From NCBI GenBank assembly GCA_014239955.1, contig JAAZXW010000021.1, positions 33,160-97,159 of the forward strand: a stretch of DNA of 64,000 nucleotides, given 5' to 3'. The stretch comes from Methanobacteriota archaeon (lineage in GTDB: Archaea; Thermoplasmatota; Poseidoniia; Poseidoniales; Thalassarchaeaceae). The notes under the pieces were generated by a model. That model did no database searches. It worked only from the letters and a program-made list of their open reading frames with translations, and was not told where the DNA came from. The translations under genes were made by a program, and so were the position numbers. Positions 1-64,000 of the stretch are shown here, one piece after another (position 1 is the first letter of the stretch; the number at the start of each line of letters is the position of its first letter).

Positions 1-41
1 CCGCGTTTCGGTTTCTTCTCGGTTTCCTCGTGATTTTTTTC

Positions 42-986
42 CTAGTCATTTTTAGAATCTAGTGAAGATAATTTCGATCTGACCCTATTGATTGTGGTCT
101 CCGAGTCTTCCACTAGTGGGTTAGATCCATCACCCGATACCAGTGCTGCTCCCTTGACCTCAGCAATGTTAGTCGCTACCATGATTACTCTGTGTCTGAT
201 GAATTGTTCATTGATAGGCCACCCTCTCCTATCTGCCAAGCGCAGAAGAAGGTCCTTCTCCGACTCACCCCAAGATCCCCCATGGCCTCGAAGAATGGTA
301 CCCACCATTCTCTCCAAGTCACCCACCCTTGCATGGATGGTCAGGAGGTCCCCCTGCACTTGGCTAGGTTGGTTGTCCAATCCGATCAATAACGAGTCGC
401 TGGCATCCTCAAGCAAGGCTTCCGCCGGAGCTGCATGGAAAAGCTCACTCACTCTCTCGGGAATTGTTGCCTCGACCACCTTGACTTCTGATTCGAGACT
501 CTGGGGCAACGGAGATTGGAGGCCGTTCCTCCTCAGACTACGCTTGATTCTCCCCCAGCCATTCATCTGACTTGTCAGCACTCCAGCCACCCTCCCCATC
601 AGTACGGTTCTATTGCCAGTCAGATCCAACTCTAGTTTCTTGGACATCTCATGTAAGTCATCCCTGTTCATCTCGGCCAGATTCTCGATGGTCATCCTCC
701 TTGAGTCGTAATTCAAATGCAACCATAGTCGTTGCCTCCTCTCCTTGTGAGAGCCCGAGGACTTGATTCCGAAAATCTTCAGGACGTCCCCCATCTCCTT
801 GTGAGACATCGCTTGGATTCCTTCCCATGACAGATCCAAATCAGAGAGGACCTGGCTGCTGATCAAACGTGCTCGGAGAACCTCTACTGAGCCGGACTTG
901 GAAATTCCTGAACTCTCCGCCCTCTGCCTCAGATTCTGAAGACGCTCGGTGAATAACGAGTTCAGCAAATTCGAGTCAACCCTCAT
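42..986 (-). CDS. SAP-domain-like protein (two SAP-like helical repeats)
   Basis: ORF 42..1139; internal Met at 986 preferred because it avoids overlap with the upstream gene. NLRQRAESSGISKSGSVEVLRARL and DVLKIFGIKSSGSHKERRQRLWLHL resemble SAP motifs. Confidence 0.6.
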   Translation of the reverse strand: MRVDSNLLNSLFTERLQNLRQRAESSGISKSGSVEVLRARLISSQVLSDLDLSWEGIQAMSHKEMGDVLKIFGIKSSGSHKERRQRLWLHLNYDSRRMTIENLAEMNRDDLHEMSKKLELDLTGNRTVLMGRVAGVLTSQMNGWGRIKRSLRRNGLQSPLPQSLESEVKVVEATIPERVSELFHAAPAEALLEDASDSLLIGLDNQPSQVQGDLLTIHARVGDLERMVGTILRGHGGSWGESEKDLLLRLADRRGWPINEQFIRHRVIMVATNIAEVKGAALVSGDGSNPLVEDSETTINRVRSKLSSLDSKND

Positions 987-1083
987 GATTACAATCACCC
1001 CTCGTGAGGGTTCCTTAGTTATCGATTGCCCTGAACTAGACATGAAAATGCGGGTTTGAGTTGTGCTCGATAGTGGCGACTGA

Positions 1084-2148
1084 CTACTCGGGAATGAAAG
1101 GGGGTGCTTCATCGTCAGTGGGATGATCCCGGGGGACATCTCGAGTGGATTCGGTGACCAAGACCCTCCAGTCCATCAGAAGCGCGATTACGGCCCTCTG
1201 GTACTCGCTCATGGCTACCAGCCTCTCTAATGATAGCGTTCTCCTCCCATCTTGAGAAATGGTTTCGATTCGTATCTCGACCCTGACTTCGTCATGGTAT
1301 ATTTCTCCGTCTGGATCATGGCAGGATTGCTCCAAGACCAAATCGCGATTCGCCTCTGCCTGCCTGAGGATCGCCCCTACCTGCCTATGTCTCACTTCCA
1401 GGCCTACGAAATCGTGAATTGAGGGGTCAAAGTCTCCCATTATCCTGCTCTGTACCCATAGTACGGTATTGCCTTCTGATTCAGTGAGAATTGCAGCTAG
1501 GCGATTCGGGAACCCCACTCGAGAAACTACGGCGATTAGGTCGGAATATGGACTGGGTAAGAAGTGAGGTGCGCCTCTCTCCTTCGGTTGGGGCATTAGC
1601 GTGTGCCTCCTCTCGGTCTGCCCTGACCCATCGTATTCGGATCTGGAAATCACGAAGCCGTCGATTTCTCCTCCCTCCAGTAGTTCGGCCAACTTTCTTG
1701 GGAGGTCTCTGGGATCGGCAGGGAGTTTGAATCCATGGACAATGCCTCCCAATTTTTCAGAGGAGACTGCCTGCAAGTCTGGACGGGCTCTGAGCAGCTG
1801 TCTACGGACCAATCCCGAATCGGAGACGATTATTGCGGACTTTGGCTGGTACATCAGACGATCTGGAGAAACTAGAACCAGACTTGGCCTCCTAGGGGTC
1901 CTGGCTCCGATAACCTGGCACCCCTTAGCTGAAATCTCCCCCTCCCTTCCGAAGATTTCAGTCGCTGGGATTGCAAAGAGATCGAGGTTGCCCTCGGAAA
2001 GAGACTCAATACCTGACTCGAAATCCTGAACTGAAGTAACAGAGTGCTCGAGCCCTTCAACCTCCATAGTTTCGAAGTGAGCGGAGACCTGCGATGATAC
2101 TTGGCAAGAAGGCGAATTCAGAGTTCCCACAACTATCCTGTTTTCCAT
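1084..2148 (-). CDS. Hydroxymethylbilane synthase (porphobilinogen deaminase)-like protein, probably non-catalytic
   Basis: RIVVGTLNSPSCQVSSQV, IIVSDSGLVRRQLLRARPDLQ and the EGGEIDGFVISRSEYDGSG segment align by eye with HemC ([52 protein letters not shown]). Start set at MENRIVVG (2148), clear of the divergent prenyl synthase. Confidence 0.6.
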   Translation of the reverse strand: MENRIVVGTLNSPSCQVSSQVSAHFETMEVEGLEHSVTSVQDFESGIESLSEGNLDLFAIPATEIFGREGEISAKGCQVIGARTPRRPSLVLVSPDRLMYQPKSAIIVSDSGLVRRQLLRARPDLQAVSSEKLGGIVHGFKLPADPRDLPRKLAELLEGGEIDGFVISRSEYDGSGQTERRHTLMPQPKERGAPHFLPSPYSDLIAVVSRVGFPNRLAAILTESEGNTVLWVQSRIMGDFDPSIHDFVGLEVRHRQVGAILRQAEANRDLVLEQSCHDPDGEIYHDEVRVEIRIETISQDGRRTLSLERLVAMSEYQRAVIALLMDWRVLVTESTRDVPRDHPTDDEAPPFIPE

Positions 2149-2239
2149 CGCATCCACCTCAAGGGAGGGGGCACGCCTCGTACCCATTCTGAGCGGCGTG
2201 CGCACCCGTTGATATATGCGACCCATAGGCTGAGACAAC

Positions 2240-3223
2240 ATGGAAGCGGAGAATATCGAGTCAATGACGCTAGATTCGGTCAAGAACTTCGTCGAGGAGG
2301 CCATCGAAGATTTAGTTCTCGAGAAAATTAGCTCCCCTCTCGATCGTCCGGTGATGTCAATTGCTAGGGACGTCCTCCTCGGGGGTGGAAAGAGATACCG
2401 CCCCATACTAGCTATCCTGGCTTACAAAGCTGCAGGGGGAAAGGATCACAGAGAGGTACTAGATCTCGCTTTGTCTTCAGAGTTAATACACACAGCAACC
2501 CTGGTTCACGACGACGTATACGACCAGTCAAAAATGAGGCGGGGTAAACCGACTATCCACACCACTCACGGAATCTCGCATGCAATTATCTCGGGAGACT
2601 ACCTATTCGCACTGGGTTTCGAATTCGGGGCCAAATACGACGAAAGAGTGACTGGCAAGGTAAGGGACAAATGCGCAGGGATAGCATCTGGAGAGATTCG
2701 ACAGTTCGAGCACATCCATGACCTCAATACCAGTCCAGAAGACTACTACGAGATTATCGATGGGAAGACAGCGGGGCCCTTCGCCTATGGGTGTTCGTCC
2801 GCTGCAATGATTGCAGGATCAAATGAGGAAATATTCAATGCATTGGAGAGTTACGGTATGGAACTGGGCAGGGCCTTCCAACTTGTGGATGACATTCTTG
2901 ACTTGATCGGGGATGACCTCATCGGCAAACCTCGGGGAACGGATGTCCACGAAGGGAAGATGACGCTGCCGATCATCTACGCACTCACAATGCTGCATGG
3001 AACCGATAGAGAACACCTCAAGGATGTCCTAACCAACTTCGGGGATGATCGGCTGCATGAGTTGGTCGAACTCCTTGAACGGGCGGGTTCATTCGAATAT
3101 GGGAAATTACTGGTTTCCAACCATGTCGAAAGAGCACTGGCCCATATCGAAACACTACCCGCGTCAGATGAGAAGGACTTACTGAGGGAGATCGCAATGA
3201 TCTCGGAGTCCAGAACAAACTAA
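2240..3223 (+). CDS. Polyprenyl (geranylgeranyl/farnesyl) diphosphate synthase
   Basis: GGGKRYRP, LIHTATLVHDDVYDQSKMRRGKPT (DDxxD), LVDDILDLIGD (second Asp-rich motif). Confidence 0.93.
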   Translation: MEAENIESMTLDSVKNFVEEAIEDLVLEKISSPLDRPVMSIARDVLLGGGKRYRPILAILAYKAAGGKDHREVLDLALSSELIHTATLVHDDVYDQSKMRRGKPTIHTTHGISHAIISGDYLFALGFEFGAKYDERVTGKVRDKCAGIASGEIRQFEHIHDLNTSPEDYYEIIDGKTAGPFAYGCSSAAMIAGSNEEIFNALESYGMELGRAFQLVDDILDLIGDDLIGKPRGTDVHEGKMTLPIIYALTMLHGTDREHLKDVLTNFGDDRLHELVELLERAGSFEYGKLLVSNHVERALAHIETLPASDEKDLLREIAMISESRTN

Positions 3224-3237
3224 CGGAGGAACTTCCC

Positions 3238-4338
3238 TTGGCCGAGGAGGAGTACTGGGATGCGATAATCATCGGAGGGGGCCCTGCAGGCAGTACTGTT
3301 GCAAGATATGCTGCAGAAGGGGGGTTGAGTGTCTTAGTTATTGATGCGAGAGATCCCATCGGTTCGCCACTACAATGCGGAGAATTGGTGCCAACTAACG
3401 AGGAGATGAAGAGACTGTGTCCGAATGTTCCAGAAATGGACGATTTGTTCAGAACTCCCGAGAATGCAATCTCTAACACCTCCAAGAAGATGAGGGTCGT
3501 CAAGCCAAATGGAATGGGGATGGAATTCGATTTTGAGGGGTTGGTTCTAGACAGAGTCGCGCATGATGAGGCTTTGGTCAAGCTTGCTGCCTCAAAGGGT
3601 GCAGAGTATCTCCTAGGAAACCGCGTCAAGCGTGTCGAGGAAGATTCAGTTTTACTATCCAATGGTGTGAAATTGAGAGGTAGGGTGATAGTTGGGGCTG
3701 GTGGGCACAATGACCCAATAAGAAAGCGATACTGGAGTGAGAAGTCTCTGAATATCCCGGTCAAATTCGCCCTAAAGGATGGAAATCATTCCGATGCTCT
3801 GGAGTTGCACTTCGGCTCTGTGGCACCGGGCGGATATGCCTGGATCTTCCCCAAAGAATCAGGCTCTAATATTGGCTTGGGGATACAGAGGGGGGCGTCC
3901 AAGGGAAAGAGTCTGGAGGTTTACGCAAACCATTTCATTGACCGCTTCGAAGGAGCGGAGACATTCAGAGGAGCCGGATATCTGCCGATGTCAGGCACTA
4001 TCCGTTCATTTGTCAAAGGAAAATACATGCTAGTCGGAGACTCTGCAGGGATGGTCCTGCCATCAAACGGAGCAGGCATCACTATCGCCATGATAGGGGG
4101 CAGAATTGCAGGAGAAGTGATTTCTGAGCACATCAATGACGGCTTGGATCTGAAGGAATATGAGAAGAGATGGAAAATCCAGATGGGGAGTGTGATGCGG
4201 AACTCAAAGAGAGCTTTTCGCATTGGGAACCTGATGTTCAGATTTCCCGATTGGGTTCTGAATATTGCATTAAATCGCCTGACAAAGGGGATGATTTGGA
4301 GGGCCGTGACCTGTCGAAGAGTCTTCTGGCTATTCTAA
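3238..4338 (+). CDS. Geranylgeranyl reductase family FAD-dependent oxidoreductase
   Basis: N-terminal AIIIGGGPAGSTVARYAAEGG Rossmann motif; QCGELVP; LVGDSAGMVLPSNGAGITIAMIGGRIAGE; TTG start. Confidence 0.88.
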   Translation: MAEEEYWDAIIIGGGPAGSTVARYAAEGGLSVLVIDARDPIGSPLQCGELVPTNEEMKRLCPNVPEMDDLFRTPENAISNTSKKMRVVKPNGMGMEFDFEGLVLDRVAHDEALVKLAASKGAEYLLGNRVKRVEEDSVLLSNGVKLRGRVIVGAGGHNDPIRKRYWSEKSLNIPVKFALKDGNHSDALELHFGSVAPGGYAWIFPKESGSNIGLGIQRGASKGKSLEVYANHFIDRFEGAETFRGAGYLPMSGTIRSFVKGKYMLVGDSAGMVLPSNGAGITIAMIGGRIAGEVISEHINDGLDLKEYEKRWKIQMGSVMRNSKRAFRIGNLMFRFPDWVLNIALNRLTKGMIWRAVTCRRVFWLF

Positions 4339-5042
4339 GGCGCGCGAGCGGACCATATTGTTGCCATTCCTGGGAAAATCACTCTGGCTCTGACATCGAC
4401 GAACCCGACCTCCTTCAACATCGAGACATAATCCCTAGTTGTTCCGAATTCAGAGTAAGTCTTGGTGAGCCACTTCCATGGGTGGTCTCTCTGGCCGCAT
4501 ACAACCCTGGCGTATGCACCCACCCAGACCCTCATCCACAGAATCCCTAGGAAACCGTGGACTCGGTTAATCTTCGCTGGGTCTACAATGATGATTTTGG
4601 AACCGGGCCGGAGGACCCTCAGAGACTCAGAGAGTCCGGTTTTCTTGTCATACCAGTCCCTGAATGAGAACAATGAGCACAGTGCATCGAAGGAATCGTC
4701 CTCGAAGGGGAGTTCTTCGGCGGTGCCCTCGACGAAAATTGCCGGATCATCCCCTCTTTCCTTTCGTGACGTGTTTACTCTTTCCTCTGCTGCAGCTAGC
4801 ATCTCTGGGATTGGATCGAGGCAAACTAGTTCTCTGCCAACGACGTCCTCGGCGAAGCTTCCGGGCCCGCATCCCACTTCCAAGACCTTGCCGTCGGGCA
4901 GCATTTCCCTCACCATTCGACGCCATCTAGAGACCTGGCCCAGAGTAGCGAAGCGATTGATTCGGTCATAGACGGGAATGGTGGCTAATAGATTTCTCTG
5001 GAGTTCCCCCCAATCCTCGGCACCCATTCCATGTGCGTCCAT
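4335..5042 (-). CDS. Class I SAM-dependent methyltransferase (UbiE/MenG-like)
   Basis: VLEVGCGPGSFAEDVVGRELVCLDPIPEML motif I; SLRVLRPGSKIIIVDPAK. Confidence 0.8.
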   Translation of the reverse strand: MDAHGMGAEDWGELQRNLLATIPVYDRINRFATLGQVSRWRRMVREMLPDGKVLEVGCGPGSFAEDVVGRELVCLDPIPEMLAAAEERVNTSRKERGDDPAIFVEGTAEELPFEDDSFDALCSLFSFRDWYDKKTGLSESLRVLRPGSKIIIVDPAKINRVHGFLGILWMRVWVGAYARVVCGQRDHPWKWLTKTYSEFGTTRDYVSMLKEVGFVDVRARVIFPGMATIWSARAP

Positions 5043-5153
5043 GGCCCCACCTCAGAGATGGCCATATTTGGAAGGTTCCCGAGAGGGTGCGTGAGCGGAG
5101 TCAAACTAGTGTAATGCGCGAGGTTATCATCATAAACTCCTCAACTGTCGCCA

Positions 5154-5489
5154 ATGCACCGTAGGTGTATGGAAATGGGACGAGAAGAGGTTCTACGAGC
5201 AATAAGACAAGCCGAGAGTGAGGCAAAGGAAACAATAGCCAATGCAGAGTCAAAGGCCTCAGAGATTGTTGCCAAGGCAAGACTGGCAGCCACGGAGATT
5301 ATGCAAGCCGGAAGAACAGACTCGGAAACCAATACTCAAACTATGATTTCGGAAGCGAGGAGTGCGGCCGAGAGCGAGGCGCAGGAAGTCTCCAAAGAAG
5401 GAGACTCGACAATCGGTTCGATTCATGATGGCGGAGAGGGAAGTAGAGAAGTAGCAGTGAACGTGGTTCTTGATGCCTTCAAGTCCTGA
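5154..5489 (+). CDS. atpH: A-type ATP synthase subunit H
   Basis: Ala/Glu-rich coiled coil REEVLRAIRQAESEAKETIANAESKA, first gene of the A-ATPase operon; true start may be 5169 or 5175. Confidence 0.75.
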   Translation: MHRRCMEMGREEVLRAIRQAESEAKETIANAESKASEIVAKARLAATEIMQAGRTDSETNTQTMISEARSAAESEAQEVSKEGDSTIGSIHDGGEGSREVAVNVVLDAFKS

Positions 5490-5506
5490 AATTCTAGAGG
5501 AATTAG

Positions 5507-7570
5507 ATGTCACAAGTAAATACCCAGCAGATGGGCCGAATGGTTGCTGCTGGGAACAAAGAGAAATTAGGAAAGGTAGTGGAGATTCTAGCTCGTCTTG
5601 AGGCTATGCACATCATCGATTACGATGGTAGCGAAGATGGATTCTCATTAGGGTCACCAGAAAAAGGATCGGAGGAGGTGGGACGAGGCCTAGTCAAGGC
5701 AAGAGCTGCTGCCTCGGTAGTGGAGACATCGGGGCCGGCAAGTCCAGTTCCAGAGGGCCCGGTCAGGGATTCGCTGGGGAGTGATCTTCCCGCCAAGATA
5801 GATGAGGTGCTTTCAGATAGCTCAAGAATTGATGACTTGGATAATGAAATCTCCTCCCTCCTAGAAGAGGAGACCGGCCTCTCACAAATAGCCCCCCTGG
5901 GTATAGACCTCGAACTACTCGGTGGATACGAGTCGATTACTTCCTTCGTGGGTACGGTGGAGAACATGCTTGAAGCCAGAGAGGCAGTTGGTTCCGGACT
6001 AATCATCGAAGGGAAAGCAGGCAAGTCTGGATTAGTGGCGGCCTTCGTGAGGAATGAGGATTCTGGGCAAGCTTCGATGAAACTAGAACAAGCTGGCTTC
6101 GAATCAATTCAGATTCCCGAGGGAGAAGGGCCCGCCTCTGCTCGCCTATCAGAAGTCAGGAAGGCCAAGGGCACTCTAGAAGGGGAGAAGTACGATTTGG
6201 AAAAGAGGATAGCCCAATGGAGCAAATCGAATGGAGAGATGCTACTGTGCGGATTGGAGGTCCTGGAAAGGGATCACGATGTATTGACAGCCCCAGTTAG
6301 AATCGCAGTTTCTGAACATGCATTCGTCATCGATGGTTGGGTAGCAATGGGAAGGTCGGAAGAAGTGCAAAGTTCCCTAAAGGAGGTTTGTCTATTCACC
6401 GAGGTCACCCCGTTCGAAATGGAAGCAGGTGGGGGCGGTCATGGCCATTCTGACCACCATCACAGTCAGAAGATGCCCCCGATAGCATTCCAGGAGAGAA
6501 GTTCCAGCAGACCAATGGAGCTTCTCACCGATGCAGTGGGCAGACCTGCCTACGGAAGAATTGATCCAACCATCTTCATGTTCATCACATATCCGATATT
6601 CTTCGGAATCATGCTAGGGGATATGGCATATGGCCTCGTCACCATGGGATTGGGTGCATTTCTAGTAGGGAGGTCTGGCACTAACGAGATGCTCAAGTTG
6701 GGCGGAAAATTCCTGATGTACATTGGATTCGGAACCATTGTCTTCGGATACTTGTACGCAGAGTTTGCTGGATGGGAAATTTTCCCACATCACGGTTCCA
6801 ACCCGGCCGAAGTGCTCCAAATTCTCTATCCAAGTATTCCGGAGGGGATGTACCACGCATGGGATGCTTCCCTCCCACTTGGGATAGAGTTGGCTTTCCC
6901 GTTCCACAGAGTGGTAATGGTCGATGATCATGGAAATCTAGAGCATCTGATCCTACTAACCATCTACTTGGGTGTAATTCACGTATTCCTAGGACTAGTG
7001 ATCGGATTCAGGGACATAATGCTGTTCGGAAACGGTCATGGCGGTTTCGGATTAGTCTGTGCCTTCTTTGAGAAGGGGACCTGGATGATTCTGCTCGTTG
7101 GTGGCTTCATGTTTGCATATGGCTTCATCGGGCCGGCCGAGTGGATGATGCAACCGGGAGCAGCAATTGCGATTTTGGCCACCATAATGCTAATGTGGAC
7201 CCTGTACAAGTATCACGGAGTACCGTTCCCGATCAACATTGGTCTCGCTCCCATAGAAGCTGTTGGAATGATGCCCACGGTGATATCTTATGTCAGATTG
7301 TTTGCGGTCGGAGTTGTGGGAGTCAAGATTGCGGAGACGGGCAATAACATGCTATTCGACAAGATCAGCTTTGACGAACCGTTGATGGCCATTGGCCTCT
7401 TAATAGGCTGGATGGCGGTACAGTTCTTCGCTTGGGGACTGGGGGTCTTCAGTCCAAACATTCACGCTGCAAGACTGCACTTTGTAGAGTGGATGAGACA
7501 GTACTACGACTCAAGCGGGGAGGCTTTCAACCCATTCGGCCTCAGAACACAATATGTGGAGGTTGACTAG
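5507..7570 (+). CDS. atpI: A-type ATP synthase subunit I
   Basis: 687 aa, C-terminal multi-TM region with FFGIMLGDMAYGLV, SYVRLFAVGVVG, GLGVFSPNIHAARLHFVEWM typical of V/A-ATPase a/I subunits. Confidence 0.95.
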   Translation: MSQVNTQQMGRMVAAGNKEKLGKVVEILARLEAMHIIDYDGSEDGFSLGSPEKGSEEVGRGLVKARAAASVVETSGPASPVPEGPVRDSLGSDLPAKIDEVLSDSSRIDDLDNEISSLLEEETGLSQIAPLGIDLELLGGYESITSFVGTVENMLEAREAVGSGLIIEGKAGKSGLVAAFVRNEDSGQASMKLEQAGFESIQIPEGEGPASARLSEVRKAKGTLEGEKYDLEKRIAQWSKSNGEMLLCGLEVLERDHDVLTAPVRIAVSEHAFVIDGWVAMGRSEEVQSSLKEVCLFTEVTPFEMEAGGGGHGHSDHHHSQKMPPIAFQERSSSRPMELLTDAVGRPAYGRIDPTIFMFITYPIFFGIMLGDMAYGLVTMGLGAFLVGRSGTNEMLKLGGKFLMYIGFGTIVFGYLYAEFAGWEIFPHHGSNPAEVLQILYPSIPEGMYHAWDASLPLGIELAFPFHRVVMVDDHGNLEHLILLTIYLGVIHVFLGLVIGFRDIMLFGNGHGGFGLVCAFFEKGTWMILLVGGFMFAYGFIGPAEWMMQPGAAIAILATIMLMWTLYKYHGVPFPINIGLAPIEAVGMMPTVISYVRLFAVGVVGVKIAETGNNMLFDKISFDEPLMAIGLLIGWMAVQFFAWGLGVFSPNIHAARLHFVEWMRQYYDSSGEAFNPFGLRTQYVEVD

Positions 7571-7615
7571 ATCAGATTCCAAGCCTAGGCTTGACAAAAT
7601 AAGGAGGAAAAAAGA

Positions 7616-7930
7616 ATGAACAACAGAAAAACAATGACTGGAAGGAGTACCCTGATTGCCCTATTCTCGTTTGCAATGTTTGCATCCGTGGTTTCGGCAG
7701 CAGAGGGAGATGTAGATACGACGTCGTATCACTGGGATGCAGCAAAGCTTGGCGCTGGAATAGCACTAGGACTAGCAGGAGTCGGTACCGGGCTAAGCCA
7801 AGGGCCGATTGGAGCAGCAGCAGTAGGAATGATTGCCGAGGATTCGAGCAAGTTCGTTACTGGGCTGATCTTCACCGCCCTACCAGAGACCATCGTACTG
7901 TTTGGATTCCTTGCACTATTCCTGCTCTGA
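7616..7930 (+). CDS. atpK: A-type ATP synthase subunit K (proteolipid)
   Basis: GIALGLAGVGTGLSQGPIGAAAVG and TALPETIVLFGFLALFLL rotor-ring hairpin; strong SD (aaggaggaaa) upstream. Confidence 0.94.
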   Translation: MNNRKTMTGRSTLIALFSFAMFASVVSAAEGDVDTTSYHWDAAKLGAGIALGLAGVGTGLSQGPIGAAAVGMIAEDSSKFVTGLIFTALPETIVLFGFLALFLL

Positions 7931-7971
7931 GCAGTGTGTGCAGTATCCAATACGGATTAGGAGGTTAGAAT

Positions 7972-8532
7972 ATGACACTTGATGAATTAGCGACCGAGAT
8001 TTCCAACCAGGCAGAAGGGGAGGCTAAAGCCATTGTAGAGGTGGCTCAAGCGGAGGCGAAAAGAATCGAGGATAATGCCCGGAGTGAGGTCTCTGAGGCA
8101 TCCTCTATTTCTTCGGACAAGGCGGAAAGAGAGAGCGCGCAGTTGTCTGTCGAGGTAGTTGCCTCTGCTAGACAAGCGAATCAGAAGAGGGCGCTAATCG
8201 CTCAGAGAGAGGAATTGGATGCCACATGGGAGACTGTGAAAGAAGAGGTTGGCTCGCCTAAAATGAAGGGGAGGAAGCAGATTCTAGACTCTTTGGTCAA
8301 AGAGGCTAGCAAATCGAAGTCTGGAATGGTTATGAGGCCTGTTTCTTCGGACAGAGCGACTCTGTCCAAGAGTGGTTTCACCATGGGTGACGACATCGAT
8401 GGCCTAGGTGGTTTCGTCCTAGAATCAAAAGACGGTTCTACAGTGTTGGATTTCAGGTTCGACTTCCGATTGGAAGCAGCATGGAAATCTAGCCTTGGGG
8501 AAGTATACAGGATCCTATTCGGAGAACAGTGA
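7972..8532 (+). CDS. atpE: A-type ATP synthase subunit E
   Basis: Helical N-terminus (EAKAIVEVAQAEAKRIEDNA), GGFVLESKDGSTVLDFRFDFRLEA; operon position. Confidence 0.88.
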   Translation: MTLDELATEISNQAEGEAKAIVEVAQAEAKRIEDNARSEVSEASSISSDKAERESAQLSVEVVASARQANQKRALIAQREELDATWETVKEEVGSPKMKGRKQILDSLVKEASKSKSGMVMRPVSSDRATLSKSGFTMGDDIDGLGGFVLESKDGSTVLDFRFDFRLEAAWKSSLGEVYRILFGEQ

Positions 8533-8541
8533 GGGAGAGGG

Positions 8542-9594
8542 ATGTCAAGGGCACTGAACGGTCGTTCAAATCTATACAACGCTTCTGCGCGGGCTAAGGC
8601 ACGCAAGGCTTCGCTGATTGATACGACAAGGATGCGTCAACTTGTACAACAAGGTCCAGACTCCATTGGAGCCAGCATTGGTGAGATGGGTTACAGGGCG
8701 GAGATGGACATCTACGGTTCAAGGATGAGTGGGGCGGATGCGATAGAAGCAGCGCTCTTCCACAATCTTGACAACGATCTGGCAGGAGTCTTGAAATTCT
8801 GCCAGGGGCACCTGAAATCCCTAGTTGCGATTTACGTAGAGAGGTTTGACTACGAGAAGGCTAAGACAGTTCTCAGAGCGATAAATGGTGGAGCATCGGA
8901 TGAAATTATTGAGGCCCAGATACTCCCTTCTGAGAATCCAAGGAACACCCCCTGGTTGAATATTGTTAGAAATACCGAAGGGCTTCAGGAGGCGGTCGAG
9001 GCGATGTCAGGAACACCATGGGGGAGGACGTTGTCCAAACTCGATGCTGATTCTACTCTAGAGGATATGGAAAATGCATTGGACTTGCAATATTTTTCCG
9101 ATGCTCTGAAGTCTGTGAAAGGAAGAGATGGTGGACCTAGACTCAGGAAATATCTCAGAATGGAGATAGACCACAGGAATGTAATAAACGAATTCCGAGC
9201 CATTAGGATGGGGATGACGATCGAAAAGCGTCAATCTATGGTTATCCCCGGAGGGAAGATTGATCCCGGGACAATGAGACAGGCCTGTCAGGCAGAGAGC
9301 GACGAAGAACTAATCGAGACACTTCGAAGAAGTAGCTCGTTCGATGACTCTGGATTTGATGAGGCAATGGCAGAATCGGAAAGAATGGGTAGTTTAGACC
9401 CGTATGCAGAACTTCTCTCCCATCAGAAGCACAGGATTCTGAAGAGGTTCGCCCACCTTAGTCCGATCTCCCCTTTCCCGATTATACACTATATTGAGAG
9501 GAAGACTCTGGAAGTAAGGAATCTGCGTTTGCTTGTGCGTGGCAAAGCAGTTGGCCTATCGAACGAAGTACTGGAAGCGCATATGGACTACTGA
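8542..9594 (+). CDS. atpC: A-type ATP synthase subunit C
   Basis: 350 aa V-ATPase d/C-like (NVINEFRAIRMGM, PFPIIHYIERKTLEVRNLRLLVRGKAVGLS); operon position. Confidence 0.92.
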   Translation: MSRALNGRSNLYNASARAKARKASLIDTTRMRQLVQQGPDSIGASIGEMGYRAEMDIYGSRMSGADAIEAALFHNLDNDLAGVLKFCQGHLKSLVAIYVERFDYEKAKTVLRAINGGASDEIIEAQILPSENPRNTPWLNIVRNTEGLQEAVEAMSGTPWGRTLSKLDADSTLEDMENALDLQYFSDALKSVKGRDGGPRLRKYLRMEIDHRNVINEFRAIRMGMTIEKRQSMVIPGGKIDPGTMRQACQAESDEELIETLRRSSSFDDSGFDEAMAESERMGSLDPYAELLSHQKHRILKRFAHLSPISPFPIIHYIERKTLEVRNLRLLVRGKAVGLSNEVLEAHMDY

Positions 9595-9603
9595 GGTGAT
9601 GAG

Positions 9604-9903
9604 ATGGAAATTGCAGTAGTAGGCCCTTTGGAATTCACACTAGGATTCCAACTCGCAGGCGTAGAAAACCTGTACAACCCGTCTGATGACGAAGAGATGG
9701 CGGAGATTCTCCGGAATCTCCTCAATCAGGCAGAAGTAGGAGTTGTTGTAGTGGACAACTTCGATTTAATGAGACTCCCGGAGAGGTTGCGTTTGCAACT
9801 CTCTGAGAGCATTACGCCCACTGTATTGGGCATAGGGACCGAGGAGGACAATACCCTCCGAGAGTCAATCAAGTCGGCACTTGGTGTCGACCTTTGGAAA
9901 TAA
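9604..9903 (+). CDS. atpF: A-type ATP synthase subunit F
   Basis: 99 aa ([23 protein letters not shown]...); operon position. Confidence 0.9.
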
Positions 9904-9931
9904 GATTCGAACAAAAAAGGAAGTGAAAAAA

Positions 9932-11674
9932 ATGAGTGAAGAAAATGGAGTAATATACCGGATTTCCGGACCAGTTGTGACAGCGATAGGGATAGCACCT
10001 CGAATGTACGAGGTGGTAAGAGTCGGGAATGAAGGTTTGATGGGAGAAGTGATCGAACTGCATGGCGACCAATCAGTGATTCAGGTGTACGAAGAGACAT
10101 CTGGAATCAGGCCTGGGGAGCCAGTTTTGAGGACGGGTCAGACCCTTTCAGTACAACTAGGCCCTGGACTTCTGACACAGATCTACGATGGAATACAGAG
10201 ACCTCTGCCGAAGCTGGAGGAGACAATGGGTGTCTTCATCACCAGAGGTGTTGACGCGGATGGACTAGACCTCGAGAAGAAGTGGGATTTCAACCCGAAA
10301 GTTAAGGCTGGAGACGAAGTTTCCGCAGGACATGTCATTGGGATTGTCCAGGAAACCGAGACTATCGAACACAGAGTGATGATCCCCCCTGGAAAGAGTG
10401 GTGTTGTCAGGAGTGTTGAGTCGGGTTCATTCAATATCACCGAGACAGTGTGCAAGCTAGAGGACGGAACAGAGATAGCGATGATGCAGGAATGGCCAGT
10501 AAGACATCCAAGACCATTCATCCAGAAGTACGCTCCTGACGTCCCACTGATGACTGGGCAGAGGATTCTCGACTTCCTATTCCCACTAGCTAAGGGCGGA
10601 ACGGCTGGAATTCCTGGTCCTTTTGGTTCAGGAAAAACGGTGACACAGCAACAGCTTGCCAAGTGGTCAGATGCACAAATAGTGGTCTACATAGGATGTG
10701 GGGAAAGGGGTAACGAGATGACGGAAGTCCTCGATGAGTTCCCGCACCTAATTGATCCGAATACAAACAAGCCTCTGATGAATAGGACTGTGATGATTGC
10801 AAACACATCAAACATGCCAGTGGCTGCTAGAGAGGCGTCGGTGTATACAGGAGTAACGATTGCTGAGTACTTCCGTGACATGGGTTACAACGTAGCCCTG
10901 ATGGCTGACTCCACTAGCAGATGGGCAGAGGCCATGAGGGAGATTTCTTCCAGACTAGAGGAGATGCCCGGCGAGGAGGGGTATCCCGCATACCTTTCCA
11001 GCAGACTTGCAGAGTTCTACGAGAGAGCTGGCAGGGTTCAGACCCTAGCGGGTGATGATGGCTCCGTTTCAGTTATAGGGGCTGTTTCGCCCCCCGGCGG
11101 GGATATCTCAGAGCCAGTGAGTCAGGGGACATTGAGGATTGTGAAGGTTTTCTGGGGATTGGATGCTGGACTAGCAAGACAACGTCACTTCCCAGCTATC
11201 AACTGGTTGAGCTCTTACAGCCTATACCCGCAGGCCTTAGACCAGTGGTACAGGGACAACATAGCATCCGACTTCCCAGAAGTAAGGACAGAAATTAGCA
11301 CTCTGCTACAAGTTGAAGCAGAGTTGCAGGAGATTGTTCAGCTAGTCGGATCGGATGCATTGCCAATTGATCAACAGTTGACTCTTGAAGTTGCCAGAAT
11401 GATTCGGGAGTACTTCCTACAGCAGAACGCTTTCCATGATGTGGATACGTACAGCGATCTGAAGCTCCAATACGACATGGCGAGAGCTATTCTGAGCTTC
11501 CAAGAGGAAGCAAAGAAGGCTATCGCTGGTGGAGCTCAGCTCGAAGATGTAGTTAACGTTCCAGCGAGGACTGACCTGATGAGGGGTCGCTTCGAGAAGG
11601 GATACAGCGACAAAATAGGAGAATTGGTGTCAGAGATGAGTAAGCAGATTTCTGCTAGCATGGAGGCAAACTGA
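9932..11674 (+). CDS. atpA: A-type ATP synthase catalytic subunit A
   Basis: [62 protein letters not shown]; start ATG at 9932 inside ORF 9881..11674. No intein. Confidence 0.98.
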
Positions 11675-11683
11675 GGTGATACA

Positions 11684-13072
11684 ATGAGTGGAAAGGAATA
11701 CAGAACGATTACAGACGTAAAGGGGCCACTAGTGTTCCTAAATAAGACTGAACCAGTGTCTTTTGGAGAGATAGTGCAGCTAAGGCTCAGCGATGGATCA
11801 ATGAAAAACGGACAAGTTCTGGACACATCTGATGATCAGGTCATTGTACAAGTCTTCGAAGGGACAGCGTCAGTTGACAGACAGACAGGGGTTAAGTTCC
11901 TGGGAGACGTGTTCAAGCTGCCTGTAAGCAAGGGGCTAATCGGGAGAATCCTTGATGGAGCGGGTAGACCGAGGGATGGTGGGCCAGAGATCGTTGCCGA
12001 TGATATGGCCGACATAATTGGGGCTGCAATAAACCCATACTCGCGACAGAGTCCTGAGTCTTTCATACAGACTGGGATTTCAGCAATTGATGCCTGCACA
12101 TCACTAGTCAGAGGTCAAAAACTACCAATCTTCAGTGCCAGCGGATTGCCGCACAACGACATCGCATTGCAGATTGCAAGGCAGGCCAAGCTAGTGGACA
12201 GCGATGATGACTTCGTGGTCGTCTTCTGTGCAATGGGGATCACAGCGGAAGAGTACAACTTCTTCGTTCACGACCTAGAGAGAACGGGGGCACTGGAGAA
12301 CGCGGCCCTCTTTGTCAACCTGGCAGATGACCCAGCCGTGGAGAGGCTGATTACCCCTAGACTGGCACTAACAGCTGCCGAGTACCTAGCCTTCGAGCAC
12401 GACTACCACGTTCTCGTAATCTACACGGACATGACGAACTATTGCGAGTCCCTGCGACAAATTGGAGCGGCTAGAGAAGAAGTTCCCGGTAGACGCGGAT
12501 ACCCAGGATACATGTACACGGATCTTGCAATGCTATACGAGAGAGCGGGGCTAGTCAAAGGCAAGAAGGGATCCATCACACAGTTCCCCATCCTAACCAT
12601 GCCCGGAGACGACATCACGCATCCAATCCCAGACCTATCAGGATACATCACTGAAGGACAGATCGTCATCTCGAGAGAGTTGCATCAGAAGGGAATTTAT
12701 CCGCCGATAAACGTCCTTCCTTCTCTAAGTCGTCTGATGAATGCCGGAATTGGACCCGGTAAGACCCGTGAGGACCACAAGTCAGTTTCTGATCAGCTTT
12801 ACGCAGCCTATGCACAAGGAAGAGAACTCAGAGGTCTGGTGGCAATTGTCGGCGAGGACGCATTGAATGAGAGAGATCTACAGTTACTCAAGTTCGCCGA
12901 TATATTCGAGGATCAATTCCTGAGGCAGGGTAGGGACGAGGACAGGCCCATCCAAGAAGGAACCCTTGACCTTGCTTGGAACCTATTGTCGAACATCGAT
13001 ACCAAGTTCCTAGTGAGACTAGACCAGAAATGGATTGACAAGTATCACCCTACGGACAAGAAGGAAGAGTGA
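11684..13072 (+). CDS. atpB: A-type ATP synthase subunit B
   Basis: [33 protein letters not shown]-type motif [28 protein letters not shown]. Confidence 0.98.
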
Positions 13073-13092
13073 GATAACAAGGAGAATGCCAC

Positions 13093-13710
13093 ATGGCCCT
13101 AGACATCAAACCGACCAGATCTGAGTTGATCAACCTCAAGAGGAGAATCAAGCAGACCTCAAGTGGATACAATCTCCTGAAGATGAAGAGGGATGGGCTA
13201 TTCCACGAGTTCCGGATCCTACTTTCTGAGATGATTTCTGCTAGGGAGGAATTGGTTGTTACCTTCAGGGATGCAGTTCAGGCAATCAACCTGGCATCCT
13301 CGATAGAGGGTGGTTTATCCGTCAAGAGCGCGGCAATAGCCTCATCCAAGCATCCTGAGGTAGAGGTTTCAAGGCGCAACATAATGGGAGTGGTGGTACC
13401 GAAGGTCGAGGGGCAGAACCTGAAGCTCTCAGCAGAGGATAGAGGCCTTGGGATGGTGGGGGGCTCGCCCTATATCGACGAGGCAGCCGACTCATACTCC
13501 CTCTTGGTGGAGAAAGTCGTCAAGGCGGCCGAGATGGAAGCGACTCTGAAGAGGCTATTGGAAGAGATAGAGGCTACAAAGAGGAGAGTCAATGCGCTTG
13601 AATTCAAGGTCATACCAGAGATGAAAGAGGCTCAGACCTTCATCCAGCTAAGACTTGAGGAGATGGAAAGGGAGGAGACCTTCCGTCTGAAGCGCTTCAA
13701 GAACAAGTGA
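13093..13710 (+). CDS. atpD: A-type ATP synthase subunit D
   Basis: KPTRSELINLKRRIKQTSSGYNLLKMKRDGL; ATKRRVNALEFKVIPEMK. Confidence 0.96.
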   Translation: MALDIKPTRSELINLKRRIKQTSSGYNLLKMKRDGLFHEFRILLSEMISAREELVVTFRDAVQAINLASSIEGGLSVKSAAIASSKHPEVEVSRRNIMGVVVPKVEGQNLKLSAEDRGLGMVGGSPYIDEAADSYSLLVEKVVKAAEMEATLKRLLEEIEATKRRVNALEFKVIPEMKEAQTFIQLRLEEMEREETFRLKRFKNK

Positions 13711-13761
13711 TTTGGACAAGAGTAGGGGTCAAAACTGACATCCCTCGAGGAGGGGCAGGAA

Positions 13762-16164
13762 GTGAGCAGCATGCCCGAAGAAATCTTGCTCGATACTGAG
13801 ACTTGGGGCACGCGTGAGCTTCTAGAGGTGATTGCCTCAAGATTCTTCGATCTTGGAAGTGAAGGTGCTTATCCTAATTCCTGGGAAGTTCAGGGAATAG
13901 ACGAACGAGAAGTGGGGGGACAACTGCTCCAACTCAATATGCACTTGGGCCCAATGGGATTAATCGGTTCACTAGAGGACAGCAACCCCCCGGTAATGAC
14001 GATTTCAAGAGTGCCTTCGGGAAGCTCGGTAATGGAAAACTATCAGCAAATCGTGCTATGGGCTGTGATGGTGGCATTCATGACTCTAGTGGGATCGCAT
14101 TGGGTTTCTGAATACGAGTATGGGGGGGGATCTGGGATAAGCGAAATCTCCCAGTCATTCCTCTTCTTCACAATTCCAGTGATGCTTTCATTCATCCTAG
14201 CTAGCTATTGCAGGATATTAGTGGCAAGAAAGAATGGAATTGAGATTGGACACATTACCCCGATTGTCTTCCCGATCCCTACTTGGTGGCCGTTCGGAAT
14301 TGTTGGAGCTCTGGGGCAGAGGAAACCGGAGCTTGTCCCAATGCCGAATAGAAGGGTCCTGGGCTCTATCGAAGTTGCGGTCCCAATCGTTCTTTTCTTG
14401 GCTGGTAGCATTCTGACCGTTTTGGGGCTCATGATGACGTCAAGTAGCCCTCCAGAACTCACTGCAGCCCCTACAGTCTTCGACACGAACCTACTCACGG
14501 GTTATCTGGTCGAGACTTGGATGGGAAGTGAATTGGCAATTAGGCTACAATGGTTGCATCCGATTGGAATTGCTGGGGTTGGCCTTTCCATCGTTGGTTG
14601 GGGGTTGATGCTCCCGATCCCGGGACTACCTGGAGATAGGTTGCTGTACGCAATTATCGGACCATCCGAGATGAGGAGCGGGCGTACACAGACCTCGATT
14701 TTCCTTTTGGTTCTCTTTGTCATGGTAATGGTATTCGCAACCGCTAAGTGGACCCCTTGGATTTTCCTAGCATTTGTAGCTGCATGGCAGAGATTCAATC
14801 CCGACAGTCTGCCTCAACCAATAATCCTGGACGAACACATCGGACTGGAAGAGAGATACAGAAGTCGTTTCGTAGCAATTGCAGCAATCGTTCTGCTGGC
14901 AGGATTGCCCGGAACCGTCCCTTCGTACGAAATGGAAGACTACATTGCTGGAATCCATACCGATGAGTGGCCAGATGAGTTGTATTTCGAAGCAGGGGTC
15001 GGAGAGGAGGTTCTCCTAATTCTGGAACCTTGGGGTGTGATGCCAGTATCGGGCTGGATACAGTTCAGAGTCGAAGGTTCGGAACCAGATGGTTGGGGGC
15101 TGGACTACTCGTGTTCGGAGTTTTCTGAAGTATGCAGATTCGATGGATTGACGCAGAATGAGATCATTGAACTCCCAATAGTAATCACACCTCCCGAAGA
15201 AGATTTTACCCCTCACTTACTCAAGATAATTATTGAGATATCTGGCTTCGAGACGGAGCATCTGATAAAACTCTCAAGCCACGGTGATGAGGGTTTTGTT
15301 GATTCTTTTTGGGACCTAAGAGAAGACTCCGAGAATCCCATTATTTGTTCTGAGATGCATACTGGAGAAGGTGGTGTGATTTCCATTGGAGGTTCTTACT
15401 GGGAACTATTGAATGGTAGTAATCTGAGTTCTGGTGTGCAGGAAGTGTGCCTCAGGGGTCATGAGGGGGCAATTCAGAACTCTGATTTATTCGACGACCA
15501 AGGTAGGGCCTTTGGCCCTGGGGTTTACTTGGTCAGGGAAAATTCGACAAGTGGCCCTTGGGCAATTCCAATTGATGGTACAGAGCCATTAATCCATGTT
15601 GAGGGTGGGCTATGGGTAGTTCCGAGTGAATTTGTAACAGTAGGGGACGTTCTCTACCACTCAGACTCGGGCTCTCCATTCTGCCCTTCTAGCGATGTTG
15701 CAGCGCAAATTAATACGAGTTCGAACTGGTCCGTAGAGATGGGTAACTACACTGCTATGAGGATCACGGGAAATCTTAGTGGTGAAGGGGAGATTGGTAT
15801 TGGGGCGGAGGGGTGGCTTGCATTATGTCACAATGACGGAGCCATGGAGGCATTCAGCATTAGAGAGTCGGTAGATGTCTATGTCCATCCCAATGGATTG
15901 TATCGTGGACTTGATGTAGAGGAAATCATGGTCTTCAACAGGGCATCTGGAAGGATGGATCTTTCTGTAGAGTGGCATGGCGACTCTCCACAAAGCGGAA
16001 TTTGGGAAGTCGGCATCAGCGACTGGGTTGAATCGGGCGAAAGCACTTTGATTACAGTGAATGAGGTGGGTCTTTCAAGTCTCGAGAGAGCGGTGTGGGT
16101 CACGGCTGATGAGACGGGAATTACGGTTCATCTTTCAGCGAGATGCCCCTCGGAGGGGTGCTGA
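13762..16164 (+). CDS. Multi-TM protein with degenerate site-2-protease (M50, EGY-like) core and large extracytoplasmic domain
   Basis: SYCRILVARKNGIEIGHITPIVFPIPTWWPFGIVGALGQRKPELVPMPNRRVLGSIEVAVP matches the layout of HExGHyxaArrhGv...PffiP...GtlGAfi...pPNRralfDigaaGP; LPIPGLPGDRLLYAIIG occupies the NxxPxxxLDGG position. Confidence 0.6.
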   Translation: MSSMPEEILLDTETWGTRELLEVIASRFFDLGSEGAYPNSWEVQGIDEREVGGQLLQLNMHLGPMGLIGSLEDSNPPVMTISRVPSGSSVMENYQQIVLWAVMVAFMTLVGSHWVSEYEYGGGSGISEISQSFLFFTIPVMLSFILASYCRILVARKNGIEIGHITPIVFPIPTWWPFGIVGALGQRKPELVPMPNRRVLGSIEVAVPIVLFLAGSILTVLGLMMTSSSPPELTAAPTVFDTNLLTGYLVETWMGSELAIRLQWLHPIGIAGVGLSIVGWGLMLPIPGLPGDRLLYAIIGPSEMRSGRTQTSIFLLVLFVMVMVFATAKWTPWIFLAFVAAWQRFNPDSLPQPIILDEHIGLEERYRSRFVAIAAIVLLAGLPGTVPSYEMEDYIAGIHTDEWPDELYFEAGVGEEVLLILEPWGVMPVSGWIQFRVEGSEPDGWGLDYSCSEFSEVCRFDGLTQNEIIELPIVITPPEEDFTPHLLKIIIEISGFETEHLIKLSSHGDEGFVDSFWDLREDSENPIICSEMHTGEGGVISIGGSYWELLNGSNLSSGVQEVCLRGHEGAIQNSDLFDDQGRAFGPGVYLVRENSTSGPWAIPIDGTEPLIHVEGGLWVVPSEFVTVGDVLYHSDSGSPFCPSSDVAAQINTSSNWSVEMGNYTAMRITGNLSGEGEIGIGAEGWLALCHNDGAMEAFSIRESVDVYVHPNGLYRGLDVEEIMVFNRASGRMDLSVEWHGDSPQSGIWEVGISDWVESGESTLITVNEVGLSSLERAVWVTADETGITVHLSARCPSEGC

Positions 16165-17115
16165 GTGAAAGTCGCTATCCTGGGAACTGGTGCTCTGGGT
16201 GGCGTCATTGCTGGTTGCTTAGCGGATACTCGTGCCGAGTTGGTATGCGTATCCCGAGGAAGATCAGCTGAACTTATCGAATCCGGACTAGCGATTTTCA
16301 CACCAGAAGGACCTATGGAGATGATACCCGGGGAGCGATATTTCCTAATTGATAGTGAGAAGGGGCCACTGGAGGAGATTGTGTGCGGTTCTTGTGATGT
16401 GGCTATTGTCGCCGGAAAGGCAAATTCAACATCTTCACTTTCTTCCATAGCAGAAGACATACTGTCGGAAAATGGAGTTGCAGTAAGCATCCAAAACGGT
16501 CTTGGACATGCAGAAATTATTGCTAGCAGAGTTGGTTGGGACAGTGTGATTGGAGGGTCCACCACTCACTCGGCTTGGAGAGATGGGGAAGGTAGCGTGC
16601 ATTGGACTGGAAGAGGTTCTATTTTCCTAGGCACTATGGATGGATCCGAGCCGGATCCGACTACATCAGAGTTTGTTTCTCTTCTGGAAGAGGCTGGTTT
16701 GAATCCCAAATGGTCATCCGACATCGAGAAAGAAATCTGGAGGAAACTGATGATCAACGTCGCGATTAACCCAATATGTGCGATTGCAGGTGTTAGGAAC
16801 GGGGCTCTGTCCCAAATCCCTGAGCTATGGGCACAATCTCTCGAGGCGATGAGGGAAGCAGGGTCTGTTGCACGAGCATCTGGGATTGACTTGGGGGTGA
16901 TGGACAACGAGGAATACCTGAGGAAAGTCGTTACTGCTACTTCTGAGAATAGAGTCTCGATGCTGCAAGATCTGATGGCAGGAAGGAAAACAGAGATCGA
17001 TTTTCTTTGTGGGGCAGTAGTTTCAAAGGGCGAGAAACTTGGAATCCCAACCCCTAGGAACGAGGTTCTTCTTGCACTGGTGAGGGGTATTGAGATGTCC
17101 CAGCACCATGAATAA
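16165..17115 (+). CDS. panE: 2-dehydropantoate 2-reductase
   Basis: VAILGTGALGGVIAGCLA; SIQNGLGH; EIWRKLMINVAINPICAIAGVRNG; GRKTEIDFLCG. Confidence 0.88.
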   Translation: MKVAILGTGALGGVIAGCLADTRAELVCVSRGRSAELIESGLAIFTPEGPMEMIPGERYFLIDSEKGPLEEIVCGSCDVAIVAGKANSTSSLSSIAEDILSENGVAVSIQNGLGHAEIIASRVGWDSVIGGSTTHSAWRDGEGSVHWTGRGSIFLGTMDGSEPDPTTSEFVSLLEEAGLNPKWSSDIEKEIWRKLMINVAINPICAIAGVRNGALSQIPELWAQSLEAMREAGSVARASGIDLGVMDNEEYLRKVVTATSENRVSMLQDLMAGRKTEIDFLCGAVVSKGEKLGIPTPRNEVLLALVRGIEMSQHHE

Positions 17116-17121
17116 GAGGCA

Positions 17122-18015
17122 TCAGCGTTGGCAGGATGAGCAATAGAAGGTCGACCTGTTAGACTGAACAATTCTCTTGATGGTTCCGAGGCAATCTTCC
17201 TTTATGCACCCCAGGCCCTCTCTCCCATAGACTTGGAAGTTATGGACGAAATATCCCATCGCTTCTTCGCCATCTACGCCTCTGAAGTCTTGCAGAGTCG
17301 AGCCACCCGCATCGATAGCCTCGGTAATCACATCATGGGTAGCTGCCGTTATCCTTTCCACTCTGCGTGAGACTCCGGATTGACCGGCTACGCTGCTCGC
17401 CTTTCTCCTAGGGGAGACCCCTGCTCTGTGCAGAATCTCACAAACGTAGATATTCCCGAGCCCGGCAACAACTCGCTGGTCCAGAAGGGCCGACTTGATT
17501 GGTGTACTCTTCCCCCTGAGTCCATCGCCTAGTTCCCCTGGAACAAGATGATTTGGAGTTGGTTCGGGACCAAGGTTGGAGAGCATTTTGTGGCTGTCTT
17601 GTTTTGATGTAGGGAAGCAGTCCATGAAGCCAAATCTTCGATGATCGGAGTAGACCGCCTTGCTTCCGTTATCTAGGTGGACGACCACCCAATCATGAGG
17701 GCCGTCCCCGCTACCGATCGGAGCTCCATTAGAGAATCTCCCGGGTTTGCTCTCTATTCCTTCTCCGATTAGTGTCCATCTACCAGACATGCCCAAGTGG
17801 CAGAGCCACGTTAGGTCACCTTCTAGACGAATTAGCAGATACTTTGCTCGACGATCCACTGACTGGCTCAAGCGACCTCGAAGTGATGAAGAGAAATCTC
17901 TCGGGAAAGGAAACCTCAGGTCACTACGTCTGAGGTCGACAGCTGAAATCTTTTGTCCTAGAAGATGTCTTTCCAAACCAAGTCGGACAGTCTCGACTTC
18001 AGGTAACTCTGGCAC
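17122..18015 (-). CDS. mutM: Formamidopyrimidine-DNA glycosylase
   Basis: MPELPEVETVRLGLERHL N-terminus, HLGMSGRW, QRVVAGLGNIYVCEILHRAGVSP, C-terminal CIKEDCLG...CSSCQR zinc finger. Confidence 0.95.
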   Translation of the reverse strand: MPELPEVETVRLGLERHLLGQKISAVDLRRSDLRFPFPRDFSSSLRGRLSQSVDRRAKYLLIRLEGDLTWLCHLGMSGRWTLIGEGIESKPGRFSNGAPIGSGDGPHDWVVVHLDNGSKAVYSDHRRFGFMDCFPTSKQDSHKMLSNLGPEPTPNHLVPGELGDGLRGKSTPIKSALLDQRVVAGLGNIYVCEILHRAGVSPRRKASSVAGQSGVSRRVERITAATHDVITEAIDAGGSTLQDFRGVDGEEAMGYFVHNFQVYGREGLGCIKEDCLGTIKRIVQSNRSTFYCSSCQR

Positions 18016-18095
18016 GCATATTGGTCATAGAGGTGGGCCATTACCTTTCGGAATATATTCGACAACGTTATCCCCCAATACCTGTCCGTATTTTC

Positions 18096-18500
18096 ATGGA
18101 AGAGGGTGATGTCCCAGATTGGGTTTCTTCAGAAGGGTCAACGGAGAATCCCCCTGAGACCGTGATTCTTGAAGGGAGTCCGGCTGTTTCGAACCAAGCC
18201 CCTGAGCAAATCTACGTCCAGGGGCATGGTGGTCCCGGGATGATCCCCCCTCAGACTAATGCAGTTCTGGCCCTAGTCTTTGGTATTCTGGGCTTAGTGA
18301 TGTGCTCGGTATGCACTGCAGTGCCAGGCCTAATCCTAGCAAATGGGGCTCTCGCAACAACGAATCAATACCCCGGACATCCCGACCAAGGAATGGCAAA
18401 GGCTGCAAAGATTATCTCTTGGATAGGCATTGGCCTATTCATACTGGTTGTGTTGTTCTATGGGGTGCTGTTTGCAGCCGTAATCGCATCAGAAGCCTGA
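18096..18500 (+). CDS. DUF4190-like membrane protein
   Basis: NAVLALVFGILGLVMCSVCTAVPGLILANGAL...GMAKAAKIISWIGIGLFIL; preferred ATG at 18096. Confidence 0.65.
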   Translation: MEEGDVPDWVSSEGSTENPPETVILEGSPAVSNQAPEQIYVQGHGGPGMIPPQTNAVLALVFGILGLVMCSVCTAVPGLILANGALATTNQYPGHPDQGMAKAAKIISWIGIGLFILVVLFYGVLFAAVIASEA

Positions 18501-19192
18501 GCGCAAGAGAATACCACATGTTGCTCTTCCAATCCAGTCAAGTCGATTCTCTCTAACAGAACTAGATCAGACTCTCTTAGTATCCGCTCCGCCTTCTGGA
18601 ACCTTAAGTTGTCATTGCCCTCGGATGACCTCTCGCTTGCTGCCTTCAAGCTAAGAATGCCGATCCCCCCAGGAGTGAGAAAGGTAGTTGCCATTCTTAC
18701 GAAAGTCTGGGCCTGGTCTGCTATGCTGAGATCCTGATGAATCCAATTTGCCTTCCCTCTGATGAATGCGGCGACCTGTGCGGGCTTCCTTGCATCGCCT
18801 AATACTGGAACCAGCCCCGCTCTCCTATCAGAGAGAGTTACGAGATCCCGGACCATACGAGGAGATATCTCCACTGCTACCACCTGTCCACCATGATGGT
18901 TATCGGCACCACAAACAAAATCGTGTATGTGACTGACAGTCCCACCGCTGGAAGCACCGAGATACAGGCATGTTGATCCCGGATCTGGTAGAAGAGAAGA
19001 TGGTTCGGAACTGGTTCTGAGTAATGCAGCGGCTACCTTAGACTTGGTAGGATCCCATCGCCTCCACTCAATTCTACCATCTCTTTTCCTCCTTTCACCC
19101 CTTACTGAAATTCCTTTCACGGCATTCCTAGTCCAAAGGGTTCGTCCTTCCCTTCGGACTCCCCAAACAATAGATTTTGCCTTGTTAGCCAT
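18458..19192 (-). CDS. flpA: Fibrillarin-like rRNA/tRNA 2'-O-methyltransferase
   Basis: CLYLGASSGGTVSHIHDFVC, VVAVEISPRMVRDLV, VPVLGDARKP, WIHQDLSIADQAQ; adjacent to Nop5. Confidence 0.93.
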   Translation of the reverse strand: MANKAKSIVWGVRREGRTLWTRNAVKGISVRGERRKRDGRIEWRRWDPTKSKVAAALLRTSSEPSSLLPDPGSTCLYLGASSGGTVSHIHDFVCGADNHHGGQVVAVEISPRMVRDLVTLSDRRAGLVPVLGDARKPAQVAAFIRGKANWIHQDLSIADQAQTFVRMATTFLTPGGIGILSLKAASERSSEGNDNLRFQKAERILRESDLVLLERIDLTGLEEQHVVFSCAQASDAITAANSTP

Positions 19193-19195
19193 TCC

Positions 19196-20197
19196 TCATC
19201 TCCTCTTAGGGGGTTTAGGGAACTTTGTCTTTATTGCCTCAATCTCACCATTTATCTCATCTATCTGAGATTTCCCCCAAGCCTCTCCATCGAAGTGGTC
19301 GACTCTCACCGCAATGCTTGCCTTTCCCGCTAGATATCGTGCAATCTTTCCCCGGACCCACCTGGGAGATCGGCTCACTTGTGGCATGGAGAATAGTACA
19401 GACCCGTGTTTTGGAGGGGGTGCTCCCCTTCTGTGTGCAGACATGGCAGCATGAGCACCGAGAACCTGGAGTGAGCCAGAAGGCATTCGGGCTAGCCTCT
19501 CCCTCCCTCCGGCTAGGGCGATCAGCTTGGCAGCAGATATTGGTCCCAGAAGGGCGCTTAGGGATGGGACGTGAATGGTTGCTATTTCCCTAATTGAGAC
19601 CTCCAATTGTTCGAGTATGTCAGAAGAAGAGGACACGGCTAAAGCATGTGAAACCATAGATGACCATTCGGAATCTGAAGGGAGGTGCTTTGGCGGGTTT
19701 ACTCCGAGTTTCTCTGATGCTTCGGCGATGGATTGTGAAGAGGAGATAGCAGAGGGAATCTCGTCCCTCTGAGAATCAAGGTCAGCCTCGGTGATGAATA
19801 ATCCGGCCCACTCAATACAACGTGATTCTGAAGTCGTCCAAGAGGATCTTGCTTCCAGAGTTGCTGAGACTAGCATGTCAAGCCTCCTATCCATGTCTCC
19901 AGAAGATTCGGCGACTCCCATCTTCGCTAATGTCAGTGTGGCTCTCCGGAAGAGTTCATCCGGTTCTTCCGCCTTCGGCCAATTTGGATCTGATAGAGAA
20001 CCAAGGGGATCTATTGCGGCATCTGGGAATCTCCCGGCAAGTGTGATAACCTCTGGAAGTTTTCGACCTTGTTGGATCTTCAATAGTCGTTTAGCCACGC
20101 CAGATGGGGACATTGGGCCGTCCCATACTATCTCATCGACAATGTTTCCCTGATCATCGACTACACGTGACAGACGCCAATCGAAGTGAATTTCCAT
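19196..20197 (-). CDS. Nop5/Nop56-like C/D RNP core protein
   Basis: Nop domain LLGPISAAKLIALAGGRERLARMPSGSLQVLGA...PPKHGSVLFSMPQVSRSPRWVRGKIARYLAGKASIAVRVDHF. Confidence 0.93.
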   Translation of the reverse strand: MEIHFDWRLSRVVDDQGNIVDEIVWDGPMSPSGVAKRLLKIQQGRKLPEVITLAGRFPDAAIDPLGSLSDPNWPKAEEPDELFRRATLTLAKMGVAESSGDMDRRLDMLVSATLEARSSWTTSESRCIEWAGLFITEADLDSQRDEIPSAISSSQSIAEASEKLGVNPPKHLPSDSEWSSMVSHALAVSSSSDILEQLEVSIREIATIHVPSLSALLGPISAAKLIALAGGRERLARMPSGSLQVLGAHAAMSAHRRGAPPPKHGSVLFSMPQVSRSPRWVRGKIARYLAGKASIAVRVDHFDGEAWGKSQIDEINGEIEAIKTKFPKPPKRR

Positions 20198-20320
20198 AGC
20201 CCTCCCAAACAGCACGATGGCTTGAACGGTGCGGATTATGTATGAAAGAATAGACGAATAGTTGAATAGTCGGCAGGCTCAGCGATGTTCGGTTCTCGTT
20301 AATTCGGTAAGGTGAGAGAG

Positions 20321-20707
20321 ATGTTTTGTCCCGAATGTGGTTCGCTTTCATATCCTGATAATAGAGGCTGGATAAAGTGCCCAGATTACAAATGTGGCTA
20401 TGAAGGACCCCTCTCAGGCGAAGATGGAAAGGGTTCGGAATTTACCGACCCCATGACAGGAAAGACAATCGATCTATCCAAGACCATGGCCACCACCGAT
20501 TCAAAGTCTCTGAAGCATCTGACTGAAGTCGTCGAAGAGGATGGACCGCAGGGAACTCTTAGAGAGGGCGACTACATCTGCCCTAAGTGCAATGAGAGGA
20601 ATGCCTACGTCCACTTGCAGCAAACCAGATCCTCTGACGAACCGGAGACCAAGTTCTGCACTTGCGCAAATCTTGAGTGCAAGCATAGGTGGAGGGAGTA
20701 CCAGTAG
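20321..20707 (+). CDS. Transcription factor S / RNA polymerase subunit M-like
   Basis: MFCPECGSLSYPDNRGWIKCPDYKCG; C-terminal zinc ribbon CPKCNERNAYVHLQQTRSSDEPETKFCTCANLECKHRWREY. Confidence 0.94.
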   Translation: MFCPECGSLSYPDNRGWIKCPDYKCGYEGPLSGEDGKGSEFTDPMTGKTIDLSKTMATTDSKSLKHLTEVVEEDGPQGTLREGDYICPKCNERNAYVHLQQTRSSDEPETKFCTCANLECKHRWREYQ

Positions 20708-20776
20708 ATTATGCTGGCTTGGTGCCAATAAGCATCAAGAACCCCCTATGCAGTAGATGAGAATCGTGGTGAGCAC

Positions 20777-21523
20777 ATGCTGAGGATTACTGCCAAGCAG
20801 CAACTAATGAGAGAAATAGTGGACATCCTATCAGTCCTGACATCTGAGGCAAAATTGGTTTGGGGAGAAAAGGGGCTTAGCGTATCCGTAGTGGATGGTT
20901 CGCACGTCGCGCTTCTGTCAGCCACGATTGCAGACGAGTGCTTCGAAACGTACGAAGTCGAGCCTGTAGAGATTGGTCTTGACCTTCAGAAGATGCGGGA
21001 CCTACTCACACTTGCAGGACCGAGTGATCTCGTTGAGATGGATTACGACGATGCAGTTGGAGCAATAAACATCAGAGTTGGCGAGGTTCTAATGATTCTA
21101 AGAGGAATTGATACCAGTACGATGGACAATCCCAACCAGCCTAATCTGGAATTCAAGTCAAAGGCAACTATTGACTCCGAGAAGCTTTCGAGGGCTTTGA
21201 GGGCTGCGAAGTTTGTAGGAGGGGAAGTGGATCTTAGCATGGACAAGAATCAACTTACTGTGTCTGTCACGGTTGAGGCGGGCGAGGGGGTGAATGTGAA
21301 GTTCGAGTCGGGAGAGTTGAGTGATCTCATCTGCGCATCGCCCACCCATTCAACGTACTCACTACAGTACCTAGGAGAGTTGACAAAGAAGCTTGCCGGG
21401 GGTTTCACGAATGAGGTCTCTCTTGAGTTCGAGGAGAAGTACCCCCTCAGGCTTACTTGGATGAGTAACGAAGGTGGAGCGAGGTGGACCTACTTCCTAG
21501 CGCCACGAATTGTCAATGACTGA
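20777..21523 (+). CDS. pcn: DNA polymerase sliding clamp (PCNA)
   Basis: 248 aa; VVDGSHVALLSATI, GLDLQKMRDLL, YPLRLTW..., C-terminal YFLAPRI (PCNA-like). Confidence 0.93.
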   Translation: MLRITAKQQLMREIVDILSVLTSEAKLVWGEKGLSVSVVDGSHVALLSATIADECFETYEVEPVEIGLDLQKMRDLLTLAGPSDLVEMDYDDAVGAINIRVGEVLMILRGIDTSTMDNPNQPNLEFKSKATIDSEKLSRALRAAKFVGGEVDLSMDKNQLTVSVTVEAGEGVNVKFESGELSDLICASPTHSTYSLQYLGELTKKLAGGFTNEVSLEFEEKYPLRLTWMSNEGGARWTYFLAPRIVND

Positions 21524-21561
21524 CCCGTGAACTCATCAATGAATCCCTCTCCGGACTTCTC

Positions 21562-22647
21562 GTGTCAAGCAGGGTTTGCGTCATCATCCCCACAGTGGAC
21601 AACTCCACAGAACTGGCAGTAGTGTTGGATGGCCTGTCGAAACAGACATTCCAAGAAGTGGTGGTGGCAGTTGTTGGGCCGGCAGAAGACCCTGGAAAAC
21701 AGGTGACTGAAGAAAGGGGATTCAGATATATCGATGACAAAGGTTCTAGGAATAGAGCAGATGCCTGTAACGTAGCCATCAGAGAGACAGAGTCAGAATT
21801 GGTCTTCTTCACTGATGATGATGTTATTGTCCCTCGGGACTGGATAGAAAAACTGGAGAGGTGGTTCGAACGCCCAGAGGTTTCGGGGGTGGGCGGGCCA
21901 AATTTTGCACCTATTGACGAATCCACCATGTGGCAGATGGCAATTGATGTTGCTTTCTGCAACAAATTCCTCACTGCTGGGACGAATTACGGAAGAAGGT
22001 CGGAACGAGATCTTGAGGAGGTGGAGCAACTACCGGGTGTGAACTCTGCATACAGAAGAAAGGTATTGGAAGAAGTTGGTGGATTCGATCCAGGAGCAAT
22101 AGGGGCTGAAGATGTAATGCTTGACCACCGAATCAAGTCATCTGAACATAGACTCTGGTCAGATGGGAGTGCAACCATATGGCACCGGAGAAGGAATCTC
22201 GGAAGGGCCAGGAAGCAGATTAGGAACTATGGTCTAGTTAGGGCTCTGGCGGGAAGAAGATATCCCAGCCTATGGGGTTGGAGCCACAGGTTGGTTTCTG
22301 TATTCCCGGTTCTTGTATGCATTTCCCTAGCCACATTCGTTTGGGGTTGCCTCAATGGGGGCCTGGCCTGGCCGTCATTCTGGGATATCTCCACAGATTC
22401 AGTTCCACTTGGAATAGAAAGGGCATCGGTCCATCAATTTCCTACACTGGCAGTTTTGTTCAATATCATTGCATGGTCCGGAGCAATGTTAGGACCGTCC
22501 CCTAACAAGAACCCTGCTACTGTAATTCTTTCATCGATAGTCTCATTCATACTACTGTGGGATTACAGCATTGGAATAAACAAAGCCAGAATTAGTATAG
22601 TGACAGGAAGCCCCACTTCCCAGATTGACGACAGAGATAGAGACTAG
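21562..22647 (+). CDS. Family 2 glycosyltransferase, membrane-associated
   Basis: VCVIIPTVDNSTELAVVLDGLSKQTFQEVVVAVVG, FFTDDDVIVPRDWIEKL, GVNSAYRRKVLEEVGGFD; C-terminal TM segments; GTG start. Confidence 0.88.
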   Translation: MSSRVCVIIPTVDNSTELAVVLDGLSKQTFQEVVVAVVGPAEDPGKQVTEERGFRYIDDKGSRNRADACNVAIRETESELVFFTDDDVIVPRDWIEKLERWFERPEVSGVGGPNFAPIDESTMWQMAIDVAFCNKFLTAGTNYGRRSERDLEEVEQLPGVNSAYRRKVLEEVGGFDPGAIGAEDVMLDHRIKSSEHRLWSDGSATIWHRRRNLGRARKQIRNYGLVRALAGRRYPSLWGWSHRLVSVFPVLVCISLATFVWGCLNGGLAWPSFWDISTDSVPLGIERASVHQFPTLAVLFNIIAWSGAMLGPSPNKNPATVILSSIVSFILLWDYSIGINKARISIVTGSPTSQIDDRDRD

Positions 22648-22656
22648 TCAATCGAG

Positions 22657-23427
22657 TTATTTCTTATTCCGTCTAGGGACCATACGTCCAGATTCAATAT
22701 ACCAAGTAGGCTGCTTCGGACGCCAGAATAGCATTGTGAAGATGCTGAAGAATGCCCCTCCTAGAATCAGATTCAACCAACCTTCTTGGATGTATCCAGG
22801 GCTAGCATTGAAGAAAGCCCAAATGAAAGAAGGGAAAATTCCCACTATTAGACAAAGCAATATCTCCTCAATCAGTATACTTGAGTAATTGACTCTGGGG
22901 ACTTCTATGGGATTACCGCCCCATCCAGAATGTTCTCTGACTACCAACCTGACTCCATCGGTAACTGTCCCTTCGGCACTGCTCTGAGTGAATGCGGTGA
23001 GTGTTTCTGCATGGCCCGATTTCCATCTTCGAATTATCTTGGGACTTTGGCTATCGTTTACGAAAGGTCTGCCATCACAGGCCTTTCCCCAGTAGTCTTG
23101 GGCCGAGTCTGCCAAAGATTCTGAGAATCCGTCTTCTCCCGACAATAGGCCTCTTGAGTATGCCAACTGCCATTCGGAATCGGATACAAGTTCCATCTCA
23201 GAATCCTCTGCAAGACTGATGGCTTCTTCGAAATTCAGCGGCCGTTCCGAAATTCGGAATGGGTATTCTACGATGACTTCGTGGCGGGGGCCTATCCCCC
23301 CGAACAGAATTGAGCGATTATCGGAACCGACCAAAACCGAACCTGGTTCAACGAAAACCCAGGGAATCTGGGTTTCGTCCAAGATTATCCACCCAAGGAA
23401 TCTAGTTCTCCGGTCTGTATTGACCAC
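22657..23427 (-). CDS. Membrane protein with truncated FGE-sulfatase (SUMF1/EgtB-like) domain
   Basis: VFVEPGSVLVGSDN...PRHEVIVEYPFRISERPLNFEEAISL...SDSEWQLAYSRG...DGVRLVV resembles the FGE fold; two C-terminal TM helices. Confidence 0.55.
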   Translation of the reverse strand: MVNTDRRTRFLGWIILDETQIPWVFVEPGSVLVGSDNRSILFGGIGPRHEVIVEYPFRISERPLNFEEAISLAEDSEMELVSDSEWQLAYSRGLLSGEDGFSESLADSAQDYWGKACDGRPFVNDSQSPKIIRRWKSGHAETLTAFTQSSAEGTVTDGVRLVVREHSGWGGNPIEVPRVNYSSILIEEILLCLIVGIFPSFIWAFFNASPGYIQEGWLNLILGGAFFSIFTMLFWRPKQPTWYIESGRMVPRRNKK

Positions 23428-25280
23428 TGAGACGCGTAGACGTTGTCATTCTCGATCAAATCGCTGTGTGATCCGCGCTCAACAATTGCACCGTCAACCA
23501 GTGCAACGATCTCATCGGCATTCCTGATGGTTGCGAGACGATGTGCTACTGCAATCGTTATTCTCTTATTTCCACCATTTGAGTTTCCGAAAAGAGACTC
23601 CTGAATGCGTTTCTCCGTCTCTGCATCAAGAGCTGCGCTGGCCTCATCAAGAATGAGTAGGTCTGGATCTTTTAGTAGTGCTCGGGCCAAGCTGATTCTC
23701 GCCCTCTGACCTCCTGAAAGCATCACGCCCCTATCACCCACCATCGTATCCAAACCATCGTTAAGGTTGGAAACAAACTCAGTTGCGCCAGCGGCTTCTA
23801 GAGCACTGAGAATCTGCTCATCGGTAGATTCGCTAGCGTAAGCCACATTCTCACCTATGGTTCCAAAGAAAAGAAAGGGATCTTGTGAGACGAAACCTAT
23901 TCTTTCCCTAATCGATTCTATCTGGAATTCGTTGATGTCCCTGTCATTAATCATCACTCTTCCCCCCTGTGGCTCGTAAAATCTCTCAACCAGTTTCAGT
24001 ATCGTGCTCTTACCTGCCCCGGTATGCCCCATCACTCCAAGGAACTCTCCGGAGGAGGCTGTGAGTGTTATCCCATTTAGGACATTATTCTCCGATGTCG
24101 GATATGCGAAGGAGACGTCATCGAAACGAATGGATTCGATTGGCCCCTCAAGAGGAACTGCTCCTTCCTTGTCAAAAATTGAGGGTTCCAAGTCTATTAT
24201 AGCAAAAACCCTCTTGGATGAAGCCTCTCCTTTCTGGATTTGGTTTATCAGCATTCCAAGAATAAACATCGGCATGGTCATCCTGGTGGAGATGAGGAGG
24301 AATGTAACGAACTGCCCCACAGTAATCTCACCCGATTCCATAACCCAACCACCTGCTGAGGTGAGCAGGCCGAATGAAATACCTGCAACCACGTATATCC
24401 CAGGGATAAATCGGTTTCGAACGAATGCAGCTTGAACAGCTGCGTCTCGGTAATCCCCACTCTGCCTTCCGATTCTTGAAATCTCGAACTCCTTGGCGTT
24501 ATACGCCTGAACGACAGTAACGCCAGTAAGAACATTCTCCAAAATTGCGACGATGCCCCCGGTACTCTCTCTCTGCTTCCTGTACTTCCTCTGGACCCTA
24601 GTGGAGAACCAGATGACCATGGGGACAATGATTACCAATGGGGCGAAAAGGATTACAGCCAGTTTTGGAGACATCCAGAACATGATGATGAATGCAGTTG
24701 AGAATGTGATTGAGATTCGTATCATGCTAGTACTCGCATCTGAGATGATGTCCTCTAGTTGAGCGACATCTGCAGAGAGGACGGACATCAGATTACCAGT
24801 TTGTCTGCTCTCAAAGTACGATGCTTCCATATTCAATAGCGAGTTTGTTGCATCCATTCGAATATCATGCTGTGCCATATATGCCGTGGATTGCCACAGT
24901 TGATTGCTAAGGCCTTGGAAAAACGCTAGGAAAGTGAAACAGACCATGATCAGGAGCCCGAATCCCAGTTCTATGGAATCGATTGGTCCAAAGTCTGGGA
25001 TTGCCCCCCATTTTACTAGTCCCTCGATTGTGGAGTTAGTGAATGTCTTGGATTCGTAATAGTCTGCGGCCATTCCGATTGCGATGAACGGAATTAGATC
25101 GAATGCCCGGGCGCCAGCGTTTGCCAGAATTCCCCCAAGTGCCCTTTTCCAGTATCTGGTGATGTACGGAACAACCCTCCATATCTTTCTGCCGACTACT
25201 TGGCTGTCATCTGTCATCTCCGACATGTCTTTGCTTAGTGACGCACCTACTGCGCCCCCTTCTTGCTCGGTTGCTGACAC
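23385..25280 (-). CDS. ABC transporter, fused permease/ATPase (MsbA-like exporter)
   Basis: N-terminal TM domain; GVMGHTGAGKSTILKLVERFY Walker A; LSGGQRARISLARALLKDPDLLILDEASAALD. Confidence 0.95.
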   Translation of the reverse strand: MSATEQEGGAVGASLSKDMSEMTDDSQVVGRKIWRVVPYITRYWKRALGGILANAGARAFDLIPFIAIGMAADYYESKTFTNSTIEGLVKWGAIPDFGPIDSIELGFGLLIMVCFTFLAFFQGLSNQLWQSTAYMAQHDIRMDATNSLLNMEASYFESRQTGNLMSVLSADVAQLEDIISDASTSMIRISITFSTAFIIMFWMSPKLAVILFAPLVIIVPMVIWFSTRVQRKYRKQRESTGGIVAILENVLTGVTVVQAYNAKEFEISRIGRQSGDYRDAAVQAAFVRNRFIPGIYVVAGISFGLLTSAGGWVMESGEITVGQFVTFLLISTRMTMPMFILGMLINQIQKGEASSKRVFAIIDLEPSIFDKEGAVPLEGPIESIRFDDVSFAYPTSENNVLNGITLTASSGEFLGVMGHTGAGKSTILKLVERFYEPQGGRVMINDRDINEFQIESIRERIGFVSQDPFLFFGTIGENVAYASESTDEQILSALEAAGATEFVSNLNDGLDTMVGDRGVMLSGGQRARISLARALLKDPDLLILDEASAALDAETEKRIQESLFGNSNGGNKRITIAVAHRLATIRNADEIVALVDGAIVERGSHSDLIENDNVYASQWSIQTGELDSLGG

Positions 25281-25354
25281 AGAGTTTCGTAAAGCAAGGA
25301 GTGTTTCAATGCTTCAGTCTCAATTAACTAATTTCTACGCCATGGAAAGGAAAA

Positions 25355-25429
25355 TGGTGCGCCCGCCGGGATTCGAACCCGGGACAAGAGGTTGGAAACC
25401 TCTTGTGATAACCCCTTCACTACAGGCGC
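25355..25429 (-). tRNA. tRNA-Gly (anticodon TCC)
   Basis: Reverse complement GCGCCTG TA GTGA-AGGGGTTA-TCAC A AGAGG-TTTCCAA-CCTCT TGTC CCGGG-TTCGAAT-CCCGG CGGGCGC A CCA folds into a full cloverleaf; CCA appears encoded. Confidence 0.96.
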
Positions 25430-25493
25430 CTAAACTCGGCGGACGTATGGCATCTCTAAATCGATTCGGTTTACTGAGGAATTTGAAAAGTGA

Positions 25494-25721
25494 GTGCCTG
25501 CACGGATTGTCATGATGCTCAGGCAGAGGTTTGGTATTTTTCTGATATTATTTTTCCTTCCAATAAATGGGCCTTTGTTGAGGATGCTAATGGAATCAAG
25601 AGGAATGCCGCTTCCGATGGGAGAATTACAGTTCCTAGGATTATCCCTTGTCATGTTCATTGTCGGTTTATTGATGATCTTCACACCAAGAATGAGATTA
25701 CGCTCAGACTCCATAGAGTGA
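25494..25721 (+). CDS. Small two-TM hypothetical protein
   Basis: 75 aa ORF with two clear hydrophobic segments (FGIFLILFFLPINGPLL, LGLSLVMFIVGLLMIF) ending in TPRMRLR; fills the gap after the tRNA. Confidence 0.4.
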   Translation: MPARIVMMLRQRFGIFLILFFLPINGPLLRMLMESRGMPLPMGELQFLGLSLVMFIVGLLMIFTPRMRLRSDSIE

Positions 25722-26588
25722 TTTTGGCCATTCTGAATGGACCTTTATCAGCAAAGACTCAACCTCGGATTCTGTCCATCCCGACGAGAGTAGACTGGAA
25801 CTCAATTCGTGAGTTCTTTTTGGGACTGTCTTTGGACCCAAAACTGCCCCTGGCCTATTACTATCATCGAGATAGTCTGTTTCCATCCCCCAAGGAGCGC
25901 TTGCCATACTGACTGTTTTGGTCAGAGTTGCAACGCTGCCCTTTCCAACATTGACAGTAGCAGAGAGGCCATGAGTGAAGTCGGAGCTAATATCGGGAGG
26001 GGCATAATGTCGTATAGCACGATCCAAACGGAGTCCTGATGCCCTACATAGTTGGCTCAACTCGAAACATGTGTCCCTACCATTGTCCTCGACGTGTAGT
26101 TGGACCGATGTCTTAGCTGAAGATGCCATTGAGAGTATCTCCAACAGCATTTCGTTTGCTTCGTACCAAGTTTCCTCCTCAACTGCGTAATGTGGCCTCC
26201 CAACCTCTCCGAGACAATGAGCATCCCCCGAATCAATGTATTCCAATGCTAAATCGACTGCTTGCAAGTGTAACTCTGAAGATTTCTCCAATCCCAATTC
26301 TGCTATCTGATTCTCCCAAGCCACTGGATGTGGCCCGAGAACAACACCCACATCTAGGTCGTGGTTCCTACGAATCTCTTCAGCCATGGAAATTGTTTCT
26401 GAATAGACTTCCCTGTACCCTGAAATGTCTGATGGCAATGATTGAGAGAATGCCGGTTTGTGTACGAGCATGAGTCCGGTTCCACCGGATTTTGAGAAGT
26501 CGGACACTGCATCTAGGAATCGATGTGACCGATCAAGATGCATATGTTGATCAAAAATCGGCCCATTCCACTTTCCTTTATCCAACAT
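25704..26588 (-). CDS. TatD-related metal-dependent hydrolase
   Basis: FDQHMHLDRS metal motif, VVLGPHPVAWE, CLGEVGRPHY, VQLHVED. Confidence 0.75.
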   Translation of the reverse strand: MLDKGKWNGPIFDQHMHLDRSHRFLDAVSDFSKSGGTGLMLVHKPAFSQSLPSDISGYREVYSETISMAEEIRRNHDLDVGVVLGPHPVAWENQIAELGLEKSSELHLQAVDLALEYIDSGDAHCLGEVGRPHYAVEEETWYEANEMLLEILSMASSAKTSVQLHVEDNGRDTCFELSQLCRASGLRLDRAIRHYAPPDISSDFTHGLSATVNVGKGSVATLTKTVSMASAPWGMETDYLDDSNRPGAVLGPKTVPKRTHELSSSLLSSGWTESEVESLLIKVHSEWPKSLYGV

Positions 26589-26592
26589 TTTC

Positions 26593-27114
26593 TCACGCCA
26601 AAGCGCCTTCTTCGGACAATTTCGAGACCCAATACGAGGCAGCCATTTCAGCGACCTTCCGAGATGACTGGCCCGTCACAATTCCTTTGCCGTTGTTGAA
26701 AAGAAGGATTGTACAGTTATGCCTCTTTGCTGTAATTCGGAGAGCATCTAGCCTGAGGTCGTGTTCTGCATCCTTGAATCGTGCTGCTGCCAGACTGATC
26801 AATACGACTCTTCCAATGGAGAAACTAGCAAGAACCTCTCCCATTTCTACCACAAGTCCCTTTTCGGAGATGCCGATACTGAGAAGAGTCTCCTCGGCGA
26901 TTAACGAGGCTGCTTCGGGGTTGGAAATTCCATGAATCAGTAATGATCCATCGGTGTCAACGACAATGAGGGCTCTGGGTTCCTCGTGCTCAATAACTGC
27001 GAATGCCCCGTTGCTCCTCGCCCCTGCTAACCTCACAGCATCTGCTAATATGATCGGTTCGGAGGGAATTACTCGGAATGACTGAGTCTCAATATTGATT
27101 TCAGGGCCACTCAT
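26593..27114 (-). CDS. Divergent TATA-binding-protein-like (TBP fold, two repeats) protein
   Basis: Two repeats resembling TBP: NGAFAVIEHEEPRALIVVDTDGSLLIHGISNPEAASLIAEE and ITAKRHNCTILLFNNGKGIVTGQSSRKVAEMAASYWVSKL (compare [33 protein letters not shown]). Confidence 0.55.
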   Translation of the reverse strand: MSGPEINIETQSFRVIPSEPIILADAVRLAGARSNGAFAVIEHEEPRALIVVDTDGSLLIHGISNPEAASLIAEETLLSIGISEKGLVVEMGEVLASFSIGRVVLISLAAARFKDAEHDLRLDALRITAKRHNCTILLFNNGKGIVTGQSSRKVAEMAASYWVSKLSEEGALA

Positions 27115-27905
27115 TGCTCCATCTCCAGTGTCTCGACGGACTCACAGGCAAATAGGCTATTCTCTAGAGTTGGCACATGAGCCTGCTGAACTGGGACTAG
27201 AAGGTTTGGACCGCCTTCCCCCCAATCTCTTGCTCCGCTATCTCTGAGATTAGAGAGTGCCCCTCTAATCCTGGAGGAAAATCTTGAATCCCTCTCCTTG
27301 ACTAGTTCCTCGGTCAAACATAGTGACTCTTCTGTCCACCAAGCAGCGCACACTGTTGACGCGGCACCTAAATCTGGATTTGCTAGCCTTGAATGAGCGA
27401 CCTTTTTAATGGCCTCCTTTCGAATCTTGGACCATCTCCTAGATCTTCCTATTGTGGCAAGTAGATTTCTAAATCTGACTTGTTCATCGGCCCATCTGGA
27501 TTGCCAATCTGCCCACTCTGAGTCATCTATTCCCGGTTCTATAGCGTAAATGGGCATACCACCTCTAGAGTTCTCAGCGTGTCTGAGAAGTCTGATCCTC
27601 TCTGGATCAGGGATAGATGGGCCATCCAGATCTAGTTCCGAGAGATCTCGAACAAGCATTCCAAGAGTCGTTCCAGATGCGGCTGCAGACACCATGTGTA
27701 CTCCCGGGCTGGACTTATCCTGCTCCTCTTCCTCCTTCAGAGAAACTAGTTCGTCGGCTGAGGACAGTAGTGCTAAACCATCCCAATCTCTTGGCCTCAT
27801 CTTCGAGGGCATGCGCACACATGGAAGATAGGGCCAGAGCAAAACAGAACCGCCATTTGGATCCCGAAAGACAGAAGTTTCCCACCTGAGATCTGGTACT
27901 CCCAT
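27111..27905 (-). CDS. Hypothetical protein in putative operon with TBP-like and TatD-like genes
   Basis: 264 aa ORF, 4-bp overlap with the downstream TBP-like ORF; no recognised family. Confidence 0.7.
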   Translation of the reverse strand: MGVPDLRWETSVFRDPNGGSVLLWPYLPCVRMPSKMRPRDWDGLALLSSADELVSLKEEEEQDKSSPGVHMVSAAASGTTLGMLVRDLSELDLDGPSIPDPERIRLLRHAENSRGGMPIYAIEPGIDDSEWADWQSRWADEQVRFRNLLATIGRSRRWSKIRKEAIKKVAHSRLANPDLGAASTVCAAWWTEESLCLTEELVKERDSRFSSRIRGALSNLRDSGARDWGEGGPNLLVPVQQAHVPTLENSLFACESVETLEMEQ

Positions 27906-28008
27906 GATTCTCCGAGATGCATCGTTCGATTGAAGTCAGCGGTAAACCTCCATTTTGTTGTCCCTGAAACTGTAGGATTCAAGGGGTGTGTCTTACTGAG
28001 AGTGTTTG

Positions 28009-28464
28009 ATGGATAGTGACAGACCATTCTCAGACGAACCAGTAGTGGTACTGGATGAGGTTTTTCCCAGCCACACAAATGCGCTTAACACCCTATTCGG
28101 TGGCAGACTAATGGCCATCATGGATACATCGGCGGGAATGGTTGCCTCGAAGTTCGCACACAGGGTTTTCGTAACCGTTTCTGTAGACGCTTTGAAGTTC
28201 AAGAGACCGGCTTTCCAAGGAGACATAATCAGGACTACGTCTAGAGTGGTTTGGACTTCACCACGAACTGTTGGGGTTCATGTGACCTCCTGTAGACTAT
28301 CCCGTTCTGAATGGGTGGGAGAGGAAATCTGTTCGGGATTTTTCTTCATGGTAGCCATTGACGAGTCTATGAAGCCAGTTGAGATTCCGCAATTTGAACC
28401 AAAGTCAGATGATGAGAAGGAGATGTGGGCACTAGCAAACGATGCTAGGAACGCCATGCGTTGA
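28009..28464 (+). CDS. Acyl-CoA thioesterase (hotdog fold, YciA/BFIT-like)
   Basis: LDEVFPSHTNALNTLFGGRLMAIMDTSAGMVASKFAHRVFVTVSVDALKFKRPAFQGDIIRTTSRVVWTS. Confidence 0.9.
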   Translation: MDSDRPFSDEPVVVLDEVFPSHTNALNTLFGGRLMAIMDTSAGMVASKFAHRVFVTVSVDALKFKRPAFQGDIIRTTSRVVWTSPRTVGVHVTSCRLSRSEWVGEEICSGFFFMVAIDESMKPVEIPQFEPKSDDEKEMWALANDARNAMR

Positions 28465-28562
28465 AGAGAGATGCGGCGAAATATGGAGCACCTCCAAGTG
28501 AAACGATTTCAATGGTTATCCCCCATGAACTTATACCGTGAATAAATCGCTCGGCGGTTCGG

Positions 28563-30182
28563 ATGGGATCGGCCGAGCCATATGGCTCGACTGAGAAGAG
28601 GGAAGCCGAGTTAATCGGCGGCCTCTACTTGGTCGGAGCGAGAGGGAAGTTTTGTGCAGTAATTACTGAGCGCCAGCTTACCATAGAAAGGTTCGATGGA
28701 AAGGGCGTCAGACTTGATTTGGCTGCAATTGAGAGAATGAGGCATCTCAAGATCCCGGTGCTCCCATCAGGCACAGTAATTCTAGGAATTATTTCGATTT
28801 ACCTAGGAATAACAACAATATTTGCACCGATGAGTTGGTTGGCGGTTGGACTGGGAGCATCCGTAATCATTGCGAACATAATTTCTCGATATTCCATCCT
28901 AGCCATAGAAACTGGTGCTGGTGACAGGCACCTAGTATCTGGCAGTGAGGCAAATCTCCTGAAATTATGTCTGATTGTTGATAGAGTAAGGCATGGTAGC
29001 GATATGCAAGAGGCTTTGCTGGGTCTAGAGAATCTAGAATCCGAACTTCCAACTTTCCCCGCACTCAGAGATGCAACTGGGCAGTTAGGGCAGGCCCCTT
29101 TAGTTGGGTTACCAATCACGAGTAAAACAAACACAGTAGTCAATAAGGAGCAAAATCACGAGTCGATTCTAGGAATCCAAACAGATTATAATTTGAATAT
29201 ATTCGACTCCCCCTTATCTCCAGAAGCTCCAGAATTAGTGAAGGAAGGGGATGATTGGGGAGGGGTGTCTGTCTCTAATACATCCAAGCAGAATGCATAC
29301 GAGAGAGCGTGGGGAGTGCAAGAGGCACCTAGTTGGTACAAGGAGAAGGAGTCTGATTCAAACGGGAGCACTAGGATCGATTCTGCTTTCTCTGACGCTG
29401 CAGAGGGTCTAGACATGTTCTCCCCGGGTGGACTATTCGACTCTAATTCAGTCTCAGAAACCTCCAATACAAATGACATGGACCTTTTCGATTTTGAGTT
29501 CAACCCTCATTCTCCGGAACCAGTTGAGAGGGCGCATTCGAGTGCTCAGATGATTAAACAGGCTCATCAAGAATTTGGGGCTCCGACTGAACCGTTCTCG
29601 AATTCCTTGCTACCCCCACCTACCGAAGAGGCAGTTAGAGAGGAGTGCAAAGCAGGGGTAGTTAGACAGGCAAAGGCGAGGCAGGAGTTAAGAACGCAGA
29701 ACTTGGATGGACTGGGGGGTGTGCAGGCTGCAAATTTGGATGACTATCCGGCCTTGAAGGGGCTTGCATCTACTATGTCTGGAGGCAGGTCGTCTGGTGT
29801 GAAATCAAAAGTTCCGGTATCTGGAGGGTGGCTATCGCGTCTTCTGAGACCGGGTAGCGCCACCAATAGGGGTAAGGATGGGAACTCAGATTCAACCAAT
29901 GAGATAGAAACGGAGAGATTCCAGACCACCCAACACATGAGGCTGAGAAGTGACCAAGAACACCAAGCCGATGTTAGTTCTCGTTTGAGGGAAATGAGGA
30001 AAAACAATCATTCCTCCACCGCTCGGGACAAACTCGATTCAATTGTCAGGAGTCTTTCGGGAGAAGAAGACACCCCTCGTCTACTCGATGGGTCAAATGA
30101 TTCATTGAGGTTCAATCAACTAAAACCGACCTCTTCTAGGGAAGACCCACACCCCCTTCCAGGGCTCAGAAGATTGGGATGA
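28563..30182 (+). CDS. Hypothetical membrane protein (PH-like N-terminus, 2 TM, long low-complexity tail)
   Basis: 539 aa ORF; GKFCAVITERQLTIERFDGKGVRLDLAAIERMRHLKI then two TM helices; Ser/Asp/Asn-rich remainder. Confidence 0.7.
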   Translation: MGSAEPYGSTEKREAELIGGLYLVGARGKFCAVITERQLTIERFDGKGVRLDLAAIERMRHLKIPVLPSGTVILGIISIYLGITTIFAPMSWLAVGLGASVIIANIISRYSILAIETGAGDRHLVSGSEANLLKLCLIVDRVRHGSDMQEALLGLENLESELPTFPALRDATGQLGQAPLVGLPITSKTNTVVNKEQNHESILGIQTDYNLNIFDSPLSPEAPELVKEGDDWGGVSVSNTSKQNAYERAWGVQEAPSWYKEKESDSNGSTRIDSAFSDAAEGLDMFSPGGLFDSNSVSETSNTNDMDLFDFEFNPHSPEPVERAHSSAQMIKQAHQEFGAPTEPFSNSLLPPPTEEAVREECKAGVVRQAKARQELRTQNLDGLGGVQAANLDDYPALKGLASTMSGGRSSGVKSKVPVSGGWLSRLLRPGSATNRGKDGNSDSTNEIETERFQTTQHMRLRSDQEHQADVSSRLREMRKNNHSSTARDKLDSIVRSLSGEEDTPRLLDGSNDSLRFNQLKPTSSREDPHPLPGLRRLG

Positions 30183-31145
30183 TCACAGTCCTACGATTCT
30201 GCGATAACTATCCATTCTTGCATGATAGAGGCCTCTCTCGAGACCCTGAAGTTTGTTCGTACCTAGTCCTTGAATTGTAAACGAAGAAGACACAGTCGCG
30301 TGAATCATAGCATCCCTCATTGATTCTAAATCCTGCAAGATTCCTTTTCTTCCAGACATATTCGCTAAGAGTGCCCCGGCAAAGGAATCCCCGCACCCGG
30401 TTGGGTCAATAACTTCAGTAATTGGATAAGATGGGAGGGCAATGATTCCACATGGGAGATGTGCAAAAACTCCAGAAGATCCTCGTTTGATTACCAATCC
30501 CCTTGGCCCTTGTCCTGCGGATTCACCCCCGTGAAGGCAAGCTCCTGACAATATTGGTTTGATAGCCTTCATGAAAATTTCCTCACCAGAGATAGCACAT
30601 ACCTCTTCTTCATTGAGAATTGCCAAATCTGCCTTTCTGAGAGCAGCAGAGAGGTCCTCGAACTCAGTCTCTATCCACAACATGAATGTGTCAATTGCTG
30701 TAATCTCTGAGCTAGGACACTGATCAAGAACCATAACCTGGGATGCTGGATGGGTATTGGCACAGAAGAGAATATTTGGTGACCTCCATGGTTGTGGGAT
30801 TTCAGGAGAAAAATCACCTAGGACGTTGACCTCTGTAGAAATTGTTTCAACGTTCTCCATCGTACCCGAGTATCTTCCCGACCAACGAAATGTCTTACCT
30901 GGTAACCTTTCCACACCGGAGAAGTCGATGCCCAGGCCTTCTAGTTTGGACTGGTGCGAATTGGAGAAGTCTTTCCCGACTGGTGCCACCAACCCCACAC
31001 GACGGACCCCGCCGGGAGTCTCTGGAAGATGAAAGGCGGCTGAGACGCCGGCGTGAACTGCAGAACCCCCGAGGACATCCGATCCTGTGGCAATTGGTGT
31101 TTCTATGTCATCATAACCGATGCTGCCAACAATAACCAAATCCAA
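30183..31145 (-). CDS. PfkB-family carbohydrate/nucleoside kinase
   Basis: LVIVGSIGYDDIETP...VLGGSAVHAGVSAAF; C-terminal EVIDPTGCGDSFAGALLANM. Confidence 0.92.
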   Translation of the reverse strand: MDLVIVGSIGYDDIETPIATGSDVLGGSAVHAGVSAAFHLPETPGGVRRVGLVAPVGKDFSNSHQSKLEGLGIDFSGVERLPGKTFRWSGRYSGTMENVETISTEVNVLGDFSPEIPQPWRSPNILFCANTHPASQVMVLDQCPSSEITAIDTFMLWIETEFEDLSAALRKADLAILNEEEVCAISGEEIFMKAIKPILSGACLHGGESAGQGPRGLVIKRGSSGVFAHLPCGIIALPSYPITEVIDPTGCGDSFAGALLANMSGRKGILQDLESMRDAMIHATVSSSFTIQGLGTNKLQGLERGLYHARMDSYRRIVGL

Positions 31146-32492
31146 CTAACCATCACCAACTAGCAAATCTGCATGGGTTTCTAGGTAGTCAGTTTTTATT
31201 TTCCTTTCTATGAAGTCTGATTCCTGCAATATCGCTCTGTGAAGGGGGATCAAAGTATCTAATCCAAGAAGAATAGTCTCTTCCAAAGCAGAGTCTAACC
31301 TTCCTATTGCTTGGTTCCTGTTCGGAGCCCAAGAAACTATCTTGGCGAGCAACGAGTCAAATGCTTCGGGCATCGCATAACCTGAGAATCCATGAGAGTC
31401 GACTCTGATGCCGGGACCTCCTGGCCAATGACATTCCCACAATTTTCCCGGAGAAGGTTCGAGAGTTACTGGGTTCTCTGCGTTTATACGAACCTGGATA
31501 GCATGACCATTCAATACCACTTCTTCTTGGGTAATTGGTAGATCGGCTCCAGAAGAAACGATGATTCCAAGAGAGACGAGGTCAATTCCTGTTAACATCT
31601 CAGTTACCGTGTGTTCCACTTGGACCCGTGGATTCACCTCCATGAAGTAGAATTCTCCCTCTGAGTTCCTTAGGAATTCAAATGTAGCCAGACCCCTGTA
31701 ACCGATAGCCTCCGCTCCTGCTACGACCCTTGATCCAATATCTTCTCTTTCTTCCCGACTAATCCATGGACCCTCTTCGAGAATCTTCTGGTGCCTTCTC
31801 TGAATGGAGCAGAATCTTTCTCCAAGATGGATTGCTTTCGAGCCATCCCCGACAACTTGGAATTCAATATGCTCTGCTGAGCTTACATACTCCTCGATGA
31901 AAACTCTACTATCGCCAAAGGCTGACTCAGCCCTACCTTGGCATAGTCTCAGAGCTGAGTCGAATTCGGACTCATTATTTACCACCTGCATTCCAATCCC
32001 CCCTCCCCCAGAGGCTGCTTTTATCATGATTGGGAAGCCGATTTCGGAAGCCACCTTTAGTGCCTCCTTAGAATCAGAAATTGGTTGATCGGTCCCCTTT
32101 GCTATGGGGATTCCAGCCTTTGACATCGCCTCCCTAGCTGCTATCTTGTCTCCTAAGAGTCTGAGTGATTCAGGTGAGGGTCCTATGAAGGTGATCCCCT
32201 CTTCTGCGAGACGCTGTGCAAAGGTTGCGTTCTCCGAAAGAAAACCATAGCCCGGATGTACTGCATCGGCACCCACCTCTTTGGCAGCAGATATTATCGC
32301 CTCTATGTCAAGATAGGACGCTAGTGGGTCTTCTCTTGGAATGAAGTAACCCTCATCCGCAAGTCTAACCGGGAGGGACATCCTATCCTCCCTTCCATGG
32401 ATTACGACGGATTCGATGCCAAGTTCCCTTAGTGACCTAACTATCCGTAGTGCAATCTCGCCACGGTTAGCGACTAGTACACGACGGAACAC
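31146..32492 (-). CDS. Biotin carboxylase (acyl-CoA or pyruvate carboxylase subunit)
   Basis: FRRVLVANRGEIALRIVRSLRELGI; VHPGYGFLSENATFAQ; MIKAASGGGGIGMQVV; YFMEVNPRVQVEHTVTEMLTGIDLV. Confidence 0.95.
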   Translation of the reverse strand: MFRRVLVANRGEIALRIVRSLRELGIESVVIHGREDRMSLPVRLADEGYFIPREDPLASYLDIEAIISAAKEVGADAVHPGYGFLSENATFAQRLAEEGITFIGPSPESLRLLGDKIAAREAMSKAGIPIAKGTDQPISDSKEALKVASEIGFPIMIKAASGGGGIGMQVVNNESEFDSALRLCQGRAESAFGDSRVFIEEYVSSAEHIEFQVVGDGSKAIHLGERFCSIQRRHQKILEEGPWISREEREDIGSRVVAGAEAIGYRGLATFEFLRNSEGEFYFMEVNPRVQVEHTVTEMLTGIDLVSLGIIVSSGADLPITQEEVVLNGHAIQVRINAENPVTLEPSPGKLWECHWPGGPGIRVDSHGFSGYAMPEAFDSLLAKIVSWAPNRNQAIGRLDSALEETILLGLDTLIPLHRAILQESDFIERKIKTDYLETHADLLVGDG

Positions 32493-32534
32493 ATTACCAT
32501 GCTAGGTGCGCCTTCGTTTGAGTGAATCGGCCTG

Positions 32535-33917
32535 TCAATATACATCTCGCAGATATCGCTTCTCCGACTTCATCAATCCATTCTCTACGAAATCCTTGGA
32601 CTCAACGGGAGACATCCCCCCATATTCGGAACAGATGTTTATCAGAGTTAGATGCACATCTTTGGCCATGTACTGCTTATCTCCACAGACGTAGAAATAT
32701 GCCCCGCCTTCAATCCACTTCCAAATTTCTTCACCGTTCTTCTTCATCAAATGTTGGACATAGACCTTCTCAGAACCTTGCCGTGACCAAGCTAGGTCAT
32801 GTTTCGAAATTATCCCTCTGGCTTCCCATGCGTCCATTTCTTCGCGATAGAGATACTCCCCCTCCTCAGTCCAGTCTCCGAAGAAGAGCCAATTCTTCCC
32901 TGAATCCTTGTTTATTTCTCTCTGTTGGAGGAAGGCCCTGAACGGGGCAATTCCAGTTCCCGGACCGACCATGATAATGTCCTTAGAACCATCCTCCGGT
33001 AGGACGAATGATCGAGTTGGAGACATGTAAACACCAATCTCAGTAGTGTCGGTTTCACATCTGTCGGCCATGAAACCTGTGCAAAGTCCAGTTCGATCCC
33101 TTTCGTGGTGATTGTACCGAACTATTGACACAGTTAGGTGGACTGTTCCCTTTTCAAAATCGGGGCTACTGGCGATAGAGTAGAGCCTCGGTTTCAGCCT
33201 ATCCATGCCCTCCAGAAGTTGCTGGGGAGTGAAGCCCAAACCAATGAAATCACCTAATGCATCAACATAGTCCCTAGACCAAATGTAATCCTCCATTGAA
33301 TCATTGTTGGAGGTTAGTTCCTGAAGGAGGATCATCGAATTATCGTCGAATTCCCCCATCTCCACGTAACCGTCTGGTAGGTCTTGTTCACTACGGGCTG
33401 ACCAGTCAACAATCAATGCTCCGTCGAGGGACGAGAATCTCCTCCTAGAGGAGATTCGAATCTCAATTTTTACGGGAGAATCGGAGGATCTCTCGGCGAG
33501 TCCCTTGAGCCACTTCTTTGAGACTCGATGAATCTCGTATCTATCTGTCAACGCTTCCCTAAGTGAGCATTTTCCATGATTAGTTTCTACTTCTTCCTCT
33601 CCGGAAAATCCGCAAATCTGCAATATCCCTTCGACTGACTCTGGAGGGCATCTTGGGACGACTCCAAGAGCATCCCCCACCTTGTACTCCAAACCCGAGT
33701 TACCAAGACTGAATACAATATGCCTGGTTTCCTTCTTCGACGATTCACCATTTAGAATGTAATTATCAGTAATGTTGGTGAAATATGGGTTCTTCACGGA
33801 CCACTCAGATTTAGTTGATTTGCCTGCCACCAATATCTCCGTTATTTCCGACTTAACTGAGATATATGAACAAATGTGTAAGGTTATGACCCTTTGAGCA
33901 TCAAACGATGGGGTCAA
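32535..33917 (-). CDS. CysJ/P450-reductase-like FAD/NADPH-binding flavoprotein lacking the flavodoxin domain
   Basis: YKVGDALGVVPRC, RLKPRLYSIASSPDF, IMVGPGTGIAPFRAFLQQRE, WLFFGDWTEEGEYLYREEM, AYFYVCGDKQYMAKDV. Confidence 0.85.
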   Translation of the reverse strand: MTPSFDAQRVITLHICSYISVKSEITEILVAGKSTKSEWSVKNPYFTNITDNYILNGESSKKETRHIVFSLGNSGLEYKVGDALGVVPRCPPESVEGILQICGFSGEEEVETNHGKCSLREALTDRYEIHRVSKKWLKGLAERSSDSPVKIEIRISSRRRFSSLDGALIVDWSARSEQDLPDGYVEMGEFDDNSMILLQELTSNNDSMEDYIWSRDYVDALGDFIGLGFTPQQLLEGMDRLKPRLYSIASSPDFEKGTVHLTVSIVRYNHHERDRTGLCTGFMADRCETDTTEIGVYMSPTRSFVLPEDGSKDIIMVGPGTGIAPFRAFLQQREINKDSGKNWLFFGDWTEEGEYLYREEMDAWEARGIISKHDLAWSRQGSEKVYVQHLMKKNGEEIWKWIEGGAYFYVCGDKQYMAKDVHLTLINICSEYGGMSPVESKDFVENGLMKSEKRYLRDVY

Positions 33918-34730
33918 GTCTGGAAGCCCCTGCCGAGATATGTGGCACGCATCGACTTCCTTGGCACAGGGAATGCTTTCTCACCCCAAGGAAGAATGCA
34001 TGCTTTGGCACTACTGGATAGCAGAGTCCTAATTGATGCCCCTCCTACTCTCCTACCCCAGTTGCGAAGGGCAAGGATTTCGCCTGGGCAATTGCAGCAT
34101 GTACTTTTCACGCATTGGCACGGGGACCATGCCTTCGGATTTCCATTCTTACTATTGGATAGGAAATTCATCTCAGATCCTTTTGGAGAGAACAACCTGG
34201 AGGTGCATCTTAGGCCCGGGGGGAGGGAGTATCTCTCCGTTCTTTGTGAAATGGGGTTCCCAGGCAGCCTTGGAGATTCGCTCGACTCTAGAGTCGAATG
34301 GAACGAAAAGGAAACGGCAACGCTAGGAGAGACTGGATGGGGGTATGAGAGATTTCCAGTCCATCACACCCCTGAAACCGATCCACATGGGTATGAGTTG
34401 GTACATGAAAGCGGATTCCGCTTGCTCCACTGCGGTGATTCCGGCCCATGTCCGGAGATAGAAAATCGTGCAAATGGCGTGGATGTTGCAATATTAGAGA
34501 TGGGGGTGCCGGATATCGGAGAGTTTCCCCATCATCACAGACCTTCTGATGTAATTTCATTCAGTGAGAGATTTCCAGACGTGAAGGTATTGGTAACACA
34601 CAACTTTGCAAGGTCACCCAATTGCGAAACTGGTTTCGAAATTCCAGAATTGCCCTCCCGGATAGTCCAATTGAATGATGGAGATAGCATAGATATTGAT
34701 GATAATGGTATTTTTATTGTAAATAATTAG
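33894..34730 (+). CDS. MBL-fold metallohydrolase (RNase Z-like)
   Basis: DFLGTGNAFSPQGRMHALALLDSRVLIDAPPTLL; FTHWHGDHAFGFPFLL; LLHCGDSGP; start uncertain. Confidence 0.85.
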   Translation: MSIKRWGQVWKPLPRYVARIDFLGTGNAFSPQGRMHALALLDSRVLIDAPPTLLPQLRRARISPGQLQHVLFTHWHGDHAFGFPFLLLDRKFISDPFGENNLEVHLRPGGREYLSVLCEMGFPGSLGDSLDSRVEWNEKETATLGETGWGYERFPVHHTPETDPHGYELVHESGFRLLHCGDSGPCPEIENRANGVDVAILEMGVPDIGEFPHHHRPSDVISFSERFPDVKVLVTHNFARSPNCETGFEIPELPSRIVQLNDGDSIDIDDNGIFIVNN

Positions 34731-35132
34731 GATGAGATGTTTTCCATTATATATATCTGAAGCTGAGGAATTCCCGTCAAATCTGGTCTTGAGTTAGAAG
34801 TGAGCAACATTAGGACCTCAATTTGGAATCATTTTTCTCAATGTAAAGTTAGTTGACTGGAATATCAATATTATCTCCATTTGATGTAGAAAAATCACCA
34901 GATAAATAATTGAAAAAGAGAGATACTAAGGGTAATTGACGACTTCCGTATTCGTACAATTCAGTAATCTGATATTGGATGCCCTTCCCTAATCAAAATA
35001 TGTTCAACTATTCAGAAAGCGAGTCACTCTTATTACCGCAAACACGGTCGCTGTGGAAACCTCAAGAGAAACAATGAACCCAATGGGGGGGAAGAATGTT
35101 ATTTTGTTAGGTTTTTACAGACGTGAAAAAAA
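34731..35132. promoter_or_regulatory. Candidate replication-origin region upstream of orc1/cdc6
   Basis: ~400-bp AT-rich non-coding gap directly upstream of Orc1/Cdc6, with ORB-like half-site ctgtggaaacctcaagag near 35050. Confidence 0.4.
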
Positions 35133-36371
35133 ATGAGAGGAAATATTTTCGAAGAGATTCTAGGTCAGGATAGTCTCTTTGTAGATAGGAGGGCCTTTGA
35201 CCATGCATTCGAGCCTGCTCGACTGCCTCATCGGGAGCATGAAGTGGACTCCTTGGTTAGGAATCTAGTTGATGCGTTAAACGGCCATATTCCTTCCAAT
35301 ATGCTGCTCTATGGAGTTCCGGGATCAGGAAAAACTGTGGTAACAAGATTTGTTCTTGGTCAGTTGAGAGAGAAAGGACTAGAGATGGGGCAGACTGTAA
35401 AGACTTACGAAATCAACTGTAGGAACGTTGACACCAAATATAGAGTAGTGCAAACCATTGCAACTCAGTTAGCTCAGAGGGGAGATGCTCCCGTTCCATT
35501 CACCGGATGGCCGACAGACCGGGTTCTTGAGACAGTTGTTTCTAGAATGAGTAGGGTTGGAGGGGTCCATATTATCGTTCTTGATGAAGTAGACAATCTA
35601 GTTAACAAGGGAGGGGATGATCTCCTGTATGCGCTGACTAGCCTCAACACCCTACTGGGGGATGGTAGATGCTCAATAATTGGCATTAGCAATGATCTTC
35701 ACTTCACACAGCACCTAGACCCACGTGTGAGTTCTAGACTAAGTCAGGAAGACATTGTTTTCCATCCCTATGTGGCTACTGAGATTCAGAACATATTGGG
35801 TGAGAGGGCTTCAATGGGGATCAAAGAAGGAGTTCTCGATGAGGGAGTAATCAGACTTTGTTCGGCCCTAGCTGCCCAAGAGCATGGGGATGCAAGGAGG
35901 GCTTTGGATCTACTAAGAATCTCTGTACAGAAAGCAGAACAGAGGTCGGAAGGCAGTGTGGACACCAAGCATGTAAGATTGGCGCAGAGCCAACTAGAAT
36001 ATGACCAGGTGACGCCAGTGATCAAGACGCTCCCCCTACATCAAAAATTAGTGCTTTTCTCGATTTGTCTGAATGAGGAAAATGGGTTGAGGAATATTTC
36101 AACAGGCGAGGTCTACAGGACCTATGCTGAAGCCTGCTCAAAGATTGGCACAGAACCACTGACCACCAGGAGAGTCTCCTCATTACTAAACGAGTTGGAC
36201 ACAATGGGGCTGATTATGGCTAGGAATGTAAGCAAGGGCAGGGGAGGCAGGAGCAAGCAAGTTAACTCGGCGATTCCGAAGGCGATTGACGCAATCGGCC
36301 TGATGAGTGAAAGTGAATCGCTGGTAAATGAGGCGGCGATGTCCAAGTACAATCTTCAGGGGCACCTCTAG
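35133..36371 (+). CDS. Orc1/Cdc6 replication initiator
   Basis: NMLLYGVPGSGKTVVTRFVLGQL Walker A, IIVLDEVDNLVNKGGDDLLYALTSLN, GISNDLHF, DARRALDLLRISVQKAE; C-terminal winged helix. Confidence 0.96.
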   Translation: MRGNIFEEILGQDSLFVDRRAFDHAFEPARLPHREHEVDSLVRNLVDALNGHIPSNMLLYGVPGSGKTVVTRFVLGQLREKGLEMGQTVKTYEINCRNVDTKYRVVQTIATQLAQRGDAPVPFTGWPTDRVLETVVSRMSRVGGVHIIVLDEVDNLVNKGGDDLLYALTSLNTLLGDGRCSIIGISNDLHFTQHLDPRVSSRLSQEDIVFHPYVATEIQNILGERASMGIKEGVLDEGVIRLCSALAAQEHGDARRALDLLRISVQKAEQRSEGSVDTKHVRLAQSQLEYDQVTPVIKTLPLHQKLVLFSICLNEENGLRNISTGEVYRTYAEACSKIGTEPLTTRRVSSLLNELDTMGLIMARNVSKGRGGRSKQVNSAIPKAIDAIGLMSESESLVNEAAMSKYNLQGHL

Positions 36372-36418
36372 GTTTAGTTCCGGCAACGATTAAACCGAGG
36401 CTTCAGGACGGCGGCTCG

Positions 36419-36955
36419 ATGTCAGAGGGTGGTCAAGAATGGAAGGAAGCCCTGATGAGACCCAGCAGCACTCTTTCGGCTGGATCTTTTATTGTTGGAG
36501 TTTGGATGGCTTTTCTGACGATAATTAATATTGCAGTAGGTGCATATTCCGACGGTAGGAAGGTAAATTGGATTGATTTCATCACCAATGGTGAGAACAC
36601 TAGTTCAACTCATGAAATTGCATTGGCATTTCCGGATGATATTCTATTCGGATTACTGAGTTCTTTGCTCATTGGTGCTGGAGTTCTGGGGATGGGTGCG
36701 GCCAGGGAAGATGGTTTCGGAGGTTGGTTCTCAGGATTGCCCCAAGATCGGATGTTGACCAGCCTTTTTTCCACAAAGAACGGGATTGGGAGAACTCTAG
36801 CTAGTTGGATGGTTCTTTCGGGTGCTGGGTATTACATGGTTTGGAGTACAATAGAGTCGACATGGGTTGATCCGGGGGTTTACTCGGTAATGATTTCCTT
36901 CGTGATGATTGGGTTAGGTCTAAATTTGATTCAGGATGCAGCCTCGGAAAATTAA
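36419..36955 (+). CDS. Hypothetical multi-TM membrane protein
   Basis: 178 aa with about four hydrophobic segments; no recognised family. Confidence 0.65.
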   Translation: MSEGGQEWKEALMRPSSTLSAGSFIVGVWMAFLTIINIAVGAYSDGRKVNWIDFITNGENTSSTHEIALAFPDDILFGLLSSLLIGAGVLGMGAAREDGFGGWFSGLPQDRMLTSLFSTKNGIGRTLASWMVLSGAGYYMVWSTIESTWVDPGVYSVMISFVMIGLGLNLIQDAASEN

Positions 36956-37974
36956 TTGATTTCGAATTCCATTAGGAGATTCCTGCACCTATTCTTGGAG
37001 TCCTCGTCACACCACCTAATCACCACGCCACTGCCTGGTTGACCATAGATTACTACTGATCCAATGGGGGCCAAGGGGTGCAGAAGAAGTGGTGCAAGAT
37101 CTTCTTCACCGGTGACTACAATTAGGCTAGTTTCACCATTGTCCCGCCAAGATGAGATTGAGGCTTTGCAAGCCTCTAGAAGTGAGTTTGTCAACGAACC
37201 AGCCGGACTTGCACATTCCAGGAGATTATCATACAATCCGGCATTGATTTCACTCGTCTCTGGCCATTCGACTCGTTTGGTTTTCCCATCGATAAATGCC
37301 AAATCAGCTGGCCTACCTACTTTTTGGAAACCCAGAACTGTTACATCGCCCACCGCTATTATCGGACCGGTGAAATCTGTAACTTGTGAAATCTTAGAGA
37401 GTGCTTCTATTATCGCAATTGAAGTATCTTCCTCGGGACCCTCAATCAGTTGTCCGAATGGCTTCTTTAACTCATATTCAACCCGAGACGTCAGTGTTGC
37501 ATCGGAATCTATCAATGACTCTGGAATCCATGGTTCCCCTTCCCTATCCATCACTCCGGCCCTAATCTGAGAGCTTGAGATTGGGTTGCCATTCCAGGAT
37601 ATAACTCTGTCAACGGAGATGATTTCCAATGGCTCAAGGCCCCTTTCCTCTCTTTGTGAATTTATTTCTAGGCATTTGTCTATTGTCTCATTCGTACAAA
37701 TTATTGCCGTAGCATGCTGATTTTCAAGGGAGGGACCGTGTTTGTCACTGAGTAAATGAATTGAAATTCTGGATGAGTGAGTAGATGTTGCATTTTCCAA
37801 ATCGGCCTTTCTTTCTTCCCAATTCTTTACTAGTCTGTCCTTTGACTGGGCAATCTCATCATCTGTAATCCACACCTCAATCTTTTCACACTGAGATAAT
37901 CCAGTTTCAATTAGAGACATGTGACCTGAATGAAATCGATCGAAAGTACCGCCAATCAGTCCGATTCCGTGCAT
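36952..37974 (-). CDS. Archaeal phosphopantetheine adenylyltransferase fused to DUF359 (GTP-dependent dephospho-CoA kinase)
   Basis: N-terminus GLIGGTFDRFHSGHMSLIETG (archaeal CoaD), ISSSQIRAGVMDREGEPW; C-terminus PIIAVGDVTVLGFQKVGRPADLAFIDGKTKR and SLIVVTGEEDLAPLLLHPLAPIGSVVIYGQPGSGVVI typical of DUF359. Confidence 0.85.
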   Translation of the reverse strand: MHGIGLIGGTFDRFHSGHMSLIETGLSQCEKIEVWITDDEIAQSKDRLVKNWEERKADLENATSTHSSRISIHLLSDKHGPSLENQHATAIICTNETIDKCLEINSQREERGLEPLEIISVDRVISWNGNPISSSQIRAGVMDREGEPWIPESLIDSDATLTSRVEYELKKPFGQLIEGPEEDTSIAIIEALSKISQVTDFTGPIIAVGDVTVLGFQKVGRPADLAFIDGKTKRVEWPETSEINAGLYDNLLECASPAGSLTNSLLEACKASISSWRDNGETSLIVVTGEEDLAPLLLHPLAPIGSVVIYGQPGSGVVIRWCDEDSKNRCRNLLMEFEIN

Positions 37975-38007
37975 CGTCTTCCTACCTATTTGTGGATTTT
38001 CTAAGTG

Positions 38008-38292
38008 TGCCCCGGGGCGTAACGGTAACCTTCACTGCTTCGCTCAGGCTCCTGACCCACCCCAGGACGTCTGTCGAACTGCGGGGTAGTCCCTTGATTC
38101 ATTCTATTCCGTCCTCAGGGGACCTATACGCAATCCGGCCACCCGATTTGCGCCATCGATCATTCTCTCGGAAGAGTCTCGATGGTCTTCGACGGGTGGT
38201 CACCCATTCCGTGGTACCGTGTTTCACTCTCCACCTCCGGCGAGGGGGTTTCGTCCACACGGTGTTGCCGGTTGGGCAATACTCCGCGGGCA
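38008..38292 (-). ncRNA. Candidate structured RNA (~285 nt), possibly SRP-like
   Basis: Non-coding GC-rich gap; paired termini (38284-38292 with 38008-38015); stems 38216-38222/38257-38263, 38139-38145/38193-38199 and 38153-38159/38179-38185; minus-strand GGGTCAGG-AGCCTGAGC-GAAGCAG at 38035-38058 resembles SRP helix 8. Confidence 0.4.
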
Positions 38293-38299
38293 GATTTGT

Positions 38300-40930
38300 T
38301 CAAGAACCCAACGGTTGCACCGAAACATCGGTTTCTGATAGTTCCGAGTGGAAGCCAGACTTTCTCAGAATGAGTCTTTCTGAGATATTGATGTCCCCGT
38401 CCATCATCATAGTCATTGTAAAATTTGGCCATTTCTCATCGGGTTGTGCCAACCATCCCGAAAGCTTGTGAGATCGGCCAATTGAAGGAGTTCTGCCCGC
38501 CTTTACAGATTCCAAGGCTTCAAGCAAATCCCATAGATGATTGAGGTGAGGAGAGGGGTCTGAAACCCCCTTAAATGAACGTAGATAGTTCTGCAGAGGT
38601 ACCACTAATCCGGGATCGCAACCATGGTGTATTGTTGAAGAAAGTCCAGGGGCCTCGGAAATCTCACCTATCGGACGGAGGATTGCTGAACACCATGGAA
38701 TTTCGCTGTCGAGGAGTTCATCCACATCTGGACTATTCAATATCATTACTAAGAATTCTGATGAGAAAGGGGACCACCAAGAATTTGGGAGGTCGCGAAT
38801 AAATAGTGAAATATCATTTAGGTTAGCTTCTTTTTTCCCCGAAGAGTGGTCGTGTAGTCTGGACCAAGTGTTTAGATGGTGCCCCTCGGGAAGGCCGGAT
38901 CCTATGTCTCTTATTCGGCGAACAGTTCTGTCAAACTCATCTTGAGGCTTTTTTTCAATCCTATGCAGCCACTTGAGGCCGGTTAGGGCATCTAGGGATT
39001 CCCTAGGGGGATGAGATAGCCATGCCTCGACTGCCCAACCAAGAATGTCCGAATACACCTCCTTGGGCAACCATGCTGAGTTTTGTATGAAGTGAGAAGC
39101 TAACCAAGCTGCCCCACTATTGGCCTGAGTAGGATCTATTGCAGGCCATGATCTGAGAAGATTGTCTGGGTCTGCTCTAAGTTTTGAGGTGATTGTTTTT
39201 GAGAAAATCTGCTTTACTGATTCTGGTGCTTGGTCTGCAAGTTCGGAAATTCTCTCAATTGGCAGATGGTCCAAATCTAAGAGTGCCATCCACTCGGATT
39301 CTAATCTTGTAGATACTCGCTGCCATCTTTGCCACCTGTTTTTTATTGGGGATGCAATCCAAGCTGCTAGTGGATATCTTGCCTCCATCTGATTTGCCCA
39401 CTCTTCATCTCCAATGGGGTATTGAGCTATTGCGGACCTAACTATCGTTATCGATGAAGATTCGATTTCGTGTTGGAATTCTTCATTCATTGATGAAATT
39501 CCCAAGATCTCCCAAGGAGAAATCGTTGCACTATCAACTTCTTCAGTGAGATTTGTTGTTTTTCCCTGCTCGACCATTCTGACGGGAATAGTTTCTCCGG
39601 AACTTGTGCGGAAGCTCAACCATGGCAAGGTTCTGATTTTATCGACCTTTAGGGTGTCGAATGAAGAAAAATGACTGTTCACATTATCCATAATTATCAA
39701 TCTGAGACGCTGATTGGAGGCGATTCTGGATAGCAACGATTCTGGTAATTGGTGCTTTAATTCAATTACCAAAGATGTTCCCTTAGTCTCGATAGACCAT
39801 CGAATTAGGGATTCAGTTACGGTTTTACCGAGCCCCCTGATATCTATTGATCTAATGCTGGAATCATCAATGGTGAAAGTTCGTCTCCCCCATTCCTTTC
39901 TGAATTTCCTAAGTGTTGATTCTTCTACCTTTACTCTTCTCGAAGTGGAAATACGATCCCTGAGAGAGTTTAGCCGCCTCTTCCTTTCTGTTTCTGAAAG
40001 TCTTGGATGGACAATCTCAATCCAATAATCCAGAGCACCAATTGGATACTCATTGCCAACCATATCCAAGCCACTCAAATCGGCAATAACCAGAGAGTTT
40101 GCTCTAGCCGACCTAAGTAGCACTGAACGAGGGAGTCTCTCCTTAATTATCGCAGCAACTGGCTGAGAAGGCCTAATGTCAGGAGATTTACTATGTGGAC
40201 AACCCAGAATCCATTCACCTCGGTGGTATGTTGGCTCATCTAGTGGAGCTCGTTGAATCTGATCTGGTTGAGTAAACCAAACTCCGGGCGATATGATTGG
40301 GCTTGTGTGGGAATCGAGTAGTTTGGCCCTAACTATTCCAAAAATCGGAGTTTTGTCGGCATATGACTCAATACTTCCCGGACCTGCTAATTCTGGTGGA
40401 GCATTTAGAACCTCCAAATTGACTCGATCAAACCACCTTGGCAATCGTTCGGAGAGAACTGCCCAGTTCCAAGACACCCATTGGTTTCTGGTGGACGTTG
40501 CATTTTCTGGGGAAACCTTCTGGATCCGGTTTGGAATTTGCACCATTGTTTCCTTTGGAGGACTCAAAAAACACAGTGTTAGATTTTCTTCGTCCCTAGA
40601 AAGTACACAGCAACTGCCCTTGTCTAATGGCAGATCTTGCAACTCCAATACTTTAGACCACTCATCTCCCTCCAGAATCCCCCATCCCTTCTCGGTTAGG
40701 CTGATTCTTGCCCCTCTGGAGCCCGGGGGGAGATCACTAGTTGCAAGACCGTCTGCCCTCATCCTCTTAATTTCGGCAGAAACGTGAGGCATCCTCAGAT
40801 TTGAGTCGAAAGACAGTTCGGACACCGTAGATTCACCCTGTGCTAGTCTTGAAAGTAGTCTTCGACGGTGTTTACTTCTAATTTTTTTAGGTGTCTTTTG
40901 ACTGTCGGCAGGGGAAGGTTCTGACATCAA
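38300..40930 (-). CDS. Large uncharacterised protein with N-terminal winged-helix domain
   Basis: 876 aa ORF; N-term RRRLLSRLAQGESTVSELSFDSNLRMPHVSAEIKRMRADGLATSDLPPGSRGARISLTEKGWGIL is a MarR/ArsR-like wHTH; remainder unrecognised. Confidence 0.8.
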   Translation of the reverse strand: MMSEPSPADSQKTPKKIRSKHRRRLLSRLAQGESTVSELSFDSNLRMPHVSAEIKRMRADGLATSDLPPGSRGARISLTEKGWGILEGDEWSKVLELQDLPLDKGSCCVLSRDEENLTLCFLSPPKETMVQIPNRIQKVSPENATSTRNQWVSWNWAVLSERLPRWFDRVNLEVLNAPPELAGPGSIESYADKTPIFGIVRAKLLDSHTSPIISPGVWFTQPDQIQRAPLDEPTYHRGEWILGCPHSKSPDIRPSQPVAAIIKERLPRSVLLRSARANSLVIADLSGLDMVGNEYPIGALDYWIEIVHPRLSETERKRRLNSLRDRISTSRRVKVEESTLRKFRKEWGRRTFTIDDSSIRSIDIRGLGKTVTESLIRWSIETKGTSLVIELKHQLPESLLSRIASNQRLRLIIMDNVNSHFSSFDTLKVDKIRTLPWLSFRTSSGETIPVRMVEQGKTTNLTEEVDSATISPWEILGISSMNEEFQHEIESSSITIVRSAIAQYPIGDEEWANQMEARYPLAAWIASPIKNRWQRWQRVSTRLESEWMALLDLDHLPIERISELADQAPESVKQIFSKTITSKLRADPDNLLRSWPAIDPTQANSGAAWLASHFIQNSAWLPKEVYSDILGWAVEAWLSHPPRESLDALTGLKWLHRIEKKPQDEFDRTVRRIRDIGSGLPEGHHLNTWSRLHDHSSGKKEANLNDISLFIRDLPNSWWSPFSSEFLVMILNSPDVDELLDSEIPWCSAILRPIGEISEAPGLSSTIHHGCDPGLVVPLQNYLRSFKGVSDPSPHLNHLWDLLEALESVKAGRTPSIGRSHKLSGWLAQPDEKWPNFTMTMMMDGDINISERLILRKSGFHSELSETDVSVQPLGS

Positions 40931-41003
40931 TAAACACCTTCAGAATAAGTCTATGGAGAAGATAGTAATAAAATGTTCGTTTTTGTTACATTTAGTTATA
41001 TAT

Positions 41004-41044
41004 CTCCAGTGGAAATATGGAACCTACCAATGTGCACTGGAAGA
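41004..41044. promoter_or_regulatory. Inverted pair of ORB-like elements
   Basis: ctccagtggaaat (41004-41016) and, on the opposite strand, cttccagtgca (about 41034-41044), compared with the archaeal ORB core CTTCCAGTGGAAAC. Confidence 0.3.
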
Positions 41045-41180
41045 AATAGATAGAATATTGGAACAAAGGTGTCATTATTTGTAACCAAGAAGAAGAAATA
41101 CATACAGAAGCATTATATCACCATCCGCTATCCTGTAAAAAGTGGACAACGTGGGAGTCCCGAAAGAGTAGCGTGAAAAT

Positions 41181-41435
41181 ATGAGGACTACAAGACTAAG
41201 ACAAAAAATCAAGAAATTCTTGGACGAAAGAGGAGAAGCAAATACCACTGAAATACTCGAGCATGTGAACTCGACTATGCGGCATGGAACGACACCCCAA
41301 CAGCTTGGAAATGTACTTTCTAAAGACAAGGACATCCTCAAAGTTGCAACCACCAAGAGAGGAGGAGCGCTCTCTGGCAGGTACGAAATATGCGTCTGGC
41401 AGGTTCGCCCTGGAGCATTAGATGAAAAGGCCTAG
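41181..41435 (+). CDS. Small winged-helix DNA-binding-like protein
   Basis: 84 aa RTTRLRQKIKKFLDERGEANTTEILEHVNSTMRHGTTPQQLGNVLSKDKDILKVATTKRGG; HTH with wing-like C-term. Confidence 0.75.
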   Translation: MRTTRLRQKIKKFLDERGEANTTEILEHVNSTMRHGTTPQQLGNVLSKDKDILKVATTKRGGALSGRYEICVWQVRPGALDEKA

Positions 41436-42454
41436 ATCTCTAGTTCTTCATTCCAATCGCCACTTCTAGCCAAGCTGTTCATCTTCGCCCTATGAGAGAA
41501 CGCTGAGCGGCTAGCAGAGCTGGGGTCTTCTGCATTTTCTGCGGCCCATTTCCCTAGTGCATCGGCCTGAAGTGCCCTCCCATAGGAGTATGATAGTTGC
41601 CAAGGATGTTCGGCATTCATTTTATTCATCAGATTGAGGTGTGCTGTAGCATCTTCATCCGACTGCCCGCCTGAAAGGAATACTATCCCAGGGAGGTTAT
41701 GCGGGACATGTTTCGTAAGGCATTCGACAGTCATCCGAGCCACTTCTTCTCTAGAAATTTGGTTATTGCAACCCTTTCCCGCGATAATCATGTTTGGCTT
41801 CAGAAGTGCTCCAGGAATATGGACCCCTTGTTTCTCACATTCTGAGAATGTAGCATCGAGAATCGAGGATGTTACTTCTTGGCACCGATTAGCATCATGA
41901 TCGCCATCCATCAGAACCTCAGGTTCAATGATGGGGACTAGTCCTTGCTCTTGGCAGATTACAGAATATCTTGCAAGGGCATGGGCATTTGTGGAAATGC
42001 ATGCCGGACTCGGGAGTCCGTCACCGATCCTAATTACGGCACGCCACTTGGCGAACCTTGCCCCCATAGAGAAGTATTCGGCACATCGTTCCCTAAGTCC
42101 GTCTAGTCCCTCGGTAATCTTCTCACCTTGATGATTAGCCAGTTCCTTTGCCCCAGTGTCAACTTTTATCCCGGGTAAAATACCCCTTCGGGACAGTTCT
42201 TCGGGAATAGGGGTCCCGTCATCCATCGATTGACGAATTGTCTCGTCAAATAGAATAACGCCGCTGATTGCCGACTCATAACCATCAGCGGAGAAGAGGT
42301 TTGTGCGATATTTCCTTCTGGCATCGGGAGAAGGTTTCACGCCAACGGCCTCAAGGCGGTTTGACATGGTTCCATTGCTCTCGTCGGCAGCCAGAATCCC
42401 CCTTCCGGGAGAAACTAATTCTCTCGCATTTTTCTCCAATAATTGCCTATCCAT
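41432..42454 (-). CDS. Class I fructose-bisphosphate aldolase (bacterial/eukaryotic type)
   Basis: GRGILAADESNGTMSNRLEAVGV, GVILFDETIRQ, GIKVDTGAKEL, LVPIIEPEVLMDGDHD, LLKPNMIIAGKGC, GIVFLSGGQSDEDATAHLN. Confidence 0.95.
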   Translation of the reverse strand: MDRQLLEKNARELVSPGRGILAADESNGTMSNRLEAVGVKPSPDARRKYRTNLFSADGYESAISGVILFDETIRQSMDDGTPIPEELSRRGILPGIKVDTGAKELANHQGEKITEGLDGLRERCAEYFSMGARFAKWRAVIRIGDGLPSPACISTNAHALARYSVICQEQGLVPIIEPEVLMDGDHDANRCQEVTSSILDATFSECEKQGVHIPGALLKPNMIIAGKGCNNQISREEVARMTVECLTKHVPHNLPGIVFLSGGQSDEDATAHLNLMNKMNAEHPWQLSYSYGRALQADALGKWAAENAEDPSSASRSAFSHRAKMNSLARSGDWNEELEI

Positions 42455-42531
42455 CTGCCTTCCTCGATAAAGTGGAAAACGTTCTGAGAAAAGAAACCAT
42501 CGTCAAGCGAAACAGAGGCATAAAACGGATC

Positions 42532-43491
42532 CTATGACGGAACTATTGTTGAAGAAAAGTAGTGATTATTGGAATTCACATCGATTATCTCTGAATTGAC
42601 CCTGTGTCTGCCATCTTCCAGGACTTCCACGCACTTTGTCCTACCATCACATACCCCAGAACCAATGAAGACTGAATCGTCGGTAGAGCAAAGTTCGTCT
42701 CGGGCCCAGATTCTCTCGATATCCCCATCAATCATTTTCTCTGCCCTCTCCCTATGTCCATCGTTCTTGAAGACAAGCCGTCCTTCGAAGGGGGCCCCTA
42801 GACCCCTCAATGCAGTAGCTGTGATCACTCCTTCTGGAGCGGCCCCAATACCCATTAGCATATCTATTTCTGAATTCGGATCAGCGGCATTTAGAGCTGC
42901 AGCGATATCTCCATCGCCAATCAATATAGGTTTGACTCCGAGATCCTTTAAGTCCCTGATTAGCCCCTCGTGCCTAGGCCTGTCCATGACTACAACATGC
43001 ATTTCCTCAGGTCTCTTTCCTAATGCCCCAGAGGCTCCTTCGATGTTGTAATCGACGTCTGCCTCCAGACTAGTGACGCCAGAAATTTCCGCGGGTCCTG
43101 CAATCTTGTCCATGTAACAGTCTGGAGCATGCAAAAGAGACCCGCGTGGACCTGCCGCGAGTACAGCCATCGCATTTGGTAAATCCGAAGCTACGTGATT
43201 TGTGCATTCCAGGGGGTCGACTGCAATGTCTATCGAAGGGGCGGTCGGATCTCCTTGTTTTGATCCGAGAGGCTCGCCGATCCATAGCATGGGGGCATCG
43301 TCCCTCTCCCCTTCACCAATGGCAACCCTGCCATCGAATGGTACTGAGTCGAAGACTGCACGCATTGCTTCAACTGCTGCTCCATCCGCAGCCTTGCCAT
43401 CCCCGAGTCCCCTCCATTTTGATGCAGCAATGGCTGCGGCCTCTGTAGCCTTCAAGAATTCAGGTATCAGGTCGGCTGTTGACACAGCCAT
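42532..43491 (-). CDS. glpX: Class II fructose-1,6-bisphosphatase
   Basis: ATEAAAIAASKWRGLGDGKAADGAAVEAMR, GRVAIGEGERDDAPMLWIGE, SIDIAVDPLECTNHVA, MGIGAAPEGVITATALRGLG. Confidence 0.95.
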   Translation of the reverse strand: MAVSTADLIPEFLKATEAAAIAASKWRGLGDGKAADGAAVEAMRAVFDSVPFDGRVAIGEGERDDAPMLWIGEPLGSKQGDPTAPSIDIAVDPLECTNHVASDLPNAMAVLAAGPRGSLLHAPDCYMDKIAGPAEISGVTSLEADVDYNIEGASGALGKRPEEMHVVVMDRPRHEGLIRDLKDLGVKPILIGDGDIAAALNAADPNSEIDMLMGIGAAPEGVITATALRGLGAPFEGRLVFKNDGHRERAEKMIDGDIERIWARDELCSTDDSVFIGSGVCDGRTKCVEVLEDGRHRVNSEIIDVNSNNHYFSSTIVPS

Positions 43492-43509
43492 GTGAGGAGG
43501 TTATGGAAT

Positions 43510-43995
43510 TCAACCCTGTGGGTGGGATTTCTTCTTTCTCAAGACTCTGATATCCTCAATTGACACATCAGGATACTGCCCATTTTCATCCTTCTCAATT
43601 GGCTTTAGCATGTCCCATGCGCAGAGCAATCCTGCACTTACCCCACAAAGAGCCTCCATCTCCACTCCCGTAGTCCAGTGTGTCCGAACTGTAACTGTAC
43701 AACGCAGATTTCTCCCTTCTATTTTCCAATCGACATTGCAACCCTCAATAGGGATTGGGTGGCAATGAGGAAGAGTACGAGATGTCTCCTTGACGGCTTG
43801 GATTGCTGATATTGTTGAGGCTTCTCGGACATCTCCCTTAGGGGAATTTCCATTGATGACTGAATCAACAGACTCGGTGGAGAGGTGTATTAATCCAGTA
43901 GCGGTGGCTTCCCGTTCAACTATTGGTTTAGAACCAACATCGACTATTCCAGACCAAGCCTCGTCCATTGTCTCACTATGCCTCCGAGAAGGCAC
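43510..43995 (-). CDS. moaC: Cyclic pyranopterin monophosphate synthase
   Basis: GIVDVGSKPIVEREATATG, KGDVREASTISAIQAVKETSRTLPHCHPIPIEGCNVDW, TGVEMEALCGVSAGLLCAWDMLKPIEKD. Confidence 0.95.
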   Translation of the reverse strand: MPSRRHSETMDEAWSGIVDVGSKPIVEREATATGLIHLSTESVDSVINGNSPKGDVREASTISAIQAVKETSRTLPHCHPIPIEGCNVDWKIEGRNLRCTVTVRTHWTTGVEMEALCGVSAGLLCAWDMLKPIEKDENGQYPDVSIEDIRVLRKKKSHPQG

Positions 43996-44044
43996 TCACT
44001 ATTCAGAGGCTCGGAGTCGAAGCAAGAATCTAGAATCCGATACC

Positions 44045-44464
44045 TCATCCCAGACCAGCCTTCCAGAACTCACCGTCCTCACGGATCTCCTTCTTCCACA
44101 GAGGGGCTTGTTTCTTTAACTCAGAAATCAACCATGCACAAGCTGAGAAACCCTCCTCCCTGTGAGCGGAACCAACATGAATGCAGACTATGTTTTCACC
44201 TGGCTCGACTGAACCAATCCGATGGGCAATGACAACAGATCTAACCCCAAACTCAGATAATGCCTCATTTGCGAGTCTATGAAGAACGTTTGGCAGTTCT
44301 TCCCCCCATGCATCAAATTCTAGACCCTTCACAACAAAGCCATCCTCTTCCCCCCTGGTCACTCCTACGAAGCTCACTATACTTCCACAACCTTGTGAAT
44401 CAATCAAGCCCCTCAGTTTAGCGATATTGAGTGATTTGCTGGCTACCTCGATATGGACGGCCAC
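44045..44464 (-). CDS. moaE: Molybdopterin synthase catalytic subunit
   Basis: GSIVSFVGVTRGEEDGFVVKGLEFDAW, AHRIGSVEPGENIVCIHVGSAHREEGFSACAWLISELKKQAPLWKKE. Confidence 0.95.
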   Translation of the reverse strand: MAVHIEVASKSLNIAKLRGLIDSQGCGSIVSFVGVTRGEEDGFVVKGLEFDAWGEELPNVLHRLANEALSEFGVRSVVIAHRIGSVEPGENIVCIHVGSAHREEGFSACAWLISELKKQAPLWKKEIREDGEFWKAGLG

Positions 44465-44525
44465 AGCACCCCATGAGATTTCTCGCTTGAAATCGACGGA
44501 TGACCCAACTGTTCAAGCGAGCATC

Positions 44526-45764
44526 ATGATTCGCAATATTGTGAGCGACCAAGTGCACGTCCTAGGTGCCGGACTATCAGGATTGGCTGCCGCAACAATA
44601 CTTGCGCGATCAGGGAAGGAGGTCCATGTTCATGAGATTCGGAAAGACAGCGGTGCGAGATTTGATGGTGACTTCCAAGGAATTGAGAATTGGACTAGCG
44701 AAGTAGACTTCTTCGATGAGTTGGAAGGTTGGGGTTTTGATTCTAGTGAGTTCAAGTCCGATGCATTCGGGATAATTGACCTCATCCACCCGGATGATGT
44801 GATAACCCACCCAGAGACTGATGGTGTGGCCTTCAGAGTAGTGGAGAGGGGGACGGCAGGGCACACAATAGACCAGGCATTCAAAAGGATGGCTTTGGAA
44901 TCGGGCGTAATAATCCACTATGGCGTGAGGAGGCCTCCAGAAGAATGTGACATTGTTGCTGCTGGACCGAAAGAATCCAGTGCAGTTGCGTATGGTGAAA
45001 TCTTTGAGACGAGCCATCGAAACATCGTGGCCTTCCAACTGAATGACAAATTGGCCCCAGGGGCGTACTCATACTTGATCGTCATCGATGGTGTCGGCCT
45101 TATTTGCACATGCCTGTGGAGGAAGCAGAGGAATAGTGGACGCTATCTTGACGAGACTATTGCATGGTATGAGCAACACTACGAACTGAATAGGAAACCG
45201 AAAAAGAGAGTTGGGGGCAAGGGCGACTTTGGACTTCCAACTAAATACATGCATGAAGGAAGATTCTACGTCGGAGAGGCAGGTGGATTGCAGGACTTCA
45301 TGTGGGGTTTCGGGATGAGGTACGCGATTACTAGCGGGGTTCTATCTGCCAAGGCCATACTTGGAGAGTTCGAATACGAAAAAGAAGTCAGGAAGCGCCT
45401 ATTACCACTAGTTAGGGCCAGTGCAATTAACCGATTCCTGATGAACAGAGTAGGGGACAGGGGTTTCAAGATGGTGGCAAACCAGTGGATGAGGGATCAG
45501 AAGAGGAAAGGAGATGGCCTCAGCTTCATGCGTTGGCTGTACAAACCAGGGCTGGTGCGAAGGGCACTGTGGCCGATTGTGAAAATTGGCATGCTGAGAA
45601 GAAAGGTTCTCACCGATGGAAGGACAGTGCACAGGATGCCATTCAGGCGTTCCCTCAAAAGAGACTCGTGGGAGCCAAGTGTGGAAGCAGTAAAAATCAG
45701 AGAACAGTGGAAATCGGTGAGGAAAGGCGGTGGAACGCTGTCCTTCAAAGAGTCGGATGCTTAG
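44526..45764 (+). CDS. FAD-dependent oxidoreductase, geranylgeranyl-reductase-like
   Basis: VHVLGAGLSGLAAATILARSGKEVHVHE; YVGEAGGLQDFMWGFGMRYAITSGVLSAKAIL; ATG at 44526. Confidence 0.8.
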   Translation: MIRNIVSDQVHVLGAGLSGLAAATILARSGKEVHVHEIRKDSGARFDGDFQGIENWTSEVDFFDELEGWGFDSSEFKSDAFGIIDLIHPDDVITHPETDGVAFRVVERGTAGHTIDQAFKRMALESGVIIHYGVRRPPEECDIVAAGPKESSAVAYGEIFETSHRNIVAFQLNDKLAPGAYSYLIVIDGVGLICTCLWRKQRNSGRYLDETIAWYEQHYELNRKPKKRVGGKGDFGLPTKYMHEGRFYVGEAGGLQDFMWGFGMRYAITSGVLSAKAILGEFEYEKEVRKRLLPLVRASAINRFLMNRVGDRGFKMVANQWMRDQKRKGDGLSFMRWLYKPGLVRRALWPIVKIGMLRRKVLTDGRTVHRMPFRRSLKRDSWEPSVEAVKIREQWKSVRKGGGTLSFKESDA

Positions 45765-45790
45765 CATAGTTCTGCCTCCGTTTGATTGAT

Positions 45791-46675
45791 ATGGCGGAAC
45801 TCGCTCGAGTGAGCATGACATCGTGGCCCGAACTAAAGCCCATGAAGAACCGCCTCGTAAACTACGGAGTGACTGAAAACGGAGTAGCGATTATCGAACT
45901 GGTCTCGGACTCCGACGGAGAGCCATTGGAGGGGGAGAGGACATCGGTAAACACCTACACAAGAGAGATGTGGCATGACATTGACGACGCGATTCTAAGC
46001 GCTAGATTCGATGATGACGTCTCAGTGATACTCCTGACCGGGCATGGCGAGAAGTTCTTTTCCGCGGGAGCTAGCATCAAGTACCTCAACAAACTCACTC
46101 CCGGGTACAAATATTTCTTCTGTCTGCATGCCAACGAGACCCTGTCTCGCTTGGAGCAAACACCCAAGTTAGTTATCGCGGCCCTGAATGGTCACACAGT
46201 TGGAGGAGGCCTGGAGATCGCCATGGCAGCAGACATCAGAATCGCTAGGAAGGGAAACTTCCAGGTTGGCCTTCCAGAGGTCTCATTGGGAGTACTGGCA
46301 GGAACTGGTGGGACTGCGAGACTTTCACGATTGGTCGGCAAGGCAAAGGCAATGGAAATCATGGTCACTGGCAGGAAGTTCTCCTTCGAGGAAGCAAAGG
46401 ACATGGACTTGGTGCATGACATCTACGATAGCATGACTCTCGAGGAATTCCATCGGGACGTACTCGACTACTCTGGTCGGTTCACCCTCCCGTTCGCTGC
46501 GGCAAAGGCCATCGGGAACATCAAACGTAGCGTGCAGAGCGGTCTCGAGATACCACTCGAGTACCACTTGGCCTTGGAGAGGGAGTTGCAATCTGACTTG
46601 TTCCAGTCCGATGATGCAAAGACGGGAATCAAGGCCTACGTCGATAAACAGACTCCTCGTTTCGAAGGGCAGTAA
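45791..46675 (+). CDS. Enoyl-CoA hydratase/isomerase family protein
   Basis: VILLTGHGEKFFSAGASIKYLN, VIAALNGHTVGGGLEIAMAADIRIARKGNFQVGLPEVSLGVLAGTGGTARLSRLVG. Confidence 0.92.
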   Translation: MAELARVSMTSWPELKPMKNRLVNYGVTENGVAIIELVSDSDGEPLEGERTSVNTYTREMWHDIDDAILSARFDDDVSVILLTGHGEKFFSAGASIKYLNKLTPGYKYFFCLHANETLSRLEQTPKLVIAALNGHTVGGGLEIAMAADIRIARKGNFQVGLPEVSLGVLAGTGGTARLSRLVGKAKAMEIMVTGRKFSFEEAKDMDLVHDIYDSMTLEEFHRDVLDYSGRFTLPFAAAKAIGNIKRSVQSGLEIPLEYHLALERELQSDLFQSDDAKTGIKAYVDKQTPRFEGQ

Positions 46676-46826
46676 ATCGACCTTGTGTGAGATGGTTCAA
46701 CTAATCGAGAATCATATCGTTCACGAATACCCGGGAGACATCAGAAGAGGAGCCCTATAGACTAAATTTTTCATGAGGGAATTGGTCCAAAGAGTGATTA
46801 ATATAGTGCAAAGGAGTGGAAGGAAT

Positions 46827-47969
46827 ATGGCAGAAACGGAGGTAGTAGAAAGTTACCCGACCAACTTCGAAACATGGATTGAAGAGTTCAACGAGTGGCA
46901 GACAAGGATTGGATTCGACCCCTCTTGGTTAGGAGATTACAGATTTGACATCAAGTTCGACTGGGACACTGCTGGCAAGGAACTAGAGTTCGGTGATTTC
47001 AAGGGAATGCCCAAGTGGGATCGGAGAATGCAAATCCCACAACAGAACATCATGGATGCGATAATCACCATGGTTAGCGTGCAAGGTGATACAGAGTTCG
47101 CAAGCGTTGAGCAGCAAAATCACCTGCTGACTACCGCACCTACGGAGTACGACAAGAAGTCAGCAATGAGGATAATGTGCGAGGAACAGAGACACGGATG
47201 GCAGATGGCTTACCTTCTATGCACGTTCTTCGGAGAGCAGGGGGTCAGGGAGGCTGCTAAGCTACTGGAAAGAAACGCGCAAGAGGGGACGAGGATCCTA
47301 GGTTCTTTCAATGAGCCCATAGATCACTGGCTCGACTTCTTCATGTTCACGCACTTCATTGATAGGGACGGGAAGTATCAGCTTAAGATGCTCAGTACTT
47401 CCTCCTTCAAGCCTCTGGCAGCCAGCATGGGACCGATGCTCAAGGAGGAGTCTTTCCATCTAGGGACAGGTGCCAATGGACTTAGGAGAATCGTGAAGAA
47501 GGGTGTGATTCCATGTGCTCTCGTCCAGAAGTATGTGAACAAGTGGGTCAGTACCGGACTAGATTTGTTCGGAACAGATGACTCAGCCAGCGCACAGTGG
47601 GCTTACGTCTATGGAATCAAGGGGCGCTACGATGAGAGGGAGGCAGCGGGAGCAGCAGACAGAGAGCACCTGAACGAGGCCAGCAGGGACCTCTACTTCC
47701 AAGAACTAAGTGAGGAGATGGGGCGAATCAGCAAGGCACGCAAGGAGGGAGAGCCAGCGCTCTACATCCCATCCGACAAGTTCCGAAGGGGCATAGGAAA
47801 GTACGCGGGCAAGAACTTCACCGTAGAGGGTGAGCCCTTTGAAGGAAATGACCAAGAATGGGAGGAATACCTAATCACGGTCCTTCCAACGGATGAAGAC
47901 GAGGAAAGGCTGGTTAACGACTACATGAAGAAGGAGTGGATCCAGTACAGGGAATGGAAGGGCAACTGA
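46827..47969 (+). CDS. PaaA/BoxB-like di-iron acyl-CoA epoxidase
   Basis: Ferritin-like ligand motifs MRIMCEEQRHGWQM and MLKEESFHLGTG (ExxH pairs); overall similarity to phenylacetyl-CoA/benzoyl-CoA epoxidase. Confidence 0.75.
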   Translation: MAETEVVESYPTNFETWIEEFNEWQTRIGFDPSWLGDYRFDIKFDWDTAGKELEFGDFKGMPKWDRRMQIPQQNIMDAIITMVSVQGDTEFASVEQQNHLLTTAPTEYDKKSAMRIMCEEQRHGWQMAYLLCTFFGEQGVREAAKLLERNAQEGTRILGSFNEPIDHWLDFFMFTHFIDRDGKYQLKMLSTSSFKPLAASMGPMLKEESFHLGTGANGLRRIVKKGVIPCALVQKYVNKWVSTGLDLFGTDDSASAQWAYVYGIKGRYDEREAAGAADREHLNEASRDLYFQELSEEMGRISKARKEGEPALYIPSDKFRRGIGKYAGKNFTVEGEPFEGNDQEWEEYLITVLPTDEDEERLVNDYMKKEWIQYREWKGN

Positions 47970-47984
47970 CCCGGGGGTTACCGA

Positions 47985-48548
47985 ATGCAACACGTCGCAC
48001 TCACAGTGTTCGACAAGGATCTTTGTCGGCCATTCTTCGATAATGTAACTGAGCTATTCCATGCTCATCACCACTCCAAGGAGCAGGATCCGAGCGGATA
48101 CGAGAGTCTCTTGTACAGGGTTTATCGCCCATACACTCCAGAGATGCTTGACACAATTGATCGGTGGATGGGTCTCGGAGAGAGGGCATGGAGGGCGGAG
48201 ACGCAAAGGGAGGTTCTTCTATCCCTGTACGCTATCCGCTATCCGGACACACTGCTAATTGAGAGTCTCACTGACAATGCTAGATCCGACATCCGTAGAC
48301 TCTCCGCATACCTACACTTCACACATCACACATACTCAATTTGGGACGAGGACACAAGGAAGGGGCTGGGAAGACTAGGGATTGACCTACCAAAGATGGA
48401 GGAGGCTGATCCATTCGTTTACGGTGCATACATTTCTTCAATCGAGCTTCTGAAGGACGTCGCCCCTTTCACCTGCTTCCTAGAGCACGACGTCCCTCGG
48501 CAGAGGCTGTTCCAGTCTGCTCTGGCTGCATATGGCCGCGAAGGTTAG
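47985..48548 (+). CDS. Hypothetical helical protein in epoxidase/beta-oxidation operon
   Basis: 187 aa ORF directly after the epoxidase; no recognised family. Confidence 0.75.
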   Translation: MQHVALTVFDKDLCRPFFDNVTELFHAHHHSKEQDPSGYESLLYRVYRPYTPEMLDTIDRWMGLGERAWRAETQREVLLSLYAIRYPDTLLIESLTDNARSDIRRLSAYLHFTHHTYSIWDEDTRKGLGRLGIDLPKMEEADPFVYGAYISSIELLKDVAPFTCFLEHDVPRQRLFQSALAAYGREG

Positions 48549-48582
48549 CACTGCTTATTTCCCGACAGACTATCCGGCACTC

Positions 48583-49461
48583 ATGACGATTCGCAGAGTG
48601 GCAGTAATAGGTGCTGGCACCATGGGTTCAGGAATAGCCCAAGTTAGTGCTCAGACTGGATGGGATACTCGGCTTTTCGACGCCTTTCCTGATTCACTGG
48701 AGAATGGCATGGAAAAAATTAACGAATTCTGGGACAAAGGAATCTCCAAGGGGAAGACTAGTCCCCAGCAGAAGGAGATTTGGTCAGCCAACCTTAGAGC
48801 CACCAGTGAAATGTCAGACGCGGTGGAAGATTCGGATATTGTAATAGAAGCGGTTCCGGAAAGGATGGAGCTCAAAAGATCGATTTTCAACGAATTAGAG
48901 GGTCTAGCACCTTCGAGCGCGATACTTGCAACGAATACATCTGGACTCCCAATCTCGGAGATTGCGTCGCATACAGGTTGTCCAGAGAGAGTGATAGGGA
49001 TGCATTTCTTTAACCCGGTTCCATTGATGCAGCTTCTGGAAATCGTTCGCCATGAATTGGTAGACGAAAGTACAGTCTCTACGGCCAGGGAAGTTGGAGA
49101 GGCCATGGGTAAGACGACAATTATCGTACGAGATATACCAGGATTCGCTACCAGCAGATTGGGAGTGGTCCTAGGCAATGAGGCAATCAGGATGTTGGCC
49201 GAGGGCGTGGCTTCGGCAAGTGACATTGACACCGCAATGCGCTTGGGCTATCGGCACCCGATGGGACCGCTAGAGTTGTCAGATCTTGTGGGCCTGGACG
49301 TTAGAAGGGACATATTGAACAGTCTTGCAGATGCTTTTGATGATGAGTCTTACAGGCCTCACCCACTTCTGAGTGAGTTGGTGGATTCGGGATATCTAGG
49401 AAAGAAGACGGGCAGGGGCATCTACGATTGGACTTCGGGTGAGAAAGTAGAGAGGGAGTGA
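48583..49461 (+). CDS. 3-hydroxyacyl-CoA dehydrogenase
   Basis: VAVIGAGTMGSGIAQVSAQTGW, ATNTSGLPISEIASHTGCPERVIGMHFFNPVPLMQLLEIV, GYRHPMGPLELSDLVGLD. Confidence 0.95.
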   Translation: MTIRRVAVIGAGTMGSGIAQVSAQTGWDTRLFDAFPDSLENGMEKINEFWDKGISKGKTSPQQKEIWSANLRATSEMSDAVEDSDIVIEAVPERMELKRSIFNELEGLAPSSAILATNTSGLPISEIASHTGCPERVIGMHFFNPVPLMQLLEIVRHELVDESTVSTAREVGEAMGKTTIIVRDIPGFATSRLGVVLGNEAIRMLAEGVASASDIDTAMRLGYRHPMGPLELSDLVGLDVRRDILNSLADAFDDESYRPHPLLSELVDSGYLGKKTGRGIYDWTSGEKVERE

Positions 49462-49478
49462 ATTCACTCCATTTCTGA

Positions 49479-51524
49479 CTACCATGTTCCATTGAAGTAG
49501 CATTGCCCAGAGCAGGTATCGGTAACCATTCCACTGAGAAGATAGCCTGTGGCCAAGTCAATTGCAGGTGCGAAGCCCAGAACCTGGTTATGCGCAAGAG
49601 AGTGGTAAGCCATCGGGCCCTGAATGTTTCCTGGGGGAACTTCGGGGAAGTTCCCGTCAAAGTACACAATTGCTGAGCCTGATATTGGAGCCTGGGCCAC
49701 ATCAAGATTGTGAGGGTGATATGTTGAATTTGCTAGAACTGGAATCCCCGAAGTTCTTGATGCCCTATCCGCGGAGAGAGTCGTTACCTGAGCGTCATTG
49801 ATAGACACCAAGTAGAGAATCTCGAATGGGTGGAGCTCCCCCTCCAGGCCCCCATCCCTGAAGGGAAGGTATGTCTCTGGTTCAGTAGCGTCCCACATTG
49901 ACTGCATCAATGCCAATAGAATTGAGCGATCCATTGTTGATTCGTATGCCAGAGGTGATGCGAATAGCTCCTCGAACTGGGTGTACTGAGTTGATCTTTC
50001 GGCGATGAATCCGAAAGATGATCCTGCCACCCAAAGCACGCCGCGATCTATTTCCGGGATTAGTGATAGCATGGAAGGGCCCCTGATGCCACCCAATGAA
50101 ACTCCCATGTAATCGACATCGGAAGTGTCTACAAGATTGGTGCCATTGTGAAAGAATTCTGACAATTCAGAGCATACTCCCTTGATCGTTTTGATCATTG
50201 CTAGATGGTTTATCACAGACTGCTGAAGCCTTTCGGACTGGTGCTGAAGATAGTTCACATTCATCAATCCAAAGGTAACTGCATCAAAATCTCCATCCGA
50301 ACTCCAGCCCTTGAAGTCTGTTCCTATTGTGGCCACTCCCGAATGATTTGCCCATCCCCTAAATCCTGAAACCATTCCCTCTCCATCGCCCAAAAATCCA
50401 TGTCCAAGGACTACTAGGGGGGCGGGTTGTGAATTCTCTGCAGCTGACATTGGAATTGTGAGTGTGAAAACAACTTCGCTGAGGAAGTTGAATTTTGGTT
50501 TCCCAACTTCGTCTCGCGTCATTGGAGTTGGAGGATAAGTGGATTCCAGATAGTGAGGAGTCGTGATGGTTCCGCTGATTCTTCTGAGTGTGGAATTATC
50601 GTTACCATAGTTCTCATCGACGGAAGTAACGTTGCAACCTATTCCATCATCGCCCAAACGTTGAATTGCATCGTTTCGCATAGAGATTAGATTCTCAGTC
50701 AGTGATTGACTCGATGCTGTGTGGAACCACCATGCTGATTGGAGAGAAGACCTTTCGAAGCCAACTTCTGAAAGCGCGGAAAACATAGTCTCGTAACCTA
50801 GACGAGCGTTCTCAATTTGGTCTGAATCTGTAGAGATATCTTCTCTGAGTGCCATGAAAGCGTCAAATGGTTCCACTTCTGCCCCATCCGAATCAATCAA
50901 ACCTCTGAAAGCAACAGCATACTGTGTGTTGTGTTCGAGGCCTCTTAGGGACCTAATGTGGACCAGAGTTGCCTCACCCTCCTGGGTCCTTGAAGAGATC
51001 TCAACCCAGTGTTCGACAATTTCGCCGGAATCCATGTTTAGTAAGACGCTCCCATGTCCATTTGCTATTGAGGGTGCAATGTTGTCCTGAGATGCCAGGT
51101 TGGAGATGCTTGGAAGACTACTGAAGGTGGTAAAAATCTGAGACGAGGGGGAGTGCCCGTCCCTGGAATTGATCATGTGGAATTCTTTGGAAACAGCTGA
51201 TGCAGAATCCGGAATGGCCTCTCCCGGGATGTTTACTCTGAATCCGGTCAATGATGTCGAATCACTCGAAAGAAATGCAGAGGATGGGAAGGGGAGCAGG
51301 CAATGGTCTGGGTTTGTATTATCGCAGAAGTTGTTTCCCGAGATGGAAATTTCCTCGTCCTCGATGACCTCGTCCTCGCCAATAGAATCAGTAATTTCGC
51401 AAGATGAGTCGTCTTGGCAATCTTCAATTTCTGAAATCTCTGATACTTCGTCACTTAGGCATCCGGGTAGTATCAAAGAGGCCACTATTAATGCTGCGAT
51501 AGCTCTTTTCGAGATTCGGTTCAC
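49479..51524 (-). CDS. Secreted lipoprotein, alpha/beta hydrolase-like
   Basis: Signal peptide with lipobox LPGC; LVVLGHGFLGDGEGMVSGF; nucleophile elbow YMGVSLGGIRG (GxSxG). Confidence 0.75.
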   Translation of the reverse strand: MNRISKRAIAALIVASLILPGCLSDEVSEISEIEDCQDDSSCEITDSIGEDEVIEDEEISISGNNFCDNTNPDHCLLPFPSSAFLSSDSTSLTGFRVNIPGEAIPDSASAVSKEFHMINSRDGHSPSSQIFTTFSSLPSISNLASQDNIAPSIANGHGSVLLNMDSGEIVEHWVEISSRTQEGEATLVHIRSLRGLEHNTQYAVAFRGLIDSDGAEVEPFDAFMALREDISTDSDQIENARLGYETMFSALSEVGFERSSLQSAWWFHTASSQSLTENLISMRNDAIQRLGDDGIGCNVTSVDENYGNDNSTLRRISGTITTPHYLESTYPPTPMTRDEVGKPKFNFLSEVVFTLTIPMSAAENSQPAPLVVLGHGFLGDGEGMVSGFRGWANHSGVATIGTDFKGWSSDGDFDAVTFGLMNVNYLQHQSERLQQSVINHLAMIKTIKGVCSELSEFFHNGTNLVDTSDVDYMGVSLGGIRGPSMLSLIPEIDRGVLWVAGSSFGFIAERSTQYTQFEELFASPLAYESTMDRSILLALMQSMWDATEPETYLPFRDGGLEGELHPFEILYLVSINDAQVTTLSADRASRTSGIPVLANSTYHPHNLDVAQAPISGSAIVYFDGNFPEVPPGNIQGPMAYHSLAHNQVLGFAPAIDLATGYLLSGMVTDTCSGQCYFNGTW

Positions 51525-51559
51525 AATATTACGAACAGAGGACCGGTTATGAATTGAAT

Positions 51560-52627
51560 CTAAGATGTGAGGATTTGATGGAAGTGATGAACTCCGGCCT
51601 CTTTGGTTGGGGAGTACCGACCCCGATCGTAAGTTTGAGAGGAAACGCCTCTCTGTGTTGCCTCGACAATTTCCTGATCTTCCGATTCGACTTTGTCCAA
51701 GTCGCCACCGGCCCCCTTGCCGAGCATCCTCTTGTCCCAGACAAAACCGTGATAGATTATCCTAGTTTGATCGACTGATAAAGGAACTACCAAGTTGACA
51801 GAAAGACCCCATGGATAGAAGTTTAACATCAGTCCGGGGAATATCCAATAGTAGTATGCGGCTACACTGAGTCCAAAATCGGGAGAGTTCTCTGGGATGT
51901 CAAATGTAGACTCACCCTCGCGGGCGATTCCAATTTGGAGAACTCCGCCCTCAAAAAGTTCCGTCTGATAATTATCGTAGTCCAATGCCCTATTGAGATC
52001 ATTGTGAACAAATGGTATGTGAAAACCCTCCAGATAGTTGTCAACATATAGTGCCCAGTTTGCTTTGACTTCGTAACTCCGGTTTCGAGTAGGATCGTAT
52101 TCAAATGTCTCTATTGGCATCCAACCAACTCTTTTTTCCATCTCATCTAGGCATGATTTCAGATTTGAAGGCTCGACTCCCGTGAATATGAGCCCCTTCC
52201 AACTGAGAGTGGGAAAATTCCTCAAGTCATCTAGTTCACTGGGAAAATCTACTACTTCATCGAATTCTGGCATTGACCTCAACGCCCCATCAAGATCGAA
52301 TGTTCGACCGTGGTAGGGGCACTGGATAGCATTCTTAGAACAGGTTCCACCGACGATTAGCATCCCCCGATGGGTACAGACATTCGAAAGACATCTGATT
52401 TCCCCATCCATTGTCATTATCATCGGCTCGTCAATTAAGTTCCCCATATGGCCCAATTCAATCGTGGAGCAATTGGCGAGTTGACTTTTATGTGCTGCGA
52501 AATGCCATAATTTCCTAAATCCGAGTTTCAATTCTGCGAATCTGTGGGAATCGACATAGTATGAGGATGGAAGGGTTCGAGCCTTCGTGATGTCTGAATC
52601 AATGAGGTTGGACAAGGTTAGCGCCAA
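51560..52627 (-). CDS. Rieske non-heme iron oxygenase, alpha-subunit type
   Basis: Rieske motif NVCTHRGMLIVGGTCSKNAIQCPYHGRTF; catalytic domain WALYVDNYLEGFHIPFVHNDL. Confidence 0.92.
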   Translation of the reverse strand: MALTLSNLIDSDITKARTLPSSYYVDSHRFAELKLGFRKLWHFAAHKSQLANCSTIELGHMGNLIDEPMIMTMDGEIRCLSNVCTHRGMLIVGGTCSKNAIQCPYHGRTFDLDGALRSMPEFDEVVDFPSELDDLRNFPTLSWKGLIFTGVEPSNLKSCLDEMEKRVGWMPIETFEYDPTRNRSYEVKANWALYVDNYLEGFHIPFVHNDLNRALDYDNYQTELFEGGVLQIGIAREGESTFDIPENSPDFGLSVAAYYYWIFPGLMLNFYPWGLSVNLVVPLSVDQTRIIYHGFVWDKRMLGKGAGGDLDKVESEDQEIVEATQRGVSSQTYDRGRYSPTKEAGVHHFHQILTS

Positions 52628-52633
52628 TCACCC

Positions 52634-53131
52634 CTAGGCGCAATCCGATGTAGCCATTTCGACGTTTGACATGTATTCTGCGAAGCTCTGAACTCGCGCT
52701 TTGTTGACACCGAGGTCGGAAACTCCTAGACGTGATTTTGAGTATACATGGAGCACTGTTTCGCCATCCTCGCAGAATCCTCTGACTACGAAATCATCTG
52801 GAAATCTGAACATTAGTGTTCGGAAAACAGAGTGTGTTTGTTCGGACCAGTCGCCAATTATACTAGTCCCAGACTGGGAGTCAATCCAAGTTCTTACCTC
52901 GTCCATTACATCTTCAAGGCTGGAATTGAGTCTCAATTCAGTGAGGTTTCCACTCCTGTAAGTGTTGGGACCTATCATTGAGCAATTTAACGAATCATTG
53001 GAACACTTTTCGGGGAAGGAATCGGGTTCGATTACCTCATCCGGTGCAGCAATTTGAATGGAAATAATGGAGACCAAATATACCGATACAAGGCCCAATA
53101 CAAACAATGGTAGTCTGCTTTGCTTGGTCAC
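52634..53131 (-). CDS. DUF1499-like membrane-anchored protein
   Basis: N-terminal TM; HSVFRTLMFRFPDDFVVRGF...VLHVYSKSRLGVSDLGVNKARVQSF resembles DUF1499. Confidence 0.6.
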   Translation of the reverse strand: MTKQSRLPLFVLGLVSVYLVSIISIQIAAPDEVIEPDSFPEKCSNDSLNCSMIGPNTYRSGNLTELRLNSSLEDVMDEVRTWIDSQSGTSIIGDWSEQTHSVFRTLMFRFPDDFVVRGFCEDGETVLHVYSKSRLGVSDLGVNKARVQSFAEYMSNVEMATSDCA

Positions 53132-53628
53132 GAGTCACCCTCGGCGACAATAACTCTAGATGCTCTAAGGATACGATCATGCATCCTGTAACCACTCTCT
53201 ATTACCTCTATGACGCTACCTGGTTCCTCTCCATCCGGACAGGGGACTGTTGCTATTGCCTCCATGCAGGTAGGGTCGAATTTCTTACCTAGAGTTTCAA
53301 TCTGGGAGATTCCCTCGGCTTCTAGGGATGACTTGATCCCATCCAGGGTTAGTTTTACGCCCTCGATTACTGACTCTAATCCATCTTCTCCCTCTGAAGC
53401 ATCGACTGCCTTGGATAGGTGATCGATAGTTGGAATAAGTCGCCTTGCGAGAGAAGCGCCACCATACTTCAGGGCTTCTGACCTATCTCTGGCTGCCCTC
53501 TGAATGACGTTTGCAGTCTCGGCCTTAGCATACTGAATCTCCTTTTCTAGTTCAGAAACTCTTGATTCGAAATCGGGTTCCTCTGGAACAGAAATCTCTT
53601 TTTCTTCGTCCGGCATCTCTTCCTTCAC
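53128..53628 (-). CDS. grpE: Nucleotide exchange factor GrpE
   Basis: Coiled-coil N-term; SLARRLIPTIDHLSKAVD; GKKFDPTCMEAIATVPCPD...VIESGYRMHDRILRASRVIVAEG. Confidence 0.93.
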   Translation of the reverse strand: MKEEMPDEEKEISVPEEPDFESRVSELEKEIQYAKAETANVIQRAARDRSEALKYGGASLARRLIPTIDHLSKAVDASEGEDGLESVIEGVKLTLDGIKSSLEAEGISQIETLGKKFDPTCMEAIATVPCPDGEEPGSVIEVIESGYRMHDRILRASRVIVAEGDS

Positions 53629-53671
53629 GTCAATGGGCTGGAATGGCCCCTCAAGAATCCAATGGTCGATG

Positions 53672-55441
53672 CTAGTCGGAGTAGAAGTATTCTCCAGATG
53701 ACTTCTGTTCGCGGTCCTTCCTACTCGAGGGTTTGTTTATCCTTGGTCTATGAGACTCTATGTCCCTCCGGAAGGTAACATCGGCATCGGAAAGGAACAG
53801 GTTCATCCCCTTTCGGAGAGAGAGTGGTCCCACTGCCTGGCCATGGTTGCCCCCCTCACCCTGGAAAACAAGTATCGAATCGCTGACGATATCTAGGAAA
53901 TATGTGTCATGATCGATCACCATTGCTGCCTTCTCATTGCTTTCCATTGTTCTTCTTATGGCCTTTGCTGCCTCCATTCGAGCGTTTGCGTCGAGATGTG
54001 CGCTTGGTTCGTCAAATAAGTACAAATCTGCTTCCTTACCTAGGCAGATCGCTATGCTAACAGCTTGAAGTTCCCCTCCAGAAAGTTTCGTAGCATGCAA
54101 ATCCAGCATCTTGTCAACTTGGAGAGCACGGGTGACTTGAGTGTGGAACTCACCCCCACGCCATTTACTTCCTAGTTCTGAATCAAGCCATTCTTGCACT
54201 GTCCCTTCGAAATCAGTTCTAACATGCTGGGGCTTGTATGAGACCTTGGCATCCATTGTGCACCAGCCCTCATCAGGGTCCATCTCACCTGCAATGATTT
54301 TGACCAACGTTGTCTTTCCCGTTGCATTCGGTCCTACTACGCCCACAACTTCGGCTGATTTCACTTCACCTTCCCCAGTCTTCAGGTTGAAGTCACCTAG
54401 TGTTTTCTCAATCGAGCCCCATTTTAGTACGGGAGCTCCTACCCCCTCGCCACGTGTGCGCCCCCTCAGGAATCGAATTGGCTTGTCTCTAATCCGGACA
54501 TTCTCCTCAGGTAGGAAACCATCCAAGTAGGCATTGATTGCAGTTCTGGTTGATCTAGGTGGGGTGAAAATTCCGTAAGCTGATCGCTCCCCATATATCA
54601 CATGGACCAAGTCGCATAGTACATCCAGTATTGCCAAGTCGTGCTCAACAACAAGCACTCTCTTTCCTCTCTCGGCCATATCCCTGACCACTCCCACCAT
54701 CCTCATCCTCTCATATATGTCCAAGTAGGAAGATGGCTCATCGAAGAAGTATACATCGGCTTCCTTCAGGAGGGTTGCACAGATGGCAACCCTCTGTAAT
54801 TCTCCACCGGATAGAGCATCCAACTTTCTATCTAAGATGTGGGAGATTCCCATGAGTCCGGAGTATTTCACAATCTCATCTCGATCGTCGACTCGGTCCA
54901 GCAGTTCATTGACTTCGCCTTCGAAAATCCGAGGAAGCCTATCGATGTACTGCGGCTTCACTGCTATGCTAACTTCTCCCTCTGACACCAGCCCCAGATA
55001 GTCTCTCAATTCCCCTCTTGGGAATGTGGTTATGACTTGCTCCCAATCGGGAGAAGGATTTTCCCAGTCTCCGAGATTGGGTCTGAATGTACCTGAAAGG
55101 AGGTTGATTGCGGTTGACTTACCGATACCATTCGGCCCAAGAATCCCGACAATCTGGTCTTGACGAGGAGAGGGGAGTCTGAAGAGTCTGAATGAGTTCT
55201 CCCCGTAGGAGTGAGTTAAATCGGTATCGAGCTCCTCGGGGAGATTGATGATTTTTACTGCTCCATCCGGGCAGTGCTTTGCCCTCGTGAAGCAAACTGG
55301 GCAGGCTGTCTCGAGAATCTTACATTTTGATCCCTCTACCTGTATGCACTCCCTATCGCACATTGCGGAGTACTTCTTCAGATAGGCAAATGCATTGCTG
55401 TTAGGCTTGCAGCGTTCCTCCAATAGAACTGCCACCCTCAT
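53672..55441 (-). CDS. ABCE1/Rli1 ribosome recycling ATPase
   Basis: Twin ABC domains: GILGPNGIGKSTAINLLSG and GVVGPNATGKTTLVKIIAG; LSGGELQRVAICATLLKEADVYFFDEPSSYLDIYERM; C-term VTFRRDIESHRPRINKPSSRKDREQKSSGEYFYSD. Confidence 0.96.
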   Translation of the reverse strand: MRVAVLLEERCKPNSNAFAYLKKYSAMCDRECIQVEGSKCKILETACPVCFTRAKHCPDGAVKIINLPEELDTDLTHSYGENSFRLFRLPSPRQDQIVGILGPNGIGKSTAINLLSGTFRPNLGDWENPSPDWEQVITTFPRGELRDYLGLVSEGEVSIAVKPQYIDRLPRIFEGEVNELLDRVDDRDEIVKYSGLMGISHILDRKLDALSGGELQRVAICATLLKEADVYFFDEPSSYLDIYERMRMVGVVRDMAERGKRVLVVEHDLAILDVLCDLVHVIYGERSAYGIFTPPRSTRTAINAYLDGFLPEENVRIRDKPIRFLRGRTRGEGVGAPVLKWGSIEKTLGDFNLKTGEGEVKSAEVVGVVGPNATGKTTLVKIIAGEMDPDEGWCTMDAKVSYKPQHVRTDFEGTVQEWLDSELGSKWRGGEFHTQVTRALQVDKMLDLHATKLSGGELQAVSIAICLGKEADLYLFDEPSAHLDANARMEAAKAIRRTMESNEKAAMVIDHDTYFLDIVSDSILVFQGEGGNHGQAVGPLSLRKGMNLFLSDADVTFRRDIESHRPRINKPSSRKDREQKSSGEYFYSD

Positions 55442-55507
55442 ACCTAACCCTCCTTACCATTGACTAATACATCTTCCATGCGTTAGATGACGCAAACTCG
55501 TTTACCA

Positions 55508-56758
55508 TCAGAATCCGAAGAATCGGTACCTCACGTACACGTATCCGGCAAGCAGAATCTTCTCGGTTTTGGAAAGTTGTATTCTCTCCGTGAAAACATC
55601 GCCATTCTTTTTGGAGATCTTATTCATAATTGACTGGTAGAATGAGGCCATTGCAGCGGGAGAATATCTAGCTGACTTATCCAGGTGGGAGAAGAGTTTG
55701 AATGCTCGCTGCCTATAGCCATCGGCCCTTTCCAAGTATTCCTTCACAAACGGCGACCAACCGGGATGGTTGAGCAAATCCCCCCCACTCTTGACGTCAT
55801 CCTCCGATATCCCCCATCGTGCCAAATCTTCCAAGGGAAGGTAAATCCGATCTCTCTGAGCATCTTCTGAGACATCCCTGATGATGTTGATTAGTTGCAT
55901 GAAGACTCCCCAAGACTCGGCGTACTCCTTCGCTTTGGGTTCGTCGTATCCGTATATCTCGATACATACAAGGCCGACTGTAGAAGCGACTCGGTAGCAG
56001 TATGAGTATAGCTCTTCGAAGGTCTGATATCGGTTCTTGTGGAAGTCGTTCTCCATCCCACTTATCATATCGTCTAGCAATAGCCTCTGAATTCCGTACT
56101 TCCTTACAGTATCCTTGAGGGCAATGAAAATGGGGTCGGTAGATGTGAAACCACCATATGCAGTAGAGAGTTTCTTTCGATAGTAAAACAATTGGGACAT
56201 CTTGTCGTTGTATGCCGATCTGTCTAGAACCGGCCCACCGGGACTCAGCCTTTCAATGTCTAACCTGTAACTTACAGATTCGGGGTCATCCGAGGAACCA
56301 CCTGGGAAGATATCTACAAAATCGCCATCGGCAATATCATCCGCCCTGCGGCAAAATGCGTAATACGCCATAATTGAACGACGCTTCTCTTCTGGCAGGT
56401 ACTTGAAAGAGTGATAGAAATTTCCTGCTTCCCTGCGAGTAAGTTCCTCGCAGAATTCGTATGAAGTCTCAATCATGTGTTCGGGAACTTCTGGCTCGGT
56501 CCAAATGGCAGCGTCAATGTGCTTGAAGGGGTCCAGCAATTCCCCTCTAGATCCGATTACCCCCATGAAGAGGGCGCTTTCTCGGACTGCCTCCAGAGCC
56601 GTAATGCTGATTGCTCTAGCGGCCTCCTTGGTGATGTCAACTGCAGCTCTGACGATGTCGATCTGATCTCCATCATGTCCCAATGGTTCTGAATTGAGGT
56701 GTTCGTCGAGCTCCGCATCGATGATGATCGCGCTGTCGGATTCGATACCCTGTGCCAT
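55508..56758 (-). CDS. Phytoene/squalene synthase family (phytoene synthase-like) with N-terminal extension
   Basis: AYYAFCRRADDIADGD and QLINIIRDVSEDAQRDRIYLP Asp-rich motifs; ~110 aa extra N-terminus. Confidence 0.9.
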   Translation of the reverse strand: MAQGIESDSAIIIDAELDEHLNSEPLGHDGDQIDIVRAAVDITKEAARAISITALEAVRESALFMGVIGSRGELLDPFKHIDAAIWTEPEVPEHMIETSYEFCEELTRREAGNFYHSFKYLPEEKRRSIMAYYAFCRRADDIADGDFVDIFPGGSSDDPESVSYRLDIERLSPGGPVLDRSAYNDKMSQLFYYRKKLSTAYGGFTSTDPIFIALKDTVRKYGIQRLLLDDMISGMENDFHKNRYQTFEELYSYCYRVASTVGLVCIEIYGYDEPKAKEYAESWGVFMQLINIIRDVSEDAQRDRIYLPLEDLARWGISEDDVKSGGDLLNHPGWSPFVKEYLERADGYRQRAFKLFSHLDKSARYSPAAMASFYQSIMNKISKKNGDVFTERIQLSKTEKILLAGYVYVRYRFFGF

Positions 56759-56864
56759 GTAGTCTCAGAATTGGGCGAGGTCTTGGCCCACTTGAATGTC
56801 TCCCGAATGGGGTCGTGTATTGCATCGTTAGTTAGGACAAGGAAATTTAGCGACTTACTGACCA

Positions 56865-57875
56865 TCACTCGCTTAGGATCTTCTTGCTAGATCCTTTGAA
56901 TGGGACTGCGAAAACCACCCTCTTGATGACATCGTTTATTTCTGATCTATCAATCTTTATTCTGTTGCTAGGATCGAGAACATTTCTCCCCCTCAGCATA
57001 GATACCGTCCGCTTTCCGATTATTACTGGAAGCATGCAGGCACCTCTGAGACGGAACTGCGAATGGGGCAACATCTCGATGTACTGGATTGCTGAAGTCA
57101 GATATTCGTCGGTCAAATCCAGATATTCATTGTACAGGGGTCTGAATACATCCATGCTAGGAGGTTCCAGTAGATCTTTCGGAGTTATACCATGTTCTGC
57201 TAGTCTCCTACTTGGAATGTAGCACCGCCCCAATGACAAATCTGCTGGGATGTCCCTCAGGATGTTAATCATCTGAAGAGCCTTGCCGAATCTGACGCCC
57301 TTCTCGAAGAGTTCTGACTCTTTTTTTTCCTCTTTGAGGCTGAATAGGTGGTCGAGGGACATCCTAGTCCAGAATTCTCCGACGCTGCCAGCTACTCGGT
57401 AGGTGTAATCCTCCAGTTCTTCGTCACTCTCTAATGACAATATTGAGCTTTCATCGGACGAGAATCGCTGTAAGTCGAGAATCTGCCCGCCGATTATAAT
57501 CCCTAGGCAAAGACGAATTGATGTCTGATCCGATTCCGAGAAGTCTCCAATCTTGGATACGATTTCTTCTACTTTCTTTAGAAGTGAGGCTTCTGATTTG
57601 TTGCCTTGTGATTCTGCTATCGAAACCAAATCTGGTGATCTGTCGGTTAACCCCTGTGAGAATTCGTTGTATGACTCGAGTGCCTCCAAGAGTTCATCCG
57701 GCACTCCTGCTTCTGAGTCGGCGATTGTGTCCGAGGTCCTTGCTAGCATATACAGAAGGCTAACCTGGGGCCTAATCGCCTTGGGCAGCTCCTTGAGTGA
57801 GAGATAGAATGAGCGAGAGGTCCCCTCCAGAATCGAGTCCAATTCCGAGTTGAAGATGCCCGACATGGATACCAA
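56865..57875 (-). CDS. Squalene/phytoene synthase family (squalene synthase-like)
   Basis: TSRSFYLSLKELPKAIRPQVSLLYMLARTSDTIADSE; YTYRVAGSVGEFWTRM; ALQMINILRDIPADLSLGRCYIP. Confidence 0.9.
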   Translation of the reverse strand: MVSMSGIFNSELDSILEGTSRSFYLSLKELPKAIRPQVSLLYMLARTSDTIADSEAGVPDELLEALESYNEFSQGLTDRSPDLVSIAESQGNKSEASLLKKVEEIVSKIGDFSESDQTSIRLCLGIIIGGQILDLQRFSSDESSILSLESDEELEDYTYRVAGSVGEFWTRMSLDHLFSLKEEKKESELFEKGVRFGKALQMINILRDIPADLSLGRCYIPSRRLAEHGITPKDLLEPPSMDVFRPLYNEYLDLTDEYLTSAIQYIEMLPHSQFRLRGACMLPVIIGKRTVSMLRGRNVLDPSNRIKIDRSEINDVIKRVVFAVPFKGSSKKILSE

Positions 57876-57901
57876 CTAAGTCTCGCTGGGCGCCCCTGTT
57901 C

Positions 57902-58831
57902 CTAAGACTCTCGCAGGCCCGCTTCAACCAATGCAGATACCAGTGCCTCGCCAATCTTTGATGGATCGCGAGCGATGTGAATGCCCGCATCCTCGAATGC
58001 TGCGAACTTCTCCTCGGCCGTACCCTTTCCTCCTGAAATGATTGCTCCTGCATGGCCCATCCTCTTCCCGGGTGGAGCAGTGGCTCCAGCTACAAATCCA
58101 ACAATTGGCTTGGAGAAGTTATCCTTAGACCATTCTGCTGCTTCCTCTTCCGCCGTACCGCCTATCTCACCAATCATCACAACTGCCTTGGTATCGGGGT
58201 CTTTCTGGAATGCTTGTAGGCAGTCGATAAACCCGGTCCCGTTAACTGGATCACCTCCGATTCCGACGCAGGTAGTTTGACCTTCTCCTACACTCATGGT
58301 TTGAGCAACGGCCTCGTAAGTCAGGGTGCCAGACTTGGAAATGATGCCGATCCTACCTTTTGCATGGATATAACCGGGCATTATTCCTATCTTGCAACCA
58401 CCATCAACACTGGGGGAGATTATCCCGGGGCAATTTGGGCCAATTAGCCTCACTCCCTGTCTTTTTTCCAAGTGTGACACTACCTTTACCATGTCCAGAG
58501 TTGGAATTCCCTCGGTGATGCACACGATTAGGCCGCCTCCGTTCAATTCGTAGAATGAGTCCGCGGCCTCAATTATTGCTGGAGCCGCGAATCGGGCTGG
58601 CACGTAGATTACACTCGCCTCAGCCCCAGTCGAGGAAATTGCTTCTGACATCGTATCGAAAACTGGGACTGACCTCCCGGGTAGCTCTACGAGCTGTCCT
58701 CCCTTGCCAGGAGTCACGCCACCAACAATGTCGGTCCCGTATTCGACCATTCGGGTCCCATGGAATGTTCCCTGGCTACCGGTGATTCCCTGTATCAGAA
58801 CCTTGGTCTGCTCATTTATCCAAATGCTCAT
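57902..58831 (-). CDS. sucD: Succinyl-CoA ligase alpha subunit
   Basis: [77 protein letters not shown]. Confidence 0.97.
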
Positions 58832-60039
58832 GACGACCCCCCTTCGATCGTGTTGACTATTGCTTCGCCCGCGTCTCCAAGCGTGCTAACAGTGATTACA
58901 TCGAGTTCTGATTCTTCCAGAACCTTCCTGCCTTCCTCGTGATTTGTGCCCGAGAACCTGACTACCAGGGGAATCTGTAGGCCAGTCTCCTCCGAGGCTT
59001 CGATTATGCTCCTAGCAACCATGTCACATCGGATTATCCCCCCGAATATGTTGACCAGAATTCCTTCTAAACGAGAATCCTCCAGTATTATCCCGAATGC
59101 CGCAGTGATAGATTCGCTATCAGCACCGCCTCCGATATCGAGGAAATTTGCTGGCTCTCCTCCGTACAACTTGATCACATCCATTGTAGCCATTGCCAAA
59201 CCAGCACCATTGACCAAGCAACCGATGTTGCCCTCCAACTCGACATATGATAGGCCATGCTCATGCGCCCTTACTTCCACATCTGACTCTTCTGAGATGT
59301 CCCGGAGATCGTCCCACCATGGATGCCTGAATGCGGCATTGTCATCGAAACTGACCTTGGCATCCAAGGCCACCATAGACCCCTCTCCAGTTCTGACAAG
59401 CGGATTAATTTCGATCATCGAACAATCCTTTTCGACGAACAGAGATGACAGGTTTCCAATCATTTCCAAGAATGAGCTGTGAGAACCCCCCGAGAGCCCC
59501 AGAGAGGATCCAAGAGCACCGGCGACCTCTTCATCCAGACCCTCCGATGGATCGAACCATGCTTTGTGGATAGCTTCGGGCGAAGTCTCCGCGACCTCTT
59601 CTATATCCACGCCACCCTCGGTTGATCCCATGATTAGGATGGAGTCCCTCTCCCTGTCCACAAGCAATGCCAGATAGTACTCGTGAGCTATGTCACAACC
59701 TGCTTCCACATACAAGTTACTGACCATCTTCCCAGAAGGACCGGTCTGCTTGGTAACAAGCCTGTGACCCAGGATATTTGAGGCGAAATCTCCGACTTCG
59801 TCCCTGGAGAAGGCCACCTTCACCCCTCCCTGCATTACCAAGTCTCCAGAGTCAGGGCAGAACAAGTCCCCCTTGCCCCTCCCTCCAGCATGGATCTGGC
59901 TTTTTACTGCGACAACATCTGAGCCAAGGGAGTCGTAGGCAGATAGTGCCTGATCGACGGTCGTACAGTGAAATCCCTGCTGTACTAACACGCCTGACTC
60001 CCTGAACATGGCCTTTGCCTGATACTCGTGAATATTCAT
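58828..60039 (-). CDS. sucC: Succinyl-CoA ligase beta subunit
   Basis: [57 protein letters not shown]. Confidence 0.97.
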
Positions 60040-60138
60040 TGGCCGCCCCAACCGAGGTGTGCCCTTGAAGGATGCGGCGGCTCATTTTCCGAAGAAAAAT
60101 CGCGAAGCGATGAAAGGCAGGATGGTGCTGGGAGTGAC

Positions 60139-61095
60139 ATGGACGTAATCGTTCTAGCAGGGGGGTTCGGGACTAGGCTCAGGCCATGGACCGAAAGCAT
60201 TCCAAAACCGCTTCTCCCGATTTTGGATAAATCAATGATAGAGCACGTGGTAGAGGTCCTCCCGGAATCCCAGGTCGACAGGGTCCTAATTGCTGCTGGA
60301 TATGGCATCGAGAAGATGCGAACTCACTTCGCTAACATCCCACTCCCCTATGAAGTGGAAATTATCGAAGAGACCGAACCTCTTGGCACGGGCGGTGCTA
60401 TTGCGAACTGCAGGGATCATCTCTCTGGTGGCACTTTCTGCGTAATTAATGGAGATCTAATCACTAGCCTGAGAGTCGAGGAGATGCTAGATTTCCACCG
60501 AAGCAACGGAGGGATTGGAACCATTTCGCTCTGGGAAGTAGAAGACCCATCACGTTTCGGTGTCGCTGACTACAGGCCAGAAACTGGCAAGATTATGAGA
60601 TTCCAAGAGAAGCCTCCGATCGAGGAGGCGTTCTCCAACCTCATTAATGCGGGAACTTACATTTTAGAACCGGGGATCTTCGAGTTAATGCCAAATGGTG
60701 CTCACAGCATCGAGAGGGACATCTACGAGGATCTAGCGGAAACGGGTGGTCTAAACGGATTCCCCTTCGATGGTTGGTTCGTAGATGCGGGAACCCCTCG
60801 TTCCTTCGTTGAGGCAACTAAGGTTTGTATCTCCGAAGGTAGGTTCTCCAGCGGTTCGGTAAGTGGTGACTCTTGGTTCGGGAAAGATTCGAAGAACTTG
60901 GGTGTGGTTACTGGGAGTTCGGTGGGCTCTATGTCCATCGTTGGAGAGGGTTCCGCTATCTCCGACTCTGTCATCCTAGATGGAGTAGAAGTCGGTGCAG
61001 GAAGTAAACTGAATGATTGCTTGGTTGGCAAGGGAGCAAGGATACCCGAGGGCACTATTATGGCTGGTGAAATTGTTGGCCACTATGTCCAATAA
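60139..61095 (+). CDS. Sugar-phosphate nucleotidyltransferase
   Basis: MDVIVLAGGFGTRLRPWTESIPKPLLPILDKSMIEHV; NGDLIT; C-terminal left-handed beta-helix-like repeats. Confidence 0.93.
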   Translation: MDVIVLAGGFGTRLRPWTESIPKPLLPILDKSMIEHVVEVLPESQVDRVLIAAGYGIEKMRTHFANIPLPYEVEIIEETEPLGTGGAIANCRDHLSGGTFCVINGDLITSLRVEEMLDFHRSNGGIGTISLWEVEDPSRFGVADYRPETGKIMRFQEKPPIEEAFSNLINAGTYILEPGIFELMPNGAHSIERDIYEDLAETGGLNGFPFDGWFVDAGTPRSFVEATKVCISEGRFSSGSVSGDSWFGKDSKNLGVVTGSSVGSMSIVGEGSAISDSVILDGVEVGAGSKLNDCLVGKGARIPEGTIMAGEIVGHYVQ

Positions 61096-61107
61096 GGGTG
61101 ATTTAGT

Positions 61108-63894
61108 ATGGCTGAAGACTTCGGCGAAATCAGTTTCTCTGGAACTCTGAGGCCATCACAAGTCGCTTCATCGAGCATCATCAAGAAAGACCTGGCAGAA
61201 GGTTCCAAGGAGCTTCTCATCGTAGCCCCGCCGGGCTCTGGTAAGACTGTTCTAGGACTATACGTATGGTCCGACCTAGTCAGGAAACCCACACTCGTTC
61301 TCAGTCCAAACTCGGCAATTCAGGCGCAATGGGTCGAGAGGGCGAAGGAGCTCTTCCACCTAGATGGGAGGGAATCAGAGATTGGCACTGACCCTAAGAA
61401 TCCTGGAATCCTGACTTCGCTAACGTACCAGTCGGTAACCCTGCCCAAGAGAGGAGGGGAAAATCTGGACGAGTCAGCACTGGAGATGTGGATTTCGAAA
61501 CTGATGACTCCCTCCGACTCCGGAGTGATAGAGGCGGACGATATGGAGAGCGCCATGGCATGGATCAATGATCTCGAGCAGAAGAACCCTGAGCATCACG
61601 CAGAGACCATGGGGCACTATCGGAAGAAGGTGAGAGATTCTCTGGCTGATCACGGCAATGCGCTATGGGTCCTTCACGAGTCAGCTAGGGAGAATTTGAT
61701 GAAGCTCGCCGATGTTGGAGTGGGGCTGATCATTCTCGACGAGTGCCATCACCTAATGGATCACTGGGGCAAGGTGCTCATTGAGGCGAGGGAATTCCTC
61801 GGCAATCCGATCATCCTAGGGCTTACTGCGACCCCTCCAGAAGAGGGTGATGCCCCTTCAATAGGAAGGTATCTGGAACTCTTCGGAGAAGTGGACTACG
61901 AGGTCCCAGTACCCGCATTGGTCAGGGATAGCAACCTTTCCCCATATCAGGACCTGGCTTACTTCGTCCGTCCATCCTCTGATGAGTTGAGCTACATTGC
62001 GAATGTGGATCAAGACTTCGAATCATTGGTCAAGTCTCTTAGAAGAGGGCCTGATGATGTTAGTGGCAGGGTCCCTCGTCTTGAGGTCTGGCTGGCAAGG
62101 GTTCTGGACGAGCTGTCACTGCCGGGCCGTAAGGCCAAGGACTGGAATTCATTCAGGCGAAGCGACCCGTCTCTGGCGGATGCGGCTAGGGGATATCTGA
62201 CATCTGGAGGTCTGAGCCTACCAGATGGAGTCCCAATTCCATCTCCAGAGTTGGTCGCTGCGGGGAACAGCATGGACACGCTAATCACGCTACTCGATCG
62301 ATACATCAGGAACGGTCTGATGAGGTCGGAGAGCAAAGAGGACCATGCTCTTGCTGAGGATGCGAAGAAGAAGCTCAGGATGCTCGGAATCCAGATTACC
62401 AAAGGAGGAGCTAGAGCCTGTGCCTCACCGGTTGGGAGGGTAATGGCATATGGTTCCGCGAAGTACGATGCGCTCCGAGACATCCTGCAATCGGAGATGC
62501 AGGCGCTGGGTCCCGAAATCAGGGCAGTGATAGTCACCGACTTCGAGAAGACGTCGGCCACGGCACTTGTCGAAGGGGTCCTGGACAAAGAGGCGGGCGG
62601 CGCGGTCGCAGCATACAGGGCGGTCCTCGGGAGCGAGGCCACTGACAGACTGGATCCCGTGCTAATGACGGGGACGACGGTGCTAGTCGACGACGACCTG
62701 TTGGAGAGGATCTTCCCTAGATTCGAGCAATGGGTGGAGTCAAGGGGCCTGGAAATCAAATTCGACTATGTCGAGAAAGGGGGTTACTTCGAGATCAAGG
62801 GCAAGGGCAAGGACTGGTTGCCTCGCTACTACACGATGATGATCACGGAGATGTTCCAGGAGGGGGTGACGAAATGCCTCGTGGGAACAAGGGGGCTACT
62901 GGGAGAGGGATGGGATGCCAGCAGGATCAACGTTCTCGTTGACCTGACCACAGTCACGACCAGCATGAGCATCAACCAACTCAGAGGGAGGTCTTTCAGG
63001 CTGGACAAGCATTGGCCGGAGAAGGTTGCAAACAACTGGGACATCGTTTGCCTGGCTGACGAGTTCAAGAAGGGTTTCGACGACTACCTGCGATTCAAGA
63101 GGAAGCACAAGCAGCTCTACGGGGTCTGTGATGATGGTGCAATAGAGAAGGGGGTAGGCCACGTCCACGCCGCCTTCACCGAGGCTCGTCCGGAGGGGGT
63201 CTCCGAGGCGATGGACGTTTTCAACGAGGAGATGCTGATGAGATCCAGGAATCGAGGGCGTACCCGAGACCTATGGGGCATCGGCGAGGCCTTCAGCGCG
63301 GTTCCCAGGGAAGCAATAGAGATCAAAGGAAGTGGGCTTGGAGGTGGTTTCCCCCCGACAAGCAGGATCGGGATGGCCCAATGGTCCGATGAGTCACTTG
63401 TCCTGGCGATTGCGGACGCGGTCGCCTCCTCGCTGCAGGCCCTGGGACACATCGGGTTCGACGTCAAGGTTGGAGGTGGCAGCAGAGGCGGGGGCTGGAT
63501 GAGGACCTACCTGGAGGAGGCATCGGAAGAAGAGTCGGCCATCTTCGCAGAGGCCATGGAGGAGGTGCTCGGACCTCTGGAGAATCCGAGGTACGTCATA
63601 CAGCGGGAGGTCAAGGTGGTGAGCGAGACTTGGCTAAGCGACTTGCTCCCAGAGATTGTTGGCAAGTACTTCAGGAGGAAGAAGAACGTCCTTTCGATGT
63701 TCCACGCAGTCCCCAGAGAACTTTGTCGGAATCTGGAGGATGCGAAGGTCTTCGAACGGCAGTGGAACTGGAAGGTGAGTCCGGGTGAGGTCCAGTACGG
63801 GCACAGCAGGAGCGGAAAGGAGATGATTGGCGAGATAAAGCGAGCGGGCCTTTCCCCCGGATCCTCGACCCACAAGAAGAGCGTTTTCCTCTGA
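61108..63894 (+). CDS. Superfamily II helicase (DECH box) with uncharacterised C-terminal domain
   Basis: LLIVAPPGSGKTVLGLYVW Walker A; LIILDECHHL; ILGLTATPPE; CLVGTRGLLGEGWDASRINVLVD; MSINQLRGRSFRLD. Confidence 0.88.
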   Translation: MAEDFGEISFSGTLRPSQVASSSIIKKDLAEGSKELLIVAPPGSGKTVLGLYVWSDLVRKPTLVLSPNSAIQAQWVERAKELFHLDGRESEIGTDPKNPGILTSLTYQSVTLPKRGGENLDESALEMWISKLMTPSDSGVIEADDMESAMAWINDLEQKNPEHHAETMGHYRKKVRDSLADHGNALWVLHESARENLMKLADVGVGLIILDECHHLMDHWGKVLIEAREFLGNPIILGLTATPPEEGDAPSIGRYLELFGEVDYEVPVPALVRDSNLSPYQDLAYFVRPSSDELSYIANVDQDFESLVKSLRRGPDDVSGRVPRLEVWLARVLDELSLPGRKAKDWNSFRRSDPSLADAARGYLTSGGLSLPDGVPIPSPELVAAGNSMDTLITLLDRYIRNGLMRSESKEDHALAEDAKKKLRMLGIQITKGGARACASPVGRVMAYGSAKYDALRDILQSEMQALGPEIRAVIVTDFEKTSATALVEGVLDKEAGGAVAAYRAVLGSEATDRLDPVLMTGTTVLVDDDLLERIFPRFEQWVESRGLEIKFDYVEKGGYFEIKGKGKDWLPRYYTMMITEMFQEGVTKCLVGTRGLLGEGWDASRINVLVDLTTVTTSMSINQLRGRSFRLDKHWPEKVANNWDIVCLADEFKKGFDDYLRFKRKHKQLYGVCDDGAIEKGVGHVHAAFTEARPEGVSEAMDVFNEEMLMRSRNRGRTRDLWGIGEAFSAVPREAIEIKGSGLGGGFPPTSRIGMAQWSDESLVLAIADAVASSLQALGHIGFDVKVGGGSRGGGWMRTYLEEASEEESAIFAEAMEEVLGPLENPRYVIQREVKVVSETWLSDLLPEIVGKYFRRKKNVLSMFHAVPRELCRNLEDAKVFERQWNWKVSPGEVQYGHSRSGKEMIGEIKRAGLSPGSSTHKKSVFL

Positions 63895-64000
63895 TCACTT
63901 CGAGCACTCGCTGCACTCGATGTTTGCTCCAGCATGCTCGCTGCAGAACCTCCTGCGGCAAGTGAAGCACCGGAAGTCGAAGGCGGATACTGGATTAGAG
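63895..64000 (-). CDS. C-terminal fragment of a zinc-finger protein (truncated by window edge)
   Basis: Minus-strand reading from the edge gives ...SNPVSAFDFRCFTCRRRFCSEHAGANIECSECSK* with a CxxC...CxxH...CxxC pattern; stop immediately abuts the helicase stop. Confidence 0.5.
   Translation of the reverse strand, partial: SNPVSAFDFRCFTCRRRFCSEHAGANIECSECSK

Follow-up and report, generated by a model that had tools for sequence, protein, structure and literature searches.

A four-hairpin RNA gene of Poseidoniales as a probable H/ACA-type guide RNA related to HgcG

In this study we have analysed a stretch of 64,000 nucleotides (the window) from a Poseidoniales archaeon, and specifically its positions 38008-38292, which are flanked by the gene of an 876-aa wHTH protein and by coaD-DUF359, both on the minus strand. 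We are highly confident that the minus strand at 38279..38006 is an archaeal box H/ACA-type guide RNA gene of 274 nt, with four consecutive hairpins (HP1 to HP4, delimited in an alignment of 45 relatives) and four predicted targets in the 23S rRNA (Table 1). Judged by its sequence, this RNA is a relative of the three-hairpin guide HgcG/Pab40 with a new fourth hairpin, and two of its hairpins have no ANA box. Our search of the literature found no description of this RNA in Poseidoniales.

Table 1. Features of the guide RNA locus, in positions of the window; rRNA sites are predictions and carry E. coli numbers.
Feature	Position	Strand	Basis or remark
Four-hairpin H/ACA-type guide RNA gene (probable)	38006..38279	-	conserved block, 45 aligned relatives; covarying structure; homologues
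Promoter-like element ACCGTTGGGTTCTTGA	38300..38315	-	at a fixed distance upstream of the RNA, about 20-36 nt; putative function
HP1 (hairpin 1; predicted target U2606)	38202..38277	-	left GCAAC, right ACC, kink-turn UGA/GA
HP1 left guide GCAAC, invariant	38264..38268	-	alignment columns 12-16
HP1 right guide ACC, invariant	38213..38215	-	alignment columns 65-67
HP2 (hairpin 2; predicted target U2496)	38139..38199	-	covarying stems; model R3 matches HgcG stem I
HP2 left guide UCGAAG (CGAAG invariant)	38187..38192	-	
HP2 right guide GCAA, invariant	38148..38151	-	
HP3 (hairpin 3; predicted target U2586 or, alternatively, U2555)	38075..38137	-	model R1 matches HgcG stem II
HP3 left guide GGUC, invariant	38121..38124	-	
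HP3 right guide ACUACCC (ACNACCC across the alignment)	38084..38090	-	
HP3 ACA box	38072..38074	-	45/45 sequences, 16 nt from pocket
HP4 (hairpin 4; predicted target U1915 in helix 69)	38009..38068	-	model R1 matches HgcG stem III
HP4 left guide GGGUCA, invariant	38053..38058	-	
HP4 right guide GUUAC, invariant	38019..38023	-	
3'-terminal ACA box (HP4)	38006..38008	-	45/45 sequences, 15 nt from pocket

A preliminary description of this DNA had noted that this place is non-coding, rich in GC and contains long arms complementary to each other, and had proposed a structured RNA. Both observations held: on either strand the locus folds better than versions of it shuffled by dinucleotides (z -3.4; 0 of 200 reached its value), and of the two strands the minus, where an SRP-like string had been seen, is the correct one. 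The extent first given, 38008-38292, is slightly off: on the minus strand the true start of the conserved RNA is 13 nt later and its end 2 nt later. In the 45 relatives 90.3% of the cells of a 71-pair structure are paired, and the covariation among homologues that had been named as a check was found, with changes on both sides in 44 of the 71 pairs. The covariation score is 0.352 compared with 0.152 in shuffles (0 of 500 as high) and falls below 0.08 when the register is shifted by one column. On the RNA strand G-U cells exceed A-C cells (238 vs 40), which fixes the minus strand as that of the RNA. Two of the complementary arms noticed earlier turned out to be conserved helices with covariation: ACCGTGT/ACACGGT (38263-38257 with 38222-38216) is the upper stem of HP1, and CCACCCG..CCATCGA/TCGATGG..CGGGTGG makes up the helices of HP2. 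A proposed pairing of the termini, TGCCC(G)CGG with CCGGGGCA, is not conserved among relatives; the 5' TGCCCGCGG (about 38284-38292) is variable and lies outside the RNA, and the 3' CCCCGGGGC has its pairing partner within hairpin 4. Open reading frames are present on both strands, but the covariation and the indels argue against a coding explanation.

Each hairpin consists of a stem, an internal two-sided pocket and a further stem, with a kink-turn in the upper stem. In every one of the four hairpins the kink-turn bases UGA/GA vary little or not at all among the 45 relatives, and the invariant columns of the alignment are mainly the pockets, these UGA/GA bases and the two ACA boxes. Archaeal H/ACA guides are characterized by a hairpin with a kink-turn, a pocket and an ACA box at 14-16 nt (PMC4652768), and both ACA boxes of the RNA fall within this range. 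According to the same study, the GA stem has 8-11 bp, with 10 in productive folds, and the upper stem contains a kink-turn or K-loop (PMC4652768). In each of our hairpins a manual count along the 3' strand gives a GA stem of about 10 layers, provided that HP1 and HP2 are closed by a non-canonical A-Y pair and that HP3 and HP4 are each allowed one bulge. We also considered a box C/D guide, as the RNA contains AUGA/UGA strings resembling C/D boxes, but these are the kink-turn bases inside the covarying hairpins.

Could the RNA belong to one of the other well-known structured RNAs? The preliminary description had suggested a divergent archaeal SRP RNA, reading helix 8 into GGGTCAGGAGCCTGAGCGAAGCAG, in which GGUCAGG...AAGCAG does look helix-8-like by eye. 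The probability of this is practically nil: the string is the guide pocket of HP4 together with its kink-turn, the conserved structure is made of four separate hairpins with no Alu domain, and the sole match of Archaea_SRP (RF01857) in the genome is a full-length SRP RNA on another contig, C4 (125.3 bits, above the Rfam cut-off). Of the two models proposed for checking, neither RF01857 nor RNaseP_arch (RF00373) matches the window. RNase P RNA is an extremely improbable reading. In its favour, our RNA is conserved and single-copy, and RF00373 gives nothing above 8.6 bits in the genome, which is no real match. Against it, the covarying structure lacks a helix that encloses the RNA as a whole, guide pockets, ACA boxes and kink-turns account for most of the invariant bases, and the RNA matches HgcG stem by stem. 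As the genome is 79% complete, its RNase P RNA may be absent, divergent or on a missing contig.

The stem-by-stem match concerns HgcG (RF00064), the Pab40/Pf7 of Thermococcales, to which Afu4 of Archaeoglobus is related. Its stems I, II and III correspond in order to HP2, HP3 and HP4. We searched with three models, R1 of HP3-HP4, R2 of HP1 and R3 of HP2; R3 matches stem I of Thermococcales HgcG (24 bits, E 6.6e-5), and on stems II-III the match of R1 reaches 32.6 bits (E 2e-7). Stem I carries the guide GCGAGG/GCGA, which fits UUGC-U-A-CCUCGC and makes it a predicted guide for U2496 like HP2, stem III carries GGGUUA/GUUAC for U1915 like HP4, and stem II shares GGUCCCC...GGGA(A)AACCC with HP3. 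Both RNAs have an ACA at the 3' end. They differ in that HgcG has three hairpins and the Poseidoniales RNA four, the extra 5' HP1 being without a counterpart in HgcG, and in that stem I is followed by an ACA whereas HP2 is not. The earlier idea of an undescribed RNA is right insofar as no Rfam model catches it: a search of 38008-38292 gave no match even at E<=10, chance hits aside, and the HgcG model (RF00064, cut-off 77 bits) has none in the window. It is, however, a homologue of the described HgcG/Pab40/Pf7 guide.

Homologous DNA was found by DNA similarity in 130 of the 293 genomes of the order, essentially in single copy, and all of these matches are confined to the window's own family. 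R1 finds the RNA more widely, in 175 of 390 Thermoplasmatota genomes. R2 finds HP1 in both Poseidoniales families (in the second family a local search recovered it at 7 of 7 loci) and no convincing HP1 outside Poseidoniales, where the matches at L187-L192 reach only 20-23 bits and are unlike guide hairpins. In several other Thermoplasmatota, read by eye, HP2 is apparently followed by an ACA, as in HgcG. The ancestral RNA thus probably had three hairpins; in Poseidoniales HP1 would then be a gain, and the missing ACA after HP2 a loss.

The pockets are complementary to 23S rRNA on both sides of one unpaired uridine. Since the assembly of the window's own genome contains no rRNA genes, we read the targets from the rRNA of relatives, with E. 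coli numbering by alignment to the E. coli 23S. HP4 forms 11 pairs without a gap with GUAAC-U-A-UGACCC of helix 69 (U1915; P=0.003 against shuffled rRNA), HP2 forms 10 pairs with UUGC-U-A-CUUCGA (U2496; P=0.03) and HP1 forms 8 pairs (3+5) with GGU-U-U-GUUGC (U2606; P=0.16, which is weak alone). For each of these three hairpins the predicted site ranks first. We relied on this ranking against shuffled rRNA instead of an energy scan, which let guide and target slip together and was unfair to HP1 and HP2. HP3 is able to pair with GGGUU-U-A-GACC (U2586); in the window's own genome this pairing is incomplete and needs unpaired guide bases, and a contiguous scan with HP3 of the window's own type did not retrieve U2586. 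In genera with AUGGGUC/ACAACCCC, U2555 in helix 92 pairs even better than U2586. The predicted target of HP3 is therefore ambiguous, U2586 or alternatively U2555. The guide bases of HP3 homologues (38075-38137) are of three types, A AGGUC/ACUACC, B UGGGUC/ACAACC and C AAGGUC/ACCACC, and the candidate rRNA targets are unchanged among the genera compared despite these types. One 23S match among the relatives (L074, G046:C25) looks bacterial in its peptidyl-transferase sequence, scores below the other relatives, and is probably a contamination of that assembly.

The main sites, U1915, U2496, U2586 and U2606, all coincide with known yeast or archaeal pseudouridines; U2555 does not. Yeast H/ACA snoRNAs are separate RNAs; they have the eukaryotic form with two hairpins and lack the archaeal kink-turns. 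Among them snR46 modifies 2865 and snR42 modifies 2975 (PMC8307265), the counterparts of 2496 and 2606 by an offset of 369 (2586 vs 2955 in a table of PMC2584109), and snR191 modifies 2258, the counterpart of 1915 (PMC8307265, PMC2584109). In the archaeon H. marismortui pseudouridines are found at 1956 (=1915) and 2621 (=2586) (PMC2584109), and Hvo1/Hvo2 of Haloferax volcanii target the same two positions, as predicted for HP4 and HP3 (PMC2584109, PMC4652768); the haloarchaeal guide has only two hairpins with a long spacer between them, and no equivalents of HP1 and HP2 have been reported. For the three-hairpin Pf7/Pab40, stem III targets 1915, and the haloarchaeal homologue of stem II targets 2586 (PMC2584109), while a different target, L1932, has been reported for the P. 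abyssi stem II, Pab40.2 (PMC4652768). Pab40 also guides P. abyssi 2588 and T. kodakarensis 2592 (PMC6138745). We infer that this site is 2496, which in that region of the Thermococcus 23S is the sole uridine found with uridines at -3 and +15.

How could such an RNA work? By analogy with the known H/ACA system, L7Ae would bind the kink-turn of each hairpin and Cbf5-Nop10-Gar1 the pocket and the ACA. The rRNA would pair with both strands of the pocket on either side of the target uridine, and Cbf5, with Nop10 and Gar1, would convert the unpaired uridine to pseudouridine, at U2606 for HP1, U2496 for HP2, U2586 (or U2555) for HP3 and U1915 for HP4. Nop10, the only H/ACA protein checked, is present in the genome.

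An ANA box is normally required in archaeal H/ACA guides, and it follows HP3 and HP4 in 45 of 45 sequences and HP1 or HP2 in 0 of 45. It may be that the RNA is only derived from H/ACA guides, that HP3 and HP4 are its active guides and that HP1 and HP2 are assembly or chaperone elements which hold the rRNA unmodified. The distribution of the boxes favours this, as does the ACA that stem I of HgcG does carry. We nevertheless consider it unlikely, as neither the HP1 nor the HP2 pocket varies and both fit positions where pseudouridine is known, and H/ACA-like guides without canonical features have been reported in Pyrobaculum (PMC4652768). A tentative and rather unlikely proposal is that in Poseidoniales an ancient guide for the peptidyl-transferase centre and helix 69 acquired a fourth hairpin, that HP1 and HP2 work without ANA boxes, perhaps by recruiting Cbf5 through their ACA-bearing neighbours, and that the RNA is a single multi-enzyme scaffold.

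The position of the gene suggests a further reading, a cis-regulatory, riboswitch-like leader of coaD-DUF359. The latter starts 31 nt downstream of the RNA on the same strand, the RNA adjoins it in all Poseidoniales loci examined, and the synteny with it and the wHTH gene is kept in both Poseidoniales families at these loci. We find a leader very improbable, since outside Poseidoniales (L168-L180) the RNA occurs with no detectable coaD in the flank, which in most loci spans some hundreds of nt, the pockets match rRNA, and the RNA ends in its ACA tail, followed in many relatives by a T-rich stretch. The ORF at 36952-37974 (minus strand) joins in one frame a cytidylyltransferase-like (PPAT-type) domain and DUF359 (Pfam). 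We take DUF359 to be the archaeal dephospho-CoA kinase, and the ORF may encode a fused CoaD-CoaE enzyme. For the 876-aa protein (38300-40930, minus strand) the only Pfam match is a weak one to HTH_5, below the cut-off. Regarding a guide RNA gene, its transcription from its own promoter may be inferred from the element ACCGTTGGGTTCTTGA, the position of which is conserved among 50 relatives, most strongly in the window's own genus. Since the element runs into the 3' end of the wHTH gene, its conservation may in part reflect coding sequence. The stretches upstream of the SRP RNA and of tRNA-Gly are loosely similar to it; for the tRNA-Gly (TCC) at 25355-25429 (minus strand) this is ACCGAATCGATTTAG.

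With this work, a conserved and unannotated RNA gene of abundant marine archaea, a group without cultured representatives as of 2018 (PMC6461757), gains a predicted function, and a guide described in Thermococcales and Archaeoglobus gains relatives across Thermoplasmatota. In archaeal H/ACA guides one hairpin is the rule and two or three are rare (PMC7991803), and the four-hairpin form exceeds the numbers given in that review. The hairpins without ACA boxes offer a testable case for how Cbf5 can be recruited. Four pseudouridines are predicted in the Poseidoniales ribosome, all of them at core positions of the large ribosomal RNA. If the scaffold proposal is true, helix 69 and the peptidyl-transferase centre would be modified, and perhaps chaperoned, jointly by one RNA while the ribosome is being assembled.
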